From: Actinomycetota bacterium
GTDB taxonomy: Bacteria; Actinomycetota; Thermoleophilia; Gaiellales; Gaiellaceae
Direction of reading: 5' to 3'
Length of the DNA stretch: 42,615 bases
Assembly: GCA_003152275.1 (NCBI GenBank)
Contig: PLZU01000038.1
Span: forward strand, 1 to 42,615
Below the pieces are notes generated by a model. It saw only the letters and a list, made by a program, of their open reading frames with translations. It had not been told where the DNA came from and searched no databases. Below, piece by piece: positions 1 to 42,615 of the stretch. The stretch's first letter is position 1; every line of letters begins with the position of its first letter. A program made the position numbers and the translations under genes.

Positions 1-594
1 TCGCAGCTTCTGATCGACGAGTTCCTGCCGCGCTACGACTTCGCGGTGGTGCACGCCAGCGTCCTTCCGGCTCGGCCGGAGGCCTGCTACCGGGCAGCTC
101 TTGGCGTTGACCTGCTGCGCGACCCGGTCATCCGAACCTTGCTCGGCATCAGGTCGCTGCCGCAGCGTTTCGCCGACCGCTTCGCCCGGCGACACCGCGC
201 GGCGGCGGCTGAACCCCCGCGCACATTCAGGTTGGGCGACATGGTCCGCTACGGCTGGATCGTCCTCGACGAGGAGCCGAACGCCGAGCTCGTCCTCGGA
301 CAGATCGGCCGCCCTTGGAAGTCGGCTGGGGCGTCGAGTGGACCACCGGTCGAACCGGCCGCGTTCGCCGATTTCGACCGTCCGGGGTTCGCGAAGATCG
401 CCGCCAACCTCAGGGTCGAGCCCTACGGGGCCACCGCGTCGATCCTCACGATCGAGACACGGGTCGCACTGACCGACCCGCAGAGCCTGCGACGGTTCAC
501 CCGCTACTGGACATTCATCCGTCCCTTCAGCGCTCTGATTCGCCGGATCGCATTACGACTGGTCGCTGCCGACCTGCCGCGGTCAGGTCAATAG
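1..594 (+). CDS. SRPBCC-like protein, 5'-truncated by window edge
   Basis: The reading frame is open from base 1 (residues SQLLIDEFLPRYDFAVVH lead into the first in-frame GTG at 46), so the gene starts outside the window and only its C-terminal ~197 residues are present. The fragment has an N-terminal stretch of the type DEFLPRYDFAVVHA, a middle part with a run of arginines, and a beta-rich C-terminal half (GDMVRYGWIVLDEEP, LRVEPYGATASILTIETRV) ending in a helix around TRYWTFIRPFSALIRR. This resembles actinobacterial polyketide-cyclase/SRPBCC-like hypothetical proteins that bind hydrophobic ligands. No catalytic residue can be assigned. The family call is recognition only; ligand and function are unknown. 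Confidence 0.6.
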   Translation, partial: SQLLIDEFLPRYDFAVVHASVLPARPEACYRAALGVDLLRDPVIRTLLGIRSLPQRFADRFARRHRAAAAEPPRTFRLGDMVRYGWIVLDEEPNAELVLGQIGRPWKSAGASSGPPVEPAAFADFDRPGFAKIAANLRVEPYGATASILTIETRVALTDPQSLRRFTRYWTFIRPFSALIRRIALRLVAADLPRSGQ

Positions 595-865
595 AGATCC
601 ATGGCACAGCATCGTTCGCGCACCTCACACCACGACCAAGGAGCCCGCTATCGTCGCAGCCGTCTAACCGATCACACCGGGACCGCCGCCAACGAAAATC
701 CACGCCTCGACGATCGCGTCCGCCGCACCGCATTCTGACACGGGCGCGTGAACTCGATCCAAAACGGGCCTCGAATGTGGGACCGCTTATCGCTCGCCGA
801 TCGGGCGTCATCGAGAAGCACTGGCGCAACTCAGACTCCTCTCACCAGATCCGGTCGGCTCCGGC

Positions 866-1336
866 TCATGGAGAGAAGTCTTCCTGGTCTTCGAGGAGCC
901 GCTTCAGGCTGCTCCACACCCGCTGTTCCTGCCGCCGACCCATTCGCTCCACGAGCGGCGTCAGCAGCTTCATCGCCCGAGGCGTGTCCACCTGCCACGA
1001 CCAGCGCATCCGCGTCCCTTCTCGGACCCGATCGAAGGTGAGACTCCCCACGATCACCAGAGGCCGCCCCTTGCGTCCCTGCATCACAGAGCGGGAGGTG
1101 GAACCGAGCAGACGCGGCCGCTCGAAGGCGGTGAACTCAACGGTCATCTCGACCGTGCGCCGCATCATCGTGCTCGCGACGAGGAACCGTGACCCGGCCC
1201 CGATCGGCTCCGGCGTCACCAGTTCGGCGTGGAACATTCGATCGTTGAAGCTGGGCTCGTTGCGCTCGTCGGCGACGAAGTCGAACACGTCCTCGACCGG
1301 TCGCCTGATCACGATCTCACCTTCGATCTGCGCCAT
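866..1336 (-). CDS. SRPBCC family protein
   Basis: This 156-aa protein begins MAQIEGEIVIRRPVEDVFDFVADERNEP, the classic opening of the START/Bet v1-like (polyketide cyclase_2) fold: a first strand, then RPxxxVFxFVAD leading into two short helices. The rest is alternating beta strands (SRFLVASTMM, TVEMTVEFTAFE, SLTFDRVREGTRMRWSWQV) and a long C-terminal helix (LLTPLVERMGRRQEQRVWSSLKRLLE). The length is normal for the family, which binds lipids or hydrophobic metabolites in a deep pocket; no specific enzyme activity can be read out. It is 68 bases downstream of the aldo/keto reductase on the same strand and might be cotranscribed with it. Confidence 0.8.
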   Translation of the reverse strand: MAQIEGEIVIRRPVEDVFDFVADERNEPSFNDRMFHAELVTPEPIGAGSRFLVASTMMRRTVEMTVEFTAFERPRLLGSTSRSVMQGRKGRPLVIVGSLTFDRVREGTRMRWSWQVDTPRAMKLLTPLVERMGRRQEQRVWSSLKRLLEDQEDFSP

Positions 1337-1404
1337 CCCCGTCTGAAAAACACTAGCTGTCTACCGCTTCCGGGGACATTCGCGGACTCGCCCAGGCGAG
1401 GCTC

Positions 1405-2337
1405 CTACCGCCTGACGATCGCGGCGACCTCGTCTGGCGTCAAGCGCAGGCCGGCTCCCTGTGCGAGTTCGGCCGCCTCGCGCTCATTCCGCACGCCGAC
1501 GATCGCGCCCGTGACGGCTGGGTGAGAGAGCACGAAGGCGATCGCACCTTGCGCCGCCGTTCGCCGATCGCCGCGCAGCGCAGCGCGAACAGGCTCGAGC
1601 TCAAGTTGTGCGAAGGCGTGCCCGCGTCGGAAGTCGTCCTCATGCAGTCGCTCGACCGAGAAGCCGTCTGTCAGGAAGCCGCTCGCCAGCGGAGCCCAGA
1701 CGATCACGCCCAGGTCGCGCGCGAGCGCAAGTGGCAGGATCGCTTCCTCGACGCCGCGCGCGAGCACGCTGTACTCGTACTGCAGCGCCGCGACCGGCCC
1801 GATTGCGAGCGCCCGCTCGACTTCCTCCGGACGGTGATTGGAGATGCCGCCATAGCGCACCGTGCCGTCGGCGACGAGTTCGAGCACCGCGCCCCACGTC
1901 TCTTCGATCGGTACGGCCGGATCGCGATCGTGAATCTGCAGTAGATCGATCCGCTCGACGCCGAGCCTGCGCAAGCTGCCCTCGACGTCGGCTCGAATCG
2001 CCTCTGGCCGCAAGTTCATGTAGTCACCACCGTCCGCGTGTCGCATCGTTCCGCATTTTGTGAAAACGAGCACACCGTCGCGGCCACGGATCGCGCAGCC
2101 AACAATCTCCTCCGCTCCGCCCCAGCCGTAGAAGGGCGCGGTGTCGATCCAGTTGACCCCGGCGTCGAGAGCCGAGTGGATCGCGCGCACCGAGTCGCTC
2201 TCGTCCTGCGGGCCCCAGTTCACCCACCAGGTTCCCGGTGAGGAGCCGATCGGCGCCGTGCCGACCCCAACCGACGTGATCGCGAGATCGCTCCCGCCGA
2301 GAGCGCGATGCTCCACGACGCTCTTCAACGCAGACAC
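1405..2337 (-). CDS. aldo/keto reductase
   Basis: This 310-aa protein has the TIM-barrel aldo/keto reductase fold. The catalytic tetrad is visible: Asp65 and Tyr70 in DTAPFYGWGGAEE, Lys94 in VFTKCG, and His136 in LLQIHDRDP. These enzymes reduce carbonyls with NADPH in the cytoplasm; the physiological substrate is not evident. The first in-frame start is GTG at 2337, but GTG at 2316 would give MEHRALGGSDL, which matches the usual N-terminus (M-x-x-R-x-L-G) and is a strong alternative. The gene follows a membrane protein gene by 33 bases on the same strand. Its class is close to the YghZ/galactose dehydrogenase-like group, judged by general appearance only. Confidence 0.9.
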   Translation of the reverse strand: MSALKSVVEHRALGGSDLAITSVGVGTAPIGSSPGTWWVNWGPQDESDSVRAIHSALDAGVNWIDTAPFYGWGGAEEIVGCAIRGRDGVLVFTKCGTMRHADGGDYMNLRPEAIRADVEGSLRRLGVERIDLLQIHDRDPAVPIEETWGAVLELVADGTVRYGGISNHRPEEVERALAIGPVAALQYEYSVLARGVEEAILPLALARDLGVIVWAPLASGFLTDGFSVERLHEDDFRRGHAFAQLELEPVRAALRGDRRTAAQGAIAFVLSHPAVTGAIVGVRNEREAAELAQGAGLRLTPDEVAAIVRR

Positions 2338-2370
2338 GCACGCGTTTATGCCAAACAGGGCCCCGCCTTC

Positions 2371-2805
2371 TCAGCCGCGGTGGGCGTGTCCCACGATGCC
2401 ACCGATGAACGTTGCCAGCCCGGCAAGCAGCCATGGCAACGGGTTCAAGTGCTGGTCACATCCGCTTGCCGTCGCGGTCCGCCAGCAGGTCGTGCCCGGC
2501 CCGGCCCGTTGCACCCAAGCGACGTAGAGAAGAAGTACCCCAACCCCAGTGAGGAGCCCAAACGCGGAGCGGCGGATCGCCGGCTTGGAAGCCATCAGTG
2601 CGCCGACGACAGCTACCGGCGCGAGAACGAGAACGCCGAGCGACACGAAGCCGAGCGCGGCCGCACATCCGAGAAGCGCCCACGCCCAGAACCAGCGGCA
2701 GTCGGCGACATGAGCACGAAGCGTCGTTTGAAAAGCGGCCGTCCCTAGCTCCCTCGGGTCCGCGGAGAGTATGGCAAGGACAGTTCGGGGACATTTTGCC
2801 CTCAC
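2371..2805 (-). CDS. small membrane protein of unknown function
   Basis: This frame encodes up to 144 aa with three or four hydrophobic segments: about 40-60 (WAWALLGCAAALGFVSLGVL), 61-71, 83-97 (LLTGVGVLLLYVAWV) and 123-140 (PWLLAGLATFIGGIVGHA). A Cys pair (TTCWRTATASGCDQH) lies in the last loop. It matches no family I recognise. The start is uncertain: the first residues overlap a short motif (AATGTCCCC) that recurs in other intergenic regions, so the true N-terminus may be downstream, although no good alternative start is apparent. It is 33 bases upstream of the aldo/keto reductase, on the same strand. Confidence 0.55.
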   Translation of the reverse strand: MRAKCPRTVLAILSADPRELGTAAFQTTLRAHVADCRWFWAWALLGCAAALGFVSLGVLVLAPVAVVGALMASKPAIRRSAFGLLTGVGVLLLYVAWVQRAGPGTTCWRTATASGCDQHLNPLPWLLAGLATFIGGIVGHAHRG

Positions 2806-2880
2806 CAGCTAGGGCGGGCGTGCTATGCATTCCCTTGAGGCGGGTGCAGCGGTCGAGTGATCACGACTGAGAGGGGCAAG

Positions 2881-3372
2881 GTGAATCCTTCAGTGGTATC
2901 CGCGTTATCCGGGATCAGGCGCAAGCGGGTGGAGATGGCGGTTGGCGTTGGCGTGGTGGCGGCCGTGCTGGTTGCCTCGGCTGCGGCCTCGACGTCGCCC
3001 ACCGCTAGGGCGTGCCCGTCCGCGTCGAGCGTCAAAAAAGTGCTCAAGGTGCCTACCGGAGCGCCGGTCGTCACGAAGACGCAGTTCAGCAAGACCTGCA
3101 CCTATCCGGGAGGCGGCGTCGGGTCGACGAAGATCACCTTCCAGGTGGACACCGCCAAGTCGTTCGCTGCCAGCGAGAAGGCCGCCGGCAGCTTTGGCGC
3201 CAAGATCACCAAGGTGCAGCACCTGGGTCAGGCGGCTTGGACGACCGGGTTGGGGAGCGTGTACGTCTTCGACGGCCACGAGACGATCAAGATCCTCGCG
3301 CTTGCGGTGGAGTTCCGCTACCCGAAGACCGCAACCGCCATGGTGGAGGCCTTAGCGCACAAGCTGGTCTGA
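2881..3372 (+). CDS. secreted or membrane-anchored hypothetical protein
   Basis: The GTG at 2881 is preceded four bases away by AGAGGGG and is a better start than the GTG at 2857. The ~163-aa product begins with a basic region (GIRRKRVEMA), a hydrophobic stretch (VGVGVVAAVLVASAAAS) and a small-residue region, consistent with a signal peptide. The mature part has two cysteines in ACPSAS and KTCTYPG that probably form a disulfide, and alternating strands (ITFQVDTAKSF, AAWTTGLGSVYVF, ILALAVEFRY). The pattern is like small extracellular DUF3558-type or solute-binding-like actinobacterial proteins, but I cannot name a family. It is divergent from the membrane protein gene at 2805. Confidence 0.7.
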   Translation: MNPSVVSALSGIRRKRVEMAVGVGVVAAVLVASAAASTSPTARACPSASSVKKVLKVPTGAPVVTKTQFSKTCTYPGGGVGSTKITFQVDTAKSFAASEKAAGSFGAKITKVQHLGQAAWTTGLGSVYVFDGHETIKILALAVEFRYPKTATAMVEALAHKLV

Positions 3373-3442
3373 TCCGTCGGCGACGGCGGCTCACCCGATC
3401 GTGGCGCTATCCGTACGGTCTGGCGGGGCGTATGGTCGGCGA

Positions 3443-3958
3443 ATGACAGCACGAGCGGGCGAGCGGCGCAGCTGGAGGCATCCCGGCTCGTGGCTCCCGG
3501 CTGCGATCACGGCCGGACTCGTCTCGTTTGAGGTCGTCCTCTACATCGCAGTCGGGTTGCTGCTGGCGGTCGCGTCCGTCCTCGTGCTCGCCGGCACCGT
3601 CACCGGCCTTGTTCACGCGCTCGACCAGGGCAGCGGTGCCGTCGAGGTCGCCGTCGTCGTCCTAGACAGGATCTTGCTCACGCTGATCGTCGCCGAGCTC
3701 GTGTACACCCTCCGTTTCGTCCTTCGAACCCATGAGATCGTCGTCGAGCCCTTCCTCTACATCGGCCTGATCGCCGTCGTCCGGCGAATCCTGATCGTGA
3801 CCGCGGAGTTCGAGCGGACAGCGATATCGGGGCGTGCTCTCACGAATCTGCTGCTCGAGCTCGGCTTGCTCGGCTTGCTGGTGCCGTCGCTTGCGATCGC
3901 GATCTTCCTCGTGCGGCGCAGCAACGGGCCCCGCCCCGTGAGCGAGTCGCACGCCTAG
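3443..3958 (+). CDS. PsiE-like membrane protein
   Basis: The ~171-aa protein has four predicted membrane helices: FEVVLYIAVGLLLAVASVLVLAG, VAVVVLDRILLTLIVAELVYTL, PFLYIGLIAVVRRILIV and LLLELGLLGLLVPSLAIAIFLV. The pattern, with the central LRFVLRTHEIVVEPFLYIGLIAVVRRIL motif split between helices two and three, is that of the phosphate-starvation-inducible PsiE family, whose biochemical role is unknown. ATG 3443 was chosen over the longer frame at 3401 because TATGGT sits exactly six bases before it, suggesting leaderless transcription, and because the MTARAGERR start gives a normal cytoplasmic N-terminus. It converges on the M16 peptidase gene. Confidence 0.8.
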   Translation: MTARAGERRSWRHPGSWLPAAITAGLVSFEVVLYIAVGLLLAVASVLVLAGTVTGLVHALDQGSGAVEVAVVVLDRILLTLIVAELVYTLRFVLRTHEIVVEPFLYIGLIAVVRRILIVTAEFERTAISGRALTNLLLELGLLGLLVPSLAIAIFLVRRSNGPRPVSESHA

Positions 3959-3981
3959 ACGCAGGCGAGCCCGCTACGTGC

Positions 3982-5241
3982 CTACAGGAGCTTCTCGAAC
4001 CGCGGAGCGTCGTCGAACGGGCCGATCAGCGCGAGCCGCAGCTTCTCGTCGGAGATCAGATCCTGCGCGACGCGCTGCACGTCCTCGGCCGTCACCGCGT
4101 TCAACCCGTCGAGCACCTCGTCGAGCTCCGGCGCGCGCCGCTCGAGCACTTCACGGCGGAGGCCGAAGAGGATCAGGCCTTGTGGGCTCTCGAGCTGGAG
4201 CACGAACCGTCCCTTCGAGAAGTTCTTCGCCTTGTCCAGCTCGTCCGCGGGCACCGGTTCGGCCGCGATCGCCCGGAGCTCGGCAAGGATCGTCGTGACG
4301 GCTTCGTCGATGCGGTTGATGTCGACGCCCGCTTGTGCATACAGCGACCCCGCGTCCGTGTAGCTGTGGTTCAGCCCGAACACGTAGTACGCGAGGCCGC
4401 GCCGCTCGCGCACTTCCGTGAAGAGGCGCGACGACATCCCGCCGCCGAGCACCGTCGCGAGCACCTGGAGCGAATAGCGGTCCGGATGCTCGATCGGATA
4501 GCTCGGCACGCCGAGGATCACATGCGCCTGGTCGGACTGCTTCGTGAAGACCTTGACGCGGCTGTTCTCATACGGGGCCGCCGGCTCCGGTTCGCCTGTT
4601 GATCCCTGCGGCATGTCGCCGAGCAGCTCCTGGGCGCGCTCGAGCAGGCCGTCCCCGATCTGGCCGCCGACACCGAGCACCATGCGCGGCGGGTGGTACC
4701 ACCGGTCGAGATACGAGGTGAACGTGTCGCGGGTCGCGCCGCGCACCGTCTCCTTGCGGCCGATGATGTCCCAGCCGAGCGGCTGGTCGCCGTAGAGCAG
4801 CTCTTCGTAGACGCCGCCGATGTAGTCGCGAGGCGTGTCGAAGTACATGTTCATCTCCTCGACGATCACGCCCTTCTCGCGGTCGATCTCCTCGGCGTCG
4901 AAGCGCGAGTTGCGCAGCATGTCCACGATCACATCAAGTGCGACGTCGCGGTGTTCCGCGGCGCATTTGACGTAGTAGGCGGTGTACTCCTTGCCGGTGA
5001 ACGCGTTGAACTCGCCGCCGATTGCATCGATCTCGCCTGCGATCTGGCGCGCGCTCGGCCGCCGCTCCGTCCCCTTGAAGAACATGTGCTCGGAAAAATG
5101 GGCGATGCCGTTCGTGTCCGGCGTCTCGTACCGTGAGCCCGCCGCGAGCATGACCATGCACGTCACCGACTGCGCCTGTGGCATCGGCGCCGTCAGGACG
5201 CGCAGTCCGTTGTCGAGGATGTGACGCTCATACGTGCTCAC
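3982..5241 (-). CDS. M16 family zinc metallopeptidase
   Basis: This 419-aa protein is an M16B (mitochondrial processing peptidase-like) peptidase. The inverted zinc motif HFSEH is at residues 48-52, and the third ligand is the Glu at about 129 in VIVEEM. The C-terminal half carries the usual M16 inactive-domain features (RRGLAYYVFGLNHSYTDAGSLYAQAGVD). Such peptidases degrade or process peptides; actinobacterial members are often called PepR-like. The start is GTG 5241, overlapping the thioesterase stop as GTGA, so translation is probably coupled. It is the last gene of a six-gene minus-strand operon that also contains an M20 peptidase. Confidence 0.93.
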   Translation of the reverse strand: MSTYERHILDNGLRVLTAPMPQAQSVTCMVMLAAGSRYETPDTNGIAHFSEHMFFKGTERRPSARQIAGEIDAIGGEFNAFTGKEYTAYYVKCAAEHRDVALDVIVDMLRNSRFDAEEIDREKGVIVEEMNMYFDTPRDYIGGVYEELLYGDQPLGWDIIGRKETVRGATRDTFTSYLDRWYHPPRMVLGVGGQIGDGLLERAQELLGDMPQGSTGEPEPAAPYENSRVKVFTKQSDQAHVILGVPSYPIEHPDRYSLQVLATVLGGGMSSRLFTEVRERRGLAYYVFGLNHSYTDAGSLYAQAGVDINRIDEAVTTILAELRAIAAEPVPADELDKAKNFSKGRFVLQLESPQGLILFGLRREVLERRAPELDEVLDGLNAVTAEDVQRVAQDLISDEKLRLALIGPFDDAPRFEKLL

Positions 5242-5624
5242 TCGTCCGTTAGCCTCCTTCGCCAGCGCTCGGGGATCGGCGTGCTCTCCGCCTGCTCATA
5301 GTCGTACCCGACGAGCACGCTTTTCGCCTCCGCAACCACTCGCCCTCCCGCCTGGAGCTCGTATTCGAGCTCGAAGCTCTTCGTGCCGATGCGCGAGCTC
5401 CGGACACCGATCTCGACGACCTCGCCGTGGCTCACGGGGGAGCGGAAATCGATCTCCGTGCGGGCGAGGATCACGTCCTGGAGCGGCTGAACGTCGGCTT
5501 CGCCGAACCACGCGAGGCGCGCCTGCTCGAGGTAGGTCAGGAAGACAGCGTTGTTTACGTGCGCCATTGCGTCGAGGTCACGGAAGCGCACCGTCTCACG
5601 GTGCACGAACGGATAGCCGTCCAT
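5238..5624 (-). CDS. acyl-CoA thioesterase, 4HBT hotdog fold
   Basis: This 128-aa protein starts MDGYPFVHRETVRFRDLDAMAHVNNAVFLTYLEQARLAWF. The segment RFRDLDAMAHVNNAVF is the 4-hydroxybenzoyl-CoA thioesterase motif with the catalytic Asp in DLDAMGHVNN-type context, followed by the hotdog strands (ARTEIDFRSPVSHGEVVEIGVRSSRIGTKSFELEYEL). It should hydrolyse acyl-CoA thioesters in the cytoplasm; chain specificity is unknown. ATG 5624 was chosen because everything upstream in that frame is shadow sequence of the NimA-like gene. Its ATG overlaps the preceding TGA as TGATG, and its TGA overlaps the M16 GTG. Confidence 0.92.
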   Translation of the reverse strand: MDGYPFVHRETVRFRDLDAMAHVNNAVFLTYLEQARLAWFGEADVQPLQDVILARTEIDFRSPVSHGEVVEIGVRSSRIGTKSFELEYELQAGGRVVAEAKSVLVGYDYEQAESTPIPERWRRRLTDE

Positions 5625-6244
5625 CACGCCGGCCCGAGGCGCCCGTCGCGCACACGCTTCCAGTCGTACTCGCTGGGCTCGGCCGCGAGGTGCACGGGGA
5701 CGACGCCCGCCCACACTGGCAGGTCCTCGTCCTCCGGCTCGTCCTCGGGCGGGCCGTTCCGCACCTTGGCGGAGACCTCCTCGATCGGGAGCGAGAGGAT
5801 CCACGTCGCCTTCAGCTCCTTCGCGGTCGGCTGGCGTGCTTCCTCCCACCGCCCCGGCGCGAGCTGTTCGGTGAGCGCGTGCAGCGCAGCGAGCTTCTCG
5901 TCGTCTTCGACGAGCGTCGCTTCGCCGAGCAGGACGACCGAGCGGTAGTTCACCGAGTGGTTGAAGACGGAGCGCGCGAGCACGAGCCCGTCGAAGAGCG
6001 TGACGGTCACGCAGACGCGCACGCCGCCCGCAAGATGCCGCAACATCCGGCTCGCTGCGGATCCGTGCACGTAGAGCTTGTCGCCGACGCGGGCGTGGAG
6101 CGTCGGGATCACATAGGGCTGTCCGTCGATCTCGAACCCGAGGTGGCAGAGCAGCGCCTCGTCGAGGATCAGGTCGATCGTCTCCCGGTCGTAGCGTCCG
6201 CGCTGCGGCTCGCGCTTGATGCGGATGCGCTTATCGGGCCGCAA
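5624..6244 (-). CDS. pyridoxamine 5'-phosphate oxidase-like (NimA-type) flavoprotein
   Basis: The ~206-aa product has the PF12900-type signature PQRGRYDRETIDLILDEAL and then GQPYVIPTLHARVGDKLYVHGS, the FMN split-barrel core seen in nitroimidazole-resistance NimA-like and general-stress flavoproteins. It likely binds FMN or F420; the substrate is unknown. No ATG or GTG fits: the frame opens with TTG at 6244, overlapping the end of the epimerase gene by 14 bases, with AAGGAACGAGAG just upstream. Starting there gives LRPDKRIRIKREPQRGRYDRET, which matches the family N-terminus. A longer frame upstream is a shadow of the epimerase. Confidence 0.88.
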   Translation of the reverse strand: MRPDKRIRIKREPQRGRYDRETIDLILDEALLCHLGFEIDGQPYVIPTLHARVGDKLYVHGSAASRMLRHLAGGVRVCVTVTLFDGLVLARSVFNHSVNYRSVVLLGEATLVEDDEKLAALHALTEQLAPGRWEEARQPTAKELKATWILSLPIEEVSAKVRNGPPEDEPEDEDLPVWAGVVPVHLAAEPSEYDWKRVRDGRLGPA

Positions 6245-7196
6245 GGATCTCTCGTTCCTTGTCGTGTGCGAGCGTCGGACGATTGCCGTCGACGGTGCGA
6301 TCCCACGCGAGCGTGTCGACGATCGTCTCCTCGACCGGGCGAAACGCCAGGCCGGCCGCAAGCGCGTTAGAGATCTCCGCGCGCGCCATCCCTGCGTAGT
6401 CATCGCCGGGGAGCCAGAGCGGGAGCTCCAGCCACGGCTGCACGCCTGCATCGAGAACACGCTGCTCGTCGACCCAGACGACGGCGGCCTGGGAGCCGAT
6501 CGCGTTGCGAGCGCGCTCGAGCAGCTCTGCGAACGTGAGCCGCTGCGCCGGGCCGGTCGCGTTGAAGGTGCCGCCCGGCCCGTTGAGTGCGAGCCGCACG
6601 AGCCACGCGGCGAGGTCACGTGCGTCGACGAACTGAACCGGTGCTTCGGGATCGCCCGGGCCGAGCACCTCGCCGCCGAGCGCGATGCGCCTCGGCCAGT
6701 ACGTGAACCGGTCGGTCGGGTCATACGGACCGACGATCAGCCCCGCGCGTACGCGCGCGCTGCGATCGCCGTAGACCTCCTCGACGACCCGCTCGCAGGC
6801 GGCCTTCAGTGCGCCGTAGTGCTCCTCGACCTCTTCGGTTGCCGGATCCTCGAGCTCGGCAACCTGCGTGGCTTCGGTGATCGTCCCGCTGAAGTCGGCG
6901 TAGACGGAGATGCTCGAGACGAACACGTAACGCTCCACCCGGTCGCGCAGCAACTCCGCCGATTGGCGCACGACGCGCGGTACGTAGCCGCTCGTGTCGA
7001 CGACGCCCTCCCACGCGCCGCCGCGGAGCACGTCGAGGCCGCCGTCGCGGTCGCCGTGCAGGTGCTCGACGTCCGGAAAGAGCTCGGGGTTCGTCTGCCC
7101 GCGTGTGAAGATCGTCACCTCGTGCCCGCCGGCGAGCGCGGCGTCGACGGCGTGCCGGCCGAGGAACTTCGTGCCGCCGAGAACGAGCAGCTTCAT
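6231..7196 (-). CDS. NAD-dependent epimerase/dehydratase family protein
   Basis: The 321-aa protein is an extended SDR. It starts MKLLVLGGTKFLGRHAV, with the NAD(P) Rossmann motif GGTKFLG at 8-14, and has the strand and active-site region YVFVSSISVYAD around 91-102 with a Ser/Tyr context. The GGTKFLG variant is typical of a subgroup annotated as epimerase or reductase of unknown substrate. The ATG overlaps the M20 peptidase stop as ATGA, and the 3' end overlaps the TTG-started NimA-like gene. Operon context (amino-group and peptide enzymes) does not pin down a pathway. Confidence 0.9.
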   Translation of the reverse strand: MKLLVLGGTKFLGRHAVDAALAGGHEVTIFTRGQTNPELFPDVEHLHGDRDGGLDVLRGGAWEGVVDTSGYVPRVVRQSAELLRDRVERYVFVSSISVYADFSGTITEATQVAELEDPATEEVEEHYGALKAACERVVEEVYGDRSARVRAGLIVGPYDPTDRFTYWPRRIALGGEVLGPGDPEAPVQFVDARDLAAWLVRLALNGPGGTFNATGPAQRLTFAELLERARNAIGSQAAVVWVDEQRVLDAGVQPWLELPLWLPGDDYAGMARAEISNALAAGLAFRPVEETIVDTLAWDRTVDGNRPTLAHDKEREILAAR

Positions 7197-8488
7197 GCCG
7201 GGTAGCGGGCGATCGCCTGTGTGATCGCCTCGACGCCGAACGCGAGCGCAGCTGCCGGCACGCGCTCGTCGGCGTTGTGAATGAGCGGGAACGGTTCGAA
7301 GTCCTCGGGGAGCTTGAGCGGCAGATAGCCGTAGGTCTGGACGCCTGCGCGGCTGAGGAAGCGTGCGTCGGTGACGCCCGCCTGGAGCATCGGCACGGGC
7401 ACGCTCCCCGGATCGAGCTCGCGGATGATCTGTGCGAGCGGCTCGTAAAACGAGAGGTCGGGATCGGGCGGTCCGGGGTCGTGGCGCAGGACCTCGAACT
7501 CCACCTCGTCGCCCACGAGGTCGTGCAGCTCACGGATCAGGTCGTTCGGTGTCTGTCCGGGCAGGATCCGGCCGTCGAGCTGCAGCTCGATCTCGCTTGG
7601 GATGACGTTGATCTTGTCGCCGCCGTGCACGATCGTCGGGCTGACCGTGTTGCGGATCACGCGGCTCAGCTGGCGCCCGCGCGGCCCGAGCGCGCGGGCT
7701 GCGAGGTCGGCGGTCTTCGGATCGAGCAGCCGGCGCAGCATGATCGCCTGCGGCCGCGGGAGCGCGTCGGCCATCTGTCCGAACCAGTCCCGCACGATTG
7801 GCGTGATGTGCACCGGCGGCTGCTTCCGGTCGAGGGTGCGCAGAATGTCGCCGAGCTTCCGCATCGCGCCGCCTTTGACGCCGAGCGCGCCGTGCCCGCC
7901 GGTGCCGCGTACGTGTGCGCGCATCCAGCACATCTGCTTCTCGGCGACCTGGATCGGATAGAAGGGTTTGCCGGCAATCCATTGCGTCGCACCGCCGAAC
8001 TCCCCGAGCGCGTGCTTTGCGCCGCTGAACACCTCGGGCCGCTCCTCGGCGAGGAACCGCGCGCCCACGTCTCCGCCGTTTTCCTCGTCGCTCAGGATCA
8101 CGAGCAAAAGCGGCGTCGGCGAGCCGGACGCATGCGCAGCCACGAACGCCGCAATGCACATCGCGACGCCGCTCTTCATGTCGAGCGCGCCGCGGCCCCA
8201 GACGAAGCCGTCGTGGAGCTCCGCTGCGAACGGCGGCCGGGCCCACCGCTGGCCGGCGGTGGTCACCACGTCGACGTGCCCATAGAGAACGAGCGGCGGG
8301 CCTCCGTTCGAGCCCGCATGGCGCGCGATCAGATTCGGCCGGCCGGGGACCTTCTCGTAGCGCTCCGATTCGATGTCGTGCTCGTGCAGCAGAGCCTCGA
8401 CGAACGCCACGCACGTCTCTTCGTTCCCGGGCGGGTTCGTGGTGTCGAAGCGGATCAGATCCCGCAACAGCTCGACGGAGTCGATCAC
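7193..8488 (-). CDS. M20 family peptidase / deacylase
   Basis: This 431-aa protein is an M20 di-zinc amidohydrolase. The first zinc motif is LYGHVDVV (His and Asp), the bridging Asp is in GRGALDMKSG, the catalytic and ligand Glu pair is in LSDEENGGDVG, and the C-terminal His-containing region is near SFYEPLAQII. The family includes succinyl-diaminopimelate desuccinylase, carboxypeptidase G2 and aminoacylases; I cannot choose among them, though the sequence is closest in feel to the DapE/ArgE-like general deacylases. GTG 8488 overlaps the upstream aminotransferase TGA (GTGA); the longer N-terminus of the frame is shadow. Confidence 0.92.
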   Translation of the reverse strand: MIDSVELLRDLIRFDTTNPPGNEETCVAFVEALLHEHDIESERYEKVPGRPNLIARHAGSNGGPPLVLYGHVDVVTTAGQRWARPPFAAELHDGFVWGRGALDMKSGVAMCIAAFVAAHASGSPTPLLLVILSDEENGGDVGARFLAEERPEVFSGAKHALGEFGGATQWIAGKPFYPIQVAEKQMCWMRAHVRGTGGHGALGVKGGAMRKLGDILRTLDRKQPPVHITPIVRDWFGQMADALPRPQAIMLRRLLDPKTADLAARALGPRGRQLSRVIRNTVSPTIVHGGDKINVIPSEIELQLDGRILPGQTPNDLIRELHDLVGDEVEFEVLRHDPGPPDPDLSFYEPLAQIIRELDPGSVPVPMLQAGVTDARFLSRAGVQTYGYLPLKLPEDFEPFPLIHNADERVPAAALAFGVEAITQAIARYPA

Positions 8489-9633
8489 AGCTCGTCCAGC
8501 GCGCCGAGCAGGCGGTCGACTTCGGCCGCGGTGTTGTAGTGCACGAGGCCCGCGCGTACCGCGCCGCCGTCGGTGAGGCCCAGCCGCTGCATGACCTCGA
8601 CGGCATAATAGTCGCCATCCCAAACCGCGATGTCGCGCGCGCCGAGATGCTCTGCGACCGCGCGGGGCGAATGCCCGTCTACGGTGAACGCGAACGTCGG
8701 CACCCGGCCCTCCATCGTCGGCAGGCCGAAGAGCGTGCAGCGTTCGGGTAGGCCGTCAAGGAACTGCTGGCCAAGCGCGCGCTCCTGCGTCTGAATCGCC
8801 GGCCAGCCGATCGACTCGATGTACTCGACGGCGGCGACGAAGCCGGCAAGCAGCTCGTGGGCGAGCGTGCCGGTCTCGAAGCGGTGAGTCGCGGGCCGCA
8901 CTTTGTACGTTCGCCACTGCGCGGCGAGCTCGGTGCGGACGGTTGCAAGCCCGAGGTGCGGGCCGAAATACTTGTAGGGCGAGCAGAGGAGGACGTCTGC
9001 CTTCAACTCGTTGACGTCGATCGGTGCGTGCGGCCCGTAGTGCACGGCGTCGATCCACGTGAGTGCGCCGGCGCCGTGTGCGAGCTCGGCGATGCGCCGT
9101 GCGTCGGTGAGCGTTCCGACCGCATTCGAGGCGAGCGTGTAGGCGACGACGCGTGTGCGGTCGGTCAGCTTCCGCTCGAGGTCGTCGTAGTCGAGCGTCG
9201 TGTCGTCTGCGATCTCGACGAAGCCGACCTTCAACCCGAGGTCGTGTGCGAGCTCGAGCCAGGGCGAGACGTTGCCGTCGTGGTCGAGCTTCGTGACGAG
9301 GATCTCGTCGCCCTCCCGCAGTGTGCGGCCCACGGCGCGGGTCAGCGCGAAGTTGAGCGTCGTCATGTTCGCCCCGAAGATGGTCTCGTCGGGGTCGCAG
9401 GCAAGGAATGCAGCTGCGGTGAGCCGCGCTTCCGTGAGCAGCGCGTCCGTGCGCCGGCTCGAGCCGAACGCTCCACCGAGATTCGCATTCGACTCCCGCA
9501 GGTAGCCGGCGATCGCGTCGATCACCGAGTCGGGCACTTGCGTCCCGCCGGAGCCGTCGAAGAACGCGGTCGGCGCGCGCAGTGCCGAGAAACGGGCGCG
9601 TACGGAATCAATATCGAGGGCCACGAGGCTCAC
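8485..9633 (-). CDS. class V aminotransferase, cysteine desulfurase-like
   Basis: This 382-aa PLP enzyme resembles the CsdA/SufS-like group. It begins with a substrate-binding segment (FFDGSGGTQVPDSVIDAIAGYL), has the PLP-contacting region LDHDGNVSPW, the Asp in LTWIDAVHYGPH, and the PLP-binding Lys in CSPYKYFGPHLG. The GSGGTQ and NANLGGAF segments are typical of the subgroup annotated cysteine desulfurase-like or isopenicillin-epimerase-like. The actual amino-acid substrate is unknown. The GTG start (9633) lies 23 bases from the clpS start, with TAGTGT seven bases upstream as a possible -10 box. It is the promoter-proximal gene of the six-gene operon. Confidence 0.92.
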   Translation of the reverse strand: MSLVALDIDSVRARFSALRAPTAFFDGSGGTQVPDSVIDAIAGYLRESNANLGGAFGSSRRTDALLTEARLTAAAFLACDPDETIFGANMTTLNFALTRAVGRTLREGDEILVTKLDHDGNVSPWLELAHDLGLKVGFVEIADDTTLDYDDLERKLTDRTRVVAYTLASNAVGTLTDARRIAELAHGAGALTWIDAVHYGPHAPIDVNELKADVLLCSPYKYFGPHLGLATVRTELAAQWRTYKVRPATHRFETGTLAHELLAGFVAAVEYIESIGWPAIQTQERALGQQFLDGLPERCTLFGLPTMEGRVPTFAFTVDGHSPRAVAEHLGARDIAVWDGDYYAVEVMQRLGLTDGGAVRAGLVHYNTAAEVDRLLGALDEL

Positions 9634-9656
9634 GATTTGGACACTACCCTTCTCCG

Positions 9657-9950
9657 ATGAGCACGCTGACGCCTCCGAAAGAGCGGCTCGACCGCGGCAG
9701 CGGCACCGGCCTCGGGCGCCCCTGGAACGTGATCGTCCTGAACGACAACCACAACACGTTCGAGGGCGTCGCCTTCGCGCTCTCTGCGGTTCTCCCGGGG
9801 GTCTCCTACGACAACGGCATGAGCCTCGCCAATCGCATTCACACGAGCGGCCAGGCGATCGTGTGGTCGGGAGACCAGGAGCAGGCCGAGTTGTACTGGG
9901 AGCAGCTCGGCGGTCACGGGCTGACGCTTGCTCCGCTCGAAACTGGCTAA
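9657..9950 (+). CDS. clpS: ATP-dependent Clp protease adaptor ClpS
   Basis: The 97-aa protein is ClpS. It contains WNVIVLNDNHNTFEGVAFAL (residues 23-42), matching the N-degron pocket motif LxNDxxTxxEFV with Asn29 and Asp30, and later ANRIHTSGQAIVW with His62 that corresponds to the conserved pocket histidine. ClpS binds N-end-rule substrates with bulky N-terminal residues and delivers them to ClpAP/ClpCP. The ATG has TACCCT exactly six bases upstream and no Shine-Dalgarno sequence, suggesting a leaderless mRNA. It is divergent from the aminotransferase and overlaps the OsmC gene at the stop codons. Confidence 0.95.
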   Translation: MSTLTPPKERLDRGSGTGLGRPWNVIVLNDNHNTFEGVAFALSAVLPGVSYDNGMSLANRIHTSGQAIVWSGDQEQAELYWEQLGGHGLTLAPLETG

Positions 9951-10357
9951 CGCGTCGTCCAGCGGTAGGTCGGCTTGACGGTCAGCGACGCGCCGACGAA
10001 GCAGTCGCGCTCCGCTTTCGCGAGCAACTCCGCGAGCTCGTCGTCGCCGGGCTTCGGCGTCAACCGCACCGCGAGCTCGACGTCGCACTCGGTAGCGCTA
10101 TAGCGTCCGTCATCCTCCCGTTTGGTAAAGAGCGCCCGCGCGGAGCCGTGCGAGTCCGACACCTCGATGCGCCTACGCCGGGCGTGGTAGCCGAGGCTCT
10201 TCAGTGAGCAGCGGACGAGCGCGGCGAGCAGCAGGTGCTCAGGCGTCCAGGCCGGATCGAGCGCGAGCGGCGTGCCGTCCTCAGCCCGGAGCGCACCGCC
10301 TTCGTCGAGGTCGATCGCGTAGCGAAACTCCTTCGCTTTCGCGGCCATCCAGGGCAT
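9947..10357 (-). CDS. OsmC family protein
   Basis: The 136-aa protein has the two conserved cysteines of OsmC/Ohr peroxiredoxin-like proteins: Cys50 in LAALVRCSLKSLGYHARR and Cys119 in ERDCFVGASL. Strands such as FRYAIDLDEGG and TECDVELAVRLTPKPG complete the fold. These dimeric proteins reduce organic hydroperoxides using a thiol relay, but several subgroups have other or unknown roles. ATG 10357 and ATG 10348 are both possible starts (MPWMAAKAKEFRY). It converges with clpS, with a four-base overlap of stop codons, and diverges from the 64-aa gene. Confidence 0.9.
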   Translation of the reverse strand: MPWMAAKAKEFRYAIDLDEGGALRAEDGTPLALDPAWTPEHLLLAALVRCSLKSLGYHARRRRIEVSDSHGSARALFTKREDDGRYSATECDVELAVRLTPKPGDDELAELLAKAERDCFVGASLTVKPTYRWTTR

Positions 10358-10390
10358 CTTGCCGTCCGGACCGGTTCGTACGCTGCGACT

Positions 10391-10585
10391 GTGATTCGGC
10401 TCAGGACGCTGACGGAAGCGGAGTGCTACGCCCGCTGCTACCGGGGCTGGGAGCCGACCGTGACGGTCGTGCGCCTCGAGCCCCGCCGGCCCCGCTTCCC
10501 GACCACCGTCTCCGGCGAGGATCTCCGCAGAGATCTCGAAGAGCGGCTCGACGCGCGGCTGGCGGCTGAAGCAGAAGCGGCATAA
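10391..10585 (+). CDS. 64-aa protein of unknown function
   Basis: I do not recognise this small protein. It begins MIRLRTLTEAECYARCYRGW, has two cysteines (ECYARCY), a strand TVTVVRLEPRR, and a charged C-terminal helix (GEDLRRDLEERLDARLAAEAEAA). GTG 10391 was chosen because TACGCT lies exactly six bases upstream, the same leaderless pattern as clpS, and because the longer frame overlaps OsmC. Its TAA overlaps the ATA codon that opens the glycosylase/NUDIX frame, so the two genes are very likely one operon. Confidence 0.55.
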   Translation: MIRLRTLTEAECYARCYRGWEPTVTVVRLEPRRPRFPTTVSGEDLRRDLEERLDARLAAEAEAA

Positions 10586-11517
10586 CGACGGGCACTCCCA
10601 GCGACGTCCCCGACGTCCTCGCGCCGGGGCTTCGGGTCGTCTTCTGCGGCATCAATCCCGGCCGGGTCTCCACGGCTGCGCATGCGCACTTCGCGAATCC
10701 GCGCAACGACTTCTGGCGCCTCTTGCATGCGGCCCGGTTCACGTCCCGCCTGTACGCGCCGAGCGAGCAGCTCGAGCTGCTGAACGAGGGCGTCGGCGTG
10801 ACGAACGCGGCCTATCGAACGACGCCCGGATCCGGGGATCTTCGGCGCTCGGACTTCGTGGGAGCCGCGGAGCGCCTGGAGGCGATGGCGCGCGAGTTGC
10901 GGCCCGGCTGGATCGGCTTCGTCGGCAAAGAGGCGTATCGCGGGGTGTTCGGCGAGCGGCCGGAGCTCGGCGTCCAGGAGCGGACGCTCGGCGACACACA
11001 GCTCTTCGTGCTTCCGTCGAGCTCGCCGGCGAACGCCGCGGTGCCGTGGGGCGAGAGGCTGCACTGGTTCAGGGAGCTCGCCGGCCGCTCATCCGGGCTA
11101 CCGACGCGGGTCGGCGTGCGCGGTCTCCTGGTCGACGACGCCGGCCGGACGCTGCTCTTCCGCTACGGCAACGAGTACGCGATGTGGTGGATCTCGCCGG
11201 GCGGCGGTCAGGAGCCGGGCGAGACCGACGAGCAGACGCTCCGCCGCGAGTTGCGCGAAGAGTGCGGCCTCCCCGACTTCGAGCTCGGCCCGCTGCTCTG
11301 GGAGTCTGAGCGGTGGGGGCTCGACGAGCTCGGGCACGGCGGAACGATCCACCGCTGGTATCTCGTGCGCGTGCCGGCGTTCGACAACGCGCCCGAGCTA
11401 GACCTGCGCGCGGAAGGCTCGCACGAGGAGCGTTGGTTCACGGCCGACGAGCTCGCGGGACTGCCGACGAGGCCCGAAGATCTTGTCGAGCGCCTCAGGA
11501 ACGCCAGCGGTTCGTGA
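10582..11517 (+). CDS. Mug-like uracil-DNA glycosylase fused to NUDIX hydrolase
   Basis: This frame encodes ~311 aa. The N-terminal ~160 residues match G/T mismatch-specific (Mug/TDG) glycosylase: VVFCGINPGR with the catalytic-type Asn25 in GINPG, NPRNDFWRLLHAARF, VGVTNAAYRTTPGSGDL, and the second motif VLPSSSPANAA. The C-terminal part is a NUDIX domain (about 177-300) with a perfect Nudix box GX5EX7REUXEEXGU at 208-230. The natural start is ATA 10582, which overlaps the previous TAA as ATAA where ATGA would be expected; a TTG at 10723 would delete the GINPG motif. The pairing suggests repair and nucleotide-pool cleaning in one chain. It overlaps nadE by 23 bases, convergently. Confidence 0.82.
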   Translation: MTTGTPSDVPDVLAPGLRVVFCGINPGRVSTAAHAHFANPRNDFWRLLHAARFTSRLYAPSEQLELLNEGVGVTNAAYRTTPGSGDLRRSDFVGAAERLEAMARELRPGWIGFVGKEAYRGVFGERPELGVQERTLGDTQLFVLPSSSPANAAVPWGERLHWFRELAGRSSGLPTRVGVRGLLVDDAGRTLLFRYGNEYAMWWISPGGGQEPGETDEQTLRRELREECGLPDFELGPLLWESERWGLDELGHGGTIHRWYLVRVPAFDNAPELDLRAEGSHEERWFTADELAGLPTRPEDLVERLRNASGS

Positions 11518-13210
11518 TCGGCGTGCGACGGTCGCGGCCGAATGCCTTCGGGCGCAGCCGCACCCCGGGTGGTGCCTGCCGGCGCTTGTACTCGGCACGA
11601 TCGACGAGCGCGACGGCGCGCGCGACGACGTCCTTGTCGAAGCCGTCCGATGACAGCTCTTCGAGTGTCCGGTCGTCCTCCACGTACGCCTCGAGCACCC
11701 GGTCGAGCTGCGGATACGGCGGGAGCGAGTCCTCGTCCAGCTGGTCGGCGCGCAACTCGGCGCTTGGCGCTCGATCGATGGTCGACTGCGGGATGAGCTC
11801 GCGGCCCGCCCGCTCGTTCAGGTGCCGCGCAAGCCGGAACACGTCGGTCTTGTAGACGTCCTTCAGCAGCGCGAAGCCGCCGGCCATGTCGCCGTACAGC
11901 GTCGCGTAGCCGACAGACATCTCCGACTTGTTGCCGGTGGCGACGAGCAGCCAGCCGAATTTGTTCGAGAGCGCCATGAGGAGGACTCCACGGGCGCGCG
12001 CCTGCAGATTCTCCTCGGTGAGATCGGGAGCGACATCGGCGAACGACGTTGCAAGCGCGCCGATGAACTGCTCGACGATCGGCTCGATCGCGATCTCGCG
12101 GAAGTCGCAGCCGAGATTCTCGGCGAGCCGCTGGGCATCGCCGCGCGTTCCCTCGGATGAGTAGCGCGACGGCATCGAGACGCAGTGCACGCGGTCGGTG
12201 CCGAGCGCTTCCGCTGCGAGCGTTGCCACGAGCGCCGAGTCGATTCCGCCCGACACGCCGACGACGATCTCCTTGAAGCCGTTCTTGCGCATGTAGTCGG
12301 AAAGCCCGAGCTCGAGGGCGAGGCGCATCTGCTCGAGGTCGTCGAGGAACGGCGTGAGCGGTGGCGTGACCGTGTCCTTCTGCTCGTGCGGGACGCCGAC
12401 GTGAATCGTCTCGACAACGTCAAGCCGGCCGCGGTCCTGCGCGAGCGCGCGACGGCGCGTGTCGGTCAGCCGGCGCGTCACTACAGTGGAGGGGTCGACA
12501 TCGATCAACACGAGCGCCTCCTCGAAGCCGGGCGCGCGTGCGAGAACTGTTCCCTCGTCGTCGATCACGAGCGAATGGCCGTCGAAAATCAACTCGTCCT
12601 GTCCGCCGACCGTGTTGCAGAACGCGACGTACGCAGAGCAGTCACGCGCGCGCGTGCGGAACATCTCCTCGCGTTCGCGGTCGCGCAGCAGGTGGAACGG
12701 CGACGCGGAGATGTTCACGATCAGCTCCGCTCCCGCCAGCGCGAGATCGGTCGCGGGCGGGCCCGGCTGCCACATGTCCTCGCAGATCGTCACGCCGATC
12801 AGCGTGTCGCCGTGCTCGAAGAGGTAGAGGCCATCCCCTGGCGCGAAGTAGCGAAACTCGTCGAAGACGCCGTAGTTCGGCAGGAAGCGCTTCCGCACGA
12901 GCGCCTTCACCTCGCCGCCCGCGCAGACGGCTGCGGCGTTGAAGAGGTCGCGATCGAAGTGCGGCGTGCCGACGACCGCGACGATCGCGTGTGCCGAGCG
13001 AGCGATCTCCTCGAGCGACTCCTTGGCTGCGCGCACGAAGCCGGGACGCAGCAGCAGATCCTCTGGCGGGTACCCGGTGACCGCGAGCTCGGGGAAGAGG
13101 ACAAGGTCCGCTGCGTGTCCCTTAGCCTCCTCGAGCCGGTCGAGGATCATCGCGCGGTTGCCGTCGAGGTCGCCGACGATGGGGTTGATCTGGGCGAGCG
13201 CGATCCGCAT
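11495..13210 (-). CDS. nadE: glutamine-dependent NAD+ synthetase
   Basis: The 571-aa protein joins an N-terminal nitrilase-type glutaminase to an NAD synthetase. The glutaminase triad is Glu41 (FPELAVTGYPPE), Lys107 (VRKRFLPNYGVFDE) and Cys143 (TICEDMWQPG); the PP-loop SGGIDS is at 320-325, followed by EALGTDRVHCVSMPSRYSSEGT. It converts deamido-NAD+, ATP and glutamine to NAD+, the last step of NAD synthesis, in the cytoplasm. ATG 13210 has TAGGAG upstream. It follows the SDR gene by 26 bases. Length fits the actinobacterial type. Confidence 0.97.
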   Translation of the reverse strand: MRIALAQINPIVGDLDGNRAMILDRLEEAKGHAADLVLFPELAVTGYPPEDLLLRPGFVRAAKESLEEIARSAHAIVAVVGTPHFDRDLFNAAAVCAGGEVKALVRKRFLPNYGVFDEFRYFAPGDGLYLFEHGDTLIGVTICEDMWQPGPPATDLALAGAELIVNISASPFHLLRDREREEMFRTRARDCSAYVAFCNTVGGQDELIFDGHSLVIDDEGTVLARAPGFEEALVLIDVDPSTVVTRRLTDTRRRALAQDRGRLDVVETIHVGVPHEQKDTVTPPLTPFLDDLEQMRLALELGLSDYMRKNGFKEIVVGVSGGIDSALVATLAAEALGTDRVHCVSMPSRYSSEGTRGDAQRLAENLGCDFREIAIEPIVEQFIGALATSFADVAPDLTEENLQARARGVLLMALSNKFGWLLVATGNKSEMSVGYATLYGDMAGGFALLKDVYKTDVFRLARHLNERAGRELIPQSTIDRAPSAELRADQLDEDSLPPYPQLDRVLEAYVEDDRTLEELSSDGFDKDVVARAVALVDRAEYKRRQAPPGVRLRPKAFGRDRRTPITNRWRS

Positions 13211-13236
13211 GGCTCGCTCCTATTGTGCCTTGAGCG

Positions 13237-13980
13237 TCAGCGGCGGAGCCGAATGGCGTTGAGATCCTGCGCCAGGATCTCGTCGATGCGGCTGCGCAGG
13301 CTCGCGGGCGGGTCGTGTTCGGCGTGCAGGTAGCGGCCGGTGAGCGCATCGAACTCGCCCGACGCGAGCGCGAGCACGAGGCGCGGCGCGCATTCCGGCG
13401 GCGTCCACGGCGCGTCGTCGGGGAAGCGCTTCGTCATCTCCGTCTTCACGAGCCCCGGGCTGATCGAGAAGACGAAAACCTTGTTCGGGGCGAGGTCGGC
13501 CGCGAGCAGCTCGGAGAAGCGGTGCACGGCGGCTTTGCTCGCTCCATAGGCCGTCGGCTGGTTCGCGCGCGGCGGCAAGTAGGCGGCGCCGCTCGCGATG
13601 TTCACGATGCGCCCGCCGCCGCGCGTGACCATCCGCGGTGCAAATGCGTTGCAGCAGAGATAGAGGCCGCGGACGTTCACCTCGAACGCGCGCCACCACT
13701 CGTCCGGGTTCCCGAGCGGCAGCACGCGTCCGCCGATGCCGGCGTTGCAGACGAGCAGGTCGATGTCGCCGGCCTCGCGCGCCCAACGCTCGACGTCCTC
13801 GGGCTTTGAGACGTCGCCGACCAGTGCGCGCCCGCCGATGTCGTGGGCGACCGACTCGACCTGCTCTTGCGTGCGTCCCGTGACAGTGACGTGCATGCCC
13901 GCGCCTGCGAGCGCGCGCGCGATGCTCTCGCCGATCCCGCGGCCGCCGCCCGTGACGAGCGCGTTACCCGACGACGGCAC
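13237..13980 (-). CDS. SDR family NAD(P)-dependent oxidoreductase
   Basis: The 247-aa protein is a classical SDR: Rossmann motif VTGGGRGIGES near the N-terminus, DVSKPEDVERWA, CNAGIGGRV (NAG motif), IVNIASGAAYLPP with the catalytic Ser, and YGASKAAVHRF with Tyr and Lys. Substrate unknown; alcohol/ketone oxidoreduction is expected. GTG 13980 was chosen: the stop of the acyl-CoA synthetase overlaps it by 17 bases, and the longer frame upstream is shadow. Its position between an acyl-CoA synthetase and nadE suggests an operon, perhaps a fatty or short-chain acid pathway, but this is inference. Confidence 0.93.
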   Translation of the reverse strand: MPSSGNALVTGGGRGIGESIARALAGAGMHVTVTGRTQEQVESVAHDIGGRALVGDVSKPEDVERWAREAGDIDLLVCNAGIGGRVLPLGNPDEWWRAFEVNVRGLYLCCNAFAPRMVTRGGGRIVNIASGAAYLPPRANQPTAYGASKAAVHRFSELLAADLAPNKVFVFSISPGLVKTEMTKRFPDDAPWTPPECAPRLVLALASGEFDALTGRYLHAEHDPPASLRSRIDEILAQDLNAIRLRR

Positions 13981-15841
13981 GGCCGATCTCCTCCAGGCAC
14001 TCCGGGTTCTCGAGCGCGGACAGGTCGCCGGGATCCTTCCCGAGCACGCGGGCGCGAACGGCGCGGCGCACGATCTTCGCCGACCGCGTCTTCGGGAGCG
14101 CTCCGACCCACAGGATCCGTTCCGGCTTGAACGCCTTGCCGAGAGCGCCGGCAACGGCGTTCGCGACGAGCTCGTCGTCCTGATGCTCGCCGGCGGGCAC
14201 GCAGAAGATCCACGCAGCCTCACCTTTCACGGCATGCGGGACGCCGATCGCGGCCGCCTCGGCGACGATGCCGCTCGAGATCGCGGCCGACTCGAGCTCC
14301 GCCGGCCCGATGCGCTTGCCGGCAATGTTCAGCGTGTCGTCGGAGCGGCCGTGGAGATACCAGTAGCCGTCCTCGTCGATCGAGGCCCAGTCGCCGTGCG
14401 TCCACACGCCGGGAAAGCGCTGCCAGTAGGCCTCGAGGTATCGCTCGTCGTCCCCCCAGATCCCGCGCGTCATTCCCGGCCAGGGCCGGCGGCAGACCAG
14501 CTCGCCGACCTGCGTCCGGCGCACCCGCTGGCCTATCTGATCGACGACGTCCATGTCCTGGCCGAGCGCCGGGAAGCCGAGCGCGACCGGCTTGATCGGC
14601 TCCGTGAGCACGGTCGTGAGGAAGCACGCACCCACTTCGGTGCCGCCGCTGATGTTCACGATCGGAACGCGTGCGCTGCCGACGCGCTCGAAGAGCCACA
14701 TGTACGGATCGGGATTCCACGGCTCGCCGGTCGTGCAGAACGTGCGCAGTGACGACAGGTTCGCGCGAGGTTCGCCTTTCGGGATCAGCGCGCGCACGAG
14801 CGTTGGTGAGAGGCCGAGCATCGTCACCTGCTCCGACTCGACGAGCCGCCAGAGACGGTCGTCCGGCCAGTCGGGTGCGCCCTCCGCGAAGACGATGGTC
14901 GCACCGGCAGCGCCGCCGCCGACGACGGTCCACGGTCCCATGATCCAGCCCATGTCGGTGGCGAAGTGAATGCGGTCACCGCGGTTGACGTCGGTCTGGT
15001 ACGCAGCTTCGCGCGCGATCGAGACGAGGAAGCCGCCCTGCACGTGAAGAGCGCCTTTCGGACGGCCGGTCGTGCCCGACGTGTACGCGAGGAGGTACGG
15101 CGCCTCGGAGCCAACCTCGAGCGGCGGCAGCACGCCCGGCTGCCTCGTCACTGCCTCCGGCCACGCGCGGGTTTCGCGGTTCCATTCGATCACGAACTCG
15201 ACCGCAAAGGGCCCGGCGTCGAGCAGCGTCTCGGTCATCTCGACGCGCTTGCCGCGGCGGAGACACCAATCGGCGCAAATGACCACCTTCGCCTGCGAGT
15301 CTTCGAGCCTCGACGCGAGCGCCGGCGCTGCGAAGCCGGAGAAGATCGGCACCTGCACGGCACCGACGTGCGCGCATGCATGCGAGGCGACCGCGACTGC
15401 CGGGCACATCGGCATGTAGAGCGCGACGCGGTCGCCCTCGCGCACTCCGAGCTCGACAAGGTACTCGGCGAGCTGCGTCACCTGGCGCGACATCTCCGCC
15501 CAGGTCAGCGATTCGCGGACCCCGTCCTCGTACAGGCCGACGAGCGCCTCCTCGTCGCTTGCCCACCGGTGGACGCAGACGCGTGCGACGTTCACTCGGC
15601 CGCCGTTGAACCACGTCGACCACTCGGGCCCGCGCGACGAGTCGACGACGGTGTCCCAGCGCTGTGAGAACTCGATGCCGAGGTCGTCGATGAGGACGGG
15701 CCAGAAGCGGTCGGGCTCCTCGATCGAGATTCGGTGTAGCTCCGCGTAGTCGGAAGCGCCGAGCTTGCGCTGGAGCCGCGTCAGGTTCGCCCGCTCGATC
15801 AGCTCCGGCGACGGCTCCCAGATGAATCCAGGTTTGCTCAC
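13964..15841 (-). CDS. AMP-dependent acyl-CoA synthetase (acetyl-CoA synthetase-like)
   Basis: The 625-aa enzyme has the ANL-superfamily motifs: YTSGTTGRPKG at 253-263 (phosphate loop), GGTEVGACF (A5), GRSDDTLNIAGKRIGPAE (A8 hinge), and the C-terminal catalytic Lys589 in KTRSAKIVRR. The N-terminal ~80 residues (WEPSPELIERANLTRL, WFNGGRVNVARVCVHRW) match the acetyl-/acetoacetyl-CoA synthetase group. It activates a carboxylic acid with ATP and CoA. It starts at GTG 15841, 71 bases from the divergent MFS gene, whose operator-like repeats lie between them, so the two may share regulation. Confidence 0.95.
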   Translation of the reverse strand: MSKPGFIWEPSPELIERANLTRLQRKLGASDYAELHRISIEEPDRFWPVLIDDLGIEFSQRWDTVVDSSRGPEWSTWFNGGRVNVARVCVHRWASDEEALVGLYEDGVRESLTWAEMSRQVTQLAEYLVELGVREGDRVALYMPMCPAVAVASHACAHVGAVQVPIFSGFAAPALASRLEDSQAKVVICADWCLRRGKRVEMTETLLDAGPFAVEFVIEWNRETRAWPEAVTRQPGVLPPLEVGSEAPYLLAYTSGTTGRPKGALHVQGGFLVSIAREAAYQTDVNRGDRIHFATDMGWIMGPWTVVGGGAAGATIVFAEGAPDWPDDRLWRLVESEQVTMLGLSPTLVRALIPKGEPRANLSSLRTFCTTGEPWNPDPYMWLFERVGSARVPIVNISGGTEVGACFLTTVLTEPIKPVALGFPALGQDMDVVDQIGQRVRRTQVGELVCRRPWPGMTRGIWGDDERYLEAYWQRFPGVWTHGDWASIDEDGYWYLHGRSDDTLNIAGKRIGPAELESAAISSGIVAEAAAIGVPHAVKGEAAWIFCVPAGEHQDDELVANAVAGALGKAFKPERILWVGALPKTRSAKIVRRAVRARVLGKDPGDLSALENPECLEEIGRAVVG

Positions 15842-15880
15842 GTTTGCGGAACCGTAGTCCGTTCAGCTAACCTAGCGTTT

Positions 15881-15900
15881 ACTAACTTAGTGGGCACTAA
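15881..15900. promoter_or_regulatory. operator-like overlapping palindromes between acyl-CoA synthetase and MFS genes
   Basis: Two overlapping palindromes are visible: ACTAACTTAGT at 15881-15891 (five-base arms, one-base spacer) and TTAGTG-GG-CACTAA at 15887-15900 (six-base arms, two-base spacer). They lie in the 71-base gap between divergent starts at 15841 and 15913. The adjacent TetR gene suggests this is its operator, controlling the exporter and possibly the synthetase; that link is inference. A ribosome binding site AGGAG (15903-15907) follows. Confidence 0.65.
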
Positions 15901-15912
15901 CCAGGAGCACGA

Positions 15913-17349
15913 ATGAAGGCGCGGATTTTCGCCGAGGAGAACAAGAAGTGGTGGACGCTCGCCGCTGTCGCCTTCGGCCTTTTCATGATCATGCTCGACA
16001 ACACCATCGTGAACGTCGCGCTGCCCTCGATCGAGCGCAGCCTGCACATGTCGATCTCCTCGCTCGAGTGGATCGTCACGGCCTACGCGCTGACGTTCGC
16101 CGCGCTGCTGATCACGGGCGGCAAGCTCGGCGACCTCTACGGGCGCCGCAAGATGTTCATGGCCGGGCTCGTGGTCTTCACGCTCGCATCGCTCGCCTGC
16201 GGCCTCGCGCCAAGCGCCGGCTTCCTGATTGGGGCGCGCGCGGTGCAGGGCGTCGGCGCTGCGCTGATGAACCCGGCCACCCTGTCGATCATCACGGCGA
16301 CCTTCCCGCCGAAGGAGCGCGGCCAGGCGATCGGCATTTGGGCCGGCGTCTCGGCCCTCGCGCTTGCGATCGGCCCGCTCGTCGGCGGACTGATCGTCGA
16401 CAACATCAACTGGCACTGGATCTTCTACGTCAACGTCCCGGTTGGCGTCGTCGGGATTATCGTCTCGCGTCTCGTGATCGCGGAGTCGCGCGACACCTCG
16501 CGCGAGCAGAGCATCGACATTCCCGGCCTCGTCACCTCGAGCGGCGCCCTGCTCGCGTTGAGCTACGCGCTCATCGAGGGCAACCGGCACGGTTGGGGCT
16601 CGGCGGAGATCATCGGCCTCTTCATCGGCTCGGCCGTACTACTCGCCGTCTTCATTTGGCTCGAGCTGCGCCAACGGCTGCCGATGCTCGACCTCGGGCT
16701 GTTCAAGATCGGCTCGTTCGTCGGGGCGAACATCGTTGCGATGCTCGTCTCGCTCGGGATGTTCGGCGTCTTCTTCTTCATCTCGTTGTACGTGCAGAAC
16801 GTCCTTGGCTACTCGCCGACGAAGGCGGGGGCGATCTTCCTGCCGATGACGGTGCTGATCATCGTTGTCGCGCCGATCGCCGGGAAGCTCTCCGACCGTG
16901 TCGGCTCGCGCTGGCTGATGGGCTCGGGCATGGGCATCCTCGGCGTCTCGCTCTTGCTCTATCAGCGCATCGGTCTCCACACCGGCTTCTGGTCGCTCCT
17001 GCCGCAGCTCGTGGTCGGCGGCATCGGCATGGCACTGACCATGTCGCCGATGACGTCCGCCGCGATGGGCTCGGTGCCGGTCGACAAGGCCGGCGTCGGC
17101 TCCGGCGTGCTGAACAGCTTCCGCCAGGTCGGCGGCTCGCTCGGTATCGCGCTCATGGGCGCGATTCTCCTGACCTACCAGCACCCGACGACGTCGAAAG
17201 TGGTCGCCGCGCAGCAGTACGTGAACGGCCTGCACGCGGCTTTGCTCGTAAGTGCGTTTATCGCGTTCGCCGCGGCGGCCGTCGCGATCGTGCTCGTGCG
17301 GACGAAGCCTGCGGTCGAGCACGCGCACATCGCAGAGATGGCCGCATGA
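15913..17349 (+). CDS. MFS drug exporter, DHA2 (EmrB/QacA) family
   Basis: The 478-aa protein is a 14-helix DHA2 transporter. Signature pieces are LDNTIVNVALPSIERSL (28-44, motif D1), GGKLGDLYGRRKMF (69-82, motif A), GVGAALMNPATLSII (motif B region), and the proline/glycine-rich motif C region ALAIGPLVGGLI. It should export hydrophobic compounds by proton antiport across the inner membrane. It is followed by a TetR gene whose ATG overlaps its TGA (ATGA), and preceded by AGGAG at a good distance and by operator-like palindromes. The C-terminus (HIAEMAA) is cytoplasmic. Confidence 0.95.
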   Translation: MKARIFAEENKKWWTLAAVAFGLFMIMLDNTIVNVALPSIERSLHMSISSLEWIVTAYALTFAALLITGGKLGDLYGRRKMFMAGLVVFTLASLACGLAPSAGFLIGARAVQGVGAALMNPATLSIITATFPPKERGQAIGIWAGVSALALAIGPLVGGLIVDNINWHWIFYVNVPVGVVGIIVSRLVIAESRDTSREQSIDIPGLVTSSGALLALSYALIEGNRHGWGSAEIIGLFIGSAVLLAVFIWLELRQRLPMLDLGLFKIGSFVGANIVAMLVSLGMFGVFFFISLYVQNVLGYSPTKAGAIFLPMTVLIIVVAPIAGKLSDRVGSRWLMGSGMGILGVSLLLYQRIGLHTGFWSLLPQLVVGGIGMALTMSPMTSAAMGSVPVDKAGVGSGVLNSFRQVGGSLGIALMGAILLTYQHPTTSKVVAAQQYVNGLHAALLVSAFIAFAAAAVAIVLVRTKPAVEHAHIAEMAA

Positions 17350-17939
17350 CGACCGCCGTCCGCATGCCTGCAGCCGAGCGGCGCCAGGCGCTGATCGACA
17401 CCGCGATCAAGGTCTTCTCGGAGGGGAGCTACCACGGCACGACGACGGCGGAGATCGCGCGCGCGGCGGGCATCTCCGAGCCGATCCTGTACCGCCACTT
17501 CGCGTCGAAGCGCGAGCTCTACCTCGCCGCACTCGACCACGTGTGGGGCAACGCGCGCGCGTCGTGGGAGCACGCGCTTGCGACGACCGACGACGTGCGC
17601 GGGGCCTTGGAGGCGATGGGCCGCGCGCACGTCACGGTGCGCGACTGCAAGTTCCAGATGGCGGAGCTGTGGGTGCAGGCCCTCGGTGAGGCCGCGGAGG
17701 ATCCCGAGCTGCGTAAGCACGTGCGCCGTCAAATGCGCGAGGTGCACGACTTCATCGCTGCCGTCATCACGCGCGGCCAGGAGGAAGGTGTCCTCCAGCC
17801 GGAGCGCAACGCCGACGTCGAAGCGTGGTCCTTCCTCGCCGGCGGCATGCTCGGCATGGTGGGCCGGCGTGTCGGCCTACTGGACGACGAGGAAGTATCC
17901 GCAATCCGGACTGCCCGCCTGGACTGGCTCACGAAGTAA
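17346..17939 (+). CDS. TetR family transcriptional regulator
   Basis: The 197-aa protein has a TetR helix-turn-helix at about residues 10-56: RRQALIDTAIKVFSEGSYHGTTTAEIARAAGISEPILYRHFASKRELYLAAL. The remaining helices form a ligand-binding domain (FQMAELWVQALGEA, HDFIAAVITRGQEEGVLQPE). Its ATG overlaps the MFS stop, so the two are co-translated. It most likely represses the exporter through the palindromes upstream of that gene, with an exporter substrate as inducer; this is inference from context. A strong hairpin terminator begins 17 bases after the stop. Confidence 0.93.
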   Translation: MTTAVRMPAAERRQALIDTAIKVFSEGSYHGTTTAEIARAAGISEPILYRHFASKRELYLAALDHVWGNARASWEHALATTDDVRGALEAMGRAHVTVRDCKFQMAELWVQALGEAAEDPELRKHVRRQMREVHDFIAAVITRGQEEGVLQPERNADVEAWSFLAGGMLGMVGRRVGLLDDEEVSAIRTARLDWLTK

Positions 17940-17946
17940 CGGAGCG

Positions 17947-18121
17947 GCAAATGAATAGGCCCCCCGGCTGCGGCTCCGGGGGGCCTACTCAGAAGGTGCG
18001 CCCATCCTGTGCGGGCTTCGGAAGCTCGGCTCTGCGGCCCAGCCGCGCCTCCTGCCCTACACCGGATGTGGCGGCGCACCCCCTGCAAACCTCAGCCTGG
18101 CGTCCGGCCTGGTTGCAAGGT
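17947..18121 (-). ncRNA. candidate small structured RNA, minus strand
   Basis: A strong promoter (TTGACT, 17-base spacer, TATAGT) lies at 18156-18128 on the minus strand, pointing leftwards, with a predicted start at A18121. The transcript would be about 175 nt. Its body folds well: GGUGCGCC and GGCGCACC form an 8-bp stem, CAUCC/GGAUG continues inside it, UGU..GGGC/GCCC..ACA extends further, and a GCGGC-UGG-GCCGC hairpin closes the tip. It ends in the GC-rich terminator at 17987-17956. No open frame with a ribosome binding site was seen in it. It lacks the SRP GGAAGGAAGCAGC core and tmRNA/RNase P hallmarks. Size is like 6S RNA, but the ends do not pair, so I leave it unassigned. Confidence 0.6.
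17956..17987. terminator. bidirectional hairpin terminator
   Basis: A perfect 12-bp stem, TAGGCCCCCCGG (17956-17967) with CCGGGGGGCCTA (17976-17987) and an eight-base loop. On the plus strand it lies just after the TetR stop. On the minus strand it is followed by the T-rich run TTCATTT and would terminate the small RNA described next, so it probably serves both convergent transcripts. Confidence 0.8.
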
Positions 18122-18127
18122 GGCCTG

Positions 18128-18156
18128 ACTATAGGCTCCATGTCCGATCCAGTCAA
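18128..18156 (-). promoter_or_regulatory. sigma70-type promoter of the small RNA
   Basis: On the minus strand TTGACT occupies 18156-18151 and TATAGT occupies 18133-18128 with a 17-base spacer. This is the closest match to the housekeeping consensus that I found in the window. It drives transcription away from the HTH-TPR gene. Confidence 0.75.
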
Positions 18157-18165
18157 GTAGCTAGG

Positions 18166-18197
18166 TCAAGTGATTCTTGATCCTGCTAGTTCACTAG
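18166..18197. repeat. inverted repeats upstream of the HTH-TPR regulator gene
   Basis: Two inverted repeats sit together: TCAAG-N5-CTTGA (18166-18180) and CTAGT-TC-ACTAG (18186-18197). They lie between the small RNA promoter and the regulator start and could be binding sites controlling either. A TAGGAT sequence at 18195-18200 may be the regulator -10 box. Confidence 0.4.
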
Positions 18198-18253
18198 GAT
18201 TCCGCATGAACATGCCCTTTTTGGGGGATGCCCGAGGGGACAGCTTGCACTTT

Positions 18254-18278
18254 GGTGAAGCGTGAGGTTCACTTCACC
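18254..18278. promoter_or_regulatory. inverted repeat just before the HTH-TPR start codon
   Basis: GGTGAAG (18254-18260) and CTTCACC (18272-18278) form a perfect seven-base inverted repeat with an 11-base spacer, ending nine bases before ATG 18288. It could be an autoregulatory operator or a leader hairpin. The sequence TCACTTCAC in its right arm recurs at 20001-20009 beside the -10 box of the rhodanese gene. Confidence 0.45.
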
Positions 18279-18287
18279 CTGCCGCCC

Positions 18288-19640
18288 ATGACCAGAGACG
18301 CCGCCCTCACCCAGACCCGCACTGCCGCCCCCAGCGGACTTCGCCTGGGCGAGCGGCTGCGGCAGCTCCGGGTGGCCGCAGGGCTCACCCAGAGCGAGCT
18401 CGCGGGCGAGCGCTTCTCGAAGGAATACGTCTCCCAGATCGAGCGCGGCAAGACGCGCCCGACGCGCGAGACGATCGAGTGGGTTGCGGCGCGGCTCGGG
18501 GTCGACCCCGGCTTCCTTGCGAACGGCGTTGCGACCGACGAGCGCGGCCGCCTCGAGGGCGCACTCGCCCGGGCGGAGGCGCTGATCGAGGCGCTGAAGA
18601 ACGAGGAGGCCGCAGCAGAGTTCGAGTCACTCGTCCCCGCAGCGCGGGCGACGGGCGTTCCGGAGCTCGCAGTTCGCGCCCTCGTCGGCGCAGGTCGCAC
18701 GCAGATGCGCACGGGTGCGCTGCGCCAGGGGCTCGAGCTCCTGAACGAGGCGCGCGGGCTCGTCGAGGCGGGCAGCTTCTCCGATCTCGAGCGCGCGGAA
18801 GTCCTGTACGCGCTCGGTGTCTGCCGCTACCAGCTGAATAGCGTCCAGACCGCCCTTGGTCTCCTGAACGAGTCGCTCAGCCTGGCCGAGCGCTCCGGGA
18901 TGCCTTCCGACCAGCTTCGCTCGAACATCCTTTCGTGGCGCTCGCGCTGCTGGCGCCGCCAGCGCGACTACGAGGCCGCACGCGAAGACATCGAGCGCGC
19001 ACTCCAGCTCGCGGAGGCTGCGAACGATCCGCGCACGATCGGCGCCGCGTATTTCCAGGCGTCGCTCGTCGCCGACCGCGAGGGCCATTGGGTGCTCGCG
19101 CGCAACTACGCCGAGCGTGCACGCGCAGCTTATGAGGAGCTCTCCGACAAGGTGCACGTCGGGCAGCTGACGAACAACCTTGGCGCGCTCAACTTCCAGC
19201 TCGGCAACCCCGACAAGGCGATCGTGCTGCTCAAGGAGGCGTTCGGCATCGCCCTCGATACGGGCCGCGACGCGGATGCAGCGCAGGCGGTTTCGTCTCT
19301 CGCGCAGATCCACTTGCGCACGGGGAACCTCGACCAGGCCGAGGAGCAGGCGCGTCACGCGCTGCGCCTCCTCGAGACCGCCGGCCACGAGGACTACATC
19401 GACGAGATCGGGAGCGCGCAGCTCGTGCTCGGTCGGGCGCTGCTCGAGCAGGACCGGATCGACGAGGCGGAGGCCGCGTTCCACGCTGCCGAGGCCTGCT
19501 TCGACCAGCTCGGCTCCGCCGGCCATCGCGCCGCCGCGTGGGTCGCGCGTGGCGATCTCGCAGCTCGGCGCGGCGACGACAGGCTTGCAGCACACCTCTT
19601 CCGCACCGCGGCAGAGGCACTTCAGGACATCAGGTTCTAG
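18288..19640 (+). CDS. XRE-type HTH regulator with C-terminal TPR array (RRNPP-like architecture)
   Basis: The ~450-aa protein has an XRE helix-turn-helix at residues 20-77 (LGERLRQLRVAAGLTQSELA, SKEYVSQIERGKTRPTRETI) and then about nine TPR-like helical pairs to the C-terminus, for example ALYALGVCRYQLNSVQTALGLL-type units and LGALNFQLGNPDKAIVLLKEAF. This layout matches RRNPP regulators, whose TPR domain binds short peptides, though many actinobacterial XRE-TPR proteins have no known ligand. ATG 18288 was chosen over 18228 because it gives a sensible N-terminus after an inverted repeat. A 34-aa peptide gene follows 22 bases downstream. A paralogue-like gene is at 41138-42457. Confidence 0.88.
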   Translation: MTRDAALTQTRTAAPSGLRLGERLRQLRVAAGLTQSELAGERFSKEYVSQIERGKTRPTRETIEWVAARLGVDPGFLANGVATDERGRLEGALARAEALIEALKNEEAAAEFESLVPAARATGVPELAVRALVGAGRTQMRTGALRQGLELLNEARGLVEAGSFSDLERAEVLYALGVCRYQLNSVQTALGLLNESLSLAERSGMPSDQLRSNILSWRSRCWRRQRDYEAAREDIERALQLAEAANDPRTIGAAYFQASLVADREGHWVLARNYAERARAAYEELSDKVHVGQLTNNLGALNFQLGNPDKAIVLLKEAFGIALDTGRDADAAQAVSSLAQIHLRTGNLDQAEEQARHALRLLETAGHEDYIDEIGSAQLVLGRALLEQDRIDEAEAAFHAAEACFDQLGSAGHRAAAWVARGDLAARRGDDRLAAHLFRTAAEALQDIRF

Positions 19641-19646
19641 GCGACG

Positions 19647-19657
19647 AAAGGAGGTGA
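19647..19657 (+). promoter_or_regulatory. perfect Shine-Dalgarno sequence for the 34-aa peptide gene
   Basis: AAAGGAGGTGA is fully complementary to the 3' end of 16S rRNA, far stronger than any other site I noticed in the window. GGAGG ends eight bases before GTG 19663. It argues strongly that the short frame behind it is translated. Confidence 0.8.
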
Positions 19658-19662
19658 ATCAC

Positions 19663-19767
19663 GTGAGAAAGGCACGGTTCTTGTATCTGCTCGGGACCCT
19701 CTCCGTCCTGTGCTTCCACCTCAGTCTGTTCCGTCCGGGTGGCATGAGCGACGGCGGTTACTGGTAG
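19663..19767 (+). CDS. 34-aa hydrophobic peptide, candidate pheromone or membrane peptide
   Basis: This short frame encodes MRKAR, then a hydrophobic stretch (FLYLLGTLSVLCFHLSLF) and a C-terminal tail RPGGMSDGGYW. The positive N-terminus plus an 18-residue hydrophobic core looks like an export signal or a membrane-spanning segment; no AxA cleavage site is seen. The start is GTG 19663, served by a perfect ribosome binding site; GTG 19654 overlaps that site and is unlikely. It lies 22 bases after an XRE-TPR regulator and is likely cotranscribed with it, as with Firmicute Rgg/SHP or PlcR/PapR pairs. It could instead be a small membrane toxin or a regulatory leader peptide. No homologue is recognised. 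Confidence 0.65.
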   Translation: MRKARFLYLLGTLSVLCFHLSLFRPGGMSDGGYW

Positions 19768-19890
19768 GCGGCGGGTCGGTCTGAGTGCTGATCCCGCCGC
19801 TGCCGTCGCGCGACTCTTTTGGCGCGGCGGCGAGGTCCTTGCGACGGGAGTCGAGCATTCGACCGGAGTCTCTCCGGGTATGCCAGTATT

Positions 19891-19920
19891 CGCCGCCTGC
19901 CCTTTTTCGGGCGGCGCGGC
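19891..19920 (+). terminator. probable terminator of the regulator/peptide operon
   Basis: A GC-rich hairpin, GCCGCCTGCCC (19892-19902), loop TTTTT, then CGGGCGGCGC and a downstream TTTCCTT. The arms pair with one bulge. It lies 125 bases after the peptide stop and before the rhodanese promoter. Confidence 0.45.
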
Positions 19921-20013
19921 GTTTCCTTCGCGGCCGCGGAGTCATCAGCGAGACGGCAGCGCACGCTTCGAGCGGGCTCGTCACGGTGCCTCTGCTAGGC
20001 TCACTTCACATTC

Positions 20014-20019
20014 TATAGT
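20014..20019 (+). promoter_or_regulatory. -10 box of the rhodanese gene
   Basis: TATAGT is a near-consensus -10 hexamer 15 bases before the GTG start, with GGAGG (20023-20027) as ribosome binding site. No good -35 hexamer is at the expected distance (TCTGCT at 19991), so an activator may be needed; TCACTTCAC at 20001-20009 lies between. Confidence 0.5.
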
Positions 20020-20033
20020 AATGGAGGGCGAAC

Positions 20034-20870
20034 GTGGGCTACGCGAATGACGTGCTGGTCTCGAGCGACTGGGTTGCCGAGCATCTGAGCGACGACGGCG
20101 TCGTTGTCGCGGAGGTGGACGAGAACACGGATCTGTACGAAGAAGGTCACATCCCGGGCGCCGTCAAGTTGCACTGGCGCGACGATCTGCAGGACCCGAT
20201 CGAACGCGACCTCATCGACAAGGATCGCTTCGAGCAGCTGCTCGGCGAGCGCGGCATCGGCAACGACACGACGGTCGTGGTCTACGGCGACAAGAACAAC
20301 TGGTTCGCGGCGTACGCGTACTGGTACCTCAAGGTCTACGGACACAAGGACATCCGCATCCTCGACGGCGGGCGCCAGAAGTGGATCGACGAGAGCCGCG
20401 AGCTGACGACGAACGGCCCGAAGCCGGCCGCGACGAGCTACTCGGCAAAGGACGCGGACGAGTCGATTCGAGCGCGCCGCGACCAGGTGCGCGACTGGAT
20501 CGGCGTCGGCGACCGTGCGCTCGTCGACGTACGCAGCCCGCAGGAGTACTCCGGCGAGCTGATGGCGCCGCCCGGCTACGAGCAGGAAGGCGCATCGCGC
20601 ACGGGCCACATCCCGAGCGCGCAGTCGATCCCGTGGGCGCAGGCGGTGAAAGACGACGGCACGTTCAAGTCGGCCGACGACCTGCGCGAACTGTACGGCG
20701 GCAAGGGCGTCACCGAGGACAAGAAGGTGACGGCGTACTGCCGCATCGGCGAACGCAGCGCGCACACATGGTTCGTGCTGCACGAACTGCTCGGCTTCAA
20801 AGACGTCCGCAACTACGACGGCTCGTGGACCGAGTGGGGGAATCTTGTTGATGTTCCGATTGAGCGCTAG
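20034..20870 (+). CDS. sulfurtransferase with two rhodanese domains
   Basis: The 278-aa protein has two rhodanese domains, residues ~5-125 and ~150-275. The N-terminal (inactive) domain has YEEGHIPGAVKLHW and the C-terminal one carries the active Cys236 in VTAYCRIGERSAHTWF. The CRxGxR loop is of the thiosulfate sulfurtransferase type (CRKGVT-like) rather than the CGSGVT of mercaptopyruvate enzymes. It likely moves sulfur from thiosulfate to a thiophilic acceptor. GTG 20034 has GGAGG seven bases upstream. A GC-rich hairpin follows. Confidence 0.95.
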   Translation: MGYANDVLVSSDWVAEHLSDDGVVVAEVDENTDLYEEGHIPGAVKLHWRDDLQDPIERDLIDKDRFEQLLGERGIGNDTTVVVYGDKNNWFAAYAYWYLKVYGHKDIRILDGGRQKWIDESRELTTNGPKPAATSYSAKDADESIRARRDQVRDWIGVGDRALVDVRSPQEYSGELMAPPGYEQEGASRTGHIPSAQSIPWAQAVKDDGTFKSADDLRELYGGKGVTEDKKVTAYCRIGERSAHTWFVLHELLGFKDVRNYDGSWTEWGNLVDVPIER

Positions 20871-20900
20871 CGCGTTCGCTGGGTGGGGGTACTGAACTGC

Positions 20901-20930
20901 GCGCGCCGGAGAGCGCAGTCTCAGGCGCGC
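20901..20930 (+). terminator. hairpin after the rhodanese gene
   Basis: GCGCGCC (20901-20907) and GGCGCGC (20924-20930) form a perfect seven-base stem with a 16-base loop, 30 bases after the stop. No T run follows, which is common for terminators in high-GC actinobacteria. Confidence 0.4.
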
Positions 20931-21151
20931 TCCGTGCTGTTTCGCTGCCGGCGTTCTGGGCGGGTTGGCTGCCCCGGTCCGCTGTTTGGGTGGGCGCCGA
21001 GTGACGGGACCGTGGCTTGGGCCGGTGCTCGGCAATCTCACTTGAGCGCTCCGAAATCATTTCCTCCGGCAAGCTCGCTTTTGCCGACAACAGCTGCGAG
21101 GCTCGGGTCAGCGCGCAGGTGAGCTGCCGCAGTCGAGTTCGGGGGTACGAA

Positions 21152-21442
21152 ATGGTCGCAAGGACGTCAAAATGGGCGGGCTCTCCCGAGGCGCTCGACA
21201 AATGGGCCGAGCACGTGACCGCTCAGGTAAGCGGCTTCGTGTCGGGCCTTCCAGGGAACGCGGGCGGCATGTTCTTCATCGATCGCGACTCCGGCACAGC
21301 CTTGACGCTCACCCTGTGGGATAGCGAGGAGGCTGCGGCCGGCACAGACAAATTCGCAGAGCAAAGCCGGGCGAGTACGGTCGAGGCGACAGGTGTCGAG
21401 TTGGTCGAGCGAGGCGCCTACGCTGTTGTACTGCGGTTCTAG
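21152..21442 (+). CDS. ABM-like dimeric alpha/beta-barrel protein
   Basis: The 96-aa protein looks like an antibiotic-biosynthesis-monooxygenase-type ferredoxin-like barrel: VARTSKWAGSPEALDKWAEHV, GGMFFIDRDSGTALTLTLWDSEEAAAGTDKF and GAYAVVLRF. These small cofactor-free or heme-handling proteins often act as stress or quinone enzymes. ATG 21152 was chosen with a GGGGG run nearby; the longer frame has no such support. A similar protein is at 24193-24474 on the minus strand. The 281 bases before it hold only the hairpin above and no other gene that I can support. Confidence 0.75.
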   Translation: MVARTSKWAGSPEALDKWAEHVTAQVSGFVSGLPGNAGGMFFIDRDSGTALTLTLWDSEEAAAGTDKFAEQSRASTVEATGVELVERGAYAVVLRF

Positions 21443-21487
21443 CGTCCGTCACCTTCCAACCGCGGACGGGCGAACGCGCCGAAAAAG

Positions 21488-21961
21488 TCAGGCGCCCGGC
21501 CGCACGACCATCAAATAGATGAAGGCGAGGAGGATGACGTTCTGCGCCGCGCCGAAAATCATGCCAACCGGAGCGGCGGCTTCTCGGCCGAGCTCGTCGC
21601 TGTCTTCGACGCCGTCTGCAACGAGCCGCTTCGCGTGCCGGTTCAGGCGCACGCTGTGCCGGCCGAGAATGCCCCACCCGATGCTCATTGCGATCACCCA
21701 AAGAACGTATGAGGCCACGATCCACGCTTGCCCGAAGCTGTAGCCGACCTGATGGACGAGAAAGCTGCCGGCAACGAGCGCGAGAATCGCACCGGGAGTG
21801 ATCACGTAGCGCTCGGCGATGATCGAGAGGCCGGAGAACGCAGCGATCGTTCGGGCGTGCACGCTCTTCGATCCCTTGATGGCGAGGGCCGTGGCGATCG
21901 CCGCGCCGCCAACGATCAAGAACACGCCGAAGATGTGCAGGAACAAAAGCGACTTGTACAC
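21488..21961 (-). CDS. DUF2269-like integral membrane protein
   Basis: The 157-aa protein has four transmembrane segments: LLFLHIFGVFLIVGGAAIATALAI, YVITPGAILALVAGSFLVH, AWIVASYVLWVIAMSIGWGIL and MIFGAAQNVILLAFIYLMVV. The N-terminal LHxxGVxxxxGG pattern is typical of the DUF2269 family, role unknown. GTG 21961 has a GGGGGAGATAG run upstream as ribosome binding site. It converges with the ABM-like gene. Confidence 0.8.
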   Translation of the reverse strand: MYKSLLFLHIFGVFLIVGGAAIATALAIKGSKSVHARTIAAFSGLSIIAERYVITPGAILALVAGSFLVHQVGYSFGQAWIVASYVLWVIAMSIGWGILGRHSVRLNRHAKRLVADGVEDSDELGREAAAPVGMIFGAAQNVILLAFIYLMVVRPGA

Positions 21962-22130
21962 CTATCTCCCCCTCTGGCTAGGAATGGGCGCAACCGCCTC
22001 AGGGCGTGGAGCCACGCACAAGGTCGCTTCCCTTGGTCTCCATCCTGTCAGATTCCGCGGCGTCCTAACGCCGCCGAAAGAGAGCGCGAGGAGATACGAC
22101 AAGCGACACGTGCATCGTCTGGGCCGGCGT

Positions 22131-22640
22131 TTAGGCCATCGGGTGCGTTAGGCCGAAGCGTTCGCAGAGGCCGGGGACGCTTTCCGGGTCCATCTCTAGG
22201 GCGTAGCGGGCGCAGAGGTCGGCGAAGCGGGCGAGATCGGGGCCGCCGTCGGTGGCGTAGACCTCGGCGAGCTCACGGAAGAAGTTCTCGAACCCGGCGG
22301 GCGAGATGATCTCGATGATCTCGCAAGGTGTGTCGCCGGCGTTCCAGAACGTGTGCCACTGGTTGCGGGGCTTGAACACCCATGTTCCGGGGCCGGCCGT
22401 TACGACGTCGTCGCCGAGGAGCGCGCCGAGCGTTCCCTCGAGAACGTAGGAGTACTCGTCCTCCTGCGTATGCCGGTGGAGTGGCGCGGCCAGAGCCCGT
22501 GGCGCGAGCGGGTGGTGGACGACGGAGAAGCGCTCGCCGGTTTCCGCGCCTTCGATCTTCCAGACGATGCCGAGCCCACCAAGCTCGACGTGTTCACTTC
22601 CGTCCGCCGGAATCGTGACTCTGTCGAGTTGCGTGCTCAC
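22131..22640 (-). CDS. cupin domain protein
   Basis: The 169-aa protein carries the cupin motif: HRHTQEDEYSYVLEGTLGALLG (metal ligands His55, His57 and Glu62) and PRNQWHTFWNAGD with His96. It resembles quercetin-dioxygenase-like or DUF-type cupins that hold a metal; the substrate is unknown. GTG 22640 has AAAGGAGA upstream at a good distance. It diverges from a TetR gene, which may regulate it; the 89-base gap contains TTACCGTTC and TTTACCTAA in direct orientation, and an imperfect ACCGTT/AATGGT inverted repeat. Confidence 0.85.
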   Translation of the reverse strand: MSTQLDRVTIPADGSEHVELGGLGIVWKIEGAETGERFSVVHHPLAPRALAAPLHRHTQEDEYSYVLEGTLGALLGDDVVTAGPGTWVFKPRNQWHTFWNAGDTPCEIIEIISPAGFENFFRELAEVYATDGGPDLARFADLCARYALEMDPESVPGLCERFGLTHPMA

Positions 22641-22729
22641 AGGCTCTCCTTTAGGTAAACACCATTGCTCACTAGAACGGTAAGCTACAAGCAGGCTTCG
22701 ACGCTGTCAACCGGAGCGGAGCACGAACG

Positions 22730-23332
22730 ATGGCTAGGAAATACGAACTCAAGGAGCGAGCCGAGAGTCTCAGCGTGACGCGGCAACGGATCGTTGAGGC
22801 GACGGTCGAGCTCCACGACTCGGTTGGGCCGGCCCGGACGACGATTAGCGCGATCGCACAGCGTGCCGGCGTTCAACGTCTGACTGTCTACCGTCACTTT
22901 CCCGACGAGCGCACCTTGTTCCAGGCGTGCTCCGGCCACTGGACTGCGCAAAATCCGCTTCCCGATCCTTCCGAGTGGGCAGCTGTCGATGATCCGGAAG
23001 AGCGGCTCAGGATCGCATTGGTCGCGATCTACGGCTTCTACGGGACCACCGAGGGGATGACCGGCAACCTGCTTCGCGATCTTCCCGAATCGTCCGTGCT
23101 GCAAGAGGTCGCCGCGCCGTTCATGCAGTACTGGCAGACGGTCCGGGAGGTGCTCGACCGCGGTTGGAAAACCCGAGGGCGCAAGCGAACGCTGCTGCGA
23201 GCGGCGATCGGACACGCCATCGCGTTCGACACGTGGCGCTCCCTCACTCGCAGTGAGGGTCTCGACGACACTGACGCAGTCGAAACGATGGTGAGCCTCG
23301 CACGCGCCACACTCGCCGAACTGCCAGAGTGA
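22730..23332 (+). CDS. TetR family transcriptional regulator
   Basis: The 200-aa protein has a TetR HTH: TRQRIVEATVELHDSVGPARTTISAIAQRAGVQRLTVYRHFPDERTLFQAC (about 17-67), then a helical ligand-binding part (LRIALVAIYGFYGTTEGMTGNLLRDL). It is four bases upstream of a methyltransferase gene and divergent from a cupin gene, so both are candidate targets. The effector is unknown. Confidence 0.92.
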   Translation: MARKYELKERAESLSVTRQRIVEATVELHDSVGPARTTISAIAQRAGVQRLTVYRHFPDERTLFQACSGHWTAQNPLPDPSEWAAVDDPEERLRIALVAIYGFYGTTEGMTGNLLRDLPESSVLQEVAAPFMQYWQTVREVLDRGWKTRGRKRTLLRAAIGHAIAFDTWRSLTRSEGLDDTDAVETMVSLARATLAELPE

Positions 23333-23336
23333 GGTT

Positions 23337-24077
23337 GTGGAAGAGCACTATGGTGCGCGGTTTTTCGGGGAGCGCGAGGCGGCGGTCTACGAAGACCATC
23401 TAGCCGACATGTTTGACGCGGCCGTTGTCACACCCATCGTGGAAACGCTCGCGGACCTGGCCGGCCAGGGTAGGGCGCTGGAGTTTGGAATCGGCACCGG
23501 CCGGATCGCGCTGCCGTTGGCAAAACGCGGGGTGCGTGTGCAGGGGATCGATGCCTCAGAGGCGATGGTGGCCAGGCTGCGCGCCAAGCCGGGAGGCAAG
23601 GAGATCGATGTCACGATCGGCGACTTTTCGACGTCGCGCGTCGAGGGACAGTTCTCGCTCGTCTACCTCGTGTTCAACACGATCTTCAACCTGATTACGC
23701 AGGATGAGCAGGTTGCCTGCTTCCAGAATGCTGCGGGGCATCTCGACGCCGGAGGCCGCTTCGTCGTCGAGCTTACGGTGCCCGAGTTACAGCTGCTCCC
23801 ACCGGGCCAGACCATCAACGTGATCGGCGTCGATGCACGCGCGATGTCGTTTGATGTCTACGACGTGGTCACACAGCGGTTGACCTCACATCACTTCGTG
23901 ATGAGCGAAGAGAGATTCAGCTCTTACCCGGTAGAGGGGCGTTATGCCTGGCCTTCGGAACTCGACCTCATGGCCCGGCTTGCAGGTTTGCGCCTGCGCG
24001 ATCGCTGGGGTGGATGGCAACGGGAGCCATTCACGAGCCTTAGTCGCTCGCACGTGTCCGTCTACGAGAAACCCTGA
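23337..24077 (+). CDS. class I SAM-dependent methyltransferase
   Basis: The 246-aa protein has the SAM-binding motif I ALEFGIGTGRIALPLAKRG (about 47-65), motif II around VQGIDASEAMVARLRAK and motif III near FSLVYLVFNTIFNLITQDEQ. It methylates an unknown small molecule or acceptor; the C-terminal region (AWPSELDLMARLAGLRLRDRWGGW) is typical of the class. GTG 23337 begins four bases after the TetR stop, so the two are cotranscribed. A hairpin at 24081 probably ends the operon. Confidence 0.92.
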   Translation: MEEHYGARFFGEREAAVYEDHLADMFDAAVVTPIVETLADLAGQGRALEFGIGTGRIALPLAKRGVRVQGIDASEAMVARLRAKPGGKEIDVTIGDFSTSRVEGQFSLVYLVFNTIFNLITQDEQVACFQNAAGHLDAGGRFVVELTVPELQLLPPGQTINVIGVDARAMSFDVYDVVTQRLTSHHFVMSEERFSSYPVEGRYAWPSELDLMARLAGLRLRDRWGGWQREPFTSLSRSHVSVYEKP

Positions 24078-24080
24078 AAC

Positions 24081-24121
24081 GCCGCGGCAACCTCGCGTCG
24101 TCTGAACGCGAGTCCCGCGGC
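24081..24121 (+). terminator. nested hairpin after the methyltransferase gene
   Basis: GCCGCGG (24081-24087) pairs with CCGCGGC (24115-24121), and inside it CTCGCGT (24092-24098) pairs with ACGCGAG (24106-24112). It starts four bases after the stop codon. No T run follows. Confidence 0.5.
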
Positions 24122-24192
24122 GGAAGCACTCGCACGGAGACACCAGGCTGGCGACGGCCCCTGACGGACCGACTCAGCGAGTCTTACCGTCC

Positions 24193-24474
24193 CTAGAGCG
24201 TGTGAAGCGGCACCTCGTAGAACTCGACCGAGGTGCGGCTGCCGGCGTGTCCGGGCCCCGCGTTCATCGCTTCGTCGGCCTTGCGCATTGCCTCCTCACT
24301 GTCGAACAGCGCCACCCCGAGCATTCCGCCCGACGTGCGATCGACGAGCATCAGAAGCTTGGCGTCCGCGAGCTCGGATGCGAGCGTACCCGCATCGAGG
24401 CCAGAGCGAAGTCTCTCGACCCTCGCATCGATGTCTGCCGGATCCCCCTCGAACCTCGCCACACGCGCCCACAT
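24193..24474 (-). CDS. small dimeric alpha/beta-barrel protein
   Basis: The 93-aa protein starts MWARVARFEGDPADIDARVERLR and has DRTSGGMLGVALFDSEEAMRKADEAMNAG, a ferredoxin-like ABM/EthD type barrel similar to the 96-aa protein at 21152. The shared GGMxxxxxxDSEEAxRxADE pattern suggests common ancestry. Function unknown. The ATG has AGGGAG upstream. It is isolated on the minus strand; no operon partner is evident. Confidence 0.75.
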   Translation of the reverse strand: MWARVARFEGDPADIDARVERLRSGLDAGTLASELADAKLLMLVDRTSGGMLGVALFDSEEAMRKADEAMNAGPGHAGSRTSVEFYEVPLHTL

Positions 24475-24767
24475 TCTGTGCTCCCTTCGGCTTCGGACTC
24501 TTGAGCGGCGAGCCTATACGACGTCGTCCCGGCGAGATGGTGCTGCCTTGCGCCAGTGAGTGCGCGAATAACCCCCGAGGCCAGTCTCAGGTCGAGGCTG
24601 TTGACGACTCGTGCGCGCTGTTGCGAGAGTCGCCGCGGTGGCAGAGCGGCCGGAGAAAGCCCAGCCACATGCTGCACCACGAAGCAACCTGCGTGCAGAC
24701 AAGGCTCGCCTACCGGGCTGTTCACCCCGTGCTTCGATCTGGCGGTCGTGCGCGATCGTCGCCTGGG
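24475..24767. other. gene-poor region between the barrel protein and lipoprotein genes
   Basis: About 290 bases with no reading frame that shows protein-like composition or a good ribosome binding site; the open frames are arginine-rich shadows. Nothing else could be assigned. Confidence 0.5.
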
Positions 24768-25637
24768 TTACGTGACGGTAAGCGTGAAGGGAGCGGTGAG
24801 ATAGTGGCCGTCGACATAGACGAGCAGGAACAAACGCCACGTGCCGGGGACGGGAACGAGCACGCCCACGGTGAGCTTGCCCGGCGTTGTCGATGTTCCG
24901 GTCACCTTCGCGGCACCGAGCAGGCTCGTGCAGTTGGTCGCGCCGCGGCTGCAGACATGGGTGTGGAAGTAGTCGAGCGAGCCGGCGCGGATGAAGATCG
25001 CGTGCGCAAGCGCGCCGCGCCAGGGCGTAAAAACGGTTGGCCGGCCCCGCGGGTCGCGCACCCCGATCTTCATGAAGGCAGCTTGGTCTGCGTGTAACGA
25101 CGGCCGTCCTTGGACCGTAAACCGATAGCCGTCGACACTGACGGTCGGGTTGAAGGCGGGCACGGTTCTTAGCTTGGCTGCGCCGGCAACCGTGACCCAG
25201 CGGAACATCTGGAAGTTTCGCGGTATCGCCGCACTGGTCTCTATGGGGTAGGCGTCGATGATGATCCGGTAGCGCCCAGGCGAGGGGAAGACGACCGGCT
25301 GCGTGATCCGCCCGTTGGCGGCGATGTCCGTGTCCTCATAGAGCAGCGAGCTATCGTCGCTACGGACGATGATCAGGTCGACACCGGTATGCGGGCCGCT
25401 GCCCGTCTTGTAGGCGGCCAGCGGCGACCCCGATGGCTGGATGATTGTGAACGAGATGAGGGTCGGGCGGCCGGCGTGTGCACGGCCCGCCGGCCTGAAG
25501 CGCGCAAGGTGGAACGTTCGCGCCGCCGCGATGGTCGGCGCGCTGGGAGCCGAGCCGGAGCCGCAGCCGGCACCGAAGAGGGGCGCTGCCACAAGCGCGG
25601 CACACAGTAGGTGGCGACGCGCGAGGCCGGCCCTCAC
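24768..25637 (-). CDS. secreted lipoprotein with beta-sandwich domains
   Basis: The ~289-aa protein begins with MRAGLARRHLLCAALVAAPLFGAGCGSGSAPS, a lipoprotein signal peptide with GAGC as lipobox (Cys26-ish); GTG 25637 has AAGAGG upstream. The mature part has two beta-rich segments: TLISFTIIQPSGSPLAAYKTGSGPHTGVDLIIVRSDD followed by PVVFPSPGRYRIIIDAYP, and a second with FMKIGVRDPRGRP and FHTHVCSRGATNC near the C-terminus. It resembles the FixH/YtkA-like or immunoglobulin-like extracellular proteins found in actinobacteria, where HxH-type residues may bind metal. That family call is tentative. Neighbour: the phosphodiester glycosidase-like gene. Confidence 0.7.
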   Translation of the reverse strand: MRAGLARRHLLCAALVAAPLFGAGCGSGSAPSAPTIAAARTFHLARFRPAGRAHAGRPTLISFTIIQPSGSPLAAYKTGSGPHTGVDLIIVRSDDSSLLYEDTDIAANGRITQPVVFPSPGRYRIIIDAYPIETSAAIPRNFQMFRWVTVAGAAKLRTVPAFNPTVSVDGYRFTVQGRPSLHADQAAFMKIGVRDPRGRPTVFTPWRGALAHAIFIRAGSLDYFHTHVCSRGATNCTSLLGAAKVTGTSTTPGKLTVGVLVPVPGTWRLFLLVYVDGHYLTAPFTLTVT

Positions 25638-25895
25638 GCATACCTCTTCGATCCTGACGTCATCCGCGTCGGCTTCTGCTCGTTGCGATTCTCTTCGGCG
25701 TAGCGGCCAGCGACCGCTGCCGTCGCAACCGTAGCCGGAAGACAGCGGCAGTGCGCCCGATCTCTCGGCAGGCGGATCACCAGAGGCCAACCCAATTACC
25801 CTGAGGTCAGCTCTGTCGCGTGGGCCAGTGTTCAGGAATGTCCCCTGAGCGGCTAGGGTCGTCAAGAGGCTCATCGCCGATTATCTCGGCCAGCC

Positions 25896-26969
25896 CTATT
25901 TGAACGGCACGCTGACGGGGCCTGCAACCCTGCGGTAGACCGCGAAGAAGTCGCGGTTGTCGGGGGTGAGGTAGCGGCTTGCGGACTGCATCGGCTGCGG
26001 CTCCACCATCGTCGGGACGAGCTGACGGTTCCGATGGTTGTAGGTGATCAGGGTGTGCCATTCAGGGTTGATGTCGAGCTCCATCGCCTCCACCGCGCCG
26101 GCGTGTTGGAGGACCTGCGCAAGGGTGATCACTGTCTGGTTATCGACTGCGACGAAGATCAGGTTGCCGTGAAGGTCGATGCCGAGTCCAGTACGCCAGA
26201 CCAATCCGACGTGCCCGAGCGTGTACCCCCACTGGTAGCTGTTCGGATCCGTGTTCAGCGCGGGGTTGAGTCTTCCGTTCCAGACGATGGGCGCGAGGCT
26301 CTGGCGTGCGAACGCGACGTTCGGGCCTGCGTTCGGACCGCCGCTCCACTTCACGATCGCGACCCGGCCGTTCCTGTACTGGATGAGCGTCGCGTTACCT
26401 GCATGGAGCGGCTCGTTGACGCGTCCGTTATCGGCTGAGCCGTTGAGGCCCTGCTTGTAGACGAAGCCGCTATTGAAGGTTGCGAGAAGCCGCCAGCGCT
26501 GATCGTGTGGAACCATCATGGGCCCGCGCACGGCCGCAGTCGGCGGCTCAGAAGCGCCCGGGTAGTACGCGAGCGTCGTGCGCCTGCGGTCGAACCAGGC
26601 GACATAGGCAACGACGCTGGGATTGTCGAGCTGCGGGCGGAACGTCGTCACGAGTACCGCCGGGCCTCCATCGACGAGCGGGCCTGTTCGCCGCCAAACC
26701 CCCTCGCCCGGCAGCGGATGCGGAAACACCGGCTTGATCCGGGCCGGCCATGTCGCAGCCACCGCATGGGTCTTTGTATGTCTCCGACCCGCGCGAGGCG
26801 GTGAATCGGAGCGTGTGGCCGCTCCGCGGCTGCCCGCCTGCATCAGCACTCCCGCCAGGACACCGAGCGTCACGATCAGCGCTGCCGCCCAGACGATCAA
26901 CCGCCGCCGGCCGCGCCTCCGCCGCTTCGCAGCCTCCCGCCGCTGCTTGCGGTACGGCGACTCACTCAT
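25896..26969 (-). CDS. phosphodiester glycosidase-like (NAGPA domain) membrane-anchored protein
   Basis: The 357-aa protein starts with a basic segment (KQRREAAKRRRRGRRR) and one transmembrane helix (LIVWAAALIVTLGVLAGVLM), so it is anchored with the bulk outside. Pieces such as LATFNSGFVYKQGL, ARQSLAPIVWNGRLNP and EAMELDINPEWHTLITYNH resemble the phosphodiester glycosidase (NAGPA, PF09992) fold. Members hydrolyse or bind glycosidic phosphodiesters and are common in actinobacterial cell envelopes. Substrate unknown. It sits downstream of the acdS stop region (190-base gap holding an imperfect GTGAG/CTCAC inverted repeat at 27017) and upstream of the lipoprotein gene. Confidence 0.75.
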   Translation of the reverse strand: MSESPYRKQRREAAKRRRRGRRRLIVWAAALIVTLGVLAGVLMQAGSRGAATRSDSPPRAGRRHTKTHAVAATWPARIKPVFPHPLPGEGVWRRTGPLVDGGPAVLVTTFRPQLDNPSVVAYVAWFDRRRTTLAYYPGASEPPTAAVRGPMMVPHDQRWRLLATFNSGFVYKQGLNGSADNGRVNEPLHAGNATLIQYRNGRVAIVKWSGGPNAGPNVAFARQSLAPIVWNGRLNPALNTDPNSYQWGYTLGHVGLVWRTGLGIDLHGNLIFVAVDNQTVITLAQVLQHAGAVEAMELDINPEWHTLITYNHRNRQLVPTMVEPQPMQSASRYLTPDNRDFFAVYRRVAGPVSVPFK

Positions 26970-27161
26970 AGCCTCGTCCCAAACGGTGCACGATATCGAC
27001 CGTACGGCTGAAAGGTGAGGAAGTGCTGAGGAACTTCACTCACTCACAGGGCGCCTTCAACGCGCGGCAAGACGCATCGTGCGGATCCCTACTACTGCTC
27101 CGGTCAGCGGCGACGTGTCCTTCACCCTCCCGTAACGCTCGACTGGGCCAGGTTGTTGTCC

Positions 27162-28169
27162 TCAGAAGACGCCCGCGTACGCATTCAGCGCCGGCTGACC
27201 GCCCAGATGCGCGTACAGAACGCGTGACCCCGGCTCGATGCGGCCGTCGCGGACGAGATCGATCAACGCGGCCATCGACTTGCCTTCGTACACCGGATCG
27301 GTGAGCACGCCCTCGAGGCGGGCACACAACCGGATCGCGTCGAGTGTCTTCTCGTCGGGGATCCCGTATGTGCCGGCGTGCCACTCGTCGAGCAGGACGA
27401 TCTCGTCGTCTTCCAAAGCACGACCGAGCTCGATCGCCTCCGCCGTTTGTCGCGCGATGCGGGCGACCTGATCCCACGTCTGCTGCACCGTCGCCGATCC
27501 GTCGATGCCGAGCACGCTGCGCAGCTCGTCCTGCGCCGCGAAGCCGGCAATCATTCCCGCCTGCGTTGAGCCCGTGACGGAGCAGACGACAATCGTGTCG
27601 AAGAAGATGCCGAGGTCGCGCTCCTGCGCGGCAACCTCGTCTGCCCAGCGCGCGAAGCCGAGGCCTCCGAGCGGATGATCCGACGCGCCCGCCGGAATCG
27701 CATACGGCTTGCCGTCAACGGCTTCAACGGAGGCGAGCGCGTCCTCCCAGCTCGGCCGGAACGCGATGTCGAAGCCCGCGTCGGAGAGGCGCACATCTGC
27801 GCCCATGATCCGCGAGAGCAGGATGTTGCCCACCGTCTCGTAACCCGGGTCGTCCCAGTCGACCCAGTGCTCCTGCACGAGGACGCACTTCAACCCGAGA
27901 TGTGCGGCGACCGCTGCGACCTGCCGCGTGTGGTTGGACTGCACGCCGCCAATCGAGACGAACGTGTCGCAGCCCTGCGCGAGCGCATCGGCCGCGAGGT
28001 ACTCGAGCTTGCGGGTCTTGTTGCCGCCGTACGCGAGCCCGGAGTTGCAGTCGTCGCGCTTCGCCCAGATCTCGACGCGGCCGCCGAGCTGCTCACTCAG
28101 GCGCTCGAGGCGATGGACAGGCGAAGGCCCGAAGAGCAACGACTCACGCGGGAAGTCGGCGAGCGCCAC
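27162..28169 (-). CDS. acdS: 1-aminocyclopropane-1-carboxylate deaminase
   Basis: The 335-aa PLP enzyme has every residue used to tell true ACC deaminase from D-cysteine desulfhydrase, in reference numbering: Lys51 (GGNKTRK, PLP Lys), Ser78 ([10 protein letters not shown]), Tyr294 and Glu295 ([11 protein letters not shown]) and Leu322 ([11 protein letters not shown]). It should convert ACC, the ethylene precursor, to 2-oxobutanoate and ammonia. This suggests contact with plants or use of plant-derived ACC. The GTG start (28169) overlaps the SDR stop by one base (TAGTG), so the two genes are coupled. Regulation is not visible. Confidence 0.93.
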
Positions 28170-28876
28170 TACGCACCGCTGAGCGGTACGTCACCGTTAA
28201 TCGAGCCGGCGCGTTCGATCACGACCTGCGGGATGCGCGCATGCGGCGACAGGCGCAGCAGCATGCGCACGACCTCGGCGCAGTCCTCGGGCTGGATCAT
28301 CTCGTCGCCCGCGATGCCGGACCATTGCGCCATCGGGGTGTCCACGAAGCCGGGGCAGATCGCGATTGCGCGCACGCCATCCGCGTCGAGCTCCTCGTTG
28401 AGCGAGCGTGTGAGCGAGATCACGGCGGCCTTTGTTGCGCCGTACGTCGCGAGACCCGGCGTCGGCAGCGTCCCCGCGATCGATGCGAGGTTCACGATCA
28501 AGCCATGCGACTCGCGCAGCAGCGGGATCGCCGCCTGCGTGACGAGGAACAGCCCACGGAGGTTGACGCCCACCTGCAGATCGAAATGCTTCGCGGGTAG
28601 ATCCTCGACACGGCCGGCGATGCCGATCCCGGCCGAGTTGACGAGGACGTCGATGCGGCCGAACCGCTCGCGGTGTTCGGCGACGAGGCGCTCGCAATCC
28701 TCCGCATTCCCGACGTCGGCCGCGCTGGCGACGGCGCCGAGCTCCTCCGCGGCGGCCTGCACGCGCTCGGCGCGCCGCGAGGCGAGCGTCAGCTCGAAGC
28801 CCTCGTCGCGGAGCATCCGCCCGATCGCGAGTCCGATCCCCGACGAGCCGCCGGTGATGAGCGCTGCCCGGTCCAT
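28169..28876 (-). CDS. SDR family oxidoreductase
   Basis: The 235-aa classical SDR has [16 protein letters not shown] at the N-terminus, the NAG-type [32 protein letters not shown] with the Ser-Tyr-Lys triad, and a proline-rich C-terminus. Substrate unknown. Its stop overlaps the acdS GTG, suggesting a joint operon (SDR then acdS). The start ATG 28876 has no clear Shine-Dalgarno sequence. Confidence 0.9.
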
Positions 28877-29004
28877 ATGTGTTGTTTATCAGGAGGCAAC
28901 GTCCTGCGGAGCGCGAACAATCCGCGCGAGGGTGCCTTCTGGGCGCTCTCCTCTCCCCAAGAAGACGGCGGCTTCGGCCGCCGTCTTCGTACCATCAGCT
29001 AGTC
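28877..29004 (+). other. structured leader region upstream of selD
   Basis: This 128-base gap between the SDR and selD has several self-complementary pieces, including GCGGA/TCCGC, GGAG/CTCC at its ends, and a strong hairpin at 28961. A perfect AGGAGG (28891-28896) has no ATG/GTG/TTG at a fitting distance. No known RNA family was recognised. Confidence 0.35.
28961..28988. terminator. perfect UUCG-loop hairpin upstream of selD
   Basis: A perfect 12-bp stem, GAAGACGGCGGC (28961-28972) and GCCGCCGTCTTC (28977-28988), with a TTCG tetraloop. This is a typical GC-rich terminator shape but without a U-tract. It lies just before the TACCAT motif that could be the selD -10 box, so it may end an upstream transcript and insulate the selD operon. 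Confidence 0.55.
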
Positions 29005-30000
29005 GTGACCGCGCTTACCGGATTGACCGTCGGCGGCGGCTGCGCCGCGAAGTACTCGGCGGCCCGCCTCGAGGAGCTCTTGAAGGGCTTCGTCCCCGTG
29101 GAGGCGGAGAATCTGCTCGTCGGCCTCTCGCCCGCGGACGACGCTGCCGTCTACAAGCTCGACGACGACCGCGCGATCGTTTTCACGCTGGACTTCTTCC
29201 CGCCGCTCGTCGACGACCCGGCGACGTTCGGGCGCATCGCAGCCACGAACGCGCTCAACGACGTTTTCGCGATGGGTGGCACGCCCCTGCTCGCGCTGTC
29301 GATCGCCGCGTTCCCCGAAGAACTTCCGACCGAGGTGCTCGGCGCGATATTCGCCGCCGCGGCCGAGCAGGTGCTCGCAGCCGGCGCAATCCTCGCAGGT
29401 GGACACACGATCCGCGACGCAGAGCCGAAGTACGGTCTCGCCGTCGTCGGCACGGTGCATCCGGATGGCATCTGGACGAAGAGCGCGGCGCGGCCGGGAG
29501 ACGCCGTGTTTCTCACGAAGCCGCTTGGCACCGGGCTCGTGCTCGCAGCGAAGGGCGACATCGCGGCCGCGGTCGAGCAGATGACGACGCTCAACGCTGC
29601 TGCGGCCGACGTAGTGCGACCGTTCATGCCAAACGCTGTTACTGACGTGACGGGCTTCGGTCTCTTCGGCCATGCACACGAGATGGCGGAGCGGAGCGGC
29701 GTACGCATCGTGATCGACGACGTTCCCGCCCTACCCGGCGCACTCGAGGCGGCGCGCGACGGCGTCCGCACCGGCGGCGATCCGCGCAACCGTGAGTTTG
29801 CCGAGATCGAGGCTGAGGGGGTACCCGAGGAGGTGCTCGCGCTCGGCTACGACGCGCAGACTGCCGGCGGCCTGCTGATCTCCCTGCCGGCGGACAGGGC
29901 GCTGTCGCTCGAGGCGGAGTTTCGCGCCCGCGGTCTCTTCCTCGCGCGCGTCGGCACTGTCGAGGTCGGTGCAGGGCTCGCTCTACACTCGCAGTTGTGA
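29005..30000 (+). CDS. selD: selenide, water dikinase
   Basis: The ~331-aa product matches SelD: LTVGGGCAAKYSAARLEELL gives the catalytic Cys13 and Lys16 (CxxK), followed by DDAAVYKLDDDRAIVFTLDFFPPLVDDP and AGGHTIRDAEPKYGLAVVG, DVTGFGLFGHAHEMA and TAGGLL. It makes selenophosphate from selenide and ATP, for Sec-tRNA or 2-selenouridine. The active Cys is a normal cysteine, not Sec. GTG 29005 was chosen because the N-terminal MTALTGLTVGGGCAAK fits the family; the longer frame from 28879 runs through the leader hairpin. Its TGA overlaps ctaA as GTGA. No selA, selB or mnmH is in the window. Confidence 0.93.
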   Translation: MTALTGLTVGGGCAAKYSAARLEELLKGFVPVEAENLLVGLSPADDAAVYKLDDDRAIVFTLDFFPPLVDDPATFGRIAATNALNDVFAMGGTPLLALSIAAFPEELPTEVLGAIFAAAAEQVLAAGAILAGGHTIRDAEPKYGLAVVGTVHPDGIWTKSAARPGDAVFLTKPLGTGLVLAAKGDIAAAVEQMTTLNAAAADVVRPFMPNAVTDVTGFGLFGHAHEMAERSGVRIVIDDVPALPGALEAARDGVRTGGDPRNREFAEIEAEGVPEEVLALGYDAQTAGGLLISLPADRALSLEAEFRARGLFLARVGTVEVGAGLALHSQL

Positions 30001-30923
30001 ACACGGCTTCTGAGGCGCTCTCCCGGGGTCGCGCGCTCGAGCTGACGCCGGAGCGCTTTCGTCGAGTCGCCGCGTGGGCGGTGGGCTGGCTGATCCTGAT
30101 CATCGCGACCGGCGCCACGGTCCGGTTGACAGGCTCCGGCCTCGGCTGCCGCCACTGGCCCGGCTGCCAGACGAATGACTTCTTCCCTCAAAGCGCACGC
30201 GGCTACCACCCATATGTCGAGTTCGGGAACCGGGTCGTCGCGTCGCTCACGGTGCTGACAACGCTCGTGCTCGCGGTTGCATCGCTGCGCACGCGGGCGC
30301 TACCGACCAGCGTGAAAGGTGTCGCTTGGCTCGTCTTCGCCGGAACGCTCGCGCAAGCACCGCTCGGTGCGATCACGATCCACTACGACCTGAACCCATG
30401 GCTCGTGCTCACGCACCTACTCGTTTCGCTCGTGGTGCTCGGACTCAGCGTGATCGTGCTCCTCGAAGCTGCGCGGCATGCACGTGGCGGCGGCGAGGCG
30501 CTCCCCGCCGGCGTACGCGCCACCGGAGCGCTGCTCGTCGCGGCGGTGTGTGCGCTCGTCGTTACGGGCACGCTCGCGACCGCTGCGGGCCCGCATCCCG
30601 GCAGCACGATGGTGCGTCGCATCGGCTCGTTCCAACCTTCCGTCGCGATCCACGTGAGAGCGACCGCGGCGTTCGGCATTGCCTTTCTCCTCCTCGCTGC
30701 TTGGGCGTGGCGAGAGCGTGCGCGGGCGCCCTGGCTCCTCCGCGGCTGCGCCGGCCTGCTCCTTCTGCTCGGCGTGCAGATGGCGATCGGCGAGACGCAG
30801 TACCGCACCGGCCTTCCGTGGTGGCTCGTACTGATCCACGTCACGATCGCCGCCTGTGTGTTCGCATGGACGGTCGGTCTCGTGGCCCGGCTCTGGCGGC
30901 CGGTCGCCCGAAACCCTGACTAG
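29997..30923 (+). CDS. ctaA: heme A synthase (COX15/CtaA family)
   Basis: The 308-aa protein has about eight transmembrane helices. Signature pieces are the loop CRHWPGC (a disulfide-capable Cys pair), TVRLTGSGLGC, HPYVEFGNRVVASLTVL, WLVLTHLLVSLVVLG, FQPSVAIHVRATAAFG and WWLVLIHVTIAACVFAW, containing the conserved heme-ligating His residues. It oxidises heme O to heme A for the cytochrome aa3 oxidase. The GTG start overlaps selD, and the PAC2 gene begins nine bases after its stop. Location of the partner ctaB and coxAB is not in the window. Confidence 0.93.
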   Translation: MNTASEALSRGRALELTPERFRRVAAWAVGWLILIIATGATVRLTGSGLGCRHWPGCQTNDFFPQSARGYHPYVEFGNRVVASLTVLTTLVLAVASLRTRALPTSVKGVAWLVFAGTLAQAPLGAITIHYDLNPWLVLTHLLVSLVVLGLSVIVLLEAARHARGGGEALPAGVRATGALLVAAVCALVVTGTLATAAGPHPGSTMVRRIGSFQPSVAIHVRATAAFGIAFLLLAAWAWRERARAPWLLRGCAGLLLLLGVQMAIGETQYRTGLPWWLVLIHVTIAACVFAWTVGLVARLWRPVARNPD

Positions 30924-30932
30924 ACTTGGGAA

Positions 30933-31829
30933 ATGTCCGAGCTGAACGTTTCGTTCATGCCGGAGCTCCGCCGGCCCGTTCTCGTCGCTGCGTTCCGGGG
31001 CTGGAACGACGGCGGACAGGGCGCCACTCTCGGTGCCGGGTATCTCGCCAAGCAGTGGGAAGCGGAGCAGTTCGCCCACATCGAGCCGGAGACGTTCTAC
31101 GACTTTCAGGCCACTCGGCCTCAGGTCACGCTCGAGGACGGGATGACGCGCAAGCTCGAGTGGCCGGAGAACAGCTTCTTCCATTGCGAGATCCCGGGAG
31201 CCGGTCGCGACGCGGTGATCCTGCTCGGCACCGAACCGAACCTGCGCTGGAAGACCTTCTCCGGGCTCGTACTCGGCCTCGCGCGCGACCTCGGTGTCGA
31301 GCGCACGGTCACGTTCGGGTCGCTGCTCGCCGACGTGCCGCACACGCGCCCGGCACCGGTGACTGCGGCCGCGACCGATCAAGAGTTGATGGAGGAGCTC
31401 GGGCTCGAGCCGTCCCGCTACGAAGGCCCCACCGGCATCGTCGGCGTGCTGCTCGACGCGTGCCGCAACGCAGGTATCTCGTCGCTCAGCCTCTGGGCTG
31501 CCGTTCCCCACTATGTGTCACTCGCGCCGAGCCCACGCGCGGCGCTCGCGCTCGTGCGGCGGTTTGGCGAGCTGCTGCAGGTCGACGTCGACGTCACGGA
31601 GCTCGAGCACGCGGCCGACGAGTACAGCGAACAGGTGAGCGAGGCTGTCTCTTCGGACGCGGACACCGCCTCGTACGTCGAGGAGCTGGAGCGGCGCGTC
31701 GACATGCTGAACGCCGAGGAGAACCTTCCGTCCGGCGACACGCTCGCCGCGGAGCTGACCCGCTTCCTCCGCGAGCGAGACGAGGAGCAGGACGAGCCGG
31801 ACGAGGGCCCCGAGGGCCCAGCCTCCTAA
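30933..31829 (+). CDS. PAC2 family protein
   Basis: The 298-aa protein begins VLVAAFRGWNDGGQGATLGAGYLAKQW, the PAC2 (proteasome assembly chaperone 2-like) motif, and continues with TGIVGVLLDACRNAGISSLSLWAAVPHYV. The C-terminal ~80 residues are acidic and helical (REREEEQDEPDEGPEGPAS at the end). Bacterial PAC2 proteins often lie near proteasome or ATP-grasp genes, but here it follows ctaA. TAGACT six bases before the ATG suggests its own leaderless transcript in addition. It converges with the helicase gene, overlapping it by four bases. Confidence 0.9.
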   Translation: MSELNVSFMPELRRPVLVAAFRGWNDGGQGATLGAGYLAKQWEAEQFAHIEPETFYDFQATRPQVTLEDGMTRKLEWPENSFFHCEIPGAGRDAVILLGTEPNLRWKTFSGLVLGLARDLGVERTVTFGSLLADVPHTRPAPVTAAATDQELMEELGLEPSRYEGPTGIVGVLLDACRNAGISSLSLWAAVPHYVSLAPSPRAALALVRRFGELLQVDVDVTELEHAADEYSEQVSEAVSSDADTASYVEELERRVDMLNAEENLPSGDTLAAELTRFLRERDEEQDEPDEGPEGPAS

Positions 31830-34360
31830 GAGGGTTCGGGCTGCGGCTCGGCGGCGGGAGCCTCGGCCGTAGCGGCCGTAGGTCTCTCACCCGCGAGCTT
31901 CGGCTTGCGGCGCCGGCGGCGCGGTTTCGGCTTGGCGGCTCCCGCGTCGCCGTTCTGCGGTTGGCCAGACGTCGCAACCGCGGCGGCGCCTTCGGCCCCC
32001 GCAGACGGTTTCTTCTTGTGGCGCCTCCGGCGACGTTTGCTCGACTGCTGCTTTGGCGCGGGGAGGTTGTCGGCGAGCGCGAGCGCGACGTCTTGCACCG
32101 CTCCAAGGTTCTCGCGCGCGTCGTCGATCAGCTTGGTCGAGCGCGGCGTGTACCCCTCGGCCGACGCCAGCAGCGCGGCGCCGACCTGAATCGGTTGCTC
32201 GAGTGCCGTTTTCACGAGCCGGGCTGCGTTCTCCTCATGACGATGGCCGCGTGAGTTCGCGAGCGCACCGAGGAGGCGCTTCGCCTCGGGATACTCGCTT
32301 GACGCGCGACGGTCTTGCACCTTGCGCGTCGCGCGCGCGAGCCGCCACGTCCAGCGCTCGAGAATCTGGTCGGGCGCGTCGGGCTTCGCGTCCCCGATCG
32401 CTCGCAGGAGAACGCGGATGCCGGCGAGCCGTTCCTTCTCCCAGGTCGGCGCCTGCGTCACGAGCGTGACGAGGTCGTCGAAGTCGGCGCGCTCGATCCG
32501 CATCGACACACGATCCTGCAACGCCATCATGCGCAACCGGCGATTCGGATTCTCCGCTGCGCAGGTCGCGAGGAACTGCTCGAGCGCACCCTTGGACGCG
32601 CGCCCGTCGGTCAGCTTCTGCACGAACGAGGCGCGCTCGTCGAAGCGAATCTGCCGGCCGGCGATCGTCGCCCAGTAGCGCTGCTCGTCTTCGTCGAGGA
32701 AGCGCGGGTCGATGCGCTGCCATTCCCGCTGGATGACGGCGATCCGCCGCCGCACATCCGGCGTGACCGGGACGAGCCACGGTGCAGGAGTGAGTCTGCG
32801 GCGTGCGCGGCGCTGCGAGCGCCTGCGCGGCGCGGGGGTGACGCGCGCGCCCTCGCGATAGAAGTCGGCGTCGAGGAGCGAGTGGAGCGAGACGACGCGC
32901 TCGTTGTGCGTCGCGCCCTTCGGGACGAAGTCGACGACGATGCCCGCCTCCTTGCGTGGGTGCAGGCGCATGATGCGGCCGATGCGCTGCTGGTACACGC
33001 GCTTCGACGCCGTCGGCGCGAGGTGCATGCACACGGTCGCACGCGGCGAGTTCCAGCCTTCCGCGAGCAGTTGAGCGTTGATTAGGACGTTGATCTCGCC
33101 ACGCTCGTAGGCCGCGAGCGTCTCGGCCAGCCGGACCGGCGGGGTGCGTCCAGAGACCGCCTCTGCCTTCAGCCCGGTCGCGCGGAACTCCTGCGCGAGG
33201 TTGTACGCGTGATCGACGCCGGCTGCGTACACGATGCCCGGCGTGTTGTCGAACCGATCGCGGTAGAGGCTCGCTGCGGCCTGGTTCAGCGCCTGATGGT
33301 CGAGCGTCTTGGCGAGGATCTCCTGGTCGAAGTCGCCGCCGACGATCGGCACGGAGTTGATCGCCGCGACGGGCGGCACGCGCAGGCAGCGTAAGGGCGC
33401 GATCAGGCCGCGCCGCGCCGCGTCCTGCAGCGGCAGATCGTCGACCGACGCGGGGAAGACGTCCGAGACCTGTTTCGCGATCAGCTGCTCGGTCGCCGTC
33501 ATGCCGATGTAGACCGGCTCCGGGAACGAGCGGATCGCTGCGGATGTCTTCTCACCGAGTGCCGTGTGCGCCTCGTCGCAGATCACGAGCTGGTACGCGT
33601 CGCGGCTGAGTGAACCGACGTGACGCGCGAACCACGCGTACGTCTGAATCGTGAGTGGGTTCGTGCGTAGCGGCTCCTTGCCGGTCTCGATCGCGACGTT
33701 GAACCGGTCGCTGTAGCCCTCGGTCGTCAGGTCGGTGGTGAACTGCGTGACGAGCAGGCGCCTGTGCGTGAGGATCAGGACGCCGAGGGTGCGCGCGGCG
33801 TCGACGAAGCCGGCGGCGGCGATCGTCTTGCCGGACGCCGTCGGATGGCGGAAGCGGTAGCGGCGGATCGCGCCGGGATCCTGCTCCGGCGTCAGCTGTA
33901 CCTCTTCTTCCTCGTCATCTTCGACTTCGGCGAGCGGCTCGTCCTCGTCGTCCTCGTCGACGACCTCTTCGACGACGGCGTGTCCGTTGCCGTTCTCCTC
34001 CTGCCGCTGCGCCGCGGCGATCAGCTCGGTGAGCATGCCGGCGAGCGCGTCGATCTGGTGCTTGCGGAGCGGAGTGCCGGCTGCGGTATGCGGCTCCGGA
34101 TCGGCGAGCACACGTTCGAGCCCCAGCATCAGCGCGTAGTGGACCTTCCACTGCGGGCTCGGCTGGGCGCGGCCGGCGTCGATCTCGCCGATGGCGTCGT
34201 CGAGCGCGCGACGGCGCGCGGTTGCGGGTGCGAGCACCTTCTCGACGTCTTCGCCGTCGTGGAGGAATGGCTCGCCCGCCCACGTCTCGGCGCGGTATGC
34301 AGCGGCGGCAAGGGAGTTCGCCGCCTCGGAGAGGGTGGTCGGCTGTATGGCTTCCTGCAT
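31826..34360 (-). CDS. SF2 DEAD/DEAH-box helicase family protein with charged insert and basic tail
   Basis: The ~844-aa protein has an SF2 helicase core: TPLRKHQIDALAGM (95-108), Walker A TASGKT (174-179), DEAH (262-265) with ICDEAHTALGEKT, motif III GMTAT, and motif VI QQRIGRIMRLHP. An acidic block (VVDEDDEDEPLAEVEDDEEEEV) sits just before Walker A, and the C-terminus is a long basic/proline tail (SKRRRRRHKKKPSAGA, KPKPRRRRRKPK), likely nucleic-acid binding. The middle/C-terminal half (380-760) is helical and unassigned. ATG 34360 was chosen over TTG 34387. It could be an RNA helicase or a DNA translocase. A perfect palindrome is immediately upstream. Confidence 0.85.
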   Translation of the reverse strand: MQEAIQPTTLSEAANSLAAAAYRAETWAGEPFLHDGEDVEKVLAPATARRRALDDAIGEIDAGRAQPSPQWKVHYALMLGLERVLADPEPHTAAGTPLRKHQIDALAGMLTELIAAAQRQEENGNGHAVVEEVVDEDDEDEPLAEVEDDEEEEVQLTPEQDPGAIRRYRFRHPTASGKTIAAAGFVDAARTLGVLILTHRRLLVTQFTTDLTTEGYSDRFNVAIETGKEPLRTNPLTIQTYAWFARHVGSLSRDAYQLVICDEAHTALGEKTSAAIRSFPEPVYIGMTATEQLIAKQVSDVFPASVDDLPLQDAARRGLIAPLRCLRVPPVAAINSVPIVGGDFDQEILAKTLDHQALNQAAASLYRDRFDNTPGIVYAAGVDHAYNLAQEFRATGLKAEAVSGRTPPVRLAETLAAYERGEINVLINAQLLAEGWNSPRATVCMHLAPTASKRVYQQRIGRIMRLHPRKEAGIVVDFVPKGATHNERVVSLHSLLDADFYREGARVTPAPRRRSQRRARRRLTPAPWLVPVTPDVRRRIAVIQREWQRIDPRFLDEDEQRYWATIAGRQIRFDERASFVQKLTDGRASKGALEQFLATCAAENPNRRLRMMALQDRVSMRIERADFDDLVTLVTQAPTWEKERLAGIRVLLRAIGDAKPDAPDQILERWTWRLARATRKVQDRRASSEYPEAKRLLGALANSRGHRHEENAARLVKTALEQPIQVGAALLASAEGYTPRSTKLIDDARENLGAVQDVALALADNLPAPKQQSSKRRRRRHKKKPSAGAEGAAAVATSGQPQNGDAGAAKPKPRRRRRKPKLAGERPTAATAEAPAAEPQPEPS

Positions 34361-34364
34361 GTGC

Positions 34365-34385
34365 GCAGCACGTCGTTCGTGCTGC
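34365..34385. promoter_or_regulatory. perfect palindrome directly upstream of the helicase start
   Basis: GCAGCACG (34365-34372) and CGTGCTGC (34378-34385) form eight-base arms with a five-base spacer, four bases from the helicase ATG. It could be a repressor operator or a 5' mRNA hairpin blocking the start codon region, where no Shine-Dalgarno sequence is seen. Confidence 0.55.
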
Positions 34386-34476
34386 AAACCTCAAAAGGTG
34401 CGCGCCCGGGAGTTCCCCTGGTCGAGCGGCGCCATCTGAAGCATACCCACGGCGCCGGGGTCGTCAACTAGAGCGT

Positions 34477-35076
34477 TTAGCCGGCCGGGGTCCCGGAGCT
34501 GCCCATGCCGCCAAAGACGGCGAAAGGGTTCCCCGGCACGGTCTCCCAGACGAGCTCGCCACCCGGCTCGACCTCGCCGTGCACGCGCTTCGCGAGCGCC
34601 TCGGCGTCCTCCTTCGAGGCGGTGCCGACGATCAGGTACTGCCAGCGGCGCTCGACCGAATAGCCCTCGCCTTCGAGCTTCTCCGCGAGCGCACGAGCCT
34701 CGCGGTGCGACGGGAGGGAGACTCTGACCTCCCACGGCGCGTAGCCGCGCTGGAGCTCCTCCGCTTCCCAGCTCTCGCTCTTGGGCTCGTCGTCCCAGCG
34801 CTCCTCGGCTTCGAGCCAGTGCTCGACCGGGCTTGTCGTAGCGCCGATCGACTGCTCGCGCAGCACGGCGTCGATGATCTCGCCGGCGCGCACCGCTCCG
34901 TCGCGCGAGGCGGCGTAGATGAAGAGCTCGTCGCCGTCCTTCGACACCGCGAGGCGGCGCTTCTCGAGCTCCTCCGCGAGCTCGCCGGCCTCGCCGCCGA
35001 GTGCGCGCCCGAGTCGGTCGAGCAGGCCATCCGCTTGCTCGGTAACGGTGAGGTGGATCCGCCAGTCGTCTGCCAT
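34477..35076 (-). CDS. conserved-looking 199-aa protein of unknown function
   Basis: I do not recognise this protein. It starts MADDWRIHLTVTEQADGLLDRLGRALGG, has two beta-alpha repeats (LAVSKDGDELFIYAASRDGAVRAGEIIDAVL and VRVSLPSHREARALAEKLEGEGYSVERRWQYLIVGTASKEDAEALAKRVH) that look like two ferredoxin-like or RAM/ACT-type halves, and ends in a glycine-rich tail. No signal peptide or membrane segment. The ATG overlaps the fadB TGA by one base (TGATG), so it is translationally coupled to fadB and presumably made in step with fatty-acid oxidation enzymes. Confidence 0.75.
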   Translation of the reverse strand: MADDWRIHLTVTEQADGLLDRLGRALGGEAGELAEELEKRRLAVSKDGDELFIYAASRDGAVRAGEIIDAVLREQSIGATTSPVEHWLEAEERWDDEPKSESWEAEELQRGYAPWEVRVSLPSHREARALAEKLEGEGYSVERRWQYLIVGTASKEDAEALAKRVHGEVEPGGELVWETVPGNPFAVFGGMGSSGTPAG

Positions 35077-36989
35077 CAGGCGGGAATCTTGCCGTACTCG
35101 GCGAGCCTCCCGCCGATGACCCGTTCCGAGATGCCCGTCTGGTCGAGATGCTTCGTGATCCCGCCGAGGAAGAAGGGGTAGCCGGCGCCAAGGATCAAGC
35201 AGGCGTCGACATCGGCGGCCGCTGCGACGACGCCTTCGTCGAGCATGTGACGGACCTCGTCCGCGATCGCCTCGAGCGCGTCCTCACGGATCTGCTCGAC
35301 GCTTCTGCGCGCATTGCCGCTGACGATGATCTCGTCCTTTCCTTCGGCGAAGTTCGCGAGCGTCGGCGAGAGCGGGAAGCGATCGGGGTAGGCCTCATGC
35401 AGCGTCTCGAGCACGTGGTTCGCGACGCGCGGACCGACCATCTGCAGGAGGACTGACGGCGCCATCGGCAGCCCGAGCTGGAGGGCCGCTTCGTCTGTCT
35501 CCTCGACCGTGTTTCCGTTCTCGAGCGAATCCATCAGCACCGTGGTCATGCGCGTAAGTACGCGGTTGACCACGAACGCAGGCGCGTCGCCGACGAGCAC
35601 TCCACGCTTCTTGAGCTTCTTGACGACGTCCCATGCGGTTGCGAGCTGCTCGTCGGTCGTCTGTGGCGTGCGCACGATCTCGACGAGCGGCAGAACCGCG
35701 ACCGGATTGAAGAAATGCAGACCGACGTCTGCGCCCATCTCTTCGACCGAGAGTGAAGACGTGTTCGTCGCGAGGATCGCGCCCGGCGCCACCTTGCGCA
35801 CCTCCGCGAACACGTCGCGCTTCACGTCGAGCTCCTCGAAGACGGCTTCGAGCACGAGGTCGCAGCCTGCGAACTGGTCCCAGCCGGTGCCGCCGTCCAC
35901 GATCGTCGTGAGGAATGGCTTGCGCGCGCCGACCTCCTCGCGGATCGTCGCGAGCGACTCGTCCACCCGCGCTTGATCGAGGTCACGCAAGACGACCGGG
36001 ACCTCGAGCCGGCGGAGGAAGAGCGTTGCGAGCTGTGTCGCCATCAGGCCCGCGCCGACGATGCCCACCTTCTGCACCTTGCGCGGCTTCGCGTCGGGCA
36101 GATTCGGCGGCTTCTTCGAGCGCCGTTCGACGACCGTGAACGCATACGCCGAGGCCTGCGCCTGCGGGCTGACGAGGAGCTCGGCCATCGCGTTCTCCTC
36201 GGCCGCGTAACCCTCTGCGATCGGCCAGTCCTTCGCTCCTGCGATCAGGTCGAGCGCGACGTACGGCGCACGCGTCGCGCCGTGTACCGCGTCGTCGATC
36301 CGCGAGCGTGTCTTGCGCACGATGGTCTCGAGCTCCGACCAGTCCGGCTCAGGCCGCTGGAGCTCGCCGAGCTCGCGCGCGAACTGAAGCGACTCGTCGA
36401 CGAATTCCACCGGGTCGATTAACCGGTCAGCGATTCCGAGCCCGAACGCCTCCGGTGCGGTCAGCAGCTTGTTCTGGCGCAACGGGTTGAGCACGATCAC
36501 CTTCGCCGCGGCTTCCGGGCCGATCAGCTTCGGCAGGAGCTGCGTGCCGCCCCACGCGGGGATGATCGACAACGCGACTTCCGGGAAGCCGATGTGGCGT
36601 ACGTTCGACGCAAGCGTGCGCGCCGTGCAGTGCAGCGCGAGCTCGAGACCGCCGCCGAGCGCCGCGCCGTTGATCGCAGCGACCGTCGGGAACGGCAGCG
36701 CGCGAATGCGGCCGAACAGGGCGTGGCCTGCGCGCGTTCCTTCGAGCGCGTCCTCGGCCGAGCCCATCTTCGTGAACTCGTCGATGTCGGCGCCGACGCA
36801 GAAGACGAACGGCTTGCCGGTGAACACCGCTGCGCTCCAGTCGCCGCGCTCGAGCTCGTCGAGCACGGCGAGCGCCGATGCGAAGGCGGAGCGGCCAAGC
36901 GTCGTCGGCTTGCGGTAGTCCTCGCCGTTGTCGATCGTGACGAGCGCGACCGAGCCGGCGCGATTCAGCTTGAAAAGCGTATCGCTCAC
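35076..36989 (-). CDS. fadB: fatty acid oxidation complex alpha subunit (enoyl-CoA hydratase / 3-hydroxyacyl-CoA dehydrogenase)
   Basis: The 637-aa protein has an enoyl-CoA hydratase/isomerase domain (1-~200) with Glu116 in GGGLELALHC and Glu137 in GFPEVALSIIPAWGG as the catalytic pair, and a 3-hydroxyacyl-CoA dehydrogenase domain with the NAD motif VGIVGAGLMATQLA (308-321) and catalytic His425 in LHFFNPVAVLPLVEIVR. The dinucleotide motif reads GAGLMATQLA rather than the usual GAGxMGxGIA, which is unusual but not disabling. It catalyses two steps of beta-oxidation. The ATG overlaps the fadA stop (ATGA). Confidence 0.95.
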   Translation of the reverse strand: MSDTLFKLNRAGSVALVTIDNGEDYRKPTTLGRSAFASALAVLDELERGDWSAAVFTGKPFVFCVGADIDEFTKMGSAEDALEGTRAGHALFGRIRALPFPTVAAINGAALGGGLELALHCTARTLASNVRHIGFPEVALSIIPAWGGTQLLPKLIGPEAAAKVIVLNPLRQNKLLTAPEAFGLGIADRLIDPVEFVDESLQFARELGELQRPEPDWSELETIVRKTRSRIDDAVHGATRAPYVALDLIAGAKDWPIAEGYAAEENAMAELLVSPQAQASAYAFTVVERRSKKPPNLPDAKPRKVQKVGIVGAGLMATQLATLFLRRLEVPVVLRDLDQARVDESLATIREEVGARKPFLTTIVDGGTGWDQFAGCDLVLEAVFEELDVKRDVFAEVRKVAPGAILATNTSSLSVEEMGADVGLHFFNPVAVLPLVEIVRTPQTTDEQLATAWDVVKKLKKRGVLVGDAPAFVVNRVLTRMTTVLMDSLENGNTVEETDEAALQLGLPMAPSVLLQMVGPRVANHVLETLHEAYPDRFPLSPTLANFAEGKDEIIVSGNARRSVEQIREDALEAIADEVRHMLDEGVVAAAADVDACLILGAGYPFFLGGITKHLDQTGISERVIGGRLAEYGKIPA

Positions 36990-38164
36990 TGTGTGTTCTC
37001 CCAGAGAATCGCGCAGCCCATGCCCATGCCGATGCAGAGCGCCGTGAGGCCGTAGCGTCCGCCGCGCTCGCGGAGACCGCAGGCGAGTTGTGCGATGAGG
37101 CGCACGCCGGTTGCGGCGAGCGGGTGGCCGCAGGCGATCGCGCCGCCGTACGGATTGAGCCGAGGGTCATCGGCGGGAACGCCGAGCTCGTCGCACCAGG
37201 TGAGGACCTGCGCCGCGAACGGCTCGTTCAACTCGAAGAGGTCGACATCGTCGATCGCGATACCCGCCTGCTCGAGCACGCGGTGCGTCGCCGGCACTGG
37301 GCCGTAGCCCATCAGGTGCGGCTCGACGCCGGCGTAGGCAAAGCCGACGAGGCGCAGCTTCGGCTTCAGGCCGAGCTCTGCGACGGTGTCCTCTGCCGCG
37401 AGGAACGACGCCGTCGCGCCGTCCGTCAAGCCGGCGGAGTTGCCCGCCGTGACACGGCCCCCGGCACGGAAGGCCGGCTTCAACTGCGCGAGGCCCTCGA
37501 GCGACGTGTCGGCGCGCAGGAACTCGTCGCGTTCCGCGACCTTCCAGCCGTCGTCGGTGAACACCGCCATTGGCACGACCGTCTCCTTCATCACACCGTC
37601 CTCCCACGCGGCTGCGGCCCGCTGCTGCGACTGCAGCGCGAACGCGTCGGCGCGCTCCTTCGTGATCGCCGGAAACATGTCGTGGAGGTTCTCCGCGGTC
37701 TGTCCCATCGAAGCTGCGGACTCCTCGATCAGCCGCTCGGAGACAAAGCGCGGATTGAAGTCGACGTCTTCACCCATCGGGTGATGTCCCATGTGCTCGA
37801 TTCCGCCCGCGAGCGCGACGTCGACTGCGCCGAGCGCGATCTCGCCGGCGGCGGCGGTGACGGCGGTGAGCGCCCCGGCGCACATCCGGTCGACCGCGAA
37901 ACCCGGCACGGAATGGGGGATGCCGGCGAGCAGCCCGACGTCGCGGCCGAGCGTCAGCCCCTGGTCGCCGACCTGCGCGGTCGCCGCGAGGACGACGTCG
38001 CCGATTCGCTCCGGCGGGATCGCCGGGTTTCGGCGCAGGAGCTCTCGGACGGCCTTCACGCCCATGTCGTCGGCGCGCGTGCGCCAGTACTGGCCCTTGG
38101 GTCCGGCCTTGCCAAACGGCGTCCGGACGCCGTCGATGAAGAAGACGTCGCGGGCTTCGCGCAT
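36986..38164 (-). CDS. fadA: acetyl-CoA acyltransferase (thiolase, beta subunit)
   Basis: The 392-aa thiolase has the three active-site elements: Cys95 in VDRMCAGALTAV, His347 in GGAIACGHPLAATGVR, and Cys377 in LTALCIGMGMGCA. It cleaves 3-ketoacyl-CoA (or condenses acetyl-CoA) and pairs with the downstream fadB. ATG 38164 is 34 bases from the divergent 38199 gene; TATCGT eight bases upstream may be its -10 box. Length is normal. Confidence 0.95.
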   Translation of the reverse strand: MREARDVFFIDGVRTPFGKAGPKGQYWRTRADDMGVKAVRELLRRNPAIPPERIGDVVLAATAQVGDQGLTLGRDVGLLAGIPHSVPGFAVDRMCAGALTAVTAAAGEIALGAVDVALAGGIEHMGHHPMGEDVDFNPRFVSERLIEESAASMGQTAENLHDMFPAITKERADAFALQSQQRAAAAWEDGVMKETVVPMAVFTDDGWKVAERDEFLRADTSLEGLAQLKPAFRAGGRVTAGNSAGLTDGATASFLAAEDTVAELGLKPKLRLVGFAYAGVEPHLMGYGPVPATHRVLEQAGIAIDDVDLFELNEPFAAQVLTWCDELGVPADDPRLNPYGGAIACGHPLAATGVRLIAQLACGLRERGGRYGLTALCIGMGMGCAILWENTQ

Positions 38165-38198
38165 CGTTCAGCACGATAGCCCGCTCTAGACTGGCCGC

Positions 38199-38828
38199 GT
38201 GAACTGGGGCGAACGGGCGGAGGCGGCGATCGAGCGCTATGAAGGCGGCGAAGCGCGCGACCTCGACCAGCGCCAGCTCACGCAGCTCGCGAACGCCGCG
38301 TGGGCGGCCGGGCTCGCGCTCCTCATGGCCGGACGCTCGAACGAAGCGGCAGAGTGGCTTCGGCGCTCGGCGCAGCGCTACCGCGAGAGCTGGGAAGGCG
38401 CGCCGCCCGACTCGTGGGGCCGGCCGATCGCAGCGATGAAGGCGCTGCTACTCGCGGGCGACGACGCAGCGGAAGCGGCGCGCTGGGCGCTCGACGCCGG
38501 AGCTGCGCAAGCACAATCGCCGATCGGCCGCTACGCCGGCACGCTCGCGCTACTCGTACTCGGCGACGACGTCGGCGCGCGGGTGCTTGGCTCGACGCTC
38601 CGCGACCTCGACGACTTCCCGCAGTCGGTCGCAGACGCGCTCGTCGAGCTTGCGGGCGCCGACCGCGTCGACTACTCGATCTCGGTCGAGAACATTCTCG
38701 AGTCGTTCGAGCAGCGTACCGATTTCCTCGAGGACATCCCGGTGGCCGACACGGTGCTCGTGCTGCAAAAACTCGCCGCCGCGCGCGACCTGGCGGTCGA
38801 GCTGGCGCCGTCACCCGTTCTTCCCTAG
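38199..38828 (+). CDS. helical TPR-like protein of unknown function
   Basis: The 209-aa protein is almost all helix, with TPR-like pairs at the start (TQLANAAWAAGLALLMAGRSNEAAEWLRRSAQRYRESW) and repeats of A/L-rich helices. It has no catalytic motif or signal peptide. GTG 38199 has TAGACT exactly six bases upstream, a leaderless pattern shared with other genes here. It diverges from fadA and converges with pgl, overlapping it by four bases. Confidence 0.75.
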   Translation: MNWGERAEAAIERYEGGEARDLDQRQLTQLANAAWAAGLALLMAGRSNEAAEWLRRSAQRYRESWEGAPPDSWGRPIAAMKALLLAGDDAAEAARWALDAGAAQAQSPIGRYAGTLALLVLGDDVGARVLGSTLRDLDDFPQSVADALVELAGADRVDYSISVENILESFEQRTDFLEDIPVADTVLVLQKLAAARDLAVELAPSPVLP

Positions 38829-39496
38829 AGGAGCGCTGCAGCGTCCGCATCGAGCACGGCCGTCGTCCGGCCACCCGCCGCGCGCACGAGGCTGCCGGGC
38901 GTCGACCGTGACGGCTCGCCGGCGAACGCGCGCTTCGCGGCATCCGCCTTGTCCTTGCCCGTGACGAGGAACAGCACCTCATTCGCGCGACGCAACATCG
39001 GCAGCGTGAGCGTGATGCGGTCGACGTACGGCTCGAGCTTCGCCTCCGCGCCGATGACCCGGCGTTCCATCTCGTCGAGCGTCGCCTGGCCCGGGTACAG
39101 CGACGCGAGGTGCCCGTCGGGCCCGAGCCCGAGCAGGACGAGATCGAAGCGCTCGAGCGCGCCGAGCTCCTGCTCGTACAGCTCGGCTCCCTGGTCGCGG
39201 CCGAGCTCGCCGCGCATCCGGTGCACCGCTCCCACCGAGATGCGGTCGACGAGCGCCTGCTTCGCCATGCCGTAATTCGATCGCTCGTCGTCAGGTGGCA
39301 CGCAGCGCTCGTCGCCCCACCACAGCTCGACGTCGGTCCAGTCGGTTTCGAGCCCGGCAGCGAGCTCGTACGCAATACGCGGCGTCGAGCCGCCGGTCAG
39401 CACAATGTGTCCGCCCTTTCGCGCGGCCGCGGCGAGGCGCTCCGCGACGTCTTGTGCGGGGTGCTCGGCAACGACTATCTCGATGTCGCTAACCAC
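38825..39496 (-). CDS. pgl: 6-phosphogluconolactonase
   Basis: The ~223-aa protein has the Pgl motifs: IVLTGGSTPRIAYELA, WWGDERCVPPDDERSNYGMAK (DERxVPxxxxxSN), LLGLGPDGHLASLYPG (GxGxDGHxxSLFPG) and RITLTLPMLRRA. It hydrolyses 6-phosphogluconolactone in the oxidative pentose phosphate pathway. GTG 39496 (MVSDIEIVV) was chosen; TTG 39505 is an alternative, and both overlap the proC stop. The glucose-6-phosphate dehydrogenase partner is not nearby. Confidence 0.93.
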   Translation of the reverse strand: MVSDIEIVVAEHPAQDVAERLAAAARKGGHIVLTGGSTPRIAYELAAGLETDWTDVELWWGDERCVPPDDERSNYGMAKQALVDRISVGAVHRMRGELGRDQGAELYEQELGALERFDLVLLGLGPDGHLASLYPGQATLDEMERRVIGAEAKLEPYVDRITLTLPMLRRANEVLFLVTGKDKADAAKRAFAGEPSRSTPGSLVRAAGGRTTAVLDADAAALL

Positions 39497-40289
39497 CGTC
39501 TGCAAGCTCGCGCGCCCGCGTCATCGCGGCCTGGATCGCATTCAGGAACGCCGCGCGCACGCCGGCTTGCTCGAGCTCGCGGATGGCGGCGATCGTCGTG
39601 CCGCCGGGAGAGGTGACGGACTCCCTCAGTTCGACGGGATGCATCTTCTCGTCGCGCAGCTGCTTGCCCGTGCCGAGCATCGTCTGCACGACCAGGGTCG
39701 TCGAGATCTCGCGCGACAACCCGAGCAGGATGCCGGCCTCGATCATGGCTTCGGCGAGCAGCGCGAAATATGCGGGCCCAGAACCGGAAACGGCGGTGAT
39801 CGCGTCCATCGCATCCTCCTGCACGCGCACGACGCGGCCGAGGTGCGAGAGCACTTCTTCCGCCTGCGCGAGGTGGGTGTCATTCGCATGCGCTCCAGCC
39901 GAGATGCCGGCCATCCCCTCGTGCACCGTCGACGGGGAGTTCGGCATTGCGCGTACGACCGGCACGCCGTCCGCGATTCGCGCCTCGATGCGTTTGGTGG
40001 GGATGGCCGCGGCGACTGAGAGGACGGTCTGCTCGGTCGTGAGGAGCGGACCGATTTCCTCGAGCAGCGCGTCGATGTCCTGGGGCTTCACCGCGATCAC
40101 GATGATCGCCGCGCCCTGCACAGCGTTCGTGTTCGAGGTGGTGGCCTCGACGTTGTGGCGTTCGTGCAGCTCGGCGACGCGGGCCTCGCGTCGCGAGGTC
40201 ACGACGATGTCGCTCCAGCCCGAGCTCAGCAGGCCCGAGAGCAGCGCTTCGCCGATGCGGCCTCCGCCGATGATTGCGATGCGCTCCAT
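39489..40289 (-). CDS. proC: pyrroline-5-carboxylate reductase
   Basis: The 266-aa protein has the ProC pattern: IAIIGGGRIGEALLSG (NADPH binding), AVKPQDIDALL, MPNSPSTVHEGMAGI, VSGSGPAYFALLAEAMIEAG and LRESVTSPGGTTIAAI. It reduces pyrroline-5-carboxylate to proline. It starts 10 bases after the glycosylase stop and overlaps pgl by eight bases or more. It belongs to a minus-strand operon with the XRE-TPR regulator and glycosylase upstream. Confidence 0.95.
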   Translation of the reverse strand: MERIAIIGGGRIGEALLSGLLSSGWSDIVVTSRREARVAELHERHNVEATTSNTNAVQGAAIIVIAVKPQDIDALLEEIGPLLTTEQTVLSVAAAIPTKRIEARIADGVPVVRAMPNSPSTVHEGMAGISAGAHANDTHLAQAEEVLSHLGRVVRVQEDAMDAITAVSGSGPAYFALLAEAMIEAGILLGLSREISTTLVVQTMLGTGKQLRDEKMHPVELRESVTSPGGTTIAAIRELEQAGVRAAFLNAIQAAMTRARELADGG

Positions 40290-40298
40290 GCGCAGAGG

Positions 40299-41141
40299 TT
40301 ACGCGGCGAGCAGACCGCGCGAATGGCCCGCGAGCAAATACATGCTCGCGAGGCCCGCCCACTGACCGTAGGGCTCGAGCAGTTCCGCCGTTTCCCAGCC
40401 CTCGACCGGCCGTCCCCGCAGCGCGCGCAGCAGCTTGACGAGGCCGAGGTCGCCAACGAGTCCGTAGTCGTACCGGCCGAGCCCTTGCAGGCAGACGACG
40501 CCGATCGACCATGGCCCGAGGCCGCGTTCGCGTTCGAGCCGTGCCGCGACGACCGCGGTCTCGACATCGTGGAGGCGCTCGAGCTCGACCGTGCGGCAGA
40601 GTCGAACGAGAGAGGCGCTGCGGCGCGTATGCAACCCGAGCGCGCGCAGTTGTGCAGGCGCTACAGCGGCGAGCTCCGCCGTGGTCGGCGCGAGGTGCAG
40701 GCGCTCCCCGCCTTCCGGGCAAATCGTGCGGATGATCGTCTGCTCCAGCCGGCGAGCCAGCTTCGCCTCGATCAGCTGGCCGCAGTACGCGCGGAGCAGG
40801 GCTTGCGCCACGGTCGCGACCCGCAGCGGGCGGAGCCCGCGCAGAGCGCGAGCTGCACGGCCGAGCATAGGGTCGTCGCGTACCGCGCGCAGAAAGTCGG
40901 AGTGGTCGTTGTCGAGCGCGAGGATCCAACGCATCCGCTCGCCTCCCGGGGGCGACTCCGCTCTGATCGTCACGGCTCCGTCAGGCGATTGCCATGCGCG
41001 GACAAGCTCCGGCCGTCCGTCGACTGCGAGCAGGGCCGTGAAGAGCCCGTCGCGGAAGGTGCGTGTCGCATCGCTTGCGAGTCGCGCGGAGAGGGCGAGT
41101 GAGTAAGGGCCTCGAGGTCTGACCGCGAGCTCGAGCGTCAC
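40299..41141 (-). CDS. AlkA-like DNA-3-methyladenine glycosylase (HhH-GPD)
   Basis: The ~280-aa protein has an HhH-GPD core: LIEAKLARRLEQTIIRT, the hairpin-helix-hairpin LERERGLGPWSIGVVCLQGLG and the catalytic Asp231 in LVGDLGLVKLL, as in AlkA. The N-terminal beta part (LELAVRPRGPYSLALSARLASDATRTFRDGL) also fits AlkA/OGG-type glycosylases. It removes alkylated bases from DNA. GTG 41141 overlaps the upstream regulator stop as GTGA; the longer frame is shadow. Exact substrate range unknown. Confidence 0.88.
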   Translation of the reverse strand: MTLELAVRPRGPYSLALSARLASDATRTFRDGLFTALLAVDGRPELVRAWQSPDGAVTIRAESPPGGERMRWILALDNDHSDFLRAVRDDPMLGRAARALRGLRPLRVATVAQALLRAYCGQLIEAKLARRLEQTIIRTICPEGGERLHLAPTTAELAAVAPAQLRALGLHTRRSASLVRLCRTVELERLHDVETAVVAARLERERGLGPWSIGVVCLQGLGRYDYGLVGDLGLVKLLRALRGRPVEGWETAELLEPYGQWAGLASMYLLAGHSRGLLAA

Positions 41142-42457
41142 CGCTCGGCGTGCGCGCCGTCGGGTGCTGCGCGCATCCCGAGGTCGGCGGCGCGATCCAA
41201 CACGTCGAGCGCCTCGGCCTCGTTGCCCTCGTCGCGGAGCAGGCGACCCCAAGCGCGGCAAGCAGCCGCCGCGGGTCGCCAGCGTTTCGCTGTCTCGAGC
41301 AGATCCACTGCCCGTGCGTAGGCGTCGCTCGCCGCGTCGAGCTCGCCTCTGAGTGACAACGCATCGGCGAGGGCGAAGCTTGCGACTCCTTCGTCGGCAG
41401 GTTGAGCTGCTTTGCCGATGACGAGCGCTTCGCGCGCGAATCTGACCGCGAGGTCAGGCTGCCCTCTAAGCAAGGCGATCCGAGAGCGATGCTGCTTGAT
41501 CTCGAAGGTGTCTTGCGGCGCTGTGGCCGAGCCGAGCAAGCGTTCGGCGTTGTCGACGTGGGCTTCTGCGGAGTCCGGACTCTCGCGGCCGAGCATGATC
41601 CCAGCGGCGAGGATGTGCGCCCGTGCGAGATGGAACGTGTCGTCGGTCGTCTGCAGCAGTGCGATTGCCTTGCGCACGTTGGTGAGCGCCACCGACTCGC
41701 GTCCTTCGGTGTGGGCGAGTCGCGCCATCGACCAGTACAACCGCACGCGCATGTATGGATCGGCCGTTTCGTCGAGGCGGTCGAGCGCACTGCGCACGAC
41801 TTCCTCGGCGCGCGCGATCTCGCCGGCGTCGCTTAGCGCGTAGCTCAGGAGGGTTGCGTACCGCGCGACGAGAGACGCGTCGCCGTCCACGCCCTCCAAG
41901 CACTCCTGGTACAGCTCGACTGCCCGCTCCGGCCGCCCTCCGGCAGCGTAGGCGCGGCCTAGGTTCGCGTAGATGTCGAATCGGTCGATCGGAAGGAAGG
42001 GCTCACCAGCCAGCGCGCCTTCGAGCAACGCGGCGGCCTCCGCATACGCGGCGCTCTCGAGTGCGAGTTGCGCGAGCGCAACTCGGGCGCGCAGTTCCGA
42101 CGGGCGATCGCCGGCGATGACAGCCTCTTGGAGCGCCGCTTCGAGCTCTGCTCCGACGCCTTCGGGTTCGCCGAGCCGGACCGCCAGCTCGAGATCCGTC
42201 AGTCGCAGCTCGCGCGCGGCCGAGGGGGCGAGGTCGGAACCCGTCTCGAGGTAATCCGCCGACACGCCGAGTTTCGTCGCGAGACGCCTGAGCGCCTTGA
42301 CGGACGGTTGGCGCGAGCCCGCCTCGATGCGGGAGATATAGGCGTATGAGACTCCTGGGGCAGCGAGCTCGCGCTGGGAAAAACCCCGTTCCAGCCGCAG
42401 ACGCTTGAGCCGCTCCCCGATCGTCTCGCCTGCGGCCGGCGGAGAGTTAGGTAGCAC
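41138..42457 (-). CDS. XRE-type HTH regulator with C-terminal TPR array
   Basis: The ~439-aa protein has an XRE HTH at about residues 12-70 (IGERLKRLRLERGFSQRELA, SYAYISRIEAGSRQPSVKAL) and then TPR-like repeats to the end (ALLEGALAGEPFLPIDRFDIYANLGRAYAAGGRPERAVELYQECL is one typical unit). The layout matches the gene at 18288, so the two are likely paralogues. GTG 42457 gives MLPNSPPAAGETIGERLK; the frame continues upstream but lacks support. A TTGACG (42495-42490) and CAGACT lie upstream. It overlaps the glycosylase, so it is cotranscribed with repair and proline genes. Confidence 0.85.
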   Translation of the reverse strand: MLPNSPPAAGETIGERLKRLRLERGFSQRELAAPGVSYAYISRIEAGSRQPSVKALRRLATKLGVSADYLETGSDLAPSAARELRLTDLELAVRLGEPEGVGAELEAALQEAVIAGDRPSELRARVALAQLALESAAYAEAAALLEGALAGEPFLPIDRFDIYANLGRAYAAGGRPERAVELYQECLEGVDGDASLVARYATLLSYALSDAGEIARAEEVVRSALDRLDETADPYMRVRLYWSMARLAHTEGRESVALTNVRKAIALLQTTDDTFHLARAHILAAGIMLGRESPDSAEAHVDNAERLLGSATAPQDTFEIKQHRSRIALLRGQPDLAVRFAREALVIGKAAQPADEGVASFALADALSLRGELDAASDAYARAVDLLETAKRWRPAAAACRAWGRLLRDEGNEAEALDVLDRAADLGMRAAPDGAHAER

Positions 42458-42505
42458 TTCGGTCGTAGTCTGCCCGGTTGCCAGCTGTTCGTCAACCGAT
42501 TCCGC

Positions 42506-42534
42506 TTGACAACGGACAGCGGGCTTGCTCCAGT
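42506..42534 (+). promoter_or_regulatory. candidate promoter for the right-edge plus-strand gene
   Basis: TTGACA at 42506-42511 is a perfect -35 hexamer; TCCAGT 17 bases later (42529-42534) is a weak -10 candidate. It points toward the gene starting at 42594, divergent from the XRE-TPR gene. Confidence 0.4.
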
Positions 42535-42551
42535 CGAGCATCCAACAAATC

Positions 42552-42573
42552 GAGTCCCTCGTTCGAGGGACTC
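42552..42573. promoter_or_regulatory. perfect 10-bp inverted repeat before the right-edge gene
   Basis: GAGTCCCTCG (42552-42561) and CGAGGGACTC (42564-42573) with a two-base spacer form a perfect palindrome, nine bases before the AAGGAGG ribosome binding site. It could be an operator for the divergent regulator or an attenuation hairpin. Confidence 0.6.
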
Positions 42574-42593
42574 CCGAGGCCAAGGAGGCCCAC

Positions 42594-42615
42594 ATGTTCC
42601 GCAACGCTCTGACCG
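42594..42615 (+). CDS. start of a plus-strand gene, truncated by window edge
   Basis: ATG 42594 follows AAGGAGG (42582-42588) at five bases and begins MFRNALT before the window ends. Only seven residues are visible, so product and length are unknown. The setting (strong ribosome binding site, upstream palindrome, divergent from an XRE-TPR regulator) makes it a candidate regulator target or peptide gene. Confidence 0.55.

Follow-up and report, generated by a model that had tools for sequence, protein, structure and literature searches.

A putative RRNPP-like pairing of XRE-TPR regulators with leadered and leaderless peptides in the Gaiellaceae

Regulators with an XRE-type HTH domain and a multi-TPR array are encoded beside tiny genes in the genomes of the Gaiellaceae, and the products of these genes come in two forms, leadered and leaderless, that have tail motifs in common. 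This pairing, the two forms, their common motifs, the selection on the tail of the leadered form and the HTH plus multi-TPR architecture of the regulator are shown below. The most probable explanation, to which we give a probability of roughly 0.7, is that regulator and adjacent tiny gene are a cytosolic receptor and its peptide ligand, an RRNPP-like system in Actinomycetota. This reading is made without binding, expression or phenotype data.

The locus at the contig end

The window analysed here, a stretch of 42,615 nucleotides, is a complete contig (G000:C12) of a draft genome, and the peptide gene that opens at its 3' edge is therefore cut by the end of the assembly. A first-pass annotation, made before any database search, had placed in this region a regulator ending at 41138, a TTGACA hexamer, a 10-bp inverted repeat, an AAGGAGG ribosome binding site and an ATG at 42594, and all of these positions proved exact (Table 1). 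The regulator, P0001, matches HTH_3 (3.6e-13) and TPR_12 (6.9e-14) in Pfam; its GTG start (MLPNSPPAAGETIG...) was chosen by alignment with relatives. The TTGACA hexamer also precedes the peptide gene in G010, G002, G012 and G015:C28 and is absent in G015:C4 and G007, and a consensus scan of positions 42380-42615 found no full sigma-70 promoter.

Table 1. Features of the two regulator-peptide loci in the window.
Feature	Position	Strand	Remarks
Second XRE-TPR regulator, P0002	18228..19640	+	24% identical to P0001
Short peptide gene directly downstream of P0002	19663..19767	+	MRKARFLYLLGTLSVLCFHLSLFRPGGMSDGGYW
XRE-family HTH + TPR regulator, P0001	41138..42457	-	Pfam matches, AlphaFold2 model
TTGACA hexamer upstream of the peptide gene	42506..42511	+	
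Perfect 10-bp inverted repeat, 2-nt loop, just 5' of the ribosome binding site	42552..42573	+	Folds as a hairpin
AAGGAGG ribosome binding site	42582..42588	+	5 nt before the ATG
Short peptide gene (MFRNALT...), 5' end only	42594..42615	+	Truncated by the contig end

The first-pass annotation had also singled out the inverted repeat, which is indeed real and perfect, but such repeats are not exceptional in the window. Perfect 10-bp inverted repeats with a loop of at most 8 nt occur at 4 separate places (6 listed positions), and the idea that this palindrome is a special operator was rejected, as they are not rare in this GC-rich stretch. On the minus strand the consensus scan counts the repeat as one terminator-like site, where shuffles lead one to expect 0.2. 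In minimum-energy folds, made without a shuffle control, a hairpin precedes the ribosome binding site in all 7 tandem peptide cistrons of G010, G002 and G012, and the hairpin sequences of copies 2-3 of G002 and G012 are unrelated. Because the hairpin persists in these later cistrons while its sequence differs, the palindrome can be read as a 5' UTR hairpin, a tentative reading with no role assigned; by itself the palindrome is weak evidence.

The missing end of the peptide gene

A search of the window's genome with the Wzy-like protein of G010 gave a single match, at bases 81-1517 of contig C91. The opening 25 bases of this contig end in (C) ACC GAT CCC TGG GGT CCC AAC TAG, or T-D-P-W-G-P-N-stop, and thus sit just ahead of the Wzy-like gene, the neighbour expected from relatives: in other genomes of the same genus, a 32-codon hydrophobic peptide gene occupies the equivalent place and is followed by the Wzy-like gene. 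A homologue of the Wzy-like protein from another genus of the family matches PF04932 (O-antigen ligase). The peptide of G015:C4 is MLRNALTLRLALILSALALVAIFAGELPWGPA, and its start, MLRNALT, compares with MFRNALT in the window. With MFRNALT at the end of C12 and TDPWGPN-stop at the start of C91, the two ends of the gene thus lie on separate contigs; the C91 opening is very likely the 3' end of the cut gene, which in that case encodes a short peptide, of the leadered kind judging by its start and end. The middle between C12 and C91 is missing, so that the length, the hydrophobic core and the copy number in this genome are inferred. A break inside the gene on both contigs would fit tandem copies, an inference that remains no more than possible. 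Within the genus there is one copy of the peptide gene in G015:C4 and G007, two in G010 and G002, and three in G012, and no peptide was found at the equivalent place in G008 and G013.

The first-pass annotation had suggested that the cut frame might prove short and hydrophobic and that a long, unrelated protein beyond the edge would refute the pairing. The first expectation is supported by the C91 end and by the 32-residue hydrophobic peptides of the same genus, with the hydrophobic core of the window's own peptide inferred, and a long, unrelated protein is not what C91 and the relatives show.

A second regulator-peptide pair in the window

P0001 had further been called a paralogue of the regulator near 18 kb, P0002. 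This holds in part: both combine HTH and TPR (HTH_31 at 6e-13 and TPR_12 at 6.3e-23 in P0002), yet they are merely 24% identical. P0002 has matches at E <= 1e-30 in 92 of the 103 genomes of the family, and 29 of the 30 best-matching loci have, directly downstream, a 30-43-codon ORF that is preceded by an SD and encodes a hydrophobic core; DG occurs within the last 8 residues of 24 of these 29 peptides. The P0002 family has its own downstream peptide, and the window thus holds two different regulator-peptide pairs; the proposed recurrence of the pairing is upheld.

Regulator-peptide pairs across the family

A profile (A1) built from 18 regulators was searched in 103 genomes of the window's taxonomic family and matched 69 of them at E 1e-40 or better, at 106 places. 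Of 399 genomes drawn from the class, 74 were matched, all belonging to two families of one order, and the database records retrieved with A1 are mostly MAGs labelled Thermoleophilia, Gaiellaceae, Actinomycetota or Actinobacteria, with a few weak matches elsewhere. The genomes are drafts, and those named are mostly MAGs. Flanks were read at 101 of the 106 places, the 5 dropped being G116:C424, G021:C162, G003:C293 and G120:C19 (without the HTH end) and the second piece of G076:C121; 3 more, including the window's own, are cut by a contig end, which leaves 98 assessable regulators.

A tiny gene adjoins 84 of these 98, which fulfils the RRNPP criterion that a short propeptide gene lies next to the receptor gene. 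By type, assigned by eye, the 84 comprise 61 divergent leadered genes, 5 codirectional leadered genes that lie upstream of the regulator gene, 16 leaderless micro-genes and 2 repeat or atypical forms. Leadered peptides are about 25-32 residues long, with a basic start, a hydrophobic core and usually a Trp-containing tail, often PWGP. Two or three tandem copies recur, and paralogues within one genome carry different tails. Under a fixed rule requiring an SD-led ORF of 5-45 codons with Trp within the last 6 residues, 68 of 95 regulator upstream regions score (95 of 99 regions were used, those of at least 360 nt), against a mean of 2.0 out of 95 and a maximum of 5 in 30 dinucleotide shuffles. As a control, the same rule was applied to the regions upstream of 868 other long ORFs, of which 33 score.

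At the remaining 14 assessable regulators no adjacent peptide was found. Three of these carry flagged stops (G082:C86, G083:C94 and G082:C91) and one, G083:C42, is short; however, one flagged stop is likewise present in each of 6 regulators that do have a peptide, so that co-decay of the peptide-less regulators is merely suggestive. In G008 and G013:C149, which are sisters in the tree, and in the partial G013:C166, the regulator directly adjoins the Wzy-like gene with no peptide between them.

A Wzy-like gene follows the peptide in many loci, and we considered whether the peptide could be a leader peptide of this O-antigen ligase-like (PF04932) gene. That candidate was set aside, as 23 loci keep the peptide without a Wzy-like gene (3 kb of upstream sequence, E 1e-8), which ties the peptide to the regulator rather than to the Wzy-like gene.

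Leaderless micro-genes

A blind search of the 103 genomes for the pattern SD-ATG-x-CCN-TGG-GGN-x-stop returned 11 places in 10 genomes, compared with 1 place for the reversed-pattern control. Ten of the 11 have a true stop, the remaining one ending in TGG, and all 10 lie divergent from the N-terminus of an A1-type regulator. One genus has genes that are complete in six codons, encoding MLPWGS, MAPWGS, MAPWGC, MYPWGC, MWPWGE or MHPWGS. Over nine such loci the Met, Pro, Trp and Gly of M-x-P-W-G-x are invariant, while the codons are not (Pro as CCG, CCC or CCA, Gly as GGT or GGC, Ser as AGC or TCC), and each of the three stop codons occurs. Variation at positions 2 and 6 raises pN/pS to 0.55 when all six codons are counted (36 pairs of the 9), a value that counts against the ligand-receptor reading. 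Upstream lies a block of about 28 bp, GTCAATCGGCGCTTCCTCRTGRCAACAT, which is nearly invariant over the nine loci and might be a promoter or operator. At G064:C91 a six-codon gene and a partial regulator occur twice as an inverted duplication, maybe an assembly artefact.

Micro-genes of other composition are found elsewhere. A second genus has MREKLPIW, MREKWPIW, MRSKTQWW, MRSKLPWW, MRDKWPWW, MVRSRLGWF and MLRSRLGWF, together with one 12-codon ORF; one locus carries two in-frame repeats, MMETRSGVWPWGSETRSGVWPWGS; and in family f2 the rule used assigns a micro-gene to no more than 3 of 10 HTH-bearing regulators (MPGGKAWP, MYGGRIWP and MYAGRLWP), a low share that counts against the ligand-receptor reading. 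In a quick tree of 94 regulators, which came with long-branch warnings, the leadered and leaderless states require 3 changes among 78 rows, and grouping the 16 leaderless rows in a single clade is rejected (p-AU 3.9e-8), with the caveat that this group was named after the tree had been seen. We conclude that the leader was lost at least twice, since the separation of the two genera is firm; a third change depends on a fork that the tree leaves unresolved inside one genus.

These micro-genes bear on a rival reading that takes the small ORF for a cis-acting leader or arrest peptide, whose translation (through a Trp-, Pro- and Gly-rich end and a hairpin after the stop) would control the downstream gene. 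Its strong SD, the hairpins before and after the peptide ORF, and the 5 peptide genes that lie upstream of and codirectional with the regulator gene speak for it, and arrest sequences typically carry Trp and Pro close to the C-terminus. Against it, the downstream gene is not constant, as the 23 loci without a Wzy-like gene demonstrate; tandem copies exist; every one of the 10 true-stop six-codon matches adjoins a regulator; and the final position is occupied by P in many peptides but elsewhere by W, A, G, N, H, F, Y, S, C or E, a variation that arrest at the stop codon would not lead one to expect. We regard this explanation as unlikely.

Selection on the leadered peptides

If the ligand resides in the tail, the leadered peptides are expected to combine a disposable leader with a conserved C-terminus, and this is the pattern found. 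Over 14 disjoint pairs, 3 nonsynonymous differences stand against 24 synonymous ones in the last 7 codons (pN/pS 0.04), compared with 58 against 69 in the rest of the peptide, here called the core (pN/pS 0.35). With all 37 pairs included, pN/pS is 0.10 for the tail and 0.47 for the core. The pairs were drawn from 36 hand-picked coding sequences of 34 peptides at a peptide identity of at least 55%, a choice that lowers pN overall, but the contrast between tail and core is measured within identical pairs. Purifying selection is thus far stronger on the tail than on the core. The leadered forms are compatible in sequence and in selection pattern with a leader plus a C-terminal ligand, a design inferred without a signal-peptide predictor and without cleavage or export data, and 16 forms are leaderless.

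The same contrast weighs against a second rival, in which the gene encodes a small membrane toxin or bacteriocin-like peptide that is repressed by an antitoxin-like XRE regulator. Leadered peptides are short, basic, hydrophobic and sometimes tandem, as type I toxins are. However, in the leadered form the tail, and not the membrane core, is the most constrained part, and the leaderless forms of 6-9 residues retain a similar tail without any membrane segment. We consider a toxin very unlikely.

Receptor architecture

RRNPP receptors require an N-terminal HTH and a C-terminal multi-TPR domain, and P0001 has both by its Pfam matches and its AlphaFold2 model (mean pLDDT 91.9, pTM 0.77). In the model the HTH is followed by 18 predicted helices, interpreted here as nine TPR pairs. 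When solved structures were searched with a profile, PlcR aligned over both HTH and TPR (E 3.1e-11), with engineered TPR proteins and LGN ranking above it. Fold comparison matched RapI (Z 25.2), a Rap-CSF complex (22.4) and NprR (21.9), with LGN higher at 27.2, and Foldseek returned the PlcR-PapR7-DNA entry 3u3w at rank 34 (E 5.5e-6, TM 0.35 on the query). TPR superhelices are generic, and the fold is compatible with peptide binding without being proof of RRNPP membership or of common descent.

Proposed mechanism

Under the ligand-receptor reading, the C-terminal 5-8 residues of the peptide (x-P-W-G-x in many) would be the active ligand, which the cytosolic XRE-TPR protein would bind inside its TPR superhelix. 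The bound ligand would alter the grip of the regulator on the common divergent promoter, and peptide and regulator would in this way control each other plus nearby genes. In most species read, the ligand would be made as a precursor of about 25-32 residues, whose basic-hydrophobic leader would be suited to export or to insertion into the membrane; several lineages would have lost this leader and would translate the ligand directly from a gene of 6-12 codons. Binding, the direction of regulation, maturation, export and re-import, cell-to-cell signalling and the regulon are all inferred.

In a sub-case of the ligand-receptor reading, which we regard as possible but not likely, the peptide is a purely intracellular feedback ligand with no cell-to-cell role and the leader is merely a membrane anchor. 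The leaderless forms, which have no export signal of any kind, favour it, and the lack of an evident export route for them weighs against signalling. On the other side, a leader-like N-terminus is kept in 66 of the 84 tiny genes, and oligopeptide-binding proteins are present: the window's genome has seven SBP_bac_5 proteins over the cut-off, though such proteins are common and also occur in 11 of 14 control genomes.

The ligand-receptor reading can be put more boldly, as a Gaiellales RRNPP-like signalling family in which the leader was lost independently at least two or three times, six-codon genes are translated straight into ligand, and a signal code, x-P-W-G-x, can be read from sequence alone. 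We would not bet on this version in either direction. Natural leader loss marks the residues of the putative signal, so synthetic 5-8-mers could be tested at once.

Comparison with known systems

Descriptions of RRNPP peptide systems come from Bacillota and from mobile elements of these bacteria. Firmicutes and viruses were the targets of the large RRNPP_detector survey, which characterises the signals of actinobacteria as typically small molecules (PMC10075063), and the string 'actino' is absent from the main text of PMC12700828, PMC10518010 and PMC9765709. No peptide RRNPP system in Actinomycetota was found in the open-access literature searched, as judged by titles and abstract openings. 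That the Gaiellaceae pair works like RRNPP is an argument by analogy, membership by ligand binding and by descent being unproven. If it is true, peptide communication extends to another phylum, through a conserved family in Thermoleophilia that is known here mostly from metagenome genomes.

One close comparison is PlcR-PapR of Bacillus, an RRNPP pair whose receptor likewise joins HTH and TPR and which was recovered by both the profile and the Foldseek (3u3w) search. PapR is a short propeptide consisting of a leader and a C-terminal ligand. The Gaiellaceae pair differs in its phylum, in the nine TPR pairs of the model, in a tail that is often PWGx and in its mostly divergent gene order, and its ligand binding is inferred.

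The leaderless forms recall the RopB-SIP leaderless communication peptides (PMC10518010), in which an ultrasmall ORF linked to a receptor, often divergently, encodes a ligand without a leader. An ultrasmall leaderless ORF lies beside the receptor in 16 of the 98 assessable loci here, and membership of the receptor in the RopB clan is not established. Leaderless communication peptides are mostly 8-10 residues long, highly hydrophobic and from Firmicutes (PMC10518010), whereas the Gaiellaceae forms have 6-12 residues (six codons in one genus) and W-containing tails and belong to Actinomycetota; moreover, leadered relatives within the same Gaiellaceae receptor family share tail motifs with the leaderless ones.

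Tandemly duplicated RRNPPA propeptides (PMC11343458) likewise provide several propeptides per system. Those are found in Bacillota, whereas here the 2-3 copies form separate cistrons that each have an SD of their own and, as checked in three genomes of the window's genus, a hairpin ahead of it.

With respect to gene length, a close precedent is mccA, the 7-codon gene of microcin C7 (PMC11241378), also ultra-short and, in its case, translated. Few protein-coding genes proposed to date would be as short as these six-codon genes beside a regulator, which would escape any gene finder that applies a length cut-off. The product of mccA is an antibiotic precursor, whereas the Gaiellaceae genes have six codons, a translation that is inferred, and a regulator as partner.

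Peptide genes beside the regulators

The window (contig C12) and contig C91 of the same genome are very likely adjacent, with the gap between them falling within the peptide gene that starts at the window end. The window holds a second regulator-peptide pair, in which a 34-codon peptide lies downstream of the XRE-TPR regulator P0002. This regulator is matched in 92 of the 103 genomes of the window's family, and in most of the 30 best-matching loci read the peptide carries a GMSDGG-type tail.

Coordinates and locations of the features
Feature	Position	Content
L262 (G000:C91)	1-1517	From contig start: peptide-gene end, strong GC-rich hairpin, Wzy-like gene
Second pair, window	18228-19767	P0002 regulator, peptide
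GTCAATCGGCGCTTCCTCRTGRCAACAT block		Regulator-upstream regions of L141, L143, L145, L148-L151, L175, L215

The 28-bp block GTCAATCGGCGCTTCCTCRTGRCAACAT, almost unchanged among the loci tabulated, precedes the six-codon gene (M-x-P-W-G-x) and could be a promoter or operator.

Unusual loci

An atypical ORF at L161 (G079:C29) contains two GSAGWG repeats, where the sister locus L163 has two separate leadered peptides. At L164 (G083:C115), a single upstream region holds two ultrashort SD-led ORFs, MHGKLLWKLPWW and MREKLPIW, conceivably two ligands for one receptor.

In L251 and L252 (family f2), a second match, beginning at profile position 80-81, lies in tandem after the HTH-TPR regulator. This may be a TPR-only copy without HTH, and such a putative copy would resemble Rap-like receptors.
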